Source of the DNA: Telopea speciosissima
Lineage: Eukaryota; Streptophyta; Magnoliopsida; Proteales; Proteaceae
Assembly: GCF_018873765.1 (NCBI RefSeq)
Contig: NC_057916.1
Location: 52,144,540 to 52,208,539, forward strand
Direction of reading: 5' to 3'
Length of the DNA: 64,000 nucleotides
Numbering within the stretch: position 1 is the first letter of the stretch; each line of letters starts with the position of its first letter. Positions 1 through 64,000 of this stretch are shown piece by piece. The notes under the pieces were generated by a model. The model was not told the DNA's origin. It saw nothing but the letters and a program-made list of their open reading frames with translations, and did no database searches. Position numbers and translations under genes: made by a program.

Positions 1-4
1 TAGT

Positions 5-880
5 GTGAAGCAAAAGAAAACTGCTACCAACCTGTTGGCTATCAAGCAACGACCTGATGAGTCCATCAGGGATTACATTGCCCGCTTCAATGCGAAGAGT
101 TTGGAGATCAAGGACCTGGATGATGCAATGGCCTTCAATGCCTTGCATAATGGGGTCGCCAACCACGACCTGGTGAAGTCGCTCGCCCTGGACCCGGTGA
201 CCACCATGCTGCAGCTACTAGACCGCTGCTACCAGTATACTAATATGTTTGACATCATGAAGGCAAGAAAGGCGATGGACACAAAGGTCCCAGAGAAGAA
301 AAGGACGAGCGAGAAAGAGAAGAAAAAAGACACGAAGAGGGCGGGGTCAGATTGAGACCAGAGCCCAGACTACACCCTGCTCAACATCACCAGGACTAAA
401 ATCCTGATGGAGGTGTATGATTGAGGTCTGTTGCAGTGGCCTAGGCCGATGTTCTCTAGGCCTGAGGATAGAAACAAGAATAAGTTCTGCAATTTCCACA
501 AGGATGTCAGCCATGACACCGAGACAATTGAAAAGAGAGATCAAAGATGTGATACAGAAAGGCCATCTGAGGCGTTATGTCAAGGAGGATGGGAAAGATG
601 CGATGCTGCGAGGAGCGACCCCAGGAGAAAAGACAGAGCCCGAAGAGGAGATGATCGAGATCGTCGAGATGGCCGGTGCGACGATCACAGGGAGGTCCAG
701 AGGAACCAGGGCGATGCCAATACCTCCACAGCGCCTGCTATCCTCACCATCCTGGGGGGACCAGGGCGGGAGTCGTTGCGCAAGGCCAAGGCAAAAGCGT
801 TGTTCGTGGCAGTGGCCGAGGTGGCCGAGAAGAAGGCACGTACTGAGCCCGTGATCACATTCTCAGATGAGGACATGGAG
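5..880 (+). pseudogene. gag, C-terminal part (Tat copy 1)
   Basis: The first ORF (5-355) matches the gag of copy 2, with shared words such as RDYIARFN, MAFNALHNGV and LLDRCYQY, so it is the end of the retrotransposon gag domain. The reading then passes stops near 352 and 421 and a frame change into a basic Arg/Asp-rich segment (about 480-720) that resembles a linker before protease. Gag would form the particle that packages the element RNA. The stop near 421 stands where copy 2 has a CGA arginine codon, a C-to-T change. Broken and not functional. Confidence 0.8.
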
Positions 881-1453
881 GGGCTAAGCTGGCCACACGA
901 CGACGCCGTCGTGGTTCAGGCAGTTATGGCCAATCGTCCCGTCCACAGGATCCTGGTGGACACTGGGGCATCAGTGGACATGCTGTCCTATGATGCCTAT
1001 TTACAGTTCGAGTTCAAGCCAGGCACCTTAAAGCCTGAGTCTGCACCCTTATACAGGTTCTCAAGTGCACCAGCCCTGATTGAGGGGTCAGTAGAGCTTC
1101 TGATGATAGTGGGAACCACCGCTTATCCAAAAACAATCAAGGTAAACTTTATGGTGGTTCGGGTCGCGATTGCCTACAATGCTATCTTGGGCAGGCTCAA
1201 CTTGAATGAGTTGGGAGTGGTAGTCTCCAACAAGCACCTGAAGGTCAAGTTCTCCACCCCTAACGGCATAGGGGAGTGCCAAACGGAGCAGAAGAAAGCC
1301 CGTGAATGCCATGCGGCTTTCTTGAAGCAGATCAAGGGCCACTATAGGGGAACAGCCTACCCAGTGGAAGTCACTGATAACCGCGAAGGTGAGAAGCGCT
1401 ACCAGCAGGGCAAGTCGGTTGAAGAGCTCATTGAGGTCCCACTAGACGAGTAG
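881..1453 (+). pseudogene. Aspartic protease region (Tat copy 1)
   Basis: The ORF at 431-1453 carries the retropepsin motif LVDTGASVDML (near 952-985), with the catalytic Asp in D-T-G, followed by a hydrophobic region ending ILGRLNLNELG, the usual second conserved block of plant retroelement proteases. The enzyme would cleave the Gag-Pol polyprotein. This segment is open for about 190 codons. The copy 2 homologue at 49085-50090 is split by a transposon, so copy 1 is the better-preserved protease of the pair. The stop at 1451-1453 separates it from RT. Confidence 0.85.
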
Positions 1454-1479
1454 GATCCCACAAGAACTGTGAAGATTGG

Positions 1480-2640
1480 GTCTCTGCTAAAGGGTGAGGA
1501 AGCGAGGGAGCTCAGCTCGTTCCTCCAGAAGAAGAAGGATGTGTTTGCCTGGTCAGTGGCTGATATGCCAGGCATACCACGCCACATTACTAAGCACATC
1601 CTGCACGTGGACCCTACCAGAAAGCCAATATAGTAGAAAAGGAGGACGTTCACCCCAGAACCACAGGCCGTAATGAAAGAAGAGATAGAGAAATTGAAGG
1701 CATCCAACTTCATGAAAGAGGAACAGTTCCCAACATGGCTCGCGAATGTGGTGATGGTCCCCAAGCCAAACGGGAAATGGAGGGTGTGTGTGGATTACAC
1801 CGACCTCAACAAGGCGTGCCCCAAGGAGAAGTACCCACTACTAAGGATAGACCTCCTAATAGATGCGACAGCGGGGCATGAGAGGCTGAGCTTTATGGAT
1901 GCATACTCAGGATACAACAAGATCCTGATGAAGGAACAAGATGAGGGGTATACAACATTTCGTTCTGATCAGGAAAACTTCTACTACCTGGTGATGCCTT
2001 TTGGCCTGAAGAACGCAGGGGCGACCTACCAAAGAATGGTAAATAAGCTGTTCAAAGCCCAGATTGGCAGAAACATGGAGGTCTATATAGATGACATGTT
2101 AGTCAAGAGCATACCTACAGAGGACCACCTGGCTGATTTGGACGAGGCATTCTAGGTACTGCGGGCCCACCAAATGAAATTGAACCCAGCTAAGTGCGCC
2201 TTTGGGGTCAGCTCTGGCAAGTTCCTAGGTTACATGGTGTCTCAAAGAGGGATTGAAGCCAACCCAGCCAAAATCAAGGCCATCCAAGAGATGGGCCCGC
2301 CCAGGACTGTTCGTGAAGTACAGAGGTTAAACGGGAGGATTGTAGCACTGGCACGGTTTATGTTGCGATCTAAGGATAAATGCTTACCGTTCTTCAAGAC
2401 TTTCAAGAATCTAAAAGACATCAAAGGTTTCGCATGGACTGAGGAATGCCAGAAGGCCTTTGAAGATCTAAAGGTGTACCTCGCCAATCCACCCTTGCTG
2501 GCACATCCAATACCAGAGAAAGAACTGCTGTTGTACTTGGCCACCTCGCCCATAGCAATGAGCGCGACCTTGGTAAAAGAAGAAGATGGAGTATAAAAAC
2601 CAGTGTACTACGTTAGCCATGTGCTGATAGACGCAGGGAC
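1480..2640 (+). pseudogene. Reverse transcriptase (Tat copy 1)
   Basis: The RT palm and fingers are read from about 1670 to 2596. Visible motifs are VPKPNGKWRVCVDYTDLN, LSFMDAYSGYN (first catalytic Asp), VMPFGLKNAGATYQ and VYIDDML (YxDD active site, near 2081-2101), then a thumb and connection region with FLGYMVSQRGIEANP. In-frame stops occur at 1633-1638 (two TAG in a row before KRR), at 2153-2155 (TAG where copy 2 has CAG) and at 2594-2596. Catalytic residues are present, but the frame is not continuous. RT would copy element RNA to DNA. Confidence 0.9.
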
Positions 2641-3390
2641 TCGTTACCCTCAGATCGAAAGGTCATGTTCGCACTGGTGAAAGCAGCCCGTAATTTGAGG
2701 TCGTACTTCCAGGCTACCACATAGTGGTCATGACCAATCAACCGCTAAAGAAAGTGCTCCACAAGCCAGACGTGTCTTGAAGATTGACCGCATGGGTCGT
2801 AGAACTAAGCAAGTATCCGATTGAGTACAGGCCCAGGATGGCCATAAAGGGCCAAGCTCTGGCAGATTTTGTGGTCGAGTGTACACAAAGCGAGAACACG
2901 CCGGAGCAGGAGGACCAAATGGAAGTAGAGACCGGCTCAGAGCCGTCATGGACCATATTCGTAGATGGGTCGAGCAATGCAGAGGTCAGGGGGGCTGGCT
3001 TCATTCTGACGAGCCCAGAGGGCTTCAAGATATAGTACATGCTACGCCTTAACTTCCCAGCCTCAAACAACGAAGCAGAGTATGAAGCACTGATAGTAGG
3101 GCTGAGAACGGCCAAGGCCATACAGGTCAAGAGGTTGACAGTGTGAGCTGACTCATAGCTGGTCGTGAATCAGGTCAACGGGCATTATAAAGCCAAAGAC
3201 GATCACATGGTGGCGTACCTGGAAGTAGCCAAGAAGTTAGTGAGCTCGTTCGATGCGTTCGAGATGAGGCGGGTGCCCCAAAACGAGAATGAGAAGGCAG
3301 ATGCACTCTCGCGCCTGTCAACAGAGGTGCTGGCTCAGCTAGACGGGTTAGTATACATTGAGCAGCTATCTGAGCCCTCCCACTAAGTCC
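2641..3390 (+). pseudogene. RNase H domain (Tat copy 1)
   Basis: The C-terminal end of the RT connection and the RNase H domain are visible: IFVDGSSNAEVRGAG (first Asp, near 2957), then NNEAEYEAL (Glu, near 3070), then the LVVNQVNGHYKAKDDHM block. The domain would degrade RNA in the RNA-DNA hybrid. Stops are at 2778 (TGA), 3033-3035, 3144-3146 (TGA) and 3153-3155 (TAG). The TAG before LVVNQVN is at the same codon as a TAG in copy 2. Confidence 0.85.
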
Positions 3391-4715
3391 AAGAGGTGGT
3401 GCCGATCGAGGTCGAGCCCAGTTGGATGGACCCAATCGTTGCATACTTGAGGGACGATATTCTGCCCTAAGACAAAACCAAAGCGCATAAGGTTCGAGGT
3501 CACGCAGCTCAATATACATTGGTGGAGGGGGAGCTGTACAAAAGATCAGTCTCGGGTCCGTTGCTAAAGTATCTGACTCCCACACATGCCCTAAACGCCT
3601 TGACTGAGGTACACTGTGGGACATGTGGTAGTCACTTGGGGGGGCGCCACCTGGCCTATAAAGTGCTAAGAGCAAAGTTCTACTGGCCCAACATGCAGAA
3701 GGAAGCAATCCAGTATGTAAGAAGGTGCGAGCAGTGCTAGGAGTTTGCATCCATACCACGTCAACCTACCACGGAGCTAGCCTCCATACTTAGTCCTATC
3801 CCCTTCACTATGTGGGGAATGGACATCCTTGGTAACTTCACCCCAGCTTCAGGGGGAAGGAAGTACCTTGTGGTCACGGTGGATTACTTCACCAAGTGGG
3901 TAGAAGCAGAGCCAATAGTAACCATAACGCGGCAACGAATGGAAAATTTCTTCAGGGATAAGGTCATTTACTGGTTTGGACAACCAAAGATACTGGTGAT
4001 AGATAATGGGATGCAATTCAACAACCCTCAGTTTAGGGCATTCTGTGCCCAATACGACGTAGAGCTCAAAACAACCTTAGCTGCTTACCCATAAGCAAAT
4101 GGCCAAGCAGAAGTCACCAATCATACCTTGCTAGCAGGGATAAAGAGAAGACTGACAGAGGCAAAAGCAAGGTGGGTAGATGAGCTCTCCAACGTTTTAT
4201 TGTCGTACAGAACCACAGTTCGAACGCCCATGGGGGAGCCCATTTCGGCTAGCCTATGGGACTGAAGCTCTGGCACCAGTTGAGGTAGTAGCAGGCTCAC
4301 TCAGGAGCCTCAATTTTAATGAAAGGACGTACCAGGACGGGCTGAGGGCCAACCTGGACTTCCTTGATGAAGTTAGAGGGGACGTGTTGATGAGAAACGT
4401 GGGCTATCAATAGAGAACGGCCTGCTACTAAAATTCAAACGTGGGCTATCAACAGAGAACGGCCCGCTACTAAAATTCTAAGGTTAAGGAGAGAATGTTC
4501 AGGGCTGGTGACCTAGTATTGTGCAAAGTAAGCGCCTCCCAACCTCAACACTAGGGCAAGCTAGATGCAAACTGGGAAGGACCATATATGGTCTCCAAGC
4601 AGATCAGGCCAGACACTTATCTCGTGAAGACCCCGGGGGACAACAAGATACCACGACCCTAGAATTTAGAGAATCTGAAAAAAATTTATCAGTAAAGTCG
4701 TTGAAGTCATTGTAA
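3391..4715 (+). pseudogene. Integrase (Tat copy 1)
   Basis: The H2C2 zinc-binding region is at 3580-3740 (histidines in EVHCGTCGSHLGGRH, cysteines in RRCEQC). The catalytic core follows with WGMDILGNF (Asp near 3821), ILVIDNGMQF (Asp near 4003) and NGQAE (Glu near 4109), so all three DDE residues can still be seen. The C-terminal region RMFRAGDLVLCKVSAS and NWEGPYMV is near 4490-4600. Stops break it: TAG at 3738, TAA at 4092 where the family has Gln, TAG at 4411 and TAG at 4551. A 42-bp duplication near the C-terminus disturbs it further. It would insert element cDNA into the genome. Confidence 0.88.
4395..4478 (+). repeat. 42-bp perfect-length direct duplication in integrase
   Basis: Two adjacent 42-bp units (4395-4436 and 4437-4478) differ at two positions, and both differences are T in the first unit and C in the second. 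One of these creates a TAG stop in unit 1 where unit 2 keeps CAG. The length is a multiple of three. Confidence 0.9.
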
Positions 4716-4788
4716 AAGTTGCTCGTGAGTCAATAAAAATATCAGTTCGTGGTCACGGTTTTATCTACAGTTGTGCTCACAGTTTCGC

Positions 4789-5102
4789 GTTGACCTAAAA
4801 TGGTCATTCCTAAAGTCTGGCTCATTGAGCTAGCACGAAAAATTGACCCCTATAGGTCAGCACGAAAGTCTAGCTTATAGAGCTAGAATGAGAGTCTAGC
4901 TCGTTGAGGTAGCACGAAAGACTGACCTCCAAAGTCAGCACTAAAGACTGACCTCCAAAGTCAGCACTAAAGGCTGACCTCCAAGGTCAGCACTACAGAC
5001 TGAACTCTAAGGTCAACACGAAAGACTGATCTCTACGGTCAGCACTAAAGTCTGACCTCCGTGGTCAGCACTAAAAACTGACCTTCAAGGTCAGCATTAA
5101 AG
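4789..5102 (+). repeat. Array of 12 palindromic 26-bp units (Tat copy 1 tail junction)
   Basis: About 12 tandem units of 26 bp follow the pol end. Each unit has two complementary arms around a short loop, then a CACTAAAG-like spacer. Most units have arms CTGACC and GGTCAG. Units 2, 4 and 5 have arms CTAGCT and AGCTAG instead, so pairing is kept although the sequence changed. Plant Tat-lineage elements are known to carry variable tandem repeats in this 3' region. The array lies between the 3' end of sense pol and the 3' end of the antisense gene, as in copy 2 (45473-45755). Confidence 0.88.
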
Positions 5103-6364
5103 TAACAAAGGCAGCAAGATCATGACTTGAAGAAGAACTCAAGTGAAAAAGAAAGAGATTCTTTTATTAATTTTTCAAAGCATAAAGTACAAGTACATGA
5201 GAAGATTACGATATCCAAGAACAGTTACAAAGATCGACTCATGATCCAGGTTCCCCTTCACTACAGGAGAAAACATGGCAAACTAAGGCCCACCGGCAAC
5301 ATGAGTTCGATGTGGGCCTCCTTGGTGCTCCCAAGCAGAAGAAGGCTGATGAAGCACAAGCACCAGGGGTCGCGAAATGTGAAACAAGAGTAGCAATAAT
5401 AGACCGATACTGAGCTCGGCATTCATGGTGCAATACCACCTGTTACAGAGCGACCTCGAGAATGAAGAATAGACTGCCTTGCCAAATGGGATTCACCATC
5501 AGAGGGCTAAAGCACCAAAATAGCCCTGTTTCTACTCCTCTACCTCCGTAAGGAACGAAGAGCTTGAAGAGCACGAGCATATTATTAGCTTGGGTTCTCC
5601 AGCGCACTGATGGTTCGACATCATCACCGTCCAAATCCCTTAACAGTTGGATCGAGAGGTGGCAGCCTCCTCAAGATTCTCCACCTCTCTGATGTAACGT
5701 TCCCACTCCTAAGAGTTGGCAATGGGATGCCACATAAAGAGGAACCCTCACAGCCAGCCACCCAAAAGACATTGCATGTCGATTGAGGATTGAAGCTGTA
5801 AGGGTCACGGTCGATTGAAGATTGGAGCCGAAAGAAGCACCAACAAGAGGAGCAAGCCTCCCGAAATTTGCAGCCCCTGTATCAGAAAGGGCGTCGGCAT
5901 CGCGAGTGCCAGAGAAGGTATAAACCTCAAAGAGAAAAGCAGCATAACGACAAAGATAAGGAACCCATAGCTCTGTGAGAAGCAAAGGCACATGGAACAG
6001 AGGGCATAACCCCTATTTAAAGAGCCATGTGATGGCTCGAGATCAAGAACCATGTGAAGGGGGAGTTACGTCCAAGACCACGTGCCCTAACCTTATTGGC
6101 CTCGTACCTCCCCAAAAATTGGAGAAGGCGCAGTTACAAGGACAATGATTCAGTTTTTGTGCCAATGCCATTACACCTAGGGCCACGTGCCCATATCCCA
6201 TTGGCTCTTGGCCACTCCAAGAAACCTAAATGGCACCGTTACCGAAGCGACAATTCAACATCAACACCAGTTCCATTAATGGCAAGAGTAAATAGCATGT
6301 CAGTCAATAACAGCTCGCGATCCTACAACAAGAGGAAAGATAAGTTTACAGGGGAAAGGACTCA
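5103..6364 (-). other. Divergent segment downstream of the truncated antisense gene (Tat copy 1)
   Basis: On the minus strand this segment follows the conserved intron donor of the antisense gene, but I see no match to exons 2 and 3 of copy 2. Near 5130-5190 a T-rich stretch with ATTAATAAAAGAAT resembles the antisense 3' UTR of copy 2. At 6014-6021 the minus strand reads TTTAAATA, and upstream of it (6070-6230) are two CACGTG boxes, each close to a CCAAT box, so it looks promoter-like. The short minus-strand ORFs here are not recognised. Confidence 0.5.
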
Positions 6365-7296
6365 CCCTGTGCCGAGCTCAGCCCATGCCTAACCAACAGA
6401 GCCTCATCTATTAGATTTCGCACATCAAAGGTCGCGCCCTACGCGATGAGCTCGAGAGACCGCTGGTCGTATGAGCTCAACATGGGGACCTTGTTCACAT
6501 ACTTCGGCCGCACCCACTCCTACTCCGCTTTGAAGGGGTCGTCCTTGATGTGCGCAAAGAAGAAATGATCTTTCCACTTCTTTGCGGACTGGGGCATATG
6601 GCTTATGAACTCTTTGGGCTTCTGTGGCTCCTTCGTACCATGCAGAGCCACATAGAACCACTCATCAGTGGTCTTCTTCAGGTGAAAAAAATAAATGAAA
6701 AGCGCCCACGAGGCCTTACGACTGAGCTGGGTGAAGAACAAATAAAAACCAAAAAGCTGCTTCCAGGAATTTGCCACTAACTGACTAAGGGAGAACGTAT
6801 AGTGACGCAGCACGTCCCAAACAAACTAGTGGAGAGGGAAGCAGAGGCCGCACTGGAACGTGACCTCGTATAGGCATACGGTGCCAGGCCGTGGGGTGTT
6901 CACCCTCTCGGCTCTGGTGGGTACTCATGTCTCTACCTCTTGAGGGAACCCATACTGGGCCCTAATGGCAGCCAAGGAGCGCTCAGTTATGGTACTCTCA
7001 AAAGCTGCCACGCATGTGGGCCTCACAAAGACTTCCTCCTCGTCATCCTGAGCACCGCCGCCTTCGGCGGTGCGCTCCACTAGGCCCTCGACTGGGGCTT
7101 GCGCCCTCCCACTGGACTTGGCCGAGGAGGCTTAGGCCAAACGCCCAACTTGGGCAGCAAATTTCTTAGACCCGAAGAGTGTAGACCACTCCTCTTGGGT
7201 CCTCTCAGAACTCACTTCGGGGTCAAAACCCCCACTCATTCCAACAGCCTCATCGAGGTCCCTATCGGACTCGGCTGGAGGAGAGGAAGGTAACAT
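6365..7296 (-). pseudogene. Antisense gene exon 1, Transposase_28-like ('putative gypsy type transposon') (Tat copy 1)
   Basis: Reading leftwards from an ATG at 7296, the protein begins MLPSSPPAE and continues MSGGFDPEVSSERTQEE, then YGFPQEVETW, CLYEV, HYTFSLSQLVANSWKQLFGF and FISHMPQSAKKWKDHFFF. The same series is seen in copy 2 at 43083-44037. I recall this pattern (YGxP..., G..CLYEVAF, NSW....F) as plant family PF04195; no biochemical role is known to me. The exon ends at a donor GG|GTGAGTCC at 6365, also kept in copy 2. Stops and frameshifts occur (near 7130, 6830, 6520 and 6450). It lies antisense to the element and has its own TATA box at 7541-7547. Confidence 0.75.
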
Positions 7297-7953
7297 GATG
7301 GTAAGAACCTACTGATAGCAAAGTAGTAAAGGTTACGTGAAGAAAAGCACGGCTTGAGCAGAATGCGTGGCACGAGCTCACAAGGAAGAGTTTGAGTGAA
7401 AGAGCTTGAGAGTTGCCGAAGAAGATGGTAGTCACCGGAGCAAATACAGCGGCATGAAACAACAGCAACGGAGGGCAAAAAGAGCAGAAGGTTCAAATTC
7501 TCCAAAGATTAATAAAAGTTATAGTAGGGACAAAGCCCCAATTTATAGATGAAGAGGAGAAGAGGAAGCACCCTCGAATCCAACGGCCAGGGGGCAAGTC
7601 CATCGTAGGGCCAAGAATGGCCGATGTTGGACCTACCCGAGATGTAATAAAAGAGTAGGCCACGTGGCTAAATCGTAGCGGGTGGCTTAGCGCAATAGGG
7701 ATCAATTGATGGTAGGCTTAGCCCAGGCCTCATAATGCCTACGTCCACGCATCCGTTCGAGTGTGGAACGTTAAGCATCGCCAAACCCTAAACAACGAGT
7801 GCTCGGTTCGAGGTGCCTTAATGGCCTTGGCCACGTGTCGGCCGATGGCTGGAACATCAAGTCATGCCCAGCCATCAACATGTCAGGCTCACACGTGCGA
7901 GATCAGATGCTAAGGAATTTGAATCAATTTAACTCCCCAGGACCCCAACGTCC
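7297..7953. other. 5' leader and promoter region of the antisense gene (Tat copy 1)
   Basis: No coding sequence is recognised apart from the antisense TATA box. Both copies share a G+C-rich segment here with CACGTGG boxes (minus strand near 7660 and 7830), which are typical plant promoter elements. It lies between the antisense ATG and the 3' LTR purine tract. Confidence 0.5.
7541..7547 (-). promoter_or_regulatory. TATA box of the antisense gene (Tat copy 1)
   Basis: The minus strand reads CTATAAATTGGGGCTTT around here. Copy 2 has CTATAAATTAGGGCTTT at the same relative place. The distance to the conserved ATG is 251 bp here and 253 bp in copy 2. Confidence 0.7.
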
Positions 7954-7971
7954 AGGGGAGTGGGGGGCTCG
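7954..7971 (+). promoter_or_regulatory. Polypurine tract (Tat copy 1)
   Basis: GGGGAGTGGGGGGCTCG directly precedes TGATGGGAC, the start of the 3' LTR. Copy 2 has the matching AGTAGGGGGCTCG before TGATAGGTC on its minus strand. This is the plus-strand priming site. Confidence 0.8.
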
Positions 7972-8225
7972 TGATGGGACAAAAGATTAGGCGTAGAGAT
8001 CTAACTCCACTCTGAGATTCCAGCTTACCTATTCAGGCACGATTCTACCTCTCAACCACCTTAAGTAAGGGAGGTAACACTTAGCTGAACTATCTGAGTT
8101 CTTTCTGAATTGACTGCTGCTCCGAGATCTAACTTAAGCATCGTAGTGAGGTCACCAGCGACGCCCGATCCTCTTTGCTAATTCTTATCTTGCAGGCATA
8201 GCACGCTCTAGAAGGATTTCTGGCA
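7972..8225 (+). repeat. 3' LTR remnant with internal deletion (Tat copy 1)
   Basis: It starts TGATGGGAC and ends near TTTCTGGCA. Blocks such as AAGTAAGGGAGGTAAC and TTGCAGGCATAGCACGC match the end of the copy 2 LTR, but the first half of the LTR is missing. The full-length copy 2 LTRs are 585-590 bp, so about half is lost here. Confidence 0.75.
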
Positions 8226-9051
8226 CAACAACATTCTATCCTCAGACGGATCAGTCGGAGAGAACCATACAGACATTAGAGGACATGCTCCGTGCCTGTG
8301 CCATAGACATGCAGGGCAGTTGGGATGAGCACCTCTCGCTCATCGAGTTTGCATATAACAATAGCTATCATGCTACTATTGTCATGGCACCGTTCGAAGC
8401 CTAGTACGAAAAGAAATGCAGGACACCGTTGTATTAGGATGAAGTTAGAGAGCGTCAGCTTTTGGGACCTGAATTGATCCAGGCAACTTGCGAAAAGGTT
8501 GATTTGATTTGGATCGAATCAAGGTTGCTCAGTCCAGACAGAAGGGTTACGCGCACCAATGGCGTAAGGACTTGGAATTCACTATTGGAGACAAAATATT
8601 TCTCAAGGTGTCCCCTACCAAGGGGGTAGTGCGATTTAGCAAGAAAGGGAAGCTGAGTCCATGGTTTATTGGACCGTATGAGATTCTTGCAAGGATTGGG
8701 CTGGTGGCGTACCGATTAGCTCTTCCTCCTTCCTTGGCGGGTGTACACGATGTGTTCCACGTCTCCATGTTGTGAAAGTACATTCATGATCCAGACCACG
8801 TTCTATCATAGGAACCGTCGAAGTTGGCATCCAATATGACCTACCCAGAGTATCCCGAAAAGATACTAGACAATAAGGTGCTTCACCTCCACAACCGTCC
8901 ACTTTCTTACTTGAAGATCAAGTGGTGCAACCACCCGATGTGGGAGGCATCTTGGGAATCTGAAGTGGAATTGTGGGCAAAGTATCCCTCTTTCCTCGAC
9001 TTACAAGGTACATCAATTTCGAGGACAAAATTTCTTATAAGGTGTGGAGGA
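8226..9051 (+). pseudogene. Chromodomain Ty3/gypsy (Tekay/Del-type) integrase C-terminus
   Basis: Immediately after copy 1 the plus strand reads [19 protein letters not shown] and FAYNNSYHA, the end of an integrase core. The integrase C-terminal fold follows: QKGYAHQWRKDLEF, GDKIFLKVSPTKGV, LSPWFIGPYEI and GVHDVFHVSML (to 8775). A chromodomain-like end follows: ILDNKVLHLHNRPLSYLKIK and EASWESEVEL (8830-9000). A frameshift near 8510 and several stops break it. The chromodomain would steer integration to heterochromatin. The 5' part of this host element is left of the window, beyond copy 1. Confidence 0.85.
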
Positions 9052-9380
9052 TGTTACAACCGCACCCAAGACCCTGATATAATATGATACTGTTGTGCCA
9101 CGTAGACGAAGCAGCAGCATACACCGGGAAATTATTTGCAATGGCCGTCAAGCCAACTCATCAGATCATCGACCGCAGCACCAGACTCTCGATTGAAGAA
9201 AGGTTCCTTAACCGAGATAGGGGGAGATTCGTGGATGGCAATTTCCTTGATTGCCCTCCTAGCACTAGTCCCAAGAGCGAAGAGGATCACAAGGAGAATC
9301 CGGTGGCCACGTGCATCAACAAGTGGTGCCTCTGTGTCGTGTGCATCGAAAAGAGACTAATGTTCGGGATCTGGGAACTG
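9041..9380 (+). repeat. Polypurine tract and start of 3' LTR of the chromodomain element
   Basis: A degenerate purine tract (GGTGTGGAGGA) ends at 9051 and TGTTACAACC follows, the expected form of a Tekay-type LTR start. A 104-codon ORF at 9084-9398 is not recognised and may be chance. I cannot place the LTR end; at about 9380 the sequence changes to minus-oriented LTR-like DNA. Confidence 0.5.
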
Positions 9381-11295
9381 AGCTTGGATGAAAGGTGAGC
9401 AAATACCTTGAACATAGCTATCATACCCAAAACCACTCCTGCGAGGATTAGGTAGGTGACCCAAATTGCATGCTAGCAATCCGCCAAATCCCACGAATCT
9501 AGAAGCAGTTACTCCATTCACAAACACACATCCATAGTAATACAACATATAAACTCAGAGTGCTGCAAAAAACTATAATTACATTAAAAGATAAGGAAGC
9601 ATAGCAGTACAGGAAATGATTGTTATATACATAAGTAGGTTGAATCATTCCCTCTCTCACACCCACAAACAGAACAGTGAAAGATACCATATACATCAAC
9701 TGAAACAAAAGGAAAATACATACAGGGCGAGGTAACTCAAGCCCCCATAAAGAAAGAGGAAAACTAAAAGAAGAAACGGGGATTAACTCCTATCAAAGTC
9801 AAAAAGGAGTACCCAAGATAAAAAGCAGCATCAACATCCACGTCAACACCCTTCACGGGTCAGTCCTCAGTCGTCACCGAGAACACTCGGACCATTGGCA
9901 TGACCTCCATCGGGGTCCACACTAATATGGTCATAACCATCATGGCTCTCCTCCTCGTAATAAGCCTCCCCGCCACAGTGACATCCACCTGTACAATCAT
10001 CTAATAAAAAAACATGTATAACAGAGTGTGAGCCCCACTGAGCCCGTGAATGAAACATATCATCATGCATGCATATGCAACCACAATCATATGGATCCTA
10101 CATGAAAATGCAGTCCAGTTATTTATTAGCCACCTAACATCACAACTAAGGCAGGTTAGTGTTATTACAATCCCCAATACATGTATCCCTGGTACGGGCT
10201 TTTAACCCCTTCCCGCGATACACCCATTGAGTTGTCGGAGAGGACCAGTCAGCTCTCACATTCGTTCACCAAGGTCAGTCCGACCAGCCCTCTGTGATTA
10301 ACCTGTGAGGCATCCATCCCTTTTTCTCTTTTCTTTTCTTTTCTGGCTTATAGCCTGGCATATAGCCCATAATCACATTTCTTTTCTTTTCATTTCATTT
10401 CATTTCTTTTTCTTTTCTTATATACGGCCACTCCCACAGGCATCCAACACCTTAACCCTTGTTGGCAAGGGTGCATAGCACGGGTGATGAAACTCTAACC
10501 CCATGTCTATATGGCATCGTATGAGTCAGGCGGTGTCAACCGTATCCCATTCTATGGGCTACCACAAGCCTCATTTCCAAGCCAGCTACGGCATCTAGTC
10601 TAACATTCACAATCCGCATAGAGTATTCCAACATAATTTCCAGCAGTCAACACAGTGTTGTATTGAATTTTAAGATTTATGATTAAACATGTATCACAGT
10701 AATAATATTATAAAATTAAATTCATCACCTTATTTATGTTACATCTACACACGCGATGACATTCCACTCACCTTGGTCTGGTTCTACAAGTTTAGTTGTT
10801 GTTTCAGTTGCAGCTGGAGTCTAGCAGTGCACCTCGAGCGCGGGATCAAATCCTAAAGTATTAAATCAGACATGTGTTATTTATTATTCAAAACTATTTT
10901 TGGATGTCCTAGTGTTGATCTAGGCTCACTAGTCTGACTCGGGGCTCAGTATAGTATCACTTGGAATTCTCTGGGTCTTGTACTTGGCCTTGGGCCCATA
11001 TCCTGGTGCATCATCCGGAGAATGTGGTTCAGGGTCAGGTATGGTATTTTACCAATGTAGTACATAGTTCATGGTCCTGACAGTCTCACAATACAGTCCT
11101 TAGGTCAGCAGTGTAGCTAGACCAACACAGGCAGGGTTTCTAAGCCCTGTGGGGCCCACTTGGGTACCCAAAGTGTAAATAATGGTGGACAGATGTGAGG
11201 AGGGGTATTTTGGCCATTTACCACCTCCTTACACTGTTCATGGTCCATTTGTGGAAGCCCCCAAGGTCTGGTCTACAAATCAGCCCTTGTTAATT

Positions 11296-11335
11296 CTCTG
11301 GGCGATTCACTGGGTGATGTGTGCATCGCCCAGAG
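11296..11335. repeat. Hairpin motif, copy A
   Basis: Perfect 11-bp arms CTCTGGGCGAT and ATCGCCCAGAG enclose an 18-nt loop. A related motif lies at 12313-12364. Confidence 0.85.
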
Positions 11336-12090
11336 CCTGTTTAAAACGTGAACAGGCTCTAGATCTTGGAATTTTCACCACAGGCAGTGCCAAGGTCGAT
11401 CCTACATGCATGTTAGGTTGTTGTGGACCCCATGTGGAGTGGTTTTCAGTGGTCCCCATGGATCATGTCCTGGGCCCACCATTTGGCAATCAGGAGTTGT
11501 CCAGTTAGCACAGAGAATAGTAGCTCAGCATAAAGCCACGGTTTGGGCTTCATGCAAGGACAGATTTACGTGCCAAATCATGGCAGCAGACTGTCCCTAC
11601 CAAGATCCAGGCAAGAACTAGCTTGCATGCACAGATCCAAGCCCAGACTGCCTGTTCTAGGTGTAACAGGGCAGTGCAGTCTGGCACAAGGACAGATTTC
11701 AGTCCCAAGTAAGAAACAGCAGCAAAAATTACTTTAATATGCTTAGATATTTCATGCAATTGGGTTGCATGTCAGATCTGTAGTAGTACATGGCAGCCCC
11801 CAGGTGATCTGGGCTATCCATGACCAGAAATACCTCCAAAACATAGAGATCTAAGGGAGGAAACAGTAAACAGCAAAAGCAATAGGTAAGAACATGGTTG
11901 TATACCTGAAAATGGACTAATGCTGCTGTTGGAGCTAGATCTGGAGGTAAGGTATGTACTCCCTCTTCCTTCCCTTCTTTTTCTCCTTCCTTTCTTCTTC
12001 TTTTCCTTCTCCTTTCCTCTCTTTTCTCTCTTCTCTTCCTCCCATGGTTTGAACAGTAATAAAAGGTTCTATTTTAAGCTGAGACCCCCT

Positions 12091-12097
12091 ATTTATA
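12091..12097 (-). promoter_or_regulatory. TATA box of the minus-oriented LTR-like block
   Basis: The minus strand reads CTATAAATAGGGGG, a strong plant TATA context, followed within 150 bp by a long purine run. Confidence 0.5.
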
Positions 12098-12312
12098 GAC
12101 CAGCTATAATTAGGGTCTATTCGGCAGCCTGGCCCCACCCCTAGAATGCATTTTTGGAACTGATTCTTAGCCATTCTGGCCACACTGGTGGGGTCCATAG
12201 GGGCCCAAGGGTAATTTATGGTGCCCAAGACTCCCATCTACCTCTGGAGGGTATCCATGGTCTGTATGGGTGTTCCCCACACTTTTGCTGTTTAAAATAT
12301 TCATTTTTACCA

Positions 12313-12364
12313 CTCTGGGCGATTCACTGGGTGATATATGCATCGCCTAGTGCATCACCCAGAG
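12313..12364. repeat. Hairpin motif, copy B
   Basis: The same left part as copy A (CTCTGGGCGATTCACTGGGT) is followed by an extended right part ending ATCACCCAGAG, so the outer arms still pair. Confidence 0.8.
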
Positions 12365-12720
12365 AATACAACAAAGTTGTATCTCATTGTGCTTGCACAG
12401 GGGTTTGGCCCAGGGTTTAGGCCTTACACCCACACCTCACCCAGGGTCAAATGTACCTCTTTCCAGGTGCAGGCCCCACATTTATGAAGAGGAGAGAGAA
12501 TACCTGGAGTCCAAGTTGTACATTATGCAATGTGCAGTACAGTGGCATGGAGCTGCAATCCACCTTTTGGCAGGTATGTGGGAGATCATTCCCATTGGAT
12601 CAGCCACTGGTGTGATGCTCCACAGAGTGCTTGGGTGACTGGCCAGGGTTTCCTATTCTTCATCCAAATTCTCAGCCAGTCAAGGGGTAGGTTTGACAAT
12701 AGCCCCCAACACTCACAAGG

Positions 12721-15217
12721 TTAGACCCTCCTCGAATCTCTTGAAGTGCGGGTCAAAGCCCACAACAATTCTTGGCTCATCCAGCCTTGATAGCAGGAAT
12801 GGAACCACAGACGGAACCACTGCTGGTGATTCTGTTTGATCGTTCGTTTGAGCTGTCAAGGGTATTATGGTAATTTGGTACATTGGACCCACAACCCCGC
12901 ACTCCGGACATAGTGTCCCTATCCCTAAGTGTGGTAGGTCTCACCCTTGGCCTTCACCTACCTATTGGGCCACATAGGTGGGCCCACATGGCTCAATTTA
13001 AGTAAAAATAAGTATCTTGACTTAGGGGTAAACCAAACAGGGCCTTAGGGCCACTTGGCTTAGTAATAAGAGCCAGCCCTTATGGATCATTCATTCCACA
13101 CCAACCAAAAACATGGGAGCTTGGGCTGGAGCATTGAAGGTAGCTTAAGAGAGGAAGAAAGCGGCAAGATCAAGGATTGATTGGTAGTGGGTGCCCTAAT
13201 CCCTACACTGATTGAGGTAAGCCCTCATTCCACCCTCCTCTCTCTCTCTCCCTTTTAATCTATTTTGGGTTTTGAGAACTTCCTTGAGCATGGGTTTCAC
13301 CTAGGATTCCACTTGAACCCAAGGTTGTGAACTGATGATCTCTGGTACTCTGCAATTGGGTTCCACGCCTATCTAAGCCTAAAGGAACCCAATGTATCAA
13401 CCTGTTGTTGACCAATGGTTGCCAAACCCTAAAACCCTAAATGGGGTCAAATGGAAGCCATGTATAGTGAACCCTAGGATTAGGGATGGCTGGGTTCGTG
13501 GTGACCCTATGAGGGCTTAGGACACCCCTCTTAGCCTTTAGAACCAATGGATCCCAAGGAAAAAGGCTGGGAGAAGAAAGCTCCCGGAATGATTGTTTTC
13601 CCTTGGGCGGAACTTTGAACAAAACCAAGCATCGAGCCTCCACCCATAGTTTCGTCCTATTTAAAATGAACATCGATTGGGCGGAACAACAAATGGAACC
13701 ACCCTGGTTGCTTCCGTCTGATGTTCCAAACCCCTCGGGTATGTCTCAGGATACTGGCAGAGTAACGGACGGAACCATGACTGAGATTCTGCCTGATCTT
13801 TTGTCCCATGTATTTCAACCCAGGGCCTAGACGGAACCACAGACGGAACCAGTGGCACTGCCTCCGTCCCTATTGTCTTCTGTATGGGGTTACAATAACT
13901 CATGGGGCTCCTCATGGGACCCACCTACACCTTCTAACACATTACTTCATGCATCCCTAGGTAATCAAAGTAGCGCGGGGGAGCATGCACTGAGGTAATA
14001 CTCACCGAGCGATACAACAACGATAAGTGAGTGGATTTTGGGTCTTGTTGGGTTTGCCTATATTCATCTATTCATATATATAAACACAATGATAATATCA
14101 TCATCATAACCATGGTTGCATTATTGCATATATTGTTATTGGATACTTGTGATATGGATTATGATGTGGACTGTGTTGGGTTTCGGTGCCGGAAAGTGCC
14201 AATACCGGGATCCCAGATTATTTGAGCTAATGACATGCATGACATTTTGCTTGAATGCATCATGTTGATACACCCAGATTACCTCTCGACATGATAGAAC
14301 CCATGTAATATATCTGTGGTTAGGACCAGTCCCCTATGCTACGACCCTTACCAACAGGGATTTAGGTGTTGGATAACTAGGACGCCGGATTTTGTGGAGA
14401 GGTAGAGAGGCCAGTCATGGTAGCAATGGTTATCGGGATCTGCCTTTGGATGGTGATGATTGCGATCGGCACAGGCTCCCATGTGGTAATTAAGGTTGCA
14501 TCTGTGGCATTGAAAGGAAGGGACCTAGTGTATTCCCAAATTATAATTGTAGCATTTACCAATTAACCTAGCATTGTGTGTTAGGTGAAAAATGAATTAA
14601 TAATATCATTCATTATGGACTATTTGTGCCTTGTGTGTATGTGTATCCCCATCCCCTCACTAGCTCAGTGGAGCTAACCCCCGTGTACACAATCTTTTTA
14701 GATGATGATATAGGTACTGGATGTCTTGCGGGTCTCGAGGTTGAGCTCTCGGGATATGATGCTATTTGATCTGAGGATTCGGAGTATAAGGTCGAGGAGC
14801 ACGGAGACGGATGTCCGTATGATGATTGCTCTTATGGAGCATAGTGATTTCTTGGGACTTAGTCCCCTCTTTTGATTCTTTTAGGGCTTTTAAGCCTTTG
14901 TATAAATATTTTCATGTTATACTATTATTTTGTATAGTTATGTCATAGTTAGTCTAAACATTGTGTTATTATATTGTATCACATAGAGGTTGAACATGAT
15001 GTAACTATTGATCTTAACATTTCCACACTGTTGCTTACTCTTAAAAATGTAATTATCTTACCTTTTCTGCACTCTGGTATGAATGTGGCATTTATGTTAG
15101 TTTCGGACTGTGAATTGGGACATTGCATCTGTGATCCTGGTAGTGTTGGGTTGACGTGTGTCATCCCAGTCACTTTTATTACTATCATATTCTTTATTGG
15201 AATGGGGGCCATTTTTA
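12721..15217 (+). repeat. Plus-oriented LTR-like block
   Basis: No coding sequence is recognised. It contains repeats of GACGGAACCA near 12806, 13770 and 13832, a GAGGTAAG-plus-pyrimidine tract at 13211-13250, and the 14330-14730 block that mirrors the minus-strand block at 9381-10500. The order and wording (CTCACTAGCTCAGTGGAGCT, then TTTTTAGATGATGATATAGG) resemble the 3' half of Tekay-type LTRs. It may continue the LTR begun at 9052, but I cannot prove this. It ends where LINE sequence begins. Confidence 0.45.
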
Positions 15218-17350
15218 CCTGAAATAATTTTCCCTTCCCAATCTACTTTTATTAAGGATCAACAGATCTCTGACAATATTATTATTGCCCAAGAGATTTT
15301 TCACTTTTTGAGAAAGAAAAAGAAAAAAAAAAAAGGAAAACAAGGCTTTTTGGCTCTAAAGTTGGACATGGGCATATGACAGAGTCGAATGGAGTTTTAT
15401 CATCTATATTTTTAAATTTCTTGGTTTTGACCAGTCGTGGATAAATCTTTTTTCTTCCATTCTGAAATGCTCCTTTTCCATTAAGCTTGAGGGAAGCGTT
15501 TTTTATTTCTTTGAACCCTTTAGAGGACTTAGGCAGGGATGCCCTCTTAGTCCTCCTTACTTGTTCATCATTGCCATGGAATGCTTGTCTCGATTGCTTC
15601 AGACTTACAGAGTTCTAGATCTTTTTCACAGCATTAAGATTGCACATATTACTCCAGAAATCACTCATCTGTTTTTTGCAGACGATACACTACTCTTCTG
15701 TCGTGCAAATCTTGATGATGTTCATACTCTGAAATCTATTCTTAATCTCTTTGGGTCTTTATCGGGGCAACAACTAAACATGTCCAAAAGTGGTGTCTTT
15801 AGTAGTAACACTCCTAAATCCATTCAGAGAAAATCTACAAGACCCTGGAAGTAAAAGTGATGGGTGACTCATCAAAATATTTGGGTGCTCTCATCTTTCC
15901 TCATCGTTCAAAATGAACTCTATCTCCTCTGATTAATAGAATTCAAATCAGACTCTCCGACTGGGAATGTAAATTTCTTTCTCAAGCAGGGAGATCTGTG
16001 TTGATTAAATTTGTGCTTCATGTTATTCCTACCTGTCAAATGTCATGCTTCTTATTCCCAAAATCCATGTGCCAAAAATTTGACTCTATCTGCTGCGGTT
16101 TTTGGAAGGGTTTTTCCACACCACATAAAGGATTTTCCCCCATCTCTTGGGAGAGTTTCTGTACCCCAAAAAGTCAAGAGGGTTAGATTTGAGAACCCAT
16201 TGGAACCATAATCGAGCCTTAATTTTAAAATTGATTTGGAGACTATTTAATGATTCATCAAGTCTCTGGGCTCGTGTTCTCAAATCCAAATATTTTTCGG
16301 CTGCTTCCCTATTGGATCCATTAAAAAAATTTCCTTCCGGTTCATGGACCTGGAATAGCATCCGAACCCTCCTACCTATATTTAGACAAATCACTCGTTG
16401 GTGCATTGGTACTGATCACAAAGTTAATATCTGAGCTGACCCTTGGATCCCAGACAATCTCCATATTGGTGTTGTGTCACCACCAACTATCCCAAACTCT
16501 AATTTTTCCATTGTTAATGAGCTTATTATTAATCGCTCATGGAATACATCTTTGGTCTCCTCTTTATTCCTTAACCCAATCAGCCAACGTATCATCACCA
16601 TTCCACTTTCACATACACCACGAGGATAATTTCTTTTGCACTTTATCAAAATATGGCCGCTTCGCTACTAAAGTGGTTGCAGCTTTCCTTGCAAATGAGT
16701 CCTCGTTACCCATTGACCAATTTTGGACCAGACTTTGGAAATTAAAAGTCCACCCAAAATTCAAGATTTTTCTGTGGAAAATTTTTAGAGATGGGTTGTC
16801 AACCAGAAATAAACTGCATTGGATGAACCTTCAATCTAACTCTTGCTTAATCTGCCAAGATGCCTCTGAATCGCCATGGCATATTTTCTTATCTTGCAAC
16901 ATTGCAAAAAGAATTTGGCTGGCTGGACCTCTTGGTCTTCGAACAGAATTTCTTCAAGGTAATACCATCAAAGAGGCTTTTCATAATTTGATTTGAAGTC
17001 CATCTATGATTAAAAGTGATGGAGATAGTGTCCTGAGCATTGCTAGCATTACTATGTACTTTATCTGGCAAAACAGGAACCGAACTATTTTTGACCATCA
17101 GAAAACCCATCCCACAAGTATCATTAGAAATATTATGAGATGGGCCGTAGAAAACAAATTATTTTGCCCAATGGAAAATCCAACCCACTCGGTTCAGGAA
17201 TCCCTAGAACAAGTTTCTAGCTCCAAGTTGACTCCTCCACCTATGGACTGCTATTTGGATCCCAATACCCAGGATAACATCATTTTGATTACAGATGGTA
17301 GTTATAACCAAGGTTCGAAACAGGAAGGATGGGGCTATGTAATTATCTAC
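15218..17350 (+). pseudogene. LINE (plant L1-type) ORF2 fragment, part 1
   Basis: The fragment starts inside RT (QSTFIKDQQISDN), so the endonuclease and 5' end are absent, as usual for 5'-truncated LINEs. The RT motifs GLRQGCPLSP and FADDTLLF (catalytic Asp pair, near 15678) are followed by a thumb region. A zf-RVT region lies at 16715-16920 (RLWKLKVHPKFKIFLW, CLICQDASESPWHIFLSC), and RNase H starts at 17286 (LITDGSYNQGS). Several frameshifts and stops (15378, 15852, 16433, 16996) make it a pseudogene. It is cut at 17351 by a copia element and resumes at 29742. Confidence 0.88.
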
Positions 17351-17743
17351 TGTAAATCGGTGATGGACTTGAAGCCCAGCTGGTTCGCCCACATGGGGTA
17401 GGTCGGTGGAGCCAATAATGAGAGAGAGAGAGGGACGGTCACTTAAATGACCGATCCCTCCTCTGATTGGTCAATCCCAGGGTTTAGCCTATATATAGAC
17501 ATAAGGCATAAACCCTAGGAGCATGAACTAATTAAATCTCTCCCTCCTTTCAAGTTCTACGTTTCCTAGGGTTTCCATCGTTGCATAGGATTTTGTGGTG
17601 TGGAGTTCTCTGAGGAGAAGCCTATAAAGATCGCATTGTGCTCGTAATTATAAGCCGCCTTTGATCGTCCCTTCCACTACGATTCCATTCGGTTCAGGTA
17701 ATCCCTAAACCTATGTGATTAATGAAATGCTCGAAGACTAACA
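17351..17743 (+). repeat. 5' LTR of copia element
   Basis: TG...CA ends. A TATA box CTATATATAG is at 17489-17498, downstream of a GATTGGTCAAT box. It matches 29354-29736 almost throughout, including a GA-rich run. The right LTR lacks about 15 bp near its 3' third. Confidence 0.95.
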
Positions 17744-17744
17744 G

Positions 17745-17758
17745 TGGCATCAGAGCCA
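17745..17758 (+). promoter_or_regulatory. Primer binding site (initiator tRNA-Met type) of copia element
   Basis: TGGCATCAGAGCCA lies one base after the 5' LTR. The usual copia PBS is TGGTATCAGAGC, so it differs by one base. Confidence 0.9.
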
Positions 17759-18471
17759 TTAGGATTTGCGATTTGCACATGATGAATATGTTTTTTTAAT
17801 GGAGATCTGCAACTAGCACCGTGCACCACAGCTGGCTGCCACGTATGCTGCACTTTGCGCACCCTCGCGGCCTGCTGCACCTTGTGCACCCCTCACGGCT
17901 TGCTGCACCAGCGTGGCCCTCGTGGCCTGCTGCATCTTCGCGGCCCTTGCGGCATGGCCGTGAGGCCCTTTCTCGTTTTTTAATTTCTGTTTCATGTATG
18001 AATAAAAGTGGATGTAATGATGATGAAATCATTAAGTGTATGATGATGCAATCATTATATATATATATATTAAAAAAAAAATATGCAACACATCATGATT
18101 TTGGAAAAGTCAAAAGTAACTTTTTTGATTACTTTTCAAAAGGTATTTTAGGTTTCATGTGAAATTTGGTTACTCTCTCTTGTTACCCTTTAGTTTTATA
18201 AAAAAGTAAAATCAAATTCTGCTGCTGCCACATATGCAACTCATCGGCACACAGCCGCGGCAGCCATAGGCCACGGCCTATTGCTGCCGTTGCTGTGCCC
18301 GCAAGGCTGATGGACAGAATTTGATTTTACTTTTTTATAAAACTAAAAGGTAACAAGAGAGAGGAACCAGATTTCACATGAAACCTTAAATATCTTTTGA
18401 AAAGTAATCAAAAAAATTGCTTTTGACTTTTTCAAAACCATGATGATTGCATATTTTTCTTTAAATATATA

Positions 18472-21400
18472 TCATATTATTATATAAAAGTAGGTTATGG
18501 CAAATCTTTCATTTACCTATTTTATCTTTCATTCTTATCTAAAATTTCAATTTTAATTTTATATTCTTAATCTTCATGTAATTTATTTTTATAATTTCTT
18601 AATGTAAGGTACCCTTACTATTAGTATTTGTTTTTAATTTTTAATTAATATTAATAATTAAAAAATGTTCGTTTTCTACAAGCTAATCGATTGGTTTCCT
18701 TTACCCTAACTAAACCCCTAACCCCCAAAATACCTAGCCTATTCACAATACGAAACCAGCTTGTCCCCTTGTCTCCATTCCTGGATGATTGAAGCTCCAC
18801 TGCTTCAGATTGTTGAACTCCATCGGCAATTGCAGCGGCTGAAAGGCGACTCACTACCCCTATCCCCTCTCCCATCAATATCTCGCTCTACCCTGGCTCC
18901 CACTCTCTTTCACGACCTTTCCCCTCTGTCCCCCTCACTAATGATCTTACCCATCTCCCGAAGCAGATAGTGATGACAACGTGTACTTCAGGTCTGTGCA
19001 TTCGTTTTATAGACTACATGGCAGAATTTGTTTTATAGACTATTTCCTTCTTATTAGTTGTTCGGAATCCTGTTCTGATTGAATTTTTTTTCTTCTTCCT
19101 GTTGGCTTAGGATGGGAATTCTCAGACAATTCGACCGTGTGTGCACTTCAATCGTGTCGAAATCTGATGGTACGTGTACTTTGAAATCCTGAGATTTCTG
19201 AAACTTATAGAATTTGATTGCAAGCAATTACCTTATTTGAAGATGATACCAAACGAATGTTGAAAGATAATTACACTTCTCATCTTCTTCAGGTTCGGTC
19301 TCTCTCTCTTTCTCACTCCCCCATTCTCACACCCTTTTTCCCCTTCAATTCTTGTGTAAGGAAATGGTTGCTGCTTCTTGATCTTCTTTGTTTTTGTTTT
19401 TTTGCTTTTAATTTGCAGGAGAGAAATGTGCAAGGAACCAGAATTTTTGGAACAAGTCCATTACTTGTGATTCGTTCTCCTCTTCCCATCCAAACAAGAG
19501 GAACATTTTGAAGGACGTAGGTAAATTTTTTTATTTTCCTTTCACATGGAGATAGAAAAAACATTAGATAATGGTTTCAACATGCATATTCTCCATTTGC
19601 TTTTAGCGTTTTGTTTTTTCAATCAAAGAATGTCCTTTCACAATCTCTCTCTTCCCTACCCCCATCCTTTATTTTCTTATGTCATTGTTCTGGGAAAATT
19701 TTGTTTTCATTATTTTCTTGACTAGACTTCAGGTTAAACTCAAAGTGTGTTCTTTTTTTTCTAGGGTCAATATACAAAAATGTTCTTCTTTCACTTGATA
19801 ATTGCTAAGAATGTTATTTTCTTTGGAAATCTATAGTAAGTTATGAATTTTAACAAAACTCTAAGATTTGGTATTAGTTTAAAATTTTTCCTCTGTATTA
19901 ATTTTAGTTGTACTTGATTCATTCCTTTTAATTATCCCATTTCTTTTTAGAGGAATTCAGGAGATGTGGCAGAGGCATCCACCGGATCACAGACACCGTT
20001 TTCCAAACTTTTTACATTTACCACTCCGAATGCTATCTTCTGTATATAGTGTTCACTTTTATTTTCTATAATTATTTCTTCATAATTCTTTATTTATGTA
20101 AATCATGTTATGTAGTTCAAATTTTTTTAAACTTTTTTTCTTTTCCATCCATTGCAAGTCATTACAACCCCAATATGCTCTACCATTTCGTAGCCCCATA
20201 CCCAAGTTATTTAATTAAACTGATTCTCACTCAAAATCAAAGGGCAAATCTGATATTATTGAAGTCTAATGGATTATGAAATTCATATCATCTGATTTGA
20301 TGAAAAGTATTTTGCATTGCACGTGCATGTAAAGTATAATCCTCCCAGTTCTCCACCTGCCCCCTGTTTTTGATCTTTACTTTTCATTTCTTTTCCATTG
20401 CAGAGAAGAAAGAGAACAGAAGAAAATTGAGATTATACTTGGAGCCCTTCCTATTGTCACTCTTAAAATCTCTTCTCCTTCTTAAGATGGGAAACTTATT
20501 TCATTAGGTAACTATATCATCCATCCAACGTATCTGTCTTCCCTTCTTCTACCATCTCTCTAGCACACATCCCCCCCCTCTCTCTCTCTCTTCTTTTACA
20601 TCTCATACTGCCTCTCCTCTCAAGGTAAAGTAATTTTGATTATTCTTGTGGTGGAGATTGTATGCTGCACTATAGTATGGAAATTTTAATGTTTTCCTAA
20701 ATTCTGTCCTTCCTTCCACAGTAAGTGTTTCTCTGTTTTGTTTGTCTTTATTTTATATTTCTTCCTTTTTACTATTGTTTCCTTGCTATGTAATTTAGCA
20801 GGTAATTTATGATCTTTACTTACTACTTTTTCCTTTTCAATTTTTTTGGTATACATTGTATGCTGCGAGATTATGAATTTTATAGATTTTCTTTTATTGG
20901 TTTAAGTGTTTTTTCTTTTTAATTTTTTTTTCCTTCTTGCCATTGTAACTGTTTTTCTATTTTGTCCTTTTGCATTTTTAATACATTTTAACCGCTCTTA
21001 TCCTTTTATTTTAAGGTGAGATGGGTTCTTAGTTTCCTCGGTTATAGATGTAACTGTTCTCCACCTCCCCTGTCTCTGCTTGGGTGTGGTTTAATCCTCC
21101 TCTTTAGCAATTTTTGCCACAAAGTTTATTTTTCTTTTTCTTCAGTAATTTTTCAAGGAGAGGATATGATTTGTCTTCAGTAATTTTTCCTTTGTTATTC
21201 TTCTTTCATTGTAATAGAGAACATTTTACCGCCTTACTGGATCCCATCTTCCTTCTCCAGTTTCAACTACTTCAGCTATGTGTGGAAACATCTTGTACAT
21301 TAATACCTCAGAGCTTCCAAGCCTAAAAGGAAATGCACATAATTGCTTATAATTGATTAAGCAGGCAGTTTATTCCCTGATTGCTACTAAGCAGATGGTT

Positions 21401-24400
21401 TCTGAAATGAAGAGTTTTGTAGACTCCATTTACTGGCCTTGGCTACACCCATTATAGGATGTGCTTATCGTCTTCTCACCCTCTAAGTGTCAAGTTCATA
21501 TCCCCAAAGTGCATACATAATTGCTGAACCTGCAAATATGGACCCAGAGAGGGGAAAAGTATCTTTCATGTGTACTCCCATATGAAGCTCATTTCAATGG
21601 AAAAAGGACTGACTGAAGAAACATACATTTAGATTTAGTTGTGGACAATTCATATTTTACTATTTTTCTTTCAAATTTAACAAGGAACTTCTATGTTCTT
21701 TTAGAGCAATGGTTCAACAGATAGTACAGGGAGATTAGGCAGCTTATGCCAACGCAATGAAGAGGCTTTCTGCCAAGGAATCTCTACTTCTAACTGTAAG
21801 TACATCTGTTTGTGAGTACATGCTTGTATCCTCCTCCTTCTCATTTCTTTCTCTTTCCATGGAAAATACGTTCGTAAACATACCATACACATCTGTTTGT
21901 GTGTTTGTTTTAGAGAATATTTTAAGAGAACTCCAATTGTGAAGTACCCGTTTGTATTTTTATGTGGCTATGCAGATTATGAGGTGTTAGTTATTAAATA
22001 TAACTTAATTTTATTTAAGTTTGATCTCTTTATTGTGTCATAGGGATACATCAAACTACTTATGGTCCAAGATTTTGTGTTTTTCTTTATTATTTAAGAA
22101 TTGGATTAAAAATTTTGGGTCCAATGGTACAGCTGGAGACAATATCATGGAGTTCTTTATCCCAGTTACCTATAGTTTGTTGGGAAATTCAAACTCTTTT
22201 GTGTTTATGAAGTCACTAGCTGATAGTTCAAATTATAATAATGACCATCGTGCCTGTTGTTTAACTTAGGAAATCAAGTTTGTGTACTAAATTATAGCAT
22301 AGCGTACTTAGAATGAGCCATTTCAGCTTAGTAGCTATAAGATCTAACTCAAGAAAGAGCAATCATCTACAATAGCATTGATGATCAAGAAATAGCATAG
22401 TTAAAATAGATATGAGCTGTTTTGAGGAAGGAAAAAAAAGGGTGACCACTAAATACATATAAGCCTGTTAAAACCAAACAGGAGAAAGAGAATTAAACGT
22501 ACTTAACTTTGCTACTGATTATGAACTCTAACGTAAATGATGTGATTAGCTTGAAGTTCTGGTACAGTACTTGTTACAATGTGAGAATGAAAGTAAGATT
22601 TTGTAAGTTGTTCATTTTAAGTTTCTTAGACACACACTATCTCTCTCTCTATAATTATCCAATACACCCTCTCTACTCCTCTCCAAATCTCTCTCTCCCC
22701 CTCATTCCCGACTCTCTCTCCCTCATTACTGATCTCACAACTCTCTCACGACTCTTTTTCTCTACCATGACACACTCCGAGGGAGGTAATTGATCGATTG
22801 ATGATCAAATGGATCAGGGTAGACGACCCAAATGAAACGTTGATCTACCTGAGCATAAGCCAAATGATTTTAAGACTTCAAGCTCCAATGATAAGCCCTC
22901 GTGTAATTTTATAATCTGCCAAAAAAATTTCTTACTAGGGTTTCATTTATACCCTAAATCCCTCTGAGGTTTTGCTTGGTTTTGTTTATTTGTGCTTTGA
23001 TGCAAAGCTTAATGGGTTTTTTTTTTCTCTTCCTGTGCAGGGTTAGGCTTTGAAGTAAAACAGAACAGGAACTGGGTTCTCCCTACAAACTACAGTACAT
23101 TTGCAGAGGTCTTCTATACATCTCCATTGTCTAACACTTTTAGCTAAGAAAAAACATCTAAAAGCAATGATTAGAAGTAACTATACTTTATATAAGAGCT
23201 AATGTAAAGACTGACTAAAGTTCATAAGGAGGCTTATATGAAATCATGAAAAGGAAGGAACACATAAGAGTAACAAAAGGCCAAAAGCTTTGAATGTTGG
23301 CAAACTAAAAGGGCTTAAAGCTGCACTCCTTCCTTTCTATGGGGCCTGTTGTTATGAAACTGAGCAGTGGCTTTGGACTTTTGTGCCTTGTGTTAATTCA
23401 CTATTTCTTCTTTTCCAGGAATCTGTTTCAATGCAAAGAGCAGCCGTAGCAAAAAGTAGAGCAGATGTATGGATTCAGTTTGAGGAGGGAGAATTACAGC
23501 AGAGGCCAAGCTCTGCAGAAACCCATGCCACGTGGCAGATGATGCATTTATCTTGTTCTCCTTCTCCTACCCACCTCACAAACACCATAACCAGATCTTA
23601 TACAGAACCAATAACAACAATAAACCCACATCTCATGACCAAAGAGTCTTCAGGAAGACAATGAGGAATGTGGAGATTCTAACACACTTCAGCTCTTCCC
23701 TTGTGGTGATGATGCAAAAAAGGAGACCAAGCTGAGTATTCAATCAATGAATAGAGACTTCACTCCATACCAGTTTTTCGAGTTCCTTCCCATGAAGAAC
23801 TGAAGGAGAATAACTTAGTAGTTTACCCATTTGTCATAATGTATGTGAGAAGTAAGATGATGGGTCATGTTTAGATTTTGTTGTTATTGGAAACTTTTAC
23901 TGTTCTTGTTGTGAACTGCAGAGGTTGGTGGATGTTAGGTATTTAGTGAGGTGGGTATGAAGGAGGTTTCCTTAAACTGTACTTCCATCATGTTGTTCAA
24001 ATCAATGAAGAGCTTCATGAAAGTAAATATTACAGGTTTCAATGTTGAAACTTGACAGGTCTACCTATCTATCTCTTATGCCCCTATTATAGTAGTTTCA
24101 GAGAGTGGTGATGGAGACTTTGGGTTCATCAATTGAGGTATTGAATGTGAAATATGAATCAGATGTGAAAGAGTTTGATCGATCGATGTTGAAATAACTT
24201 ATAATTTGGGTTGAAGACATACGTTGCATTCCCTTACACATGGAAACCAGATGTTTTTAAAATTGACATTCCTCTTATGGAGAGGTTATTTTAAGGGGAC
24301 AATGAACAAACTTGGGAAACTGATAACAATTGCACAATAAACATAATAAACCTAAGAAAAGAAACTAAAACAAGACATTCTTATAAAACATAGGAACAAA

Positions 24401-25268
24401 GCTCAATCAATATATGGCAGTTTTCATGAAGTGTAAATTCTGCTTGGAAGCTCTACATGAAATTAATTTTAAAGGTCTTTTAACATCATAAAGGAATTAA
24501 CTCCTATATTTATTCACTTTGAGCATTCAAGTCTTCAGGGAGAGATGTCAGAGTGCATAAAAAACTTCAACACCAAATCATATAAGAGAAGGATAAAAGA
24601 AGAATATTAGGGATTAACACAAAAAAATCTTCAACTTCTATCCTATTAAAACACATAATGTTTTTTATTTTTGGACTGTTAAATTATCAATAAAGAATTG
24701 GAGAATTATATCATATTAGAACAATAAATATCTCAATCAATAAATAGTTTAAAAGGAAATGGTGAAGGTTCTCATGTTACATTATTTTAGAACATTTATG
24801 AAAGTTTTGAAATATAAATCTTTCTCTTTCAACCCATAGTTTCCATTTAAAAAAAAAATTAATAATTTTAGCTAATTTCTCTTCTACTAAAATACCTTGG
24901 CCCATTTTAAAAATACAGTCTTCAATGGATACAAAATCTTGATGATATTTTAAATGCTTTAATCTCGTGTTAACTCAATCACCATTTCTTTCTCCCAAGT
25001 CTGTAAAATCAATTGCTATAAATGACAAAACTATCTACCACTACTCCTTCAATGTGTATTTATTAGTATTCATTTCTATTATTCTATCTCTCATTTTTCT
25101 GTACCATAATGTTTTATGATATGTATCAATATTTATTGAACAAAAATCAAGTACTTGATACTATTTTGCACATTGAGAAAGTCTCATTACCTTATAAAAC
25201 CAAAATAATTGGCTCTCTAAACACTTAACAAATGCTTACACGTGTATTTGCACGTGCATTTTTACTAG
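18472..25268 (+). mobile_element. Non-autonomous Helitron (6.8 kb)
   Basis: The left end is TCATATTATTATATAAAAG after an A, and the right end is ACTAG before a T, that is 5' A|TC...CTAG|T 3', the Helitron rule. A hairpin-forming CACGTG...CACGTG segment lies at 25242-25257, just before the 3' end. The insertion sits exactly inside the right arm of the fold-back repeat. No Rep or helicase ORF is visible, so it would depend on enzymes made elsewhere. The interior is A+T-rich with exon-like segments bounded by AG and GT (see separate entry). Confidence 0.8.
18650..24250 (+). other. Exon-like segments within the Helitron (possible captured gene pieces)
   Basis: No protein is recognised. Several short segments are bounded by a pyrimidine tract plus AG and by GT, for example 19110-19170 (acceptor before GATGGGAATTC, donor GTACGTG), 19419-19520 (acceptor TTTGCAG, donor GTAAAT) and 23420-23664 (acceptor TTTTCCAG, an open frame of about 80 codons to a TGA, then A+T-rich DNA like a 3' UTR). 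Plant Helitrons often carry captured host-gene pieces with introns. The long A+T-rich intervals between these segments hold nothing else I can identify. Confidence 0.35.
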
Positions 25269-25346
25269 TATATATATATATATATAATATGATTGCATCA
25301 TCATACACTTAATGATTTCATCATCATTACACCCACTTTTATTCAT

Positions 25347-25560
25347 ATTAATTGAATAATCCACATATGATATGCATTTCAATAACATACATGGTTTATC
25401 CCAAAATCGGAAAAACATATAACAGACTATAACTCTCATGCTCAACTACATAACCAATCATATGCATATAAGACATAGCTATAACCAATCAATCAATCAT
25501 ATGTATATAATTAAAACAATAAACACAAAGTCACAAAAAACTTTATATTTTTTTCTTTCT
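25347..25560. other. Residual copia leader DNA between fold-back repeat and integrase
   Basis: A+T-rich, with repeated CAATCAATCATATG-like text. No gene seen. Gag and protease should lie here but are absent. Confidence 0.5.
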
Positions 25561-25574
25561 CTTCTTCTTTTGTA

Positions 25575-26640
25575 GTTGATTCTAATATTAGTCCTGATTC
25601 AATTACTTGGCATGCTAAACTAGGACACATAGGTCGTGATAGGATGGGACGGCTAGCTCGAGAAGGCCTTATTGGCTCACTCGCTAAAGTCAACTTACCG
25701 ACATGTGAGACCTGTTTAGCGGGTAAGGCCCATCGAAAGCCTTTTGGAAAGGCTAAACGGGCAACCCAGACCCTAGAGCTTGTCCATTCAGACATCTGTG
25801 GACCAATGAACGTGAAGGCACATCATGATGCTTCCTATTTTCTCACCTTTATCGATGATTATTCGCGATATGGTTATGTGTATTTGATCCCTCACCGCTA
25901 CGAAGTGCAAGATTGCTTCAAACGCTTTGTAGCAGATGTTGAGAATCAGCAAGGCAAGAGGTTAAAAACTCTGCGCACTGACCGAGGACGCAAGTATCTA
26001 TCAGATCAATTTAAAGAGATGTGTGAGGAAAAAGGAATCACTAGGCAGCTAACTATTCCCCACACTCCACAACAAAATGGTGTTGCAGAGCAGAGGAATA
26101 GGACGCTTTTAAATATGGTTAGATCGATGATGGCACAGGCCAACCTCCCAATATCTTTTTGGGAAGATGCTATGTTGACCGCTGCTTACGTCCTTAACCA
26201 CGTGCCATCACAGTCAGTTCCCTCCACTCCCTATGAATTGTGGAAAGGCGTAAAGCCCACTTTGGGGCATATGCGACCATGGGGATGTGCAGGATATGTT
26301 CATAGTACCTCCCATAAGTTTGGAAAACTTGGTCCTAGAGCTAAAAAGAGTATCTTTATAAGATATTCCGATACCTCGAAAGGCTAAGTAGTGTACGGTG
26401 AACATCAAGATGCAGGAATGACACAAAGTGAGTCCCGCGGTGTGGATTTTCTTGAGATCGATTTCCCTAGCATCAGTGATGCTGGTAGAGACCTTGATCT
26501 TTTTGAGATAGAGACTGATGAAAGCGTTTCACCTACTCTTGGTGAGGGTGAGGAATTAAACACTCATCAAGAGATCGCCAGAGAGGGTGAGAGTGATCAT
26601 CAACCCAGTGGGAGTGTGCTACCTAATGAAAGCGCATAAC
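25575..26640 (+). pseudogene. Copia GAG-pre-integrase and integrase
   Basis: The HHCC zinc finger is WHAKLGHIGRDRM ... CETCLAGK (25606-25730). The integrase core has all three acidic residues: LVHSDICGP (near 25787), LRTDRGRKYLS (near 25973) and PQQNGVAEQRN (near 26075). The RPWGCAGYVH block and the start of a linker follow. The frame is open from 25644 to a stop at 26387. The next 82 codons (26391-26639) continue the acidic linker between integrase and RT. Catalysis looks possible for this domain, but the missing gag and protease make the element non-autonomous. Confidence 0.9.
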
Positions 26641-26762
26641 CCGCGGGTCAAGAACCCTCTGCACGTAAGAGCACATGTGGACACGTTCTCTGACGTCGTT
26701 TTGAGATTGAAGGGGACGCTGCCCTCGTCTGTGTCCTGAGGGATGAGGATGAGCCAACCTCA

Positions 26763-27941
26763 GTGAGTGAGGCGCTCTCTTCTCCAGCTAAGGAAATGTG
26801 GCAAGTTGCTATGGAAGATGACTTGAGTTCTATGGGCAAGAACCAAGTCTGGGAGTTAGTTGATCTTCCACTTGGGCCCAAGGCCATCGGGAACAAGTGG
26901 GTACTGAAGGTCAAACGAAAGGCAGATGGATCAATTGACAAGTATAAGGCACGTCTTGTGGTGAAGGGCTATACTCAAAAGGAGGGTATAGACTATGATG
27001 AGACGTTCTCCCCTGTGGTGAGAATGGCCTCAATTCGCCTCACTCTAACCATTGTCGCAAAGTTGGATTTGGAACTCTACCAAATGGACGTTAAAACTGC
27101 TTTTCTCAATGGAGAATTGGATGAGGAGATCTTTATAGCTCAGCCTGTGGACTTTGAGAAGAAGGGACATGAGCCCAAAGTATGTCATCTCAAACGTTCC
27201 ATCTATGGCCTTAAGCAATCGTCCAGGCAGTGGTACATTAGATTTCACCATGCCATTACCACTGCGGGTTTTGACATGATTGAAGAGGACCACTGTGTGT
27301 ATGTTAAACGGTCCAAGGCGGGGTTTCTCATCCTATCATTGTATGTTGACGACATCTTGTTGGCTGGGAATGACATTGAAATGATTGTCGCCACTAAAGA
27401 GTGGTTGTCCTCCACTTTTGAGATGAAGGACACGGGTGAGGCCAACTTTGTGTTGGGCGTGAAGATTGTGAGGGATCTTACTAGAAGACTTCTTAGTTTG
27501 TCTCAAGAGACTTACATAAAGAAAGTCCTGGAGCGGTTCCATATGAGCAACTCGAAACCCATTGACATTCCAATGGACAAGGCATGCACTTTGAGCCTAG
27601 ACCAATGCCCTAAGAGTGATGAAGAGAGAAATCAAATGTCCAAAATACCCTATGCAGCGGTAGTAGGCAGTCTGATGTATGCGATGATGTGCACGCGTCT
27701 AGATATTTGCTTTGCCATTGGCATGGTGAGCCATTACCAGAGTAACCCAGGGGCAGTTCATTGGCAGGCAATTAAGAGGATACTTCGATACCTACGTGGC
27801 ACTACAGACCTCTCGCTCACCTTCAGTGGTTCAGACTTGAGACTGAGAGGCTACAGTGATGCTGATTGGGCTAGTGATAGAGACGAGCGCAAGTCCACTT
27901 TGGGGTATGCGTTTGTCTTGGGAGGCGGGGCTTTCACTTAA
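26763..27941 (+). CDS. Copia reverse transcriptase plus start of RNase H (open 392 codons)
   Basis: A long undamaged RVT_2 domain: WELVDLPLGPKAIGNKWVLK, YKARLVVKGYTQKEG, DETFSPVVRM, YQMDVKTAFLNGEL (first Asp), IYGLKQSSRQW and LYVDDILLAGND (YVDD, near 27342-27377). RNase H begins with YSDADWASDRDE. The stop at 27939-27941 (TAA) follows GGGAFT, and the RNase H frame resumes at once (27978 onward). The better preservation of this block compared with the Ty3 elements suggests a more recent insertion, which fits the similar LTR pair. Part of an element polyprotein, not a host gene. Confidence 0.92.
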   Translation: MSEALSSPAKEMWQVAMEDDLSSMGKNQVWELVDLPLGPKAIGNKWVLKVKRKADGSIDKYKARLVVKGYTQKEGIDYDETFSPVVRMASIRLTLTIVAKLDLELYQMDVKTAFLNGELDEEIFIAQPVDFEKKGHEPKVCHLKRSIYGLKQSSRQWYIRFHHAITTAGFDMIEEDHCVYVKRSKAGFLILSLYVDDILLAGNDIEMIVATKEWLSSTFEMKDTGEANFVLGVKIVRDLTRRLLSLSQETYIKKVLERFHMSNSKPIDIPMDKACTLSLDQCPKSDEERNQMSKIPYAAVVGSLMYAMMCTRLDICFAIGMVSHYQSNPGAVHWQAIKRILRYLRGTTDLSLTFSGSDLRLRGYSDADWASDRDERKSTLGYAFVLGGGAFT

Positions 27942-28349
27942 AATAGCAAGAAACAAACCTGCATCGCCCTGTCCACGATGGAGTTTGAGTACGTCGCATG
28001 TTCGGCAGCTGTACAAGAGGCTGTTTGGCTCAGGAGGTTTTTGCAGAGACTTAACGTTTCTGCTCACTCAGATGACGCTATGCTTATACACTGTGACAGC
28101 ACGACAGCGCTTGCATTTGCGAAGGACCCCAAGTTCCATGGTAGAGCCAAGCACATTGACATACGGTATCACTACATTCGAGACATGGTAGCGCGAGGTG
28201 AAGTGGTTCTGCAACATATCTCCACTAGCAATATGCTGGCTGATCCATTGACTAAGCCCATTGCCAGAGATGTTTTCCTAGTTCACGTTAGGAACTTGGG
28301 ACTCAGGCGGATCTTATATGTATTTGCTTTGAGAACACTTTGTTTGTGA
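27942..28349 (+). pseudogene. Copia RNase H, C-terminal part
   Basis: STMEFEYVACSAAVQEAVWL (catalytic Glu), HCDSTTALAFAKDP (Asp), RAKHIDIRYHYIRD and NMLADPLTKP are in order, a standard copia RNase H. The frame is open to a TGA at 28347. It is separated from RT only by the TAA at 27939. Confidence 0.9.
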
Positions 28350-29353
28350 TGGACATTTATCTGTATTTCTCTTACATTTATTGATGAGCATATATTTGTT
28401 TGAGTAATCTTGTGTGTATACATTCATTGTTTGTAAAGATGTCACCAGGCATAGAATCGACCCACTCACACCGGTGATTTGCCTTGGTGCTGGGGTGTAG
28501 CGAGCGAGATGAGCCCATAAGCATGTGTGCTTTATGGCACCTTAGTTAGAGCTAAGATGAGACCTTTACTTGGTCCAACTTGGAAGATACCACACTTCCA
28601 AGTAGCCTGTTGGTAGCCAGATGTGAGGTTCTAGGCAGAAACCATGAGGGTGACTATGCTAGAAACTCAGGTTAGGCGCTTAGAGAAGCGACTAGACTAA
28701 GATCTGTATGGCATTTATTTATTGTGAGTGACATGCCCACCCTAGTGGGAGTTACGCTATAGCATGCACATCATACTGCATGTGCTCATGTCGACCGATT
28801 GTGAGAGTGACTGAATGGATCCCTGCTTCGCCACTGTGTGAACCACGTGGATTATATTAATCCTACAGTACCCTTATTACCTGAGACAATGTCACTAAAA
28901 AGACACCCAATGACGCTACTTTGACGTTCTCCTTAGGACCATGGATGATGTGGTCCAACGGGAAGCGATTGGGAAAGCTGTTGGGGATATTTAGATTGAC
29001 ATGAGGGGCTCAAGGAAAACCATTGGACGTTGCACCTTTGTTATGTGACTCATTGCCCAGGCGATGTGTCGTATTTGTGATCGACGCAGTCATGAATACA
29101 TTACATACCAAGGATTAACATTGCTCATCATGAGGGGTCGAGAATGTTAGATCGAGTGCAAATGGATCGTTTGGGGTATTTTGAGACTTTTTTTAGAGTG
29201 ATGTACTATGTTGGCTAGATGGAAGTTTGATATAGTACTCCTACCTTGTATCATCTTGACAGGTCGCAAGCCCAATTACCTGTATGGAGGATAACGCGGA
29301 ATGAGCGAAACTTGAATGCATAATATATGCGCCCTGTGTGGGTGAGTGGGAGA
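28350..29353 (+). other. Copia 3' untranslated region and purine tract
   Basis: About 1 kb without coding sequence between RNase H and the 3' LTR. The last 13 bases, GGTGAGTGGGAGA (29341-29353), are the polypurine tract directly before TGTAAATCGG. Confidence 0.75.
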
Positions 29354-29736
29354 TGTAAATCGGTGATGGGCCTGCGGCCCAGCTGGTCCGCCCACATGGG
29401 GTAGGCCGGCCGAGCCAATAACGAGAGAGAGAGAGAGAGGGACGGTCACTCAAGTGACCGATCCCTCCTCTGATTGGCCAATCCCAGGATATAGTCTATA
29501 TATAGACATAAGGCATAAACCCTAGGAGCATGAACTAATTAAATCTCTCCCTCCTTTCAAGTTCTGCGTTTCCTAGGGTTTCCATCGTTGCCTAGGGTTT
29601 TGTGGTGTGGAGTTCTCTAGAGATCGCGTTGTGCTCGTAACTGCAAGCTGCCTTCGAACGTCCCTTCTGCTGCAATTTCATTCGGTTCAGGTAATCCCTA
29701 AACCTATGTGACTAATGGAATGCTCGAAGGCTAACA
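29354..29736 (+). repeat. 3' LTR of copia element
   Basis: Begins TGTAAATCGG and ends CTAACA. The TATA box CTATATATAG starts near 29492. It is followed by the target duplication TCTAC at 29737-29741 and resumed LINE sequence. Confidence 0.95.
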
Positions 29737-29741
29737 TCTAC

Positions 29742-30155
29742 AATAATGAATTATATGCATCTTTTATAGACTACGGAAATACAGGAACCGCACAAGAAAT
29801 GGAACTCAGAGAACTCAAAGGACTTCAAAAGTCACTTCTATTGGACTGCAGGAAAATAACAATCTGGACAGATTCAAAGGAGCTAAAGAATTGGCCAACT
29901 TGCCAAGAAAAGCATCCTTGGCCGTGGGAACTCTATCACCTTTTGTTAGACATCAAACACTTTATAGATTCATTTTGGTCTGTAAATATTATCAAGCAAT
30001 CTAGATATCTAATACAGCCAGCTCATAATCTGGCAAACTATGCTAGGAAAGAACTTAAATCATCAGCATGACATCTAATGTTCCTATTATGTTTTAATTA
30101 GATTATCTTTATTTCATAAAATAAAATAAAAAAATAAAGCAAGTAAAATAATAGA
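29742..30155 (+). pseudogene. LINE ORF2 RNase H end and A-rich tail, part 2
   Basis: This continues the RNase H domain interrupted at 17350: AQEMELRELKGL, TIWTDSKELKNW (catalytic Asp) and AHNLANYARKEL. The last motif usually has Asp after Leu-Ala, but here it is Asn. The ORF stops at 30069-30071, and an A-rich tail follows at 30108-30155, the normal LINE 3' end. Confidence 0.85.
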
Positions 30156-30981
30156 AAATCAGTGAAACTGACTAGTAAGATCTCCAAGTTTTTGAATCAA
30201 AATCTCAAAGAGGTTTATTTTTTTATTTTTTTTGAATTTTTTTCTTTCTTTGAGATTCTAATTTCTAGGGTTATCACCAATTCCAACTGGTTTCAATCCA
30301 GTCGATCCCTTATCCAACTCCGTATATTATGTGGGTCTTGGAGAGGCCCCAACAAATCGTACGCATAGTTTCATCCAAAAAGAGAAAAACACAGAAGTCG
30401 TAGGCACAGTTCACTTCTGGGAAACAACTATCTGGAAACCATTAGAACATAAAACTCACCGCTATCTTATAAAAAAAAACCCCAAATGAACATAGACGAA
30501 CAAAAGTGGCCCTCTTATGATCCACCACCATTATCATCATCTGTAGTCATGTACAATAACTGCCCCAAACTGGATTGTTTTACAACGAAGGCAAAAAAAA
30601 TACCCTCTCCCTTCCTATCACTTTATTTCCAGGTGCAACCAGGCATCATAGAACTGCCACAAAATCTCCCAAACTGTTTTAGTGGGATGAGTCTGCCACT
30701 TTCTGCAAGAGAGACCAAGAAGAGTTAGGTAGTAGAAAGAAATTATCTTGCATCCAACCATGTGGTTCATCCAACATCCATACTTTCAGTAGAAGGGGAA
30801 GTCCAGACTCCTGAATTTGACATTATACTAATCCAGGGATTTCTCTTAAATCGTGTAGCAAGGCTTTCCATATGAGAGACTTTGTGGCCCCTTAGGATAG
30901 AAGACCCCAACACATTTCACTGATGATATTTCACCCACAAACAAGCAGAAGTGCCTCAGAAATGAAATCAAATTATTAAAA
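30156..30981. other. Intergenic DNA
   Basis: A T-rich run lies near 30217-30250, with a short inverted repeat around it (AATCTCAAAG and CTTTGAGATT). No gene or recognised repeat was seen. It is downstream of the host gene. Confidence 0.5.
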
Positions 30982-31169
30982 CTTGGGCAAGAGATTGCTG
31001 CCTGGTCGTGTGGCCCTTGCACCAGCATGGGTATGGGGGCCAATGAGAGTGCGCATAGGGCATCAACATGGATGAAATTTTTTAATATGGGGGCAGGGAG
31101 GTAATTTTGTGTGATCCTGTGTCGGAGCACAACAGGGGCCACATGACCAGGCAATGTTGTTTTTCCCTT
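30982..31169. mobile_element. Small MITE with TIRs about 30 bp long
   Basis: Left end GGGCAAGAGATTGCTGCCTG and right end (inverted) GGGAAAAACAACATTGCCTG match imperfectly and continue into GTCGTGTGGCCC and GTCATGTGGCCC. The flanks TTAAAA and TAAAAA may be the target duplication. The superfamily is not decided. Confidence 0.55.
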
Positions 31170-31407
31170 AAAAATTAATATCAGAGGGGAAAAAAAAAGG
31201 GCCACTAGATTTGAAAGAGTATTGGTCATTTCTGCCAAGATTTTGCCAGTTGAGATGGTTATCAAGTCCTATACAAAGGCCACTACACATACATCCACAT
31301 CTGCAACATAGGCGGGTATCGAGTGAACAAATGTCAGTAACAATAATAAAATTTGATTTTATGCTTATATGATGAATAAATATTATTTTTAACATGAAAA
31401 TGAAAAT

Positions 31408-34400
31408 TTATATAGAAGCTTCCAACATATCTCCATACTCCTGTTGCATCACAGCCGCTTCTCCCCAACAACTGGGAAAAAGACACTGAATTAAATTGTT
31501 CTGTACATTAATGAGCAATACAACACGGATACTCCCAAATGCCATCACTATCACTACAGATATTGGTCATATGCGAAAGTGAGATCATAATGAGAAATAA
31601 CTACTAAGGCTGTGTTTGGTATGCATTCCAAGTCAATTTCGCATTCTCGGACGATAAAAATAGTTGTTTTTACCATCCGAGAATGCGAAATTGACCTAGA
31701 ATGCATTCCAAGAATGCATACCAAACACAGCCTTAAATTCCAAGTTTTGAAGAATAAACAATTACCTCATCCTCCTTGTCTTTCTTGCCTCCAGTAAAGA
31801 ACTTGTAGCCTCCATAGAAAAGTAATCCCCAGCCAGATAAAGAGACAATCACAAACTGCATAGGATTGGGAGCACCAATTAATACTAGATCATAACAATT
31901 CTAGACATAGTTGTCAAGGCACTGCCTTGGTGACTTGTTGATGTCACCTTCAGGTCTAGGCCCCCTCAATGCCTTTGGTCACCTAGACACCGTGACAACT
32001 ATGATTCTAGATTTACGCCCCAGTAAATTAAAGAGAATTCAAACATATCTATACAACCTCACAAGGAGGTAGTAAGTCAAAAGTATTGAAATCAGAATTC
32101 ATCAAAACAATGTTATATAACTAATTTAGTCCAGAATATAGCATAATTTTTTTCTAAAAAAGTAGGATAAAACATGCCTTCTCAAACTCTAATAATAGGC
32201 GGCAACTCATTGAGGAAATGTAATTGGAATGACCAAAATGATGTTAATAACTAAATTACGGTTCAATGTTGCAAACTTCTAGACAAACAAAAATACAGGT
32301 AAAAGGGCACTTTCAATTTTTTTCCAGTCAAAAGGTAAAAAATAAATACAATTATTTCTCTAACCCCTCTATCCCTTCATTCCACCTCCCTCCCAAAACC
32401 AGTGGTGGGGCCGTATTAGCTGGCTAGTCTAATCCCCCCCCCCCCCAACAAAAAAAAAAGCCCAAAAATAGATGTCTCTAACATGGGAAAACCAATGTCG
32501 TAGAAAGTGATGATTCCTATGTCAGATGTTTCCATATCCTATTTCTTTGATTTCCCCTAGTACTCCCTATTATGAAACCTCAACCCAATTGATTAGAATT
32601 ATATCTTGATTTACATGTACAGTAAATCAAGATATAATTCTAATCAATTGGGTTGAGGTTTCATAATAGGGAGTACAAGGGGAAATCAAAGAAATAGGGG
32701 AACCTAAATAAGGTTCCCAAACCCAACACAATTCCTAGGTCATAGATTACACATGAGACTGAGGATGCAGCACATGCGCCAAGGCGTGGAGGGTAATAAT
32801 GATCCAATCGAGCTTGCCAACATTTTCAGATTGACTCAGATGATGGAGAGGATCCCTATACCAGTGGGTGAAGGATCGAGGTGAGCATGTTATGGATCAA
32901 GCTAGGGGTAAGCCCGACTCGAAGATAGCTAGTTAGATGGGTACAAATGTTGACAAGTATATGTCATCTCGCGAGGGCCATGTGCATCCATACACACCGC
33001 GACCCTTTGAGTCTCAAGCTGGTAGGGATGAGGAGGACGACCCCGAGTGGTTGCATTCCAGTGTGGGGGTTATGGGGGTGATGGAGATGATGGGAATGAT
33101 GATTGGGGGTTGTGCCAAAGGTACCGGTACCATCTTTAGCTAGAGCCAGAGCCGGTGCACTTTATAGGCGGAACAGTATACTCATTCCACACAAGATGAT
33201 GACCATGGTGCACGTGCCCCCACACGTGCAGGGACTATAGGCTACTCAAGAGGTCCACGTCACATATTCGTACCACCACCTGAGCAGCAGGATGATACAC
33301 TGGAGTCCATGGACATCAGTATCGAGAACTTGACTGATAGTCTTGGAGGTATGAGTATGGAGGGTGGTATAGTTGGGGAGCAATGGCATGCACCATCATA
33401 TGGATATGGGCCATATGGCACGGGGAGCACCAGTTTCAACTAAAGTCACTATACTGGGTGTAGTGAGTTCGGGCATGTTAGCTCTTCATCATCATTACCC
33501 CGTCTCTGAGTATAAAGGTCAGTCACACACTGAGACAGGTTTTGAGGATAGCATCTTCGGGTTCCCAACCCCCCAACCACACATGCCGGTTCTAGTTCCA
33601 CATGCACTAATCAGTAGCAATGGCTCTCGCTCGAGTTCTGCACGGTTTACAGATATGGGGTACCCTCGGTTACGGTACCTCCAGTACGTTAACATCTATA
33701 GCGTTGTTGTGGATGACCTCGAGCGTTTCTTTTGCTACACTATCACATGGTCAGCTTTTGTGATTCAGTTGGAGGAAAACTTGATTCGGCATCAACAACA
33801 TTCTAGTGGTTTTGATCCGGCCCGACACGACACTCATTCCAATACTAGGTGACTCACTAACATTGTTGCTCATATTGTTCACTTGTACAGTCTTATATAT
33901 TGAAATCTTTGACTCTATATAACAAACAATGTTAGATGTCTGATGTATGAAATGGTTTATAATTTGACGTCATTTCCTTCGTAATGCTTATTTTTTAGGT
34001 TATTTTTACACGAATTATATGTATTCCAATACTAAAGATTGTATGAGATAGGCCATATCATTGTATATATATAGCGTAGACTACCAATCATAGGCCAAAA
34101 GTCAAACTGCCATTTTGAGTTAGTTTTAAAAAATTAAGGGTTCCATTATGTTTATAGGGCCTAAAATAGCATGGCTCGAGAACTTGGTTTCGGACCTGGT
34201 TTTGGTCAGGCCAAAAACCAAGTTGGACTGAGATCTTGGCGAGTTGGTACACTTCTTTTTTTTTTGAACTCGTTTGATGGTTTTGGTGGGGGTTTTTTGA
34301 CCTAGTTTGGTCATGAAACTTGGTATACAGCCTATTTTGGGCTATTTAAACACAATGACACAATCAGATTTTCCAAAATCAAAGCCCAAATAAGAGTTTG

Positions 34401-37400
34401 ACTTAGTGGAAAACCAGGACAGACACTTATTTATGCCTAATATCATTTAAGTAAATGTTTTTATATTTGTTATTTCATTTACTTAAGGTATTATTCATAA
34501 ATAAGCAAATATACCCCCTATTTGAATCCAATAAAAATAGTTAACAAATCAAATCGCAAAAATGTCTCTGAGGCTATATCTAACCCAAAGTGGAAGAGGG
34601 CCATGTTTGAGAAAATGATGGCTATTAAGAAGAGTGGTACTTGGACACTTGTAGATCTTCCCAGGGGGAGAGTTCCAGTTGGATGCAGGTGGGTCTATAC
34701 AATTAAGTATTTATCTGATGGCACTGTGGAAAGATATAAGGCCATGGAACAAGACCTTGCTGAGATCTCGATAATATCTCGCTTTTTTGAAACACTGAAA
34801 CGAGATGATAGGCGAAATAGGAGGAATGCATTGTCTCGCCAAGACATCGGTCGAGATCGAGATCTTAGTGGTCTCGATCATCTCAGTGGGAAACCTTAGT
34901 ATACAGACACTTACTTATGCCGGAAACCAGGATAGACAATTTCTCAGACATTTACTTAAATGATATTAGGCATAAATAAGTGCATGTCCTGGTTTCTAGC
35001 GAAAATAAGTCTTGGTATATACAGACACTTATTTATACCAGAAACCAAGACCGACACTTGCTCGAACATTTACATAAAATGATATTAGGCATAAATAAGT
35101 GTTTGTCCTGGTTTCTAACATAAATAAATTTTTGTCATGGCTTCTGGCATAAATAAGTGTCTGTACACCAAGGTTTCCCGCCGAGATGACCGAGACCACT
35201 AAGATCTCGACCAAGATCTCGGCAAAACAAAGCATTCCTCTTATTTCGCCTATCATCTCGTCTTGGTGTCTCAAAAAAGCAAGATATTACCGAGATCTCA
35301 GCGAGTTCTTGTTCCATGTAAAATAGGCTATCTTACAACTTTCATGGCCTGATTAGGTCATATACCACCAAAACCAGTTGCCGGAAAAAAAATACACCAA
35401 CTTGGCCGATATCTGAGACAACTCGGTTTCAAGCCTGAGCGAAACCGAGACTTCGAACATTGCACTCAACCACTAAACTAGTCATTATTTGACCATATAA
35501 GCCAACAGTCAAATCAATCAGTCAACCCCCCTTTGAGATTCAGTTGACCACCCTTTTTTTTAGTCACTTAAATGGTCAAATTTCTCCTGTGAGATTGGTC
35601 GACTCTCTTAGTTGATAGAGTGACTAATCAATCCATTTCAAGGCACTTGGGCTTGGCCAGAACCATTACATAAAAAAAGAAATGTAACTCTAATCCTATG
35701 TCTTGTGAAGCTCAGCCTTATTCATAAATTCTTGAATAACAATTTGTAAAGCTTGTATGATGTGATCAAATGCTTCAACTATTTGGCATGGCTTCCTTGA
35801 GCATCTACATCTATGTCATACTGATTTAGGAAGCTAAACCAGTACCAAAACAGAATCGAATTCAGAGAATAAAATAATTCAGATTAGGGAGATCAAACAT
35901 ATAAGGAAATCAGATGATCAGACAGGAACAAAACTCAGGTTGAATTCTACTCTTAGGGTAATAAATCCCTGCTGAAAAGTCGAGGTTGATCCAAGGGTTG
36001 GATCTGGAGTTATGAAGCAATTTCAGTGATATTAGGAGGGGTATAACAGTCAAATCACAAATCAGAATACTATTCAGAAAACAGAATTATACTGGCCGAT
36101 AGATTATGATCACATGACATAAATCTTAGCAATAATAATCTCCAAAACAGTAGCTCGATTCAGCAATCAGATAGATGGTATTAAACCTGGAAAACAGGAG
36201 CAAAATTGGGAGACATAATTATCTCCAGATCAGCAGGTCTGACACCAAGGAATTCTGGTTGAAGGTGTCCTCTAAGGTGAAGAACAACTCAAAAGATGAC
36301 GATAATCTGATGGTCAGATTCCCTCAACCATAATTCTAGTAAAAAAATACTTGCATAAGAAATCCCAGATCAGAATATGAATTGCAGAAAACCAGAAGAA
36401 TACTTGCTTGATTAATGAAGGAGAAGAAAGAGGAAGAAGAATAAGAATAAGGAAGAACACATGGCTTCTCACAGCAAGGTGGTTAGAAGGTCAAACACCA
36501 ACTATCCTTGATCACACACAAGGATCTATGATCTAACACAAGGGATATCTTCATGCAAGGTAGAGAACAGCAGCAGCAGTTTTTTAAAAATAAAAACCGT
36601 GGCTATATAATGAGCCCACGGTTTCCTTTTATTGACAATAGAGAGAGAGAGTTTGAGATGGAGTTGACTTGGGAGATCCCTAGTCAACCCCACATTACAA
36701 ACCACAATCCCTTTTAAAGTCTAAGTAGCCTATGTCAATTTTAAAAGTGATGTGGACTCAACTTAAAAGCAAATTAAAGAAACTGAACCTACACAAACTT
36801 CAATTGAACCCATCAGTTCAACCAAGCTGAACCAAAAACAACTAAACACAAAAGAAACTATCTTAAGACAGAATTAAAAGACTAAACAAAACTAGGCCAC
36901 ACTAGGCTGGCCTCTCTTGGATCTCCTGCGGTAGGTCTTCAAATCTACATCAACATTGCTCGATCATCATCATCTTCTTTGAGTCATCTTGACTTGCTTG
37001 CATAAACTCTTTCTATCTTCTGAGATGCTTAATGACTTCACTTCCCATATGATGCTTAGACATCACCTAACAAACTTGTTAGTGCATACCTCATCATCAA
37101 CACTCATAATTGTCATGGCGTCGCCATGGCACATGGCGTCCTGGCGCTGGAGAAGCCTGCATGGCGACCTACGCCATGGCGTCCTTTGATTTCTTCTTCC
37201 TATCTCTCTTTCCCTCTTCGATTTCTGCCTTCCCTCTTCGATTTCTTCTTTATTTCTTCTTTCCCTCTTCGATTTCTTCTTTATTTCTTCTTTCCCTCTT
37301 CGATTTCTTCTTCTTGTCTCTCTTTCCCTCTTCGATATCTTCTTCCTGTCTCTCTGTCTCTGTTTTGCAACTAAGAAGTCGCCAGATCTGATTCCAGGAA

Positions 37401-40400
37401 TTAAATACTCCTTGCTTAGTTGATTTCTGTGATGAGTTCTTGCTGGAATTGATAGAACATGATGTGGCGATGCTTTGCTTGAAGGTTTAGACTGGACGCC
37501 TGGACCGAGAAGAGTTGAAGGAGTTATCTCCTTCGTACTTTGCCTTTTTCCGTCCCAGGTTGAAGATAACCATAAATCCGATCGTGGGTTATTACAAACC
37601 CTTATTTTTTCCTTTTTCCTAAAGTACCCTTCTCTTCTTTTATTCCCCTTTGTCCATACTTTACACATCCCTCCAAGTTTACCCTTAGTCATTAAATCAA
37701 AACCCTTTTATGCCCTTTCTTAGATTCTGCTTAATTACAAGATTGCCATCCTTAAAAATTGAGAAACAATAGAGAAAAAATAAAACATGGCTTGAGTATA
37801 CATCTATTAAACCATTAAAAATAGAGAAAATAAAAAATAAAACATGGTCGACATGCTCGCCATGGCGGGCGACATGTCGATATATCGACGTGACACCCCT
37901 CCACCAACTTGGATCGCCGTGACGCCGTAACAACTATGTCAACACTTACCTATTAAGTTGCACAAAACAAGGTTTGTTATATACATTCTAGAGCAACCGG
38001 AATGTTCATCATTAAGACACTAACATGCTTAGAACACCCAGAGTAGTACATTGTCATGTGCCAGTAATGACAGTACCTCCGAGATAATATACCACTAAGT
38101 ACCATAAACATGTTTGAGGAGCCATTGGAACTTTACTAGTCCTCTGCCACTCATGACATTATTTCTGGTATAGTCTTTCCATCAAATAGTAACATGCTTA
38201 GTCCCACACTAAGGCATGTTTATTCCATTGGCGTTCATTTGTTTGGTTACCACCAAACACTCATATTTATTATCATTAAAACTTTTCAAATAACAATCCG
38301 TCAAACCAGCAGTTTGAAAATTATTTACAAATCTCTGAAGCAGAACCTGGCAGAAGTTTCAGATCCAGCTTTGGATCTCTCAGCCTTTGTGTTTCAATCT
38401 GAAACTCAGCAAGATGAGTCCCCCCCCCCCCTCCCTCAGTTTGTGAATACTCCACAAAATCTTAGGACAAAGGTCCAGGCTGAGGGAGATTCAACTCCTT
38501 TTCCTTCTGTCCAGTCTACCGCCCAAAACAGGGAATGGATGCTTTGCTTTAACTGAAAATTGTAACAGAAAATTAAGGAAGAAGAAGGTTAAGAACAGAG
38601 AAGGAGAGGAAGAGTGGCTCACTGCTGAAGGCTGAAGGAGAATTCGATGTGATGTTGCACAGGGGAGAAAAAAGGAGACGGCCCTATCGCTCAGCAGAAC
38701 ATCACCAGTTCATGCAAACAACAACTCTTAAAAAGAACAAATATTCTTAACTAAATCTGATCGATGGTGGTATGCTTACACGTGTAGTTTATTTGCTAAC
38801 AAGATTGATTCAAACTGCGAAACTGAAAAAAAACTGGATTCTACCTCCAACTGCCACTATCGATAACTGAAACAAACTGGACTCTCTCTCCTACTGCCAC
38901 TATTGATAGCTAGACAAGCATACAATAAAAAAATAATAATAACGATAATAATAATAATAATAAATATGAGAGTACAAAAAAATATTCACTAAAAAAGAAA
39001 TAATTTCCCTAGCTACCGACACTAGAACTGAAGCCAAGTTTATACCAGGTTCTCCTTGGCCTGGGTTTACAAATTGGGTCAAACCGGTTAAACTAGGCTA
39101 GTGCAACTGCATCAAGGGATGATAAAGGGAACAAAAAATCCTGTGGTCAGAGTCAATATTACCCATTCAATGAGAGAATTGACCCCAAAATAATTTCATC
39201 CATAATTGAATAAGCTAGAGTCTGACATGTGAAGTCAATATTCAAAAATTTTATTTCACTAGTTTGGATTACTAAATGAAGCTTAACAATATCCCAAGTC
39301 AGCTTAAATTCAAATTCTTTTTCCCTTAAAATTATATGGTTCAACTTAATCCAATTTGTAATAAAAACTCCAACGAGCACCTTGCTACAACCAAATTCTG
39401 ATAAGAAATTATAATGATGCGAACAAACAATGCCTCAATTATGACATGCCTGAAAAGGAGCCAATGATAAAAATGGGATCCAGAGCTTACCTAAATCACA
39501 TCTAGCATTGAAGAGTTCAAATTTGGAACTGGAAAAAATAGTATAGAGCTACAAGCATACAACTGAACCCATATAATAGTATGCACCAAATTCACAGCCT
39601 ATCTTCATCCTTCGGATCACACGACAATCCCCTGGAATATTGCTCCTAATTTTTTGGAACTGGCAGAACTAACAGCAAATTTTTCAACAGTAACTTTTGG
39701 TTTGTGTATTGATAACTCCATCCTGGAATATCTATGGAACCTAGCTCGTAAATCCATTGAGGACTGGTATAGTAATCCTACAATGGGAAGGGTTGTATTT
39801 GGTTTTTAATCTAATATATTTCTTTCCTTTTATCAAAAATAAATAAATTTCACAGCCTACTCATGTGGAAAAGAGAAAAGAACGCCCAGTCATCTTGAAG
39901 AAACTTAGTAATGACAATATTAACAGCATAAGACGAAATATCGGCCTCAGCTGCAACAAAAAAATACTCACATGCTCTTCCTTCCATTTTGACGGGCTCA
40001 AAGGGTCCTCCCAAAAGTTTACCTTGGCGGGTCCATGATGATCTGCATTTTAGGGAATAAGCAAGTTTGTGACTCAGTTAAGGAAGAGCTAAAGATATCT
40101 CCTAATCAGATTCATAAAACAATCAGCAATGCCAGGACAGTAGGATCCCATATGCATGGACATATTCATCAAAACAGATCAAGAATATTTAAATAGTTGC
40201 ATGGTCCATAAAGAGGAAGCGCAATGGAAATAGAAGAAATAATGATAGACAAACTATTAGCGAAATAACTTCTGGAAATACAATGAAAGAAATCATGAAA
40301 CCCGCAAAACAGCCACTCTTTGAGATTCAAAACTCTAGAATCATAGTTATATGATCATTACTTTTTTCCCCCTACAAATAATGAAGATTATCTCAAGAAG

Positions 40401-41024
40401 AACAGAATGGCATTAAAACAAAAAACCGTGCCAGCATGGTAGAAAAACATATTTTTGGCCAATGAATCTATTTGTAATTAGAAGTGTAATAAAAAAAACA
40501 TTAATCAACATTTCACTTCTCATTTATACGTGAATTGCCACATCCACACATGATTCAGTGTGACTCATCTACATAGTTTCAGTAGTCAACAAGTAAGGTG
40601 CCAAAGGAACTGAAGCGCCCCCTCCGCCAACCCCCACCCCGCATCCAAAAAAAAAAAAACAAAGAAAAAGGCAGTGGGAGGCTGCTTTATGATTTTCTGT
40701 TAGTTTGTAGATACAAAAATAATTTCTGACCTCGCTGGTAGAATGACAAATTAAAACTAAAAGATAAAGAAAAGGCTTGACATTCCCAATCTATGTGAAT
40801 GAGATCGACGTTCATAAGAAGAAGAAACGATTTAGTCAAAATTCCAAAGTGAATCTAAAGGAGGAGGCGATGGGGGGGAAGGAAATGAGATATGTACCTC
40901 CACCACCGGCGAGACCGCGCCGCTGGATTAACTTAGATGCTTGAACCACCGAAGTCGACGATGTCGGAGAGGAAAGGCGAGCTAGAGATGCGGTTTGACG
41001 AGCTGCTGCTGCCCAGGCTGCCAT
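31408..41024 (-). CDS. Host gene: small predicted mitochondrial single-span membrane protein (4 exons)
   Basis: Minus-strand exons: 41024-40898 (MAAWAAAARQ..., ending RRGLAGGG), 40042-39972 (DHHGPPKVNFWEDPLSPSKW), 31855-31766 (FVIVSLSGWGLLFYGG..., ending KKDKEDE) and 31485-31408 (ending EYGDMLEASI, stop TAA). Introns are GT-AG and the phases fit (127, 71, 90 and 78 nt; 121 residues). Residues 1-40 are Arg/Ala/Ser-rich with no acids, a mitochondrial presequence with an RRG-LA cleavage-like site. Residues 67-86 form one membrane span. I recall a conserved plant family with this HHGPPKVNFW...SGWGLL...GGYKFFTG pattern but cannot name its role; a small respiratory-complex subunit is a guess. The last exon is the least certain: acceptor TTCAG fits the frame, and a nearby CCCAG would not. 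Intron 2 is 8.1 kb. Confidence 0.85.
31605..31735. mobile_element. Palindromic MITE in intron 3 of the host gene
   Basis: Nearly the whole 131 bp folds back. The ends are TAAGGCTGTGTTTGGTATGC and its complement. A TA or TAA target duplication is possible, so I do not assign a superfamily. Its arms share GCATTCCAAG with each other. It fills about half of the 280-bp intron 3. Confidence 0.75.
31906..32003. mobile_element. 98-bp hAT-like MITE
   Basis: TIRs CATAGTTGTCAAGG and CATAGTTGTCACGG (inverted) are flanked by the exact 8-bp target duplication ATTCTAGA at 31898-31905 and 32004-32011. An 8-bp duplication and CA...TG ends fit the hAT superfamily. Confidence 0.88.
32538..32698. repeat. Near-perfect 77-bp hairpin
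   Basis: Arms 32538-32614 and 32622-32698 are complementary with one mismatch seen by eye, with a 7-base centre. The inner part TACTCCCTATTATG resembles a Stowaway-type end, but the palindrome extends beyond it, so the type is open. Confidence 0.88.
32730..33852 (+). pseudogene. Possible hAT-transposase C-terminal remnant
   Basis: Pieces read LRMQHMRQG, NNDPIELANIF, SSREGHVHPYTPRPFES, DEEDDPEWLH and a long Gly/Ser/His-rich tail (33373-33852). The DPIxLxxIF block followed by an acidic, low-complexity tail is what I recall from the C-terminal end of plant hAT transposases. Stops and frameshifts are frequent. No catalytic region is present. It lies in host intron 2 on the opposite strand. Confidence 0.45.
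34150..35465. repeat. Composite inverted repeat around a copia RT fragment
   Basis: Outer arms (34190-34400 and, inverted, 35310-35460) match each other and match 53500-53757, the end of an hAT-like element. Inner arms (34742-34900 and, inverted, 35150-35320) share a longer stretch beginning ATGGAACAAGA. Between them, copies of a motif containing AGACACTTATTTATGCC occur on both strands. A piece of copia RT lies between the left outer and inner arms. Confidence 0.75.
34522..34742 (+). pseudogene. Copia reverse transcriptase N-terminal fragment
   Basis: SNPKWKRAMFEKMMAIKKSG, TWTLVDLPRGRVPVGCRWVY and YLSDGTVERYKA form the first part of an RVT_2 domain. It stops exactly where the inner inverted repeat starts, so the repeat either cut it or captured it. 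It is not related in frame to the nearest full copia elements. Confidence 0.8.
35480..37104 (-). repeat. LTR-like block in host intron 2 (possible solo LTR, boundaries open)
   Basis: On the minus strand a TGTTAGGTGATG start at 37072 is followed by about 450 bp, a TATA-like ATTATATAG near 36610 and a leader with TTCTTCC runs. An end and a target duplication were not found. No coding sequence is present. Confidence 0.35.
37105..37938. mobile_element. 834-bp hAT-like non-autonomous element
   Basis: TIRs CATAATTGTCATGGCGTC and CATAGTTGTTACGGCGTC (inverted) are flanked by the exact 8-bp duplication TCAACACT at 37097-37104 and 37939-37946. The ends match the 98-bp MITE at 31906-32003 in the same intron. 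The interior has CATGGCG-rich ends, a pyrimidine minisatellite and about 350 bp of unique sequence. No transposase is present. Confidence 0.88.
37184..37362 (+). repeat. Pyrimidine-rich minisatellite, unit about 31 bp
   Basis: Repeated units contain TTTCCCTCTTCGATTTCTTC. About five units of unequal length. It lies inside the hAT-like element. Its antisense reading gives a Lys/Glu-rich ORF that I regard as an artefact of the repeat. Confidence 0.8.
37947..38930. other. Intron DNA with an unidentified open segment
   Basis: The plus-strand ORF at 38194-38556 ends with SDPALDLSAFVFQSETQQ and similar text. It is interrupted by a run of C and is not recognised; it may be an old retroelement piece. 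Nothing else was identified. Confidence 0.3.
38932..38964. repeat. AAT microsatellite
   Basis: A run of AAT units with one interruption (ACGATAATAAT). Confidence 0.85.
38965..39971. other. Intron DNA, possible LINE RNase H trace
   Basis: Near 39640-39810 the plus strand reads WNLARKSIEDW followed by a stop and an A+T-rich tail, faintly like a LINE 3' end. The rest is A+T-rich with no feature seen. Confidence 0.25.
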
Positions 41025-41191
41025 GGTTAGAAACTTTAAGGGTTCTTTAGAAAGGCAATGTGAACCAGAGAAAAATAGAGAAACAAAACGAGAGAGTGCG
41101 ACACCACACCACCGCTTGTTGTCTTTGAGAAATGGAAAAAACCTGAGAGAAAGAACGCCCTTCTATTTTATCGCATATTCTTTTTTTTCTG

Positions 41192-41333
41192 TTTTTTTTT
41201 TTTTTTTCTTTTTTGTTTTTTTGTTTGGTTTTTGGGTTTTTGAGCCGGAGGTGTCCGACCCTGCACACGAACCGCGAGGTACTGAGCTCCCATGTTCACC
41301 AAGGAGTTTCCTCCCAGGGCTCGTGCACAGCCC
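41192..41333 (-). mobile_element. SINE-like insertion upstream of the host gene
   Basis: A roughly 140-bp body with a long A-rich tail on the minus strand lies between two direct repeats starting CGCATATTCTTTT (41172-41191 and 41334-41355). Near the middle the minus strand reads GGGAGCTCAGTACC and then GCGGTTCGTGTG, which resemble tRNA-type A and B boxes but are poor matches. It sits about 150-300 bp upstream of the host ATG. Confidence 0.5.
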
Positions 41334-41405
41334 CGCATATTCTTTTCTTTTTCTGAAGACCAAAATGTCATTCCTATAATTTCGAAATTTCCTCCAATCA
41401 TGTAC

Positions 41406-41591
41406 AGGGTTTTAAAACTAGGAATCGGTAACGAAACCTGCTGGAATCAGTCCAAAGAACCCTAGAATCGGTCATTTGATCTAAAAATTGACCGATTCAA
41501 GGGAGTCTTGGCATGAATATTTTGATCTAAATTGGCAAGAATCAGGATCGGTGCTGATTCACTTATCTGATTTCCGATTTTTGAAACCTTG
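41406..41591. mobile_element. 186-bp MITE with 9-bp target duplication
   Basis: Flanked by ATCATGTAC at 41397-41405 and 41592-41600. The ends AGGGTTTTAAAACT and (inverted) CAAGGTTTCAAAAA match imperfectly. A 9-bp duplication suggests the Mutator group. Confidence 0.75.
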
Positions 41592-41821
41592 ATCATGTAC
41601 TCATGTGTTGATGCTCCACTCATAATTTTCCCACTTCCTATCTATGAAACCGTATACAACTTGAGATCTCTCAGGCTACTCCTCATGGATGGAAAAAGGT
41701 ATACATGGGTATTCTGGTTAATACATCGCATCAAATACGCTTGGTTTATTCCACTCTGACTATAAGCTCGGAGGCTGGACTGCTGTCACTGCCCTTTTAT
41801 TGGGATTAAATAAATCGGGCA

Positions 41822-42406
41822 TGTTGCGTCAGGAAATTGTATCACAGCGTCCTGTGCCTGCAAAATGAGATTAGCAGAGAGGACCGGGCTGTGCCGGCGA
41901 TTCCACTCCGATGCCAAAGTCAGAATCCTTGCAATAGATGAGACTAATGGAATTTAGATGATCGTAGAAGGATGTTACCTCCCTTATTTATGGTGGGTGA
42001 TGGGCAGAATCGTGCCCTAATAGGAAAGTTGGGTTCTTGGAGTGGAGTGAGAGTGTTTAGGAGTGATTTCAGGGATAACGTTCATCCCATGATTCCCTTG
42101 GCGCCTGATTAGGCATCGTACAGGCGATAATCTTGGACCACGTTGGTTAGTGGCAAGTTTTGAGTTAGTTAGGCGAAGTATTGAGGTCGCCCCTTCATGG
42201 CATGGGCCAGGTCGCCGTCCTTTGGGTGGTGACACAGTGGCCTCCTGCGATGGCACAAGTCGCGCTCTCGTACCCCGCGATGTATGCCATTCGGCTGTTC
42301 TCGCTCTTGGTGAGCTCGTCGGTTTACTTCTGGCCTTTGTGGCCCCAGCTCGTTCCTCGCGTACTCCTCAGCTCATTCTCGTAAGGAGAGATCTCCTGAC
42401 CTATCA
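41822..42406 (-). repeat. 3' LTR (Tat copy 2)
   Basis: On the minus strand it begins TGATAGGTCAGG at 42406 and ends GCAACA at 41822. The polypurine tract AGTAGGGGGCTCG lies directly before it (42407-42419). Confidence 0.9.
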
Positions 42407-43082
42407 CGAGCCCCCTACTCCCTTGGGCGTTCTACGCCCAGGGGAGTTGAATCGATTTTGAATTCTCTGGCGTCTGCTCTTGCGCGTGCAAACATGACGT
42501 TTTGATAGCTGGATGTGACTTGACGTTCCAGTCGTCGGCTGACGTGTGGCTTAGGTCATAATGGCACCTCGATCCGAACCCTCGTCATTTCGACTTGGCG
42601 ACGTTTGATGTCCCACACGCTGCTGGCCACGTGGCCGTAGGTATTATGAGGTCTAGGCTTGATCTACGGCCGCTTGATCTCTGTCGCGGCGAGGTGCCCA
42701 TTGGTGGTGGGACACGTGTTGGGAGTCTTTATGACGCCTCGGGTATGCCCAACGTTGTTCATCCTCGGCCCTTCGATGGCTTTTGCCCTTGACCGTTGGA
42801 TCTGGATGGTTCTTCTTCATCTCTTGGCCTATAAATTAGGGCTTTCTGCCCCATTGCACTTCTTACTGCTACTTTGCGATTTTTAGACTTTTGTTTTCTC
42901 TTGTCTTCTTGCTGCTGCTCCTTACTCTAGTGCCCTGACATTTTCATCGGTCATTTGCCAGCGCCTTTAGCGAATCCTGTTCTGGTGCGCTCGTGCTGCT
43001 CGCCCTGTCTAAGCTTCGTCCTTCGTGCACGAACTTCATCTTTCCTCTCGCAAACTTTCTAGCCAGTAAGCTTTATGCAACC
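42407..43082 (+). promoter_or_regulatory. Promoter and leader of the antisense gene (Tat copy 2)
   Basis: A TATA box, CTATAAATTAGGGCTTT, covers 42829-42845. Upstream lie GCCACGTGGCC (42623-42634), a CCCATTGG box (42696-42703) and ACACGTGT (42713-42720). The leader from the TATA box to the ATG is 253 bp, like copy 1. Confidence 0.65.
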
Positions 43083-45280
43083 ATGTTTTCTTCTTCTTCT
43101 CAGGCAGAGCCTGACAGGGTCTCCGACAAAGTTGCTGGCATGAGTGGGGGTTTTGACCCCGAGGTCAGTTCTGAGAGGACCCAGGAAGAGCGGTCTACGC
43201 TCTTCGGGTCAAAGAAATTCAGTCACTGCCAAATATGGCCATTTGGCCCGTTCTTCGTCCACTCACCCTAGTTTGGGCACTCTGACCCTTGCTGTAGCCA
43301 TGGAGGAGTGAACTGCTGAGGGCAGTGAGGCTCACGACGAGGAGGAAGTAGAGGGTTCCACCTCTGAGGCCTCTGAGGAGGGCACCACAGGGGTGGAGAC
43401 CTATGAGAGCACTCTGATCGAGCGCTCTCTGATTGCTCTAAGGGACCATTACGGGTTCCCCAAGGAGGTGCACACCTGGGTGCCAACCCCAGAGGAGAGG
43501 GCGAATACTTTACGCCCTGGGATAGTGTGTCTATATGAGGTCGCATTCCAGAGCGGCCTCCGTTTGCCCATTCACCAATTCGTGGTGGATGTCCTTCGCC
43601 ACTACACCCTTTCTCCGGGTAAGCTAGTAGCGAACTCCTGGATGCAGCTCTTTGGCTTCTACATGTTCTTCGCCCAGCTTGATCGCAGGCCGTCATGGCC
43701 CTCTTTGCTTTTTTCTTTATGTTGAAGAAGACTACGGACAAGTGGTTCTACTTGGCCTTGAGCGGCATGAGGGGGTCGTTGAAGGCCGTGCACTTCATAA
43801 GCCACATGCCCCAGTCTGCGAAGAAATGGAAGGATCACTTCTTCTATGCGAGCATTCCTGGCGACCCCTTTAAGGCAGAGTGGGAGAAGGTCCGGTTGAG
43901 GATCATGAATGCCGTACCCATGCTGAGCCAGTACGACCAGGATTCTCTCAGCTTGTGCATGCAGGGCAAGGCCTTCAACGTGCACAAGTTGAAGAACGAG
44001 GATCTGTTGGTCAAGCACGGGCTGAGCTCTGCTCGGGGTGAGTGTCCTTGCCTTTAGTTTTAATTTTTCTTTCCTTATACGCTTTCACGAGCCGATCTCC
44101 TAACTTGTGTTTTCTTTGTTTTCCAGTGAACTTCAAGGTAAACCCGAGGTCGCTCCGCTCCAGTGCGGCGGAGGACAAGAAGAAGGTGCTTGTGCTACAA
44201 GCCCAGCGCATCCAAGGGATTGTTATTGGGGGGTCTACCAAAGCCCCTTCGAAGGGGAAGGATGTGCTCCCCTCAACTCTGCCACCGAAGGTCCCGTCGA
44301 AGGATAAGAGGCCTCAGGACGATGTGGTTGACCTCGAGTCGCCCGTCAGGAGGACTGCCCTGGAGAAGGGCGCTACTGAGAAAGCCCCCCTGGACACTAC
44401 CCAGGGGGTGCTGATGGAAGCTCGACCCAGGCCCCTGGGAAGGGGAGACGCCGGCTCAACTTCAGGTGGAACATCTTCGAAGGTGGCCCACCCCTAGGTG
44501 GCTAGGGAAATGATGGACTATGGCCTCCCCCTGGACCTAACCGCTGTCCGCGAACTCTCGTACGATGAGCTGGTGAACTCGTTTGCCACGGACTTCACCA
44601 AGGTAACTTTCGATTCTCATTGCGCCTTTTTCATTCTTTCTGTAATTCAGGCATTTTCTGACATGATGCTATCTTTTCAGGTCGCCCATAAGGCGAGCGA
44701 GATCAGGCAGCGAATGGAGGCCCTCGTCAAAGTGTACGAGGAAGAGAAGAAGAAGAGGAAGGTCATGGAGGAGCAGGCTCTGGACGCCGGGACGAGGATC
44801 TCGGAGCTTGAGTCCAAGGCCAAAGACCAAAAGGAGAACGTCAAGATCTTGACGGAGCGCAAGGACGAGCTGGAGTAGGAACTCGCCTTAGAGAAGAGGA
44901 AGGTCGTGGCCTTTCAGAAGGACGTGGTTGACCTGAAGGCCAATGAGGTGAGAGCCATTGAGCGGGCGATCAAGGCGTTCAAGGTCTCAAAGGAGTTGCA
45001 TACTTTCATCAGTGAGAGAGTCGAGGAGGGCTATAAGGTGGGCGTGGGCGACACCGTTCGCTTCATCCTCCAGGGGAACCCTGCCTACGACTTCTCCAAC
45101 TTCAAGTATTATGCTCCTCCTATGCCAGAGTCTCCTAGCCCTACTGACGTGGCATCTCCTGCCCTCGAGGATCCTGCAGCTCCAAGCGACCTTCCTGTCC
45201 TGGCTGATCCTCCAGCTCTCAATCTAGCTCTCCTGGCCGACGTGGCCGTTGCTTCAGACCCTCCGCCAGCCCAAAGTTGA
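43083..45280 (+). pseudogene. Antisense spliced gene, Transposase_28-like (Tat copy 2)
   Basis: ATG at 43083 (MFSSSSQAEPDR). Exon 1 runs to 44037 with MSGGFDPEVSSERTQEE, HYGFPKEVHTWVPTPEE, CLYEVAFQSGLRLPIHQF, LVANSWMQLFGFYMFF and HMPQSAKKWKDHFF. Intron 1 is 44038-44126 (GTGAGT...TTCCAG). Exon 2 runs to 44602, intron 2 is 44603-44680 (GTAACT...TTTCAG), and exon 3 ends with TGA at 45278-45280. The C-terminal third (44690-45000) is a charged coiled coil (MEALVKVYEEEKKKRK), followed by a Pro-rich tail. Damage: a frameshift between 43271 and 43393, a one-base loss near 43700, and TAG stops at 44495 and 44876 that would be CAG. I recall this as plant family PF04195. Grande-type maize elements also have an antisense gene here. 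Its role is unknown. Confidence 0.8.
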
Positions 45281-45472
45281 AGACTATGTACTTTTTTTTT
45301 TTGGTACTGGCTATCCTTTTTCTCTTTTTTTTTTTTTTTTTTTAAATGTAAATATCAGCCCTTCATTAATGAAGAATATTTTCCCCAATACTTGAGCACT
45401 TTTCTTTATTTCTCGAACTCTGTAGATCGCTTTCCTTAGAGGACAAACTTGTCGCTAGTCCCCAATGTTTCA
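45281..45472 (+). terminator. 3' UTR of the antisense gene
   Basis: T-rich runs (45290-45342) are followed by CATTAATGAAGAATATTTTC. A similar block is on the minus strand of copy 1 near 5150. I infer a 3' untranslated region; no defined poly(A) signal was found. Confidence 0.4.
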
Positions 45473-45755
45473 GTGCCGACCTTAGAGGTCGGTCTTTAGG
45501 CCAGCCACATGAACTGGTCTTTCGTGCCAACCCTTGAGATTGGTCTTTGGTGCCGACCTTAGAGGTCGGGCTTTACACCAGTCTCAAGGACTGGTCTTTC
45601 ATGCAAACCCTTGAGGTTGGTCTTTAATGCTGACCTTAGAGGTCGGGCTTTATGCCAGTCCCATGGACTGGTCTTTTATGCCAACTCTTGAGGTCAGTCT
45701 TTTGTGCCGATCTTAGAGGTCGGTCTTTTGTGCCAACCCATTGGGCTGGTCTTTT
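45473..45755 (-). repeat. Array of 11 palindromic 26-bp units with A-B-C order (Tat copy 2)
   Basis: Three unit types alternate. A has arms CCGACC and GGTCGG, B has CCAGTC and GACTGG, C has CCAACC and GGTTGG. The order read along the plus strand is A B C A B C A B C A C. Spacers read TCTTT plus a few bases. The array lies between the 3' ends of pol and of the antisense gene, as in copy 1. Confidence 0.9.
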
Positions 45756-45834
45756 AGAGCTTCCATTCAATTGAAGAGGCATAGAATTGTAAATTCTATT
45801 CACATGAACTAAATTTCATTAACGCGAACAATTC

Positions 45835-47207
45835 TTATAGCGGTTTTACTGGTAAAATTTTTTCAAATTCTCTGAGTTCCAGGGTTACGGTATCTTGTTG
45901 CCTCCCGGGGTCTTCAAGCGGTATGTGCCTGGCCTTATCTGCATGGAGACCATGTAGGGTCCTTCCCATTTCGTGTCCAGCTTCCCTTGATGTTGAGGTT
46001 AGGAGGCGCTCACTTTGCACAGCACCAAGTCTCCAACCTTGAATACCCTTTCTTTTACTTTAGAGTTGTACTAGCGAGCCGTCCTTTATTGGTAGGCTAC
46101 GTTCCTTAGTAGAGCATCCTCTCTGATCTCGTCCAGGAAGTCTAGGTTGGCTCTCAACCCATCCTGGTATATCCTTTCGTTAAAGCTGAGGCTCCTTAAT
46201 GAGCCCGCTAGTATTTCCACTGGGGCCAGTGCTTCAGTCCCATAGGTCAGCCGAAATGGGCTCTCCCCCGTGGGCGTTCGAACTGTAGTTTGATAAGACC
46301 ATAAAACGCTTGGTAACTCGTCTACCCACCTTGCCTTTGCTTCAGTCAGCCTTCTTTTTATCCCAGCCAGTAGGGTATGGTTGGTGACCTCTGCTTGGCC
46401 ATTTGCCTGAGGGTAGGACACCGATTTCTCCATTTGTTGTCGCGTAATTCTTGCCAGTGGCTCTGCTTCTACCCACTTGGTGAAGTAATCCACCGCGACA
46501 ACGAGGTACTTTCTTCCTCCTGAGGCTGGGGTGAAGTTGCCCAATACGTCCATTCCCCACATAGCGAATGGAATGGGGCTAAGTACTGAGGCCAGCTCGG
46601 TGGCCGGTTGGCATGGAATGGATGCAAATTTTTGGCACTGCTCGCATGTTTTCACGTACTGGATGGCTTGCTTTTGCATGTTTGGCCAGTAGAAGCCTAG
46701 CTGAAGCACCTTGTACGCTAGATGGCGACCTCCCATGTGACTACCACATATCCCCTTGTGCACTTCTGCTAGAGTATATAGGGCACGACTTGGGGTTAGG
46801 CATCTCAATAAAGGGGAGGACACCGACCTTTTATATAGTTCTCCCTCCACCAGAGTGTATCTCGCTGTGTGTCCTCGCACCTTGCGTGCCTCGACCCTAT
46901 CCTCGGGCAAGATGTCGTCCCTTAGGTAGGCGACGATTGGGTCCATCCAACTTGGCTCCATCTCTATTGACACGACCTCTTTAACTTGGTGGGAGGGCTC
47001 GGCTAAATTTTTTATATACACCGAACCGTCCAAGCGAGCTAATGCCTCAGTGGAGAGGCGCGAGAGCACGTCAGCTTTTTCATTTTCGTTCCTTGATACT
47101 CTCTGCATCTCGAACACATAAAATGAGCTGACCAGCTCCTTGGCTATGGCAAGGTACGCCGCCATGTGGTCGTCCTTGGCCTCATAGTCCCTGTTTACTT
47201 GATTCAC
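45835..47207 (-). pseudogene. Integrase with core deletion, plus end of RNase H (Tat copy 2)
   Basis: The 373-codon ORF (46086-47207) first holds the end of RNase H (NQVNRDYEAKDDHMAAYL), then the H2C2 zinc region (HKGICGSHMGGRH ... KTCEQC) and the core with WGMDVLGNF (Asp) and PQANGQAE (Glu). Compared with copy 1, about 50 codons are missing between QMEK and YPQANG (junction near 46420). This removes the VIDNG block with the second catalytic Asp. The deletion keeps the frame, so the ORF looks intact but cannot be a working DDE enzyme. A stop at 46080-46086 separates the C-terminal domain, seen at 45835-46079. Confidence 0.88.
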
Positions 47208-47642
47208 GACCAGCTATGAATCGCCTCGTGCTGCTAATCTCTTGACTTGAATGGCCTTGGCTATTTTAAGGCCCGCTATCAGTGCCTCATATTCTGCTTC
47301 GTTATTGGATGCTGGGAATCCAAATCGGAGCGCGAACTGTATCTTGAAGCCTTCCGGGTTGGTCAAAATAAAGCCTGCTCCGCTACCTTCTGCGTTACTC
47401 GACCCATCCACGAATATGGTCCAATATGCTTCTGGACCAATCTCCTTTTCCATCTGGCCCTCTTGCTCTAGCTCGTTCTCACCCTGAGTGCATTCGACCA
47501 TGTAGTCAGCCAGGGCTTGGCCTTTTATGGTTGTCCTCAGCTTGTACTCGATTTGATACTCTCTCAGCTCTACTGCCCATGCTATTAGCCTTCCTGACAC
47601 ATTAGGCTTGTGGAGCACTTTCTTTAATGGCTGATCAGTCAT
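47208..47642 (-). pseudogene. RNase H, N-terminal part (Tat copy 2)
   Basis: The 142-codon ORF has IFVDGSSNAEGSGAGFIL (Asp) and NNEAEYEALIAGLK (Glu) and ends GDS before TAG. The TAG is followed directly by LVVNQVN in the same frame (next ORF), so it is a single in-frame stop. Copy 1 has TAG at the same codon (3153-3155). Confidence 0.88.
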
Positions 47643-48628
47643 GACTGATATTGGGGGTAGGCTTGGAAGTATGGTCTCAATTTCCTTACAGCCTTGACTA
47701 GCGCAAACGCGAGCTTCTCGATCCTTGGGTAGCTGCTCTCTACCTCTAGTAGCACGTGGCTGACTAAGTACACTGGCTCCTGTACCCCACTTTCTTCTTT
47801 TACCAGGGTAGCGCTCACTGCCACTGGCGACGTCACTAAGTACACCAACAACTCTCCTTTGGGGTCAGGTTGTGCCAACAGAGGTGGGTTGGCCAAGTAC
47901 TTCTTCAGATCCTCGAAGACTCTTTGACAGTCCTCGGTCCATGTAATGCCCTTCACTTCTTTTAAGCTGTTTAGGGTCTTGAAGAAGGGCAAACATTTGT
48001 CCCCAGATCGCAATACGAATCTGGCGAGTGTAGCTATTCTCCCATTCAGTCTCTGTACCTCGCAAACCGTCCTGGGGGGGCTCATCTCCTGGATGGCTTG
48101 TATCTTGGCTGGGTTAGCCTCAATCCCCCTTTGGGACACCATGTATCCAAGGAATTTTCTAGAGCTTACCCCGAAGGCGCACTTGGATGGGTTCAGCTTC
48201 ATTTGGTGAGCGCACAACACCTGGAACACCTCGTCAAGGTTGGCCAAGTGGTCCTCGGCTCGTATGCTTTTGACTAGCATATCATCCACGTACACCTCCA
48301 TATTCCTGCCGATCTGGGCCTTGAACATTTTGTTGACCATCCGCTGATAGGTCACCCCCACATTCTTTAAGCCGAAAGGCATAACCAAGTAGCAGAAGTT
48401 CTCCTGGTCTGAGCGAAACGTTGTGTACTTCTCGTCCCCTTCTTTCATCAGGATCGGGTTGTACCCCGAGTACACATCCATGAAACTTAACCTTTCATGT
48501 CTGGCGGTTGTGTCTATCAGGAGGTCTATTCTGGGGAGAGGGTACTTGTCCTTTGGGCAAGCCTTGTTGAGGTCGGTGTAGTCTACACACATCCTCCATT
48601 TTCCATTAGGCTTTGGCACCATCACCAC
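47639..48628 (-). pseudogene. Reverse transcriptase (Tat copy 2)
   Basis: A 329-codon open frame starts at MVMVPKPNGKWRMCVDYTDL and includes LSFMDVYSGYN, VMPFGLKNVG, VYVDDMLVKS (YVDD active site), FLGYMVSQRGIEANP and the connection domain with WTEDCQRVFEDLK. Active-site residues are all present. The upstream part (48629-48974) continues in the same polyprotein but has a TAG where the family has Trp (PTWLAN) and a TAG after KKLVQ. The latter TAG is at the same codon as in copy 1. Confidence 0.9.
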
Positions 48629-50095
48629 ATTGGCTAGCTATGTAGGGAACTGCTCCTCCCTAATAAAGCCTAAGGCTTTCAACCTTTCTATTTCTTCCTT
48701 CATTGCGGTCTGCAGCTCCGGGGCGAAGCTTCTTCTCTTCTATTGGACCAGTTTTTTAGCTGGGTCCACGTGCAGGGTGTGCTCTGCAATGTGGTGTGGG
48801 ATGCCTGGCATATCCGCGGTAGTCCAGGTAAACAAGTTAGCGTTCTTTAAGAGGAACGACGCGAGCTCTTTTGCCTCTTCCTCCTTTAGCAGGGCCTCCA
48901 TCTTCACGATCTTCGCGGGGTGTTGGTCATCAATCACGATCTCAACGAGCTCTTTGACTAGTTCGCCTTGTTGATAGCGCTGATCGTCCTCACGGTTGTC
49001 GATAACTTCTACTGCGAAGACTGTCCCCCTGCAGTTGCCCTTGATCTGCCTTAAAAAGGCAGCGTGGCATTCTTGAGCCTTTTTTTACTCGGTTCGGCAT
49101 TCCCCTATGCCGTTAGGGGTGGAGAACTTGACTTTTAGGTGCTTGGTGGAGACCACAATTCCCAGCTTGTTCAGGCTTGGCCTACCAAGGATAACATTGT
49201 AGGCAGTCACGACCTGAACGACCATAAAGTTTACCTTTATGGTTTTTTGACAGAGGGCGGTCCCCACTGTCATTAGGAGTTCCATCGGCCCCTCGATCGG
49301 GGCGGGTACTCCTGAGAACCCGTACAATGGCGTAAGGGTGTCAAAACCAAACCGAAACCGTTTACCAAAATCAAACCGAACTATTTAAACCGAAATCGAT
49401 AGACCGTTTAGTTAAATGGTCCGGTTATGGTTTTAGAAATGACATCGTTTATTTAATCGGTTTGGTTTGGTTTAGACCGATTAATCCAACTGTTTCAAAC
49501 CGTATAATCCAATTAAAACCGATTATAACCAAACCGTCTAACTGTTTAAAAACCTAACAACTTTTGTTTTTTGATAAACAAAAAATCAAAACCTAGCAAG
49601 TAGCAACTACTAAGTAGTCACGTTTCTTCATAAATGATTTCCTTTCTCAAAAAAAAAAAAAAACTAATAACTTAGTAAGTAATAAGTAATAACTATTAAC
49701 TAATAACTAGTATTAGTAAATAGAGTAGCAAATGTGTATAGAACCGTATAACCAAAACCGTGTAAAACCGTATAGAACCATTTAACCGAAGCCATTTAAA
49801 AACCGTTTAACTGAAACCATTTACTAAACGGTCTAGGTTTTGATTATCAGACTGTTTAGTTAAACGGTCTGGTTACGGTTTCTACCCTTAAGCAATCAAA
49901 ACCGAACTGAACTGAACTATTTAACCGAAATCGAATCGTTTAACACCCTTACAATGGCGCGGTCTCAGGCTTCAGCGTGCCAAGCTCGAACCCAAACTAC
50001 AAATAGGCATCATATGATAGCATGGCGACCGACGCCCCCGTGTCCACCAAGATCCTGTGCACGGGTCAGTTGGCCATGATTGCCTAAACCACGAC
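48629..50095 (-). pseudogene. Protease region split by an hAT-like element (Tat copy 2)
   Basis: The part nearer gag (49960-50095) has RILVDTGASVAML with the D-T-G motif. The part nearer RT (49085-49327) has GFSGVPAPIEGPMELLM, VNFMVVQVVTAYNVILGRP and FSTPNGIGE. Between them lies the 619-bp element at 49333-49951. The linker to RT (48629-49084) contains ELVEIVIDDQHPAKIVKMEA and the KKLVQ-TAG-KRR site. Broken. Confidence 0.8.
49333..49951. mobile_element. 619-bp hAT-like element in protease
   Basis: TIRs TAAGGGTGTCAAAACC and (inverted) TAAGGGTGTTAAACG are flanked by the exact 8-bp target duplication CAATGGCG at 49325-49332 and 49952-49959. The interior is a long series of AAACCG and CGGTTT motifs on both strands, with no coding sequence. 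Confidence 0.9.
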
Positions 50096-52212
50096 GACGT
50101 CGTCGTGTGGCCAGCTTATCCCCTCTATGTCTTCATCAAAGAACATGATCACTGGCTCAGTTCGTGCTCTCTTCTCGGGCACTTCCGCCACTGCAATGAA
50201 CCGCGCTTGTGCCTTCGCCTTTTGGGATGACTCCTGCCCCGGGCCTCCAAGGATACTGAGGATAGCTAGTACTGTGGAGGCATTTACCTTGGTGTCAGTC
50301 CTTCTGACCTCTCTGCGGTCATCTCGCCTATCTTCTCGGTGATCTCGATCGTCTCTTTCTCTAGGTCGATCATCCTTCTTGGGGTCGTCCCTTATGGCTT
50401 CGTGACCTCGGGAAATATCCTTTCCATCCCCCTTGACATAGCACCTCAGATGGCCCTTTTGAATCACGTCCTCGATCTCTCTCTCTTCAATTGCCTATAG
50501 CCCTCTGTGTCGTAGCCGACGTCCCTGTGGAACTTGGAGTATTTCTTCTTATTCCTGTCCTCGGGCTTTGAGAACATCGGCCTGGGCCACTGCAACAAGC
50601 TGCGATCGTAAACTTCCATCAGGATCTTAGTCCTGGAGGTGTTCATGGGTGTATAATCTGGGCTCTGACCCCGGTCTGAATACTAATCTGATCTCAGCTT
50701 CTTGGCTTCTTTCCTTGCTTCATTCTGGCTCACCCTTTTCTTTTCTACGACTTTGGGGTCGGCCGTCCTACGTGCCTTCATGATATCAAACATGTTGGCA
50801 TATTGGTAACACCGATCGAGTAGTTGGGGCATGGTGGTGACCAGGTCGAAGGCGAGCGACTTCACTAGGTAGTGGTTGGTTACCCCGTTGTGCAGGGCAT
50901 TGAAGGCCATGGCATCGTCCAGGTTCTTGATCTCCAGAGCCTCTCTGTTGAAGCGTGTGATGTAGTCCCTTATGGACTCATCGGGTCATTATTTCACCGC
51001 CAGTAGGTTGGCAGCGGTCTTCTTCTGTTTGACACTACTCTAGAAGCGACTCACAAATGCCTTGGCTAGCTCCGTGAAGCTTCTGATGGAGTTGGGCTTT
51101 AGTTTGGCGAACCAAAGTGCCACCAGTCCCTTTAGTGAGGTCGGGAAAGAACCACATGATACGATGTCAGATCCGCCATACACCGTCATCATCGCGTTGA
51201 AGTAGCTGATGTGATCGTTTGGGTTGCTCTTCTCGTCATAGGCCTCAGAGGTGAGAGGTTTGAAGCCTTGAGGAAGTTCAGCTCTCATGATCTCGGCGGT
51301 GAAGGGGTGCTGGCCAGGCCTGAAACTCTCCTCGAGGACGTTTCCCTTCTCCAGGGCCTCTAACTTGGTGTTGATTTCTCTGAGCTTACGGTCAAGCTCG
51401 CTCTCAACGACCTGGTTAGCTATGGGCTCAGCGCGTGCCCGACACACATTTAAGTCATGCCGAAGGTCTTGTCTGACTGATCTTTGCTGGCTGACCCATT
51501 CAGTTCGCAAGCCAGAGTCCTTGGTACGGCTCTGTTCAGTTCTACCATGGGTCCCCCAATGGGTAGACACTGATTGCTCTACCATGCGAGAAGGGTCGTT
51601 CGTCGTGGGTAGGTTTCCAGTGTGAACGATCACCGATGGGGGTGGATTCCTTCGGGATGGGTGAGACGACCCTACCCTGCTTCCGGTCCCTCGTGCCTCT
51701 TCTCTCGGGGGCCTCGGATCTTCTCTTACTGGTCTTGGGAGGACCGGTGCCGGGGGTAAGTTTGGTGGTGCAGCAGACGCAAGGTTGGCCGCTCTCACGG
51801 CCTACAGTTCTCTGACCACCTCTCTAAGGAACTTGTTCTGCTGAAGGACTTGTCGTTGCAGGTCATGTATTTGACCTACTATAGCCGGCGCATCTGGATT
51901 CAGGGTCACCAGGACGAATCCTTCTGGCAATGGAGGTGGGGGTGGTAGAGCCCTTGGGCTTTGGCTGGCTTGCCCCCCTTCTGAAACTGTACTCAGTCCA
52001 ACCGCTCTTGCTATCAATGGCTGGGACCCTGTCGTGCCTACTACGACCGCTGGTAACTGGGATCCGGTCGGTGCTGCAGCCGTTCATCGTAGGGTTTGCT
52101 TCCCAGCCTACCCTCCTCCTCGGGTGTTTCTCATCGCCCAGCGGACTGCTAGGTTTTCTATAGCCTGAGGGACCTTCGGGTTGTTGGGAACCACGTTCTG
52201 TTCACCTACCAT
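50084..52212 (-). pseudogene. gag (Tat copy 2)
   Basis: The start ATG at 52212 gives MVGEQNVVPNNPKVPQA. After a frameshift (near 52020) a Pro-rich N-terminal part follows (PPPPPLPEG, PAIVGQIHDLQRQVL), then at 51798-51040 the gag core with FNAMMTVYGGSDI, FPTSLKGLVALWF and SFTELAKAFVSRF. Next come MAFNALHNGVTNHY (50910) and an Arg/Asp-rich stretch (50464-50084). Gag forms the particle. The core frame is open for 252 codons, but stops flank it. Confidence 0.85.
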
Positions 52213-52261
52213 GATCTTTGGTGATATTGTAGAGTTTTGGAGGCTTTGCGATTGTCATTTT

Positions 52262-52279
52262 TTCCCAAACGATGCCAAT
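52262..52279 (-). promoter_or_regulatory. Primer binding site (Tat copy 2)
   Basis: The minus strand reads TTGGCATCGTTTGGGAAA just inside the 5' LTR. It resembles TGGCGCCGTTGCCGGGGA, a site known in plant Ty3 elements; it differs at several bases. Confidence 0.65.
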
Positions 52280-52280
52280 C

Positions 52281-52870
52281 TATTGCATCAGGAAATTGTA
52301 TCAGAGCGTCTTGTGCCTGCAAAATGAGATTAGCAGAGAGGACCGGGCTGTGCCGACGATTCCACTCCGATGCCTAAGTTAGAATCCTTGCAATAGATGA
52401 GAATAATGGAATTCAGATGATCGTAGAAGGATGTTACCTCCCTTATTTATGGTGGATGATGGGCAGACTCGTGCCCTAATAGGAAAGCTGGGTTATCAGA
52501 GTGGAGTGAGAGTGTTTAGGAGTGATTTCAGGGATAACGTTCATCCTATGATTCCCTTGGCGCCTGATTAGGCATCGTACGGGTGATAATCTCAGGCCAT
52601 GTTGGTTAGTGGCAAGTTTTGAGTTAGTTAGGTGAAGTATTGAGGTCGCCCCTTCATGGCACGGGCCAAGTCGTTGTCCTTTGGGTGGTGACATAGCGAC
52701 CTCCTGCGATGGCATGAGCCGCGCTCTCATACTGTGCCCCGCGATGTATGCCGTTCGGCTGTTCTTGCTCTTAGTGAGGTCGTTGGTTCGCGTATGGCCT
52801 TTGTGGCCCCAGCTTGTTCCTCGCTTACTCTTTAACTTGTTCTTGTAAGGAGAGATCTCTTGACCTATCA
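52281..52870 (-). repeat. 5' LTR (Tat copy 2)
   Basis: On the minus strand it begins TGATAGGTCAAG at 52870 and ends GCAATA at 52281. It matches 41822-42406 with scattered changes. No strong TATA was found. Confidence 0.9.
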
Positions 52871-53047
52871 AGGCACAAACCTCTAATTTATTTAAGATCA
52901 GGCCAGAGAGAACATGAATGTATGATGATGGACCAAACTCCTAAATCTTTCAAAAAAAAAGAAAAAATCAATCTCCTAAATCAACATGGCCTCTTGATGA
53001 AATACACAAGGCATTTGGATTTGGATTTTCATCCTATGTGGTGGAAC

Positions 53048-53757
53048 CAAGGTACTAAAACTCGTAAGATCTCGGTTTTCTAGGAGGTCGAGACGAATCG
53101 ATATACAAGTTTCAAAAGTGCATTTTTTTGGTTTGGGTAACTCGAGATCTCGGGTGGACCCAGATCTCGACCCATCTACTCCTTTAAAAGTGTTTTAACT
53201 GGACAAAACTCAAGATTTCTCGATCAAGTTCTGTCCAGAAGCTCTTTTCTCATGCCTCACGTACTCTTATATGATTGCTGTGGAAAACTATGTGCAACAT
53301 TACAGCATATGTCATCGGAAGACTATGTGGCATTAGTGGGGACTGAATGTATGATTCAAGGGAATTTTATGTGATGATAGTTGTAAAAATTGTTAAACAA
53401 TTTGATGTATCACTTTAACATTTCTAATGCGTATTGCAGTTGTTTTACATTAACTGAATGTGTTGCTTGCTTTCTATTACTAAATTAAGTAGGGTATTTT
53501 AGTATGTTGTACCTACTAACCTAGGGTCCGAAGTGAAACTCCTATTTGAACTTTGTTTTTGCAAAATCTGATAGTGTCATTGTGTTTAAATGGCTTCAAA
53601 TAGGCTAAGTACCAAGTTTAAGACCCAAACTAGGTCTAAAACCCACCGTAACCAGGTTTCGAGTTAGAAAAAAAATGCACCAACTCGACCGAGATCTTGA
53701 AATCTCGACTGAGATCTCGGTTTTTCCCAAGGTTGAGTTTCAATTTTTAGTACCTTG
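53048..53757. mobile_element. 710-bp hAT-like element
   Basis: TIRs CAAGGTACTAAAACTC and (inverted) CAAGGTACTAAAAATTG are flanked by GGTGGAAC (53040-53047) and GGTGGAGC (53758-53765), an 8-bp duplication with one change. The interior has repeated GAGATCTCG motifs and no coding sequence. Relatives form the outer arms of the 34150-35465 repeat. Confidence 0.8.
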
Positions 53758-53765
53758 GGTGGAGC

Positions 53766-54330
53766 ATGCTTAGATGGGGTGTGTCCATGTCATACAGGAG
53801 TAGCACCATTTTACCCAACAACCTAACATTTTGAGCTATGTGGACTAGAGGGATTTGGGTAGATGGCCCAGTCACCCAGACCAAACCTTGGCTGGATAAT
53901 ATGCCCCTAGATTGGCATCATATGCTATTTATTGGCCCTATGTCAAACATAGAACTCTTTGATGCCAGAATCCAATCACATGTTAAATAAAAAGAAAATT
54001 ACTCAACATGGGTTTTGAGGGATCTTTTATTGCAACCAAATTCAAATCTGGTAGAAGTTTTTCTATGGCTGTCATGGAAGCTGAAGATAACAGGGATGGG
54101 ATCCTATATTTTTAGTTTAAGAGGAGTAATAAAATAAAAATGCCACTTTTGACCTGCTAGTGAGCTCCAAAAAAATTATTGAGAGAGCGAGAGAGATTTT
54201 GTGGTTCTTTTTGTTCGTTAATATAATGTGATTTCAGCCCATTTTCTGAGATTACGAAGTTCAACTGGAGAGGAGTAGAGAGGAAAAAGGAGCTTGAGGA
54301 AAAAGAAGGTGGTATCTAAGACAATCTATG
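53766..54330. other. Unannotated DNA between the hAT-like element and the minus copia element
   Basis: A GA-rich run lies near 54181-54196. No gene or repeat was recognised. Confidence 0.4.
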
Positions 54331-55701
54331 CCGCTACACTACCGACTATGGATCCATAGGCAGAGCACTGGCATGGCTGCTCTTGTTGGAATCGGTGACC
54401 CAATAGAGCAACGGATTCAGATCGGGTATAGAACCTTTGCATTCAAGTTTGAGTCAACATCCCATAACAAATTGAAACGGGAAACAATAGGTAACCTTAG
54501 AACCGCAATTGTAGTTCCTCCAGATGATAGTTCTTCCTCACTTGAGCAACGATGGGAATTGATGATGATCAACTCTTGATTCTTTAATTCGATGCAAGTA
54601 ATCAAAAACTATCACCAATGAACTAGGGTTCCAAAACCCTAATCACACGTTCGGCCAAGGGAGGGGGAGCACAGTAGATTTCAGCCAGCACTGATTCCTC
54701 TCTGTGTCATTTTTATAGTCCCCAACCTATTAAAGGTGAGGTGAATCTCAATATTCAGTTTCATAAACTGATTGTAAGACTTGTTGATGACGTTACTTGA
54801 CTTGCAACCCATCTTGCTTCCAAAGTGGGAAGAGGTAGAATTTAAAAGGGATTTTGATATCTCTTATATTATAGTTGATTATTTTATCAATTAAAATCAC
54901 TATCATTACGTAAATAATCAACCTATTTATTTTCCCAATAAATGTAATGTATATTTAAACTCTTTAATTTGCATATAAGACCATTCACTAAACAATATCT
55001 CATGATGAACTATAGAGTAGGTAATTAAATATTGACAAACCCCAATTCATTGTACAGCTCTCATAAAAGATTCTATGATCACAATCGGATGCCAAAAAAC
55101 GTGATCAAACATCATTGAAATAATATAATAATATATTTGATAGTAAGAAAATAAATTTTGTAAATAATTTACAAAAATGCCATTGGATCCAGATTCTAAT
55201 CTGATTGATCATAGACTTTCTCTCTTCTTGATATTCCCCAATCAAGGGTTGTGGATTCTATGTTGAGCATCCCTTTCCTTTACGATGCATAATCACGAAT
55301 CCAATACACCGATATATAGTCCACATGACATCAACTATTGGTGTACCAAAACCTATAATGTAACACCGTAACGATAAGGATTCTCAAGTCAAAGGGTTAA
55401 CTGGTGATGGGTACGCATCTCATCCTAACATAACAGGTAGTAATATGTGTGAGAATTGTACCAGTTTCTTTTCTATACACATACATGATGTGTAATTATA
55501 TTTATGCCCTAAAATCATCATTTCTAGTGGCATACAATGTAATGACCATATGAACAGGATGTCCGGTCCTATCCCTAGTCGAGAACTGTTTTGGGTGAAA
55601 ACCTATGGAACAATCTTATGAGCCCATAAAAGATTCATGCATAAAATAAAATAAAATAATTTATTTAAATAAAATTCGGGTTTGATGGACATACTCCAAC
55701 A
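54331..55701 (-). repeat. 3' LTR of the minus copia element (left limit approximate)
   Basis: It starts TGTTGGAGTATGTCC (minus strand, 55701), directly after purine tract CAAGTGGGAGAT (55702-55713). A TATA box ACTATAAAAATG is near 54718. The end is not certain, since the second LTR is not in the window; the leader-like text runs to about 54331. Confidence 0.65.
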
Positions 55702-55713
55702 ATCTCCCACTTG

Positions 55714-56250
55714 TATATCAATACCAATTTCTCATATGCTTTACACATATACTTTCTACATGTTTCTTAAACACTATAGGTGACAAAGCCCTTTTCATGG
55801 GATTAGACACATTGTTTGTTAAGTCTACCTTCATTACAATAACGTCACCATTCTGGATGATCTCTTTAATCAGATGGTACTCCCGCTACACATGTTTGTT
55901 TCTTTAATGGGTCCTAAGCTCTTTTTCTTGTGCAATAGCCCCCTTGTTATCACAATATAAAAGTATAGGCTATTTACAAGATCAGGAACAACACTCAGGT
56001 CACTCAAAAATTTCCTCAACCGAACGCTCTCGTTGGCTTCTTCATTGGCTACAATATATTCAACCTTAATGGTAGAATCAGTTATAGATATAGCTTTGTG
56101 CTCCTCTAAATAATTGTTCCTCCTCCCAACATAAATATCATACCGAAAGTAGATTTTCGGTCACCCTTATTAGTTTGAAAATCTGAATCTGTATACCCCA
56201 CCACTATATATGATCAGCGCCATAGACTAAGAATAATCCCTAGTATTTCA
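55714..56250 (-). pseudogene. RNase H of minus copia element
   Basis: Pieces such as CDNKGAIAQEKELRTH and EYHLIKEIIQNGDVIVMKVD, then NNVSNPMKRALS, match the standard copia RNase H order. Several stops and frame changes occur, so it is broken. Confidence 0.7.
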
Positions 56251-57667
56251 AAAATACTTGAGGATATTTTTTATAACAGTCCAATGCTCACATCCAGGGT
56301 TGGATTGATACCGACTAACAATCCCTATTAAATAGCAGATATTTGGTCTACTACATAACATGGCATACATGAGATTTTTGATTGCAGAGGCATAGGAAAT
56401 TCTCTTCATTTCTTCAATGTCCTCTTGAGAATGAGAGCATTGGGATTTAGATAAACTAAATCCATTTTTGAAAGGAACGTTTGCTTTCTTAGAATTCTTC
56501 ATGTTAAACCTAGCTAGAATCTATCTCTGTAAGTGGATTGTGATAACCTAACATCCTTCTCTGGCAATCTCTCACAAGCTTGATTCCTAGGATGTAGTTG
56601 GCTTCACCTAGATCTTTTATTGAAAAAGTTGTGGACAGTCACATCTTTACAGATGATAAAATTCACACATTGTTCCCCATTTAGCAGTATGTCATCTACG
56701 TACAATACAAGAAAAATACTATACTCTCACTGACCTTCTTGTAGACACATGGTTCATCCATGTTTTGATTAAAACTAAACGATTTGACTACTTAACCAAA
56801 CCAGATGGTCCAAATCCTGGATGCTTGTTTTAGTCCATATATGGATCTAAGTAACTTACACACTTTGCTCTCTTCACCAATGGTAGTGAACCCTTCTGGC
56901 TGATGCATGTAGATTTATTCTTCAAGAAATCCATTGGGGAATGCAGTTTGCACATCCATCTGTCAGATCTCATAGTCAAGGTGTATAGTAATAGCTAACA
57001 AAATCCTAATGGATTGCATCAGTACTATTGGTGAAAAGGTTTCATCGTAGTCCACCCCTTCCTCTTGGGTGTGTCTCACATGCCATTGATTGGGTCATCT
57101 AGACTAGGGATGGGTCATAGCCACTTTCCTATATAAAAAGCTATAGACACAACTAAAATTGAGTGCATACATATGTGTGCCAATAGAGGGGGCCCCATAC
57201 ATGTCCAACAATCTAATGTCGAACTTCCCACACGTGCCGACACGCTGCCAGAGTCTACTTTCAAACAGACTTGTCGAATCAACAAAGGTCCACTGGATCG
57301 AAGAGTGGAGCTTCGACTGACGACAAGAAGGCCACCAGATATGATGCCATAGCCTACTTTCGAATAGATCTACAAGGATCTGTTGGATCGGCGAGTGGAG
57401 CTTCGTCCTGTGATAGGAGAGGGATGGTGAAGATTGAACGGCGGCTGGAGCTTCGGAGCCGACGATAGTCTTGATGCCACCAGCACCAAGGTCGACATCA
57501 CCTGGGTAACCTTTAGCTACTAGTCTTGCTTTGAATCTCTCAACTTTTTCATCAATGCCTTTTTTTCTCTTAAAGATCCACTTACATCCAATGTGCTTAA
57601 CACCTTGTGGTAGATCAACTAGAGTCCACATGTTGTTGGAATATATTAAGTCCAATTCAAAGCGCAT
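56251..57667 (-). pseudogene. Reverse transcriptase of minus copia element, interrupted
   Basis: The N-terminal part is at 57500-57667 (MWTLVDLPQGVKHIGCKWIF, FKARLVAKGY). The domain continues at 57075 and below (QEEGVDYDETFSP, then RSIYGLKQASR near 56835), and ends with ISYASAIKNLMYAMLCSRPN (56400) and VSRYQSNPG. Between 57080 and 57495 a foreign segment is inserted. Frameshifts in the middle hide part of the YVDD region. Confidence 0.8.
57080..57495 (-). repeat. Insertion in copia RT containing two diverged units of about 85 bp
   Basis: The copia frame stops after KGY and resumes at HTQEEG. Inside, two similar units each contain GAAGCTCCACTC and TTCGAAAGTAG or TTTGAAAGTAG text (minus strand, near 57240-57425). 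The ends do not give clear TIRs or a target duplication. I do not recognise it. Confidence 0.5.
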
Positions 57668-58832
57668 AACTTTTATCTATTTAGCGACATCTACGTCCTT
57701 CAAAGCTTCATTATAAGTATTCAGATCTAAATTCGAATCATTAGAAACTAGGTGGAACTCTTCCACTTTGTCTTCTTCTATAAGAAGAGTCAACCTAGTG
57801 GGTGGTTTGTGAATCCGCTCACTATGTCTAGGCTCTGAAGGTGTGGAATCAACAATGGGTGTAGGTATAAGATTATCAGTAGGAACTAATGGCTCTTGGT
57901 CACTAGTAAGGTCTTTTATGACCACTGGATCAGATCTTTTGGAGATAAGATGCTCTATAAGGAAAGTTACATGTTTACTAGTATGACCCTTTGTTCACTG
58001 GGATCACAGAAATAAAAACCAATGGTTCCTTTGGGATATCCCAAGAAACAACATCTACTGGTTCATGATTCCAACTTATCCATCTATTGTTTGCGAACAC
58101 GCGCAACACAACCCCAAATCCTAAAATGTTGAACACTAGGATTTCACCCATACCACCACTCATAAGGGGTTTTGGGTATGGTTTTAGTACGAGTCCTATT
58201 AAGGATATAGATCGCTAGATCTAGGGAAAAACCCAAAAAGATAAAGGTAGTTAACTAAAAGTGAGCATAGTCCTGATCATGTCTAACAAAGTCCTGTTAC
58301 GTCTTTTTGAGACACCATTTTATTATGGTGTCCTTGGATTTGTGAGATATTCTTTGAACTCATTTGATAAATAGTCCCTCCTTGATCAAATCGAAGACCC
58401 TTGATCCAAGAATCAAGTTGCTTTTCTACTTCAGTTTGGAACTCTTTGAAATTTTCAAGGTTTCTGATTTCTTACGCATTAGGTATATGTAACCATATCT
58501 TGAGTAGTCATCGATAAAAACAAAATATTCATAACCGTATCTTGATTGAATGTTGATGGGTCCGCATACATTAGTATGTATTAATTTTAACACACTATTA
58601 GTTCTCCTACCATCATTGGGAAAGGATTTTTTTGATCTTCTTACCTTGTAGGCATGATTCATAAGTTGGATAAGGTTCGAAATTTATACTTTCTAATGGT
58701 CCATCCTTAACTAATATGTTAATCCTATCCAAATGATATGACCTAGTCTGAGATGCCTTAGGTATGTTGTATTAACTGAAGCATGCTTGCATTTCAAATC
58801 CACATTTGAAGCTTCATTCGTTTTAATGGTAG
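57668..58832 (-). pseudogene. Integrase and linker of minus copia element
   Basis: A pre-integrase zinc region LRHLRLGHI (58740), then NSVLKLIHTNVCGPINIQSR (58590), VFIDDYSRYGYIYLMRKKSE, and the integrase end (FRIWGC-like text near 58130). The first DDE position, normally Asp in HTDVCGP, is Asn here. The linker to RT is at 57677-57925 with SEPRHSERIHKPPTRL. Stops at many places. Confidence 0.8.
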
Positions 58833-60695
58833 TGATGAGCACATTTATGTGTGAAATCTTAGGGCATAAAGCATGCATTTTACCACATTGAACAGAGTTA
58901 CTCGGGTATTTTTCTATGTTTTTTAGGTTTTAGGTACTTTGAGGTCATTTTATGCTATTATGGGCAATCGGGAGTTGTACCTCCTAATCTACACGTAAAG
59001 TCACCATGTTTCTTTCCATGACTGTGAAGAGGGCTAAATTCTGAGCAAGATGGATGTGATGCATTAAAAGTACGCATTAGTTTTGATATCCATACATGCA
59101 ATTATTTTTTTTGGGCCAGAAAAAAATAATGGGCCAAAAATGAGCTGGAATGCAAGCCTGGGCCAGTCTGTGATTTCTTAGGGATATGTTTGGCATCAAA
59201 GAAGATAATCATGATCAAAGGTTGAGATTCTCTCATGTAAAAGATCCCCTTTCTGCATTTTTTTGGGACTCGCTCACTATGCTCCACGTTTTTCGAAGAG
59301 GACCCCATGGTCCACGATTTTTGAAGGGGTAGAATGAGCATCAATTGAATTCTTGAAGAAGGAAGACTACATGGCACACACTCTCTCTCTCTCTCCACCG
59401 AATTCCCAAGGGCACTATAGGGATTTAACAAGTGGTGGATATTTTATGGGAAATATTCTCTTATACTTGAGAAGTTGAAGAGTCAAAGATTGAGGGAGCC
59501 TTATTCACATTACTTGGAGAAGACACCTACAAGAAAAAGGAAACACATGAGAGTGGAATCTATGCTCAAGAGTCAAATTAGAAAGCTTTCAAATTGAAAA
59601 ATAGAAGGTATATTAAACTAGGAACTTGTATATTTACTTTCTATTTTCTTCTTTTTTCTTGGGAATCAAGTTTTGATGTAAAAGGAAGAAGGGATAAAAA
59701 ATCAAAGATTGAGTGAGCAACACCACATCCAACGAATTTTAGAGGTGGAGCCCACTCAAAAAGCGTGGAGGCCTCTCTCTCCTCCCCTCTCTTCCTTCCC
59801 CTCTCCCTATAAATACTTGTGGGGTGTGGGTGTTAGAGGGTATTGAGAATTCTAGTCTTTTTTCATATTTTTTTTGGCTTCTAGTTTTCTAGTTCTACTT
59901 TTCTGAATTTTTATTTCAATGGTTGTAATTTCTTTTATGCAATTTTAATTCAAAGATTGTTCTTCAATTTTGGTTGTAAGTTCTTCAATCTCTAAGTGTA
60001 GTTTTTGATTCAAGCCTTCTAGTTCTAGGTTTCTAGTTATTGTGAGAGGAATTTAGAGATTCAGAGAAGGAAGGTATGCAAGTTAATTCAAGCAACGTAG
60101 GCTTCATCAACAACATTCATTCAATGCTCAATCAACACAATTATCATCAACAATTGCAAGTTTGGTAGAAGGGAGTAGTCAATCCCATTTTTCTTTCTTT
60201 CTTTCATTCTCATCCTCTTTATTTCTTTCATTCTCATTCTCATTCTCTTTATTTCAAGTACTTCTGTTGGGGTTTTATTTTTGATTATTCTCATCCTCAT
60301 ATCTTATGTTAGATTTTTATTTTGATTTTCAGATTTGGTTGATGTAGATGCGAATTCAAGTTTGATAGAGGAAGCCTTATCAAGTTCGGTTCAAGCAATT
60401 TTCGGGTTTTATCTCTTTGCTCTTGGATTTATGTTCTTTGTATGTGTGTGGATTTGGTAATTTCAATCCGTCAATCTCGTATTCCGCATTAGATTTTGGT
60501 AGGTTAGATGATGAATGGTTAGGTCATTGGAATCATTAGATGCATGTGTTAGGACTGTTAGTTTAGTTTAATCATCTTAATTTAGTTCACTCTCGCATTA
60601 CTTTAAATAAGTAAGATAGAGTGGCTTATCTCCTCGTGTTCGACCCGTAGCTACGATTGACCCGTATGCTTGCGGTATTATTTTTAACTCAAACA
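58833..60695 (+). repeat. 5' LTR of Athila-type element (1863 bp)
   Basis: It begins TGATGAGCACATTTATG and ends AACTCAAACA. A TATA-like CCTATAAATACTTGTG is at 59806-59821, a CT-rich run at 59380, and the LTR end resembles known Athila LTRs. The partner LTR is beyond the window, so the ends rest on the PBS and the copia junction. Confidence 0.85.
59809..59816 (+). promoter_or_regulatory. TATA box in the Athila LTR
   Basis: TATAAATA in the context CCCTATAAATACTTG, a strong plant TATA sequence, about 880 bp before the LTR end. Confidence 0.6.
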
Positions 60696-60701
60696 AGTTT
60701 T

Positions 60702-60719
60702 TGGCACCGTTGCTGAGGA
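60702..60719 (+). promoter_or_regulatory. Primer binding site of Athila-type element
   Basis: TGGCACCGTTGCTGAGGA, close to the tRNA-Asp type site TGGCGCCGTTGCCGGGGA usual for Athila, lies 6 bases after the LTR. Confidence 0.85.
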
Positions 60720-61222
60720 GATAATTGTCCACTTTATTTTTCTTATTTTTAAGTAAATCGAAGTGTTTTATTTTCTTTTTCCTTTTCTTTATAAAAAAAA
60801 AACGTCATCTTGTTTCTCTTCTGTTTCAAAGAATGTGCACTCAATCCAAAAAATTTCATATGCCCAAATCCAGCCAATCTTGGTGTACCTCATGGGATTT
60901 CATCATCTATGACGCTGCCCCTTGATTTGTTTGGGTGGTTTGGATTACATGTGACTTATTTTTGGAGGTGACCAACTTTGATAACAGGAAAACAACATTG
61001 TGAGTGCTTTTGTTTGGAAACAAAAACGTACAGTAGTCCCCCACTCTACATCAAAATCCGCCAGGAGTCGCACGTAGGTGGCTGGCGAAGACTATACGGG
61101 TTCTCTTGCTGTCAACCTACATGGCAACCTTTCAACTTTGGAATCATTGTTTCAATCTTTGAGGGGCAGATGCACCAACTGTCTTTAGTTCCCTCTTGTT
61201 TTTAGTGATTTTCCTAGTCAAC
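60720..61222 (+). other. Athila 5' untranslated leader
   Basis: About 500 bp without recognised coding sequence between PBS and gag. Short ORFs at 60725-60925 and 60978-61205 look accidental. Confidence 0.6.
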
Positions 61223-62960
61223 ATGGAGACTTCTTAATCGGTTTGGGTGGCTAAAGTATGGACCCGTGACTCTACCAACCGACTCGTAAGAGTACAAAGT
61301 TTGACCATGCTCGACCAAACTCAGCCTAGGACTCTTAAGGATAGGTTCTACCCTACCAGGGCTGCACAGCCTTCTTACATCAGTCTACCTACTACTACAA
61401 GAAATAATTATGAACTCAAGTCAAACTTCATTAGTATGCTGCCCCATTTCCATGGGATGACCAATAAAGATGCCTATCTCTTCCTTAGGGAATTTGAGGA
61501 GGTGTGTGTTCTGATCAAAGTACAAAATTTGTCTGATGATGTAGTTAGACTTCGGTTCATCACCTTTGCTCTGAAAGATCAAGCCAAGAAGTGGCTCTAT
61601 GGTCTGCCGACTAATTCCTTGCTACATGGGATCACTTTTCGATTGTCTTCTTAAAATTTTTCCCTCTTCACAAAACCAATAAACTCAAGAGTGACATTCT
61701 TCAATTTAGGCAGAAACCACATGAGTCATTCTCTAGATTTATGGAAAGGTTCAAGGATCTTCTGTTAGAATGCCCTCACCATGGAATTGACTTGTGACAA
61801 CTTTGCCAAATCATTTATGAGGGCATTGACTTTCAGATCAAGTAGCTACTAGAATCTATGCGTCCCACTAGATTTACATCTTTTACGGATAAGAATGGGG
61901 CTTGGACGTTTTTGACCAACTTGGCTGATAAGACTAGGGAATGGGAGTCCACTAAAGAGGCTGAAAGGACCACTAAGGGTTACCTCATTGAGGGTGTACT
62001 AGCCAAGGAAGCCAAATTAGATAGTCTCATCAAAAGGTTGGAAGCCATAGTTCCTAAAGAGCTTGTCCCGGTTAACTAAGTCAACCAGGCCCCCATGTGC
62101 AGTTGGTGCCATACACCTGGTCATCTCATGGAGGAATGTCCTAACACCTTTGTGGGTAATTCCAACACTGAAAATTTAAGTGCTCTTTATCAGAACAATC
62201 CATATAGCAACACTTATAATCCAGGATGGAGAAATCACCCTAATTTCTCCTAGAACTAAAGGAATCAAGCAGGCCCATCTAACTTCCACCATTAAGGCCA
62301 GCCTGATCCCCAAAGGCCTAATTTTGTACCACCAAACCCAAGTTTGGCTCCTCATTCTCTTCCCCCTCGTCCTCATTTAAGACCTCATTTAAGACCTCAA
62401 ATGAATTCTGCTAGGCCACCTCTCCTTGCATCCTATCAGCAACCCCTTGGGTTTACTAATACTAGAGAGGCAGCAAGAACAAGTGAGCTAGAGAAAAGCA
62501 TGGCCCTTCTCATGACAAGCCACAATAATGTGGAGAAGCAACTCACCCAGCTTGTCACAATCTTGCATGAGAGGGAAAAAGGAAAATTGCCTAGCCAGCC
62601 AGAGCCGAATCCTAGACATCAGGCTCTAACTCAATAAGGAACCCATGCTCCTCAGCTCAATGTTGCACAAGGTCAACAACATCTAGGGCCCTTCAGCCAG
62701 ATTAATGCAGTATATGCTTTACGGAGTGGCCATGAGTATCAACAGGTTAGTACCCCCTCAGTCTTTACCATCTAACATTCCCATTGACTCTCCCCCTACT
62801 GATGAGGCCGTTGTAGTGCCTTCTGTTCCAGGTTCGTCTGATGAACCTGAAAAAGTTCAAGATGATTTGATTGATGAAACTAAAGATGATTCTTTTAAGA
62901 AAGTCAAAGAGACCACCCCTAAAAGAGTGTACTCCACCTGCCCCATTCCCAAATAGATTG
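61223..62960 (+). pseudogene. Athila gag
   Basis: It probably starts at METS (61223), with a TAA at codon 5 that would be CAA. The gag core follows with LPHFHGMTNKDAYLFLREFE, LRFITFALKDQAKKWLYGLP, ILQFRQKPHESFSRFMERFK and TREWESTKEAERTTKGYL. A CCHC zinc knuckle is at 62098-62142 (CSWCHTPGHLMEEC), and then a Pro/Asn-rich part and AVYALRSGHEYQQ near 62710. In-frame stops at 61795, 61843, 62078, 62251 and 62635 mostly stand for Gln or Trp. Gag forms the particle and binds RNA. Confidence 0.88.
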
Positions 62961-64000
62961 GTTAGCAAGAAGTCTCCTTTTATGGAGAAAATACTAGATG
63001 TCTTTAAACAGGTTCAGGTGAACATCCCTTTGTTAGATGCTATAGCCCAGGTCTCCGCTTATGCAAAAGTCCTCAAAGACTTATGTACCCAGAAGTGGAC
63101 CACCAAAGTGCCCAAAAAGGCATTCTTGGCTGCTCATATTAGTTCTCTCATCGCACAACCAGTCGTAGCCAAGCATAAGGACCCTGGGAGCCCCACCATA
63201 TCTTGCACTATAGGCAACACCATTATTGATCATGCCTTATTGGACCTTGGTGCAAGTGTGAACCTATTGCCTTTTCATGTCTACCAACACTTGGCATTGG
63301 GAGAGCTGAAACCCACTAAAATCACTCTTCAGCTTGCAGATCGATCAGTAAAAACTCTAGAGGGGATGGTTGGGGATGTCCTATTCAAGGTTGGGAAATT
63401 TGTATTCCCTGTAGATTTCATTGTCTTAGATCCCCAACCTATTGCAAACATCAAGGACCAAATCCCTATCATCTTGGGTAGACCATTCCTTGCTACTAAT
63501 AATGCTTTAATCAATTGTACGAATGGTCTCATGAAATTATCTTTTGGCAACACATCTGTAGACTTTAATGTGTTTAGGTTGGGCAAGCAACCTAATTTAT
63601 ATGAGAAGGTACATATGCTTCAGGGATTCCCCGATGACATTGAAACTTTCTTTGAAATTGATTTTGTTTCGGAATTTCAGGAGTATATGGAGGAATTAGA
63701 AGGTGTTGATGATACCATCATATCTGAGGTCTGGAGCATCCAACCGCCTGTGGAGCCCCTTGGACCCCTATCCACCTCCATTCCTAAGCCCTCCATTATT
63801 GAGCCCCCCACATTAGAGTTGAAAGAGTTGCCCTCCAACCTAAAATATGTCTTCTTAGGACAAGATCAAACTCTCCCTGTCATTATTGCCTTTGATCTGA
63901 CTTCTAGTCAAGAAGAAGAGTTGATCAAGCTTCTAAAAAAATATAAGGAACCCATAGGTTGGTCCATGTTGGATATCAAAAGTATTAACCCCTCTATTGT
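62961..64000 (+). pseudogene. Athila protease and start of reverse transcriptase region
   Basis: The frame carries KKSPFMEKILDVFKQVQVNI, the protease motif LLDLGASVNLLPFHVYQ (63240-63290; D-L-G in place of D-T-G, as is usual for Athila) and IPIILGRPFLATNNALINC. The linker to RT follows with LPSNLKYVFLGQDQTLPVII (63832-63891) and ends with DIKSINPSIV at the window edge. This frame stays open from about 62960 to the end. RT itself is beyond the window. Confidence 0.85.

Follow-up and report, generated by a model that had tools for sequence, protein, structure and literature searches.

Retand retrotransposons carry antisense ORFs encoding a TRP28 domain in 97% of their recently active clusters, and a regulatory role has been suggested for these ORFs (Vicient 2025, PMC11963269; see also PMC7264820). 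The available text of that survey treats the origin and function of the TRP28 antisense protein as open; its ORFs were sought one at a time with ORF Finder, and the word "intron" occurs 0 times in the main text (PMC11963269). Extra ORFs had been counted in thousands of Ty3/gypsy elements in a 2019 survey, according to its accessible sections (PMC6317226). GENE23 of maize Grande (Gomez-Orte 2013), as summarised in PMC7264820, lies in antisense, has its own promoter and encodes a nuclear protein. The same source, in the portion available, places the antisense promoter of HTLV in the 3' LTR and calls for the examination of antisense and spliced transcripts (PMC7264820). Plant LTR elements are generally described as devoid of introns, Ogre and EVADE being named as notable exceptions in the available part of a 2025 review (PMC12786077). 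Our search of the open-access literature, which covers subscription papers thinly, uncovered no mention of introns in this antisense TRP28 gene; this is no proof of priority.

Here we describe a 64,000-nucleotide stretch of Telopea speciosissima DNA (hereafter the window) containing two copies of such an antisense gene. The gene of copy 2 (42829-45280, plus strand) is predicted to consist of three exons and two introns lying opposite gag-pol, and copy 1 retains exon 1 (Table 1).

Host element and its setting

The gag-pol genes of the element hosting copy 2 are on the minus strand and the antisense gene is on the plus strand, between pol and the 3' LTR; the antisense placement proposed in the initial annotation is thus borne out by the pol domains. 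The two LTRs (585 and 590 bp) align over 588 columns with 51 mismatches and 5 gap positions, and the element is therefore old. Its flanks, GGGCA and AGGCA, resemble a target-site duplication bearing one change. The antisense TRP28 ORF that marks Retand elements in the interval separating pol from the 3' LTR is present here in the plus orientation (PF04195, 1.4e-10) against a minus-strand pol. The LTRs, the internal part (9874 bp) and the interval from pol to the 3' LTR (~3679 bp, pol being taken to end with the integrase ORF, which is possibly truncated) are all within the ranges given for Retand in the available survey text, namely 315-1194 bp, 7380-12869 bp and ~2933-6566 bp, respectively (PMC11963269). 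Based on its Pfam domains, its antisense TRP28 ORF and its dimensions, we assign the host element, as a prediction, to the Retand/Tat type of Ty3/gypsy elements.

Tandem repeats occupy the interval between antisense gene and pol in both elements, the copy 1 array being located at 4907-5102. The two arrays are based on 26 bp and are about 70% alike. Elsewhere in the window, a plant snoRNA, snoR71 (RF00097), was detected at 61681-61787 on the minus strand (45.4 bits, cut-off 40).

Table 1. Coordinates, within the window, of the antisense genes and of the features surrounding them.
Feature	Position	Strand	Remarks
Copy 1 exon 1, stop codons inside	6366..7296	-	TATA 7547 (CTATAAATTGGGGCTTT), ATG 7296, donor GT 6365-6364
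Second antisense unit (copy 1 module)	6021-5163	-	TATA-like box 6021, ~850 bp conserved, AATAAA 5168-5163
3' LTR of host element	41822..42406	-	Pairs with 52281-52870
TATA box of antisense gene	42829..42845	+	423 bp into element from 3' LTR
Exon 1: start codon 43083, TRP28 domain, ends in phase 1, broken	43083..44037	+	PF04195, E 1.4e-10; dN/dS 0.20-0.27 in three pieces
Intron 1, GT-AG, phase 1	44038..44126	+	Conserved splice sites
Exon 2, linker, stop codon in copy 2	44127..44602	+	dN/dS 0.37
Intron 2, GT-AG, phase 0	44603..44680	+	Conserved splice sites
Exon 3: KKKRKV cluster, coiled coil, C-terminal block, stop TGA; internal stop in copy 2	44681..45280	+	dN/dS 0.27
Poly(A)-like signals TGTAAATA and AATGAA (UGUA/AAUGAA), after stop	45347..45373	+
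Tandem repeat, 77-bp unit, between antisense gene and pol	45472..45754	+
pol (RT, RNase H, integrase), broken	46086..48637	-	Pfam PF00078, PF17919, PF17921
5' LTR of host element	52281..52870	-	Pairs with 41822-42406

Gene model and its signals

A DNA search of the 823 Mb genome, with a query that included the introns, yielded 41 rows: the window, 31 places that were fetched and 9 weaker or partial matches that were left aside. Scoring covered 40 of the 202 candidates, which makes the copy numbers minimum estimates. The alignment comprises 33 rows (copy 2, copy 1 and the 31 loci), and tests of selection and conservation were run on 31 of them, copy 1 (which is without exons 2-3) and L038 (a near duplicate of L035) being excluded. 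L035 and L038 lie about 15 kb apart on opposite strands of contig C3, with a dS of 0.040 over 559 codons; this inverted, nearly identical pair is perhaps a local duplication.

The initial annotation had proposed a TATA box in both copies, a start codon 251-253 bp downstream and an identical intron-1 donor, and all three were recovered. The box of copy 2 reads CTATAAATTAGGGCTTT, with TATA at 42830 and the ATG 253 bp further on; the corresponding distance in copy 1 is 251 bp. The core TATAAATT was conserved in 27 of the 28 rows that reach the site, where the distance from TATA to ATG ranges from 212 to 262 bp (median 252.5, n = 28), and the best-conserved 10-bp windows within 42450-43083 start at 42827-42828. 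The donor context is identical in the two copies, the last exon base of copy 1 being 6366. At the other end of the gene, the copy 2 frame terminates with a stop codon at 45278-45280, and AATGAA or AATAAA was present in 22 of the 23 rows reaching the poly(A) site (8 more rows end short of it). The first exon junction splits a valine codon (G^TG, phase 1) and the second is in phase 0.

Copy 2 is itself dead, its exon 1 carrying frame changes and its exons 2 and 3 being interrupted by stop codons, and none of the 31 rows of the window family searched for an intact copy was free of stops (0/31). We nonetheless regard a coding antisense gene, equipped with its own signals and selected while the family replicated, as very probable from these sequence comparisons.

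Both introns are retained

The two GT-AG introns initially predicted in copy 2 have kept most of their terminal dinucleotides across the alignment. Among the 33 rows, one of them gapped at each site, GT was found at donor 1 in 31/32 and at donor 2 in 30/32, and AG at acceptor 1 in 29/32 and at acceptor 2 in 28/32. Intron 1 measures 84-101 nt and intron 2 72-81 nt in 31 rows. Thymine makes up 0.505 and 0.473 of the introns as opposed to 0.18-0.25 of the exons. A search of 31 rows for the loss of either intron yielded no row without intron 1 or intron 2; L028, which suffered a deletion at the end of exon 1, still has both. The first reading of the locus had taken intron retention to fit replication through the sense RNA only, and the presence of both introns in 31/31 rows agrees with it. 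The underlying argument is sound: a spliced antisense mRNA, if reverse transcribed, would give copies lacking the introns, and every aligned copy tested keeps them. On the sense strand the introns appear as CT...AC, and no splicing is expected there. We propose that the introns have been kept because reverse transcription acts on the sense genomic RNA alone.

Selection on the antisense protein

Codon position 3 was the least conserved in 5/5 exon pieces, while no codon rhythm was found in intron 1, the 5' UTR or the upstream DNA. In the predicted frame, the 465 pairs had a median dN/dS of 0.28, no whole-gene pair reached 1, and the individual exon pieces ranged from 0.20 to 0.37. The four frames other than the predicted one and its mirror gave 0.71-1.49 across pieces. 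Stop codons numbered 10.1 per 1000 codons in the predicted frame versus 20.2-48.0 in the other five. The reading frame of pol served as a positive control: dN/dS was 0.094 for RT (66 pairs, rows with enough codons) and 0.125 for integrase (120 pairs from 16 rows). At 0.28 against 0.09-0.13, the antisense protein is therefore less constrained than pol.

The ratio is nearly constant across dS classes (0.28-0.30), whether the pairs are close or distant. The median dS of 0.81 far exceeds the LTR divergence of the window element, the one dated copy, which suggests that most of the change arose during replication of the family. The initial annotation had named in advance a dN/dS near 1 as the outcome that would speak against a gene; the median reported above is far from it, and six closer pairs of the related groups B and C described below (dS 0.13-0.23) gave 0.195-0.592. 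Indel lengths were less telling. Shared gaps were multiples of 3 in 13/28 cases in exons versus 8/36 outside (Fisher p 0.060), and all gap intervals in 30/110 versus 32/153; this test is probably weak since private indels of dead copies dominate. Judged from the substitution patterns, the antisense protein is under purifying selection during family replication. With the splice sites kept as well, the claim of a real gene instead of a chance ORF stands.

Features of the predicted protein

The TRP28 match of exon 1 scores 41.7 bits, above the cut-off of 26.2, and the exon 1 profile found no match among solved structures at E values up to 10. In exon 3, at least 4 basic residues occupy the six-residue core of the KKKRKV cluster in 30/31 rows. 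A pattern search picked up KNKRK or KKRK clusters among group B and group D loci, and listed no NLS-like pattern in group C. We infer that the basic clusters act as nuclear localisation signals, and the product of the antisense gene is probably a nuclear protein, as is reported for GENE23 of Grande (PMC7264820). The coiled-coil C-terminus, also part of the initial description of copy 2, is supported by a 3.5-residue hydrophobic rhythm in exon 3 which was reached by a fraction of 0.0004 of 5000 permutations. The three other groups display this rhythm at 0.004-0.012 of permutations, 3.5 not being the strongest period in L048 and L041.

Introns are common to distant TRP28 groups

Searching the genome with PF04195 (150 of 2440 candidates scored), we fetched 14 loci, picked for spread and open frames, and grouped them by eye into B (5), C (6) and D (3). 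The window protein is 34-37% identical to these proteins (six loci, exon 1 aligned), and synonymous sites are saturated between groups B and C. Intron 1 was found at the same place and in the same phase in 13 of the 14 loci, 11 with an AG acceptor and two, L047 and L048, with AA; its site is interrupted in L049. Both ends of intron 2 were recognised by pattern in 11/14. Since positions and phases are common to all four groups, the introns are older than the split of the TRP28 groups, their separate acquisition at identical sites being far less probable. A TATAAA was found in the fetched upstream DNA of 4/5 B, 2/3 D and 1/6 C loci; it was sought upstream of L051 and L053 and not found. Four stretches of the viral_contigs collection fitted a pattern when relatives were sought there, and 0 were confirmed.

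Two side observations concern these groups. The upstream DNA of a group C locus (L048:1-540) has no TATAAA and may include an extra GT...AG intron within the 5' UTR. In group D, an extra antisense ORF follows the TRP28 gene; it encodes 175 aa with a coiled-coil look in L042 (2715-3239 of the reverse complement) and L057 (3051-3575, plus strand), and is cut by the locus end in L041 (3058-3393).

Copy 1 and a second antisense unit

Copy 1 is dead too, with stop codons in exon 1, a piece of which matches PF04195 at 6.2e-5 and 23.6 bits, under the cut-off of 26.2. A search for similarity to exons 2-3 in copy 1 found none, and the intron-1 acceptor is also absent. Comparison of sibling copies revealed a deletion of ~1.7 kb relative to L055. 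These parts are missing because the deletion joins intron 1 (at ~6302) to a downstream module, which in L055 and L056 comes after a full set of TRP28 exons.

This module contains a second antisense unit, found in the copy 1 family and in group D (L055, L056, L057) and present, whole or in part, at no fewer than ~39 other genome places (40 of 305 candidates scored). In 10 copies, codon rhythm was absent, dN/dS was 0.61-0.70 in all six frames and 4/32 indels were multiples of 3. Since no frame stands out and few indels keep a frame, the unit looks non-coding, and on these sequence statistics it is probably so.

Within it, a two-hairpin stretch (5680-5809) has 97.1% of its cells paired. Four pairs have both partners altered, in a total of 12 cells; such counts are inflated by relatedness. 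The structure was derived from the very alignment used to judge it. None of 500 shuffles equalled the percentage of paired cells, the 12 doubly altered cells or the covariation score, but 110 attained the 4 altered pairs and 377 the observed variety of pair types; structures slid along the alignment pair in 42-55%. The cells include 43 G-U and 7 A-C combinations, which favours the antisense strand as the hairpin RNA. Out of 37 sources, the hairpin model matched copy 1, L055, L056 and L057 (copy 1 and three of these four had gone into building it), and it gave one further weak match on the opposite strand at 5740-5826; many group B and C loci are too short to reach the stretch. An Rfam search of the copy 1 module returned nothing above cut-off and one match far below.

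Proposed function and alternative explanations

Our best reading, with a probability of roughly 0.7, is that copy 2 is the relic of a coding gene of a Retand-type element, whose spliced antisense mRNA would have encoded a nuclear coiled-coil regulator. For the regulator function taken by itself, the odds are about even. In this model, RNA polymerase II would start an antisense pre-mRNA at the internal promoter, which would be spliced and exported to produce a TRP28 protein with its basic NLS-like cluster and coiled coil. The protein would then enter the nucleus, dimerise and act in trans on the DNA or chromatin of the element, most likely regulating its transcription or silencing. Reverse transcription would proceed from the sense genomic RNA only, and the antisense introns would thereby stay in place.

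As to origin, we tentatively suggest that the antisense strand of the spacer between pol and the 3' LTR is an ancient cassette derived from an intron-bearing nuclear gene. It might have been acquired through DNA or antisense read-through RNA, not processed mRNA, against which the conserved intron positions speak, and in at least two lineages it may also hold a second, TATA-led unit for a structured non-coding RNA.

It is rather unlikely, albeit worth weighing, that the protein serves the particle or pre-integration complex, in nuclear import or the choice of integration site, and not transcription. Such a role is discussed in the available text of PMC7264820 and would suit the NLS-like cluster of exon 3, but a promoter apart from the genomic RNA for Gag and Pol would not suggest a particle component, and the antisense gene exceeds pol two- to threefold in dN/dS. 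We hold it to be improbable that the antisense RNA itself is what matters, by forming dsRNA or controlling silencing, with the reading frame secondary. This idea is raised in PMC7264820, as far as its accessible text goes, and the promoter and poly(A)-like signals would yield such an RNA; against it, selection on amino acids extends to all three exons and the splice sites are kept, a double role being conceivable.

The introns might further be coding or spacer DNA with GT and AG by chance, which we judge highly improbable. Intron 2 lends the notion some colour, being the more uniform of the two (78 nt in 21/31 rows), a multiple of 3 in 23/31 and stop-free in 19/31, with uneven conservation by phase (0.62, 0.66 and 0.55 over ~60 columns), and intron 1 is stop-free in 7/31. 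Yet no clear codon signal emerges inside the introns, their positions and phases are identical in four groups, and intron 1 lengths fall into all three classes modulo 3 (13, 10 and 8 of 31 rows), read-through from exon 1 hitting a stop in 24/31; therefore, mostly only splicing would join exon 2 in frame. Finally, that the frame consists of chance ORFs or mirrors a sense-strand gene is barely credible: minus-strand ORFs of 159 and 141 aa do overlap exon 1 and the mirror frame has a dN/dS of 0.28-0.49 by piece, but this exceeds that of the plus frame in 5/5 pieces, its stop density is twice as high, and the splice, TATA and poly(A) signals are all oriented the opposite way.

Comparison with known systems

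The gene described here resembles the TRP28 ORFs of Retand elements, as presented in the available survey text, in its antisense location between pol and the 3' LTR, its TRP28 domain, the tandem repeats nearby and the size of the element (PMC11963269). Those ORFs are described there as single ORFs, whereas the window gene adds three exons, two introns, a TATA box, poly(A)-like signals and measured selection. Surveys for single long ORFs may thus catch only the exon with the TRP28 domain, and the conserved introns predict spliced RNA that should be findable in existing plant long-read data. Going by the accessible description, gene23 of Grande shares with the window gene the antisense place, a promoter of its own and, probably, a nuclear product (PMC7264820). 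HBZ of HTLV, as cited in PMC11963269, is an antisense nuclear regulator in a retroelement; the HTLV antisense promoter is located in the 3' LTR according to the text available, unlike the TATA box of the window gene, which is inside the element (PMC7264820).

Ogre and EVADE share with the window gene the presence of introns in a plant LTR retrotransposon. Their introns, following the available part of the review, make subgenomic element RNAs, (PMC12786077), while those of the window belong to an antisense gene and would not be removed by replication through sense RNA. Antisense orientation is what would let an element copied through RNA keep its introns. The intron-based retrotransposition reporter would then have a natural equivalent in the window introns, which replication would not remove if their splicing is confined to the antisense strand.
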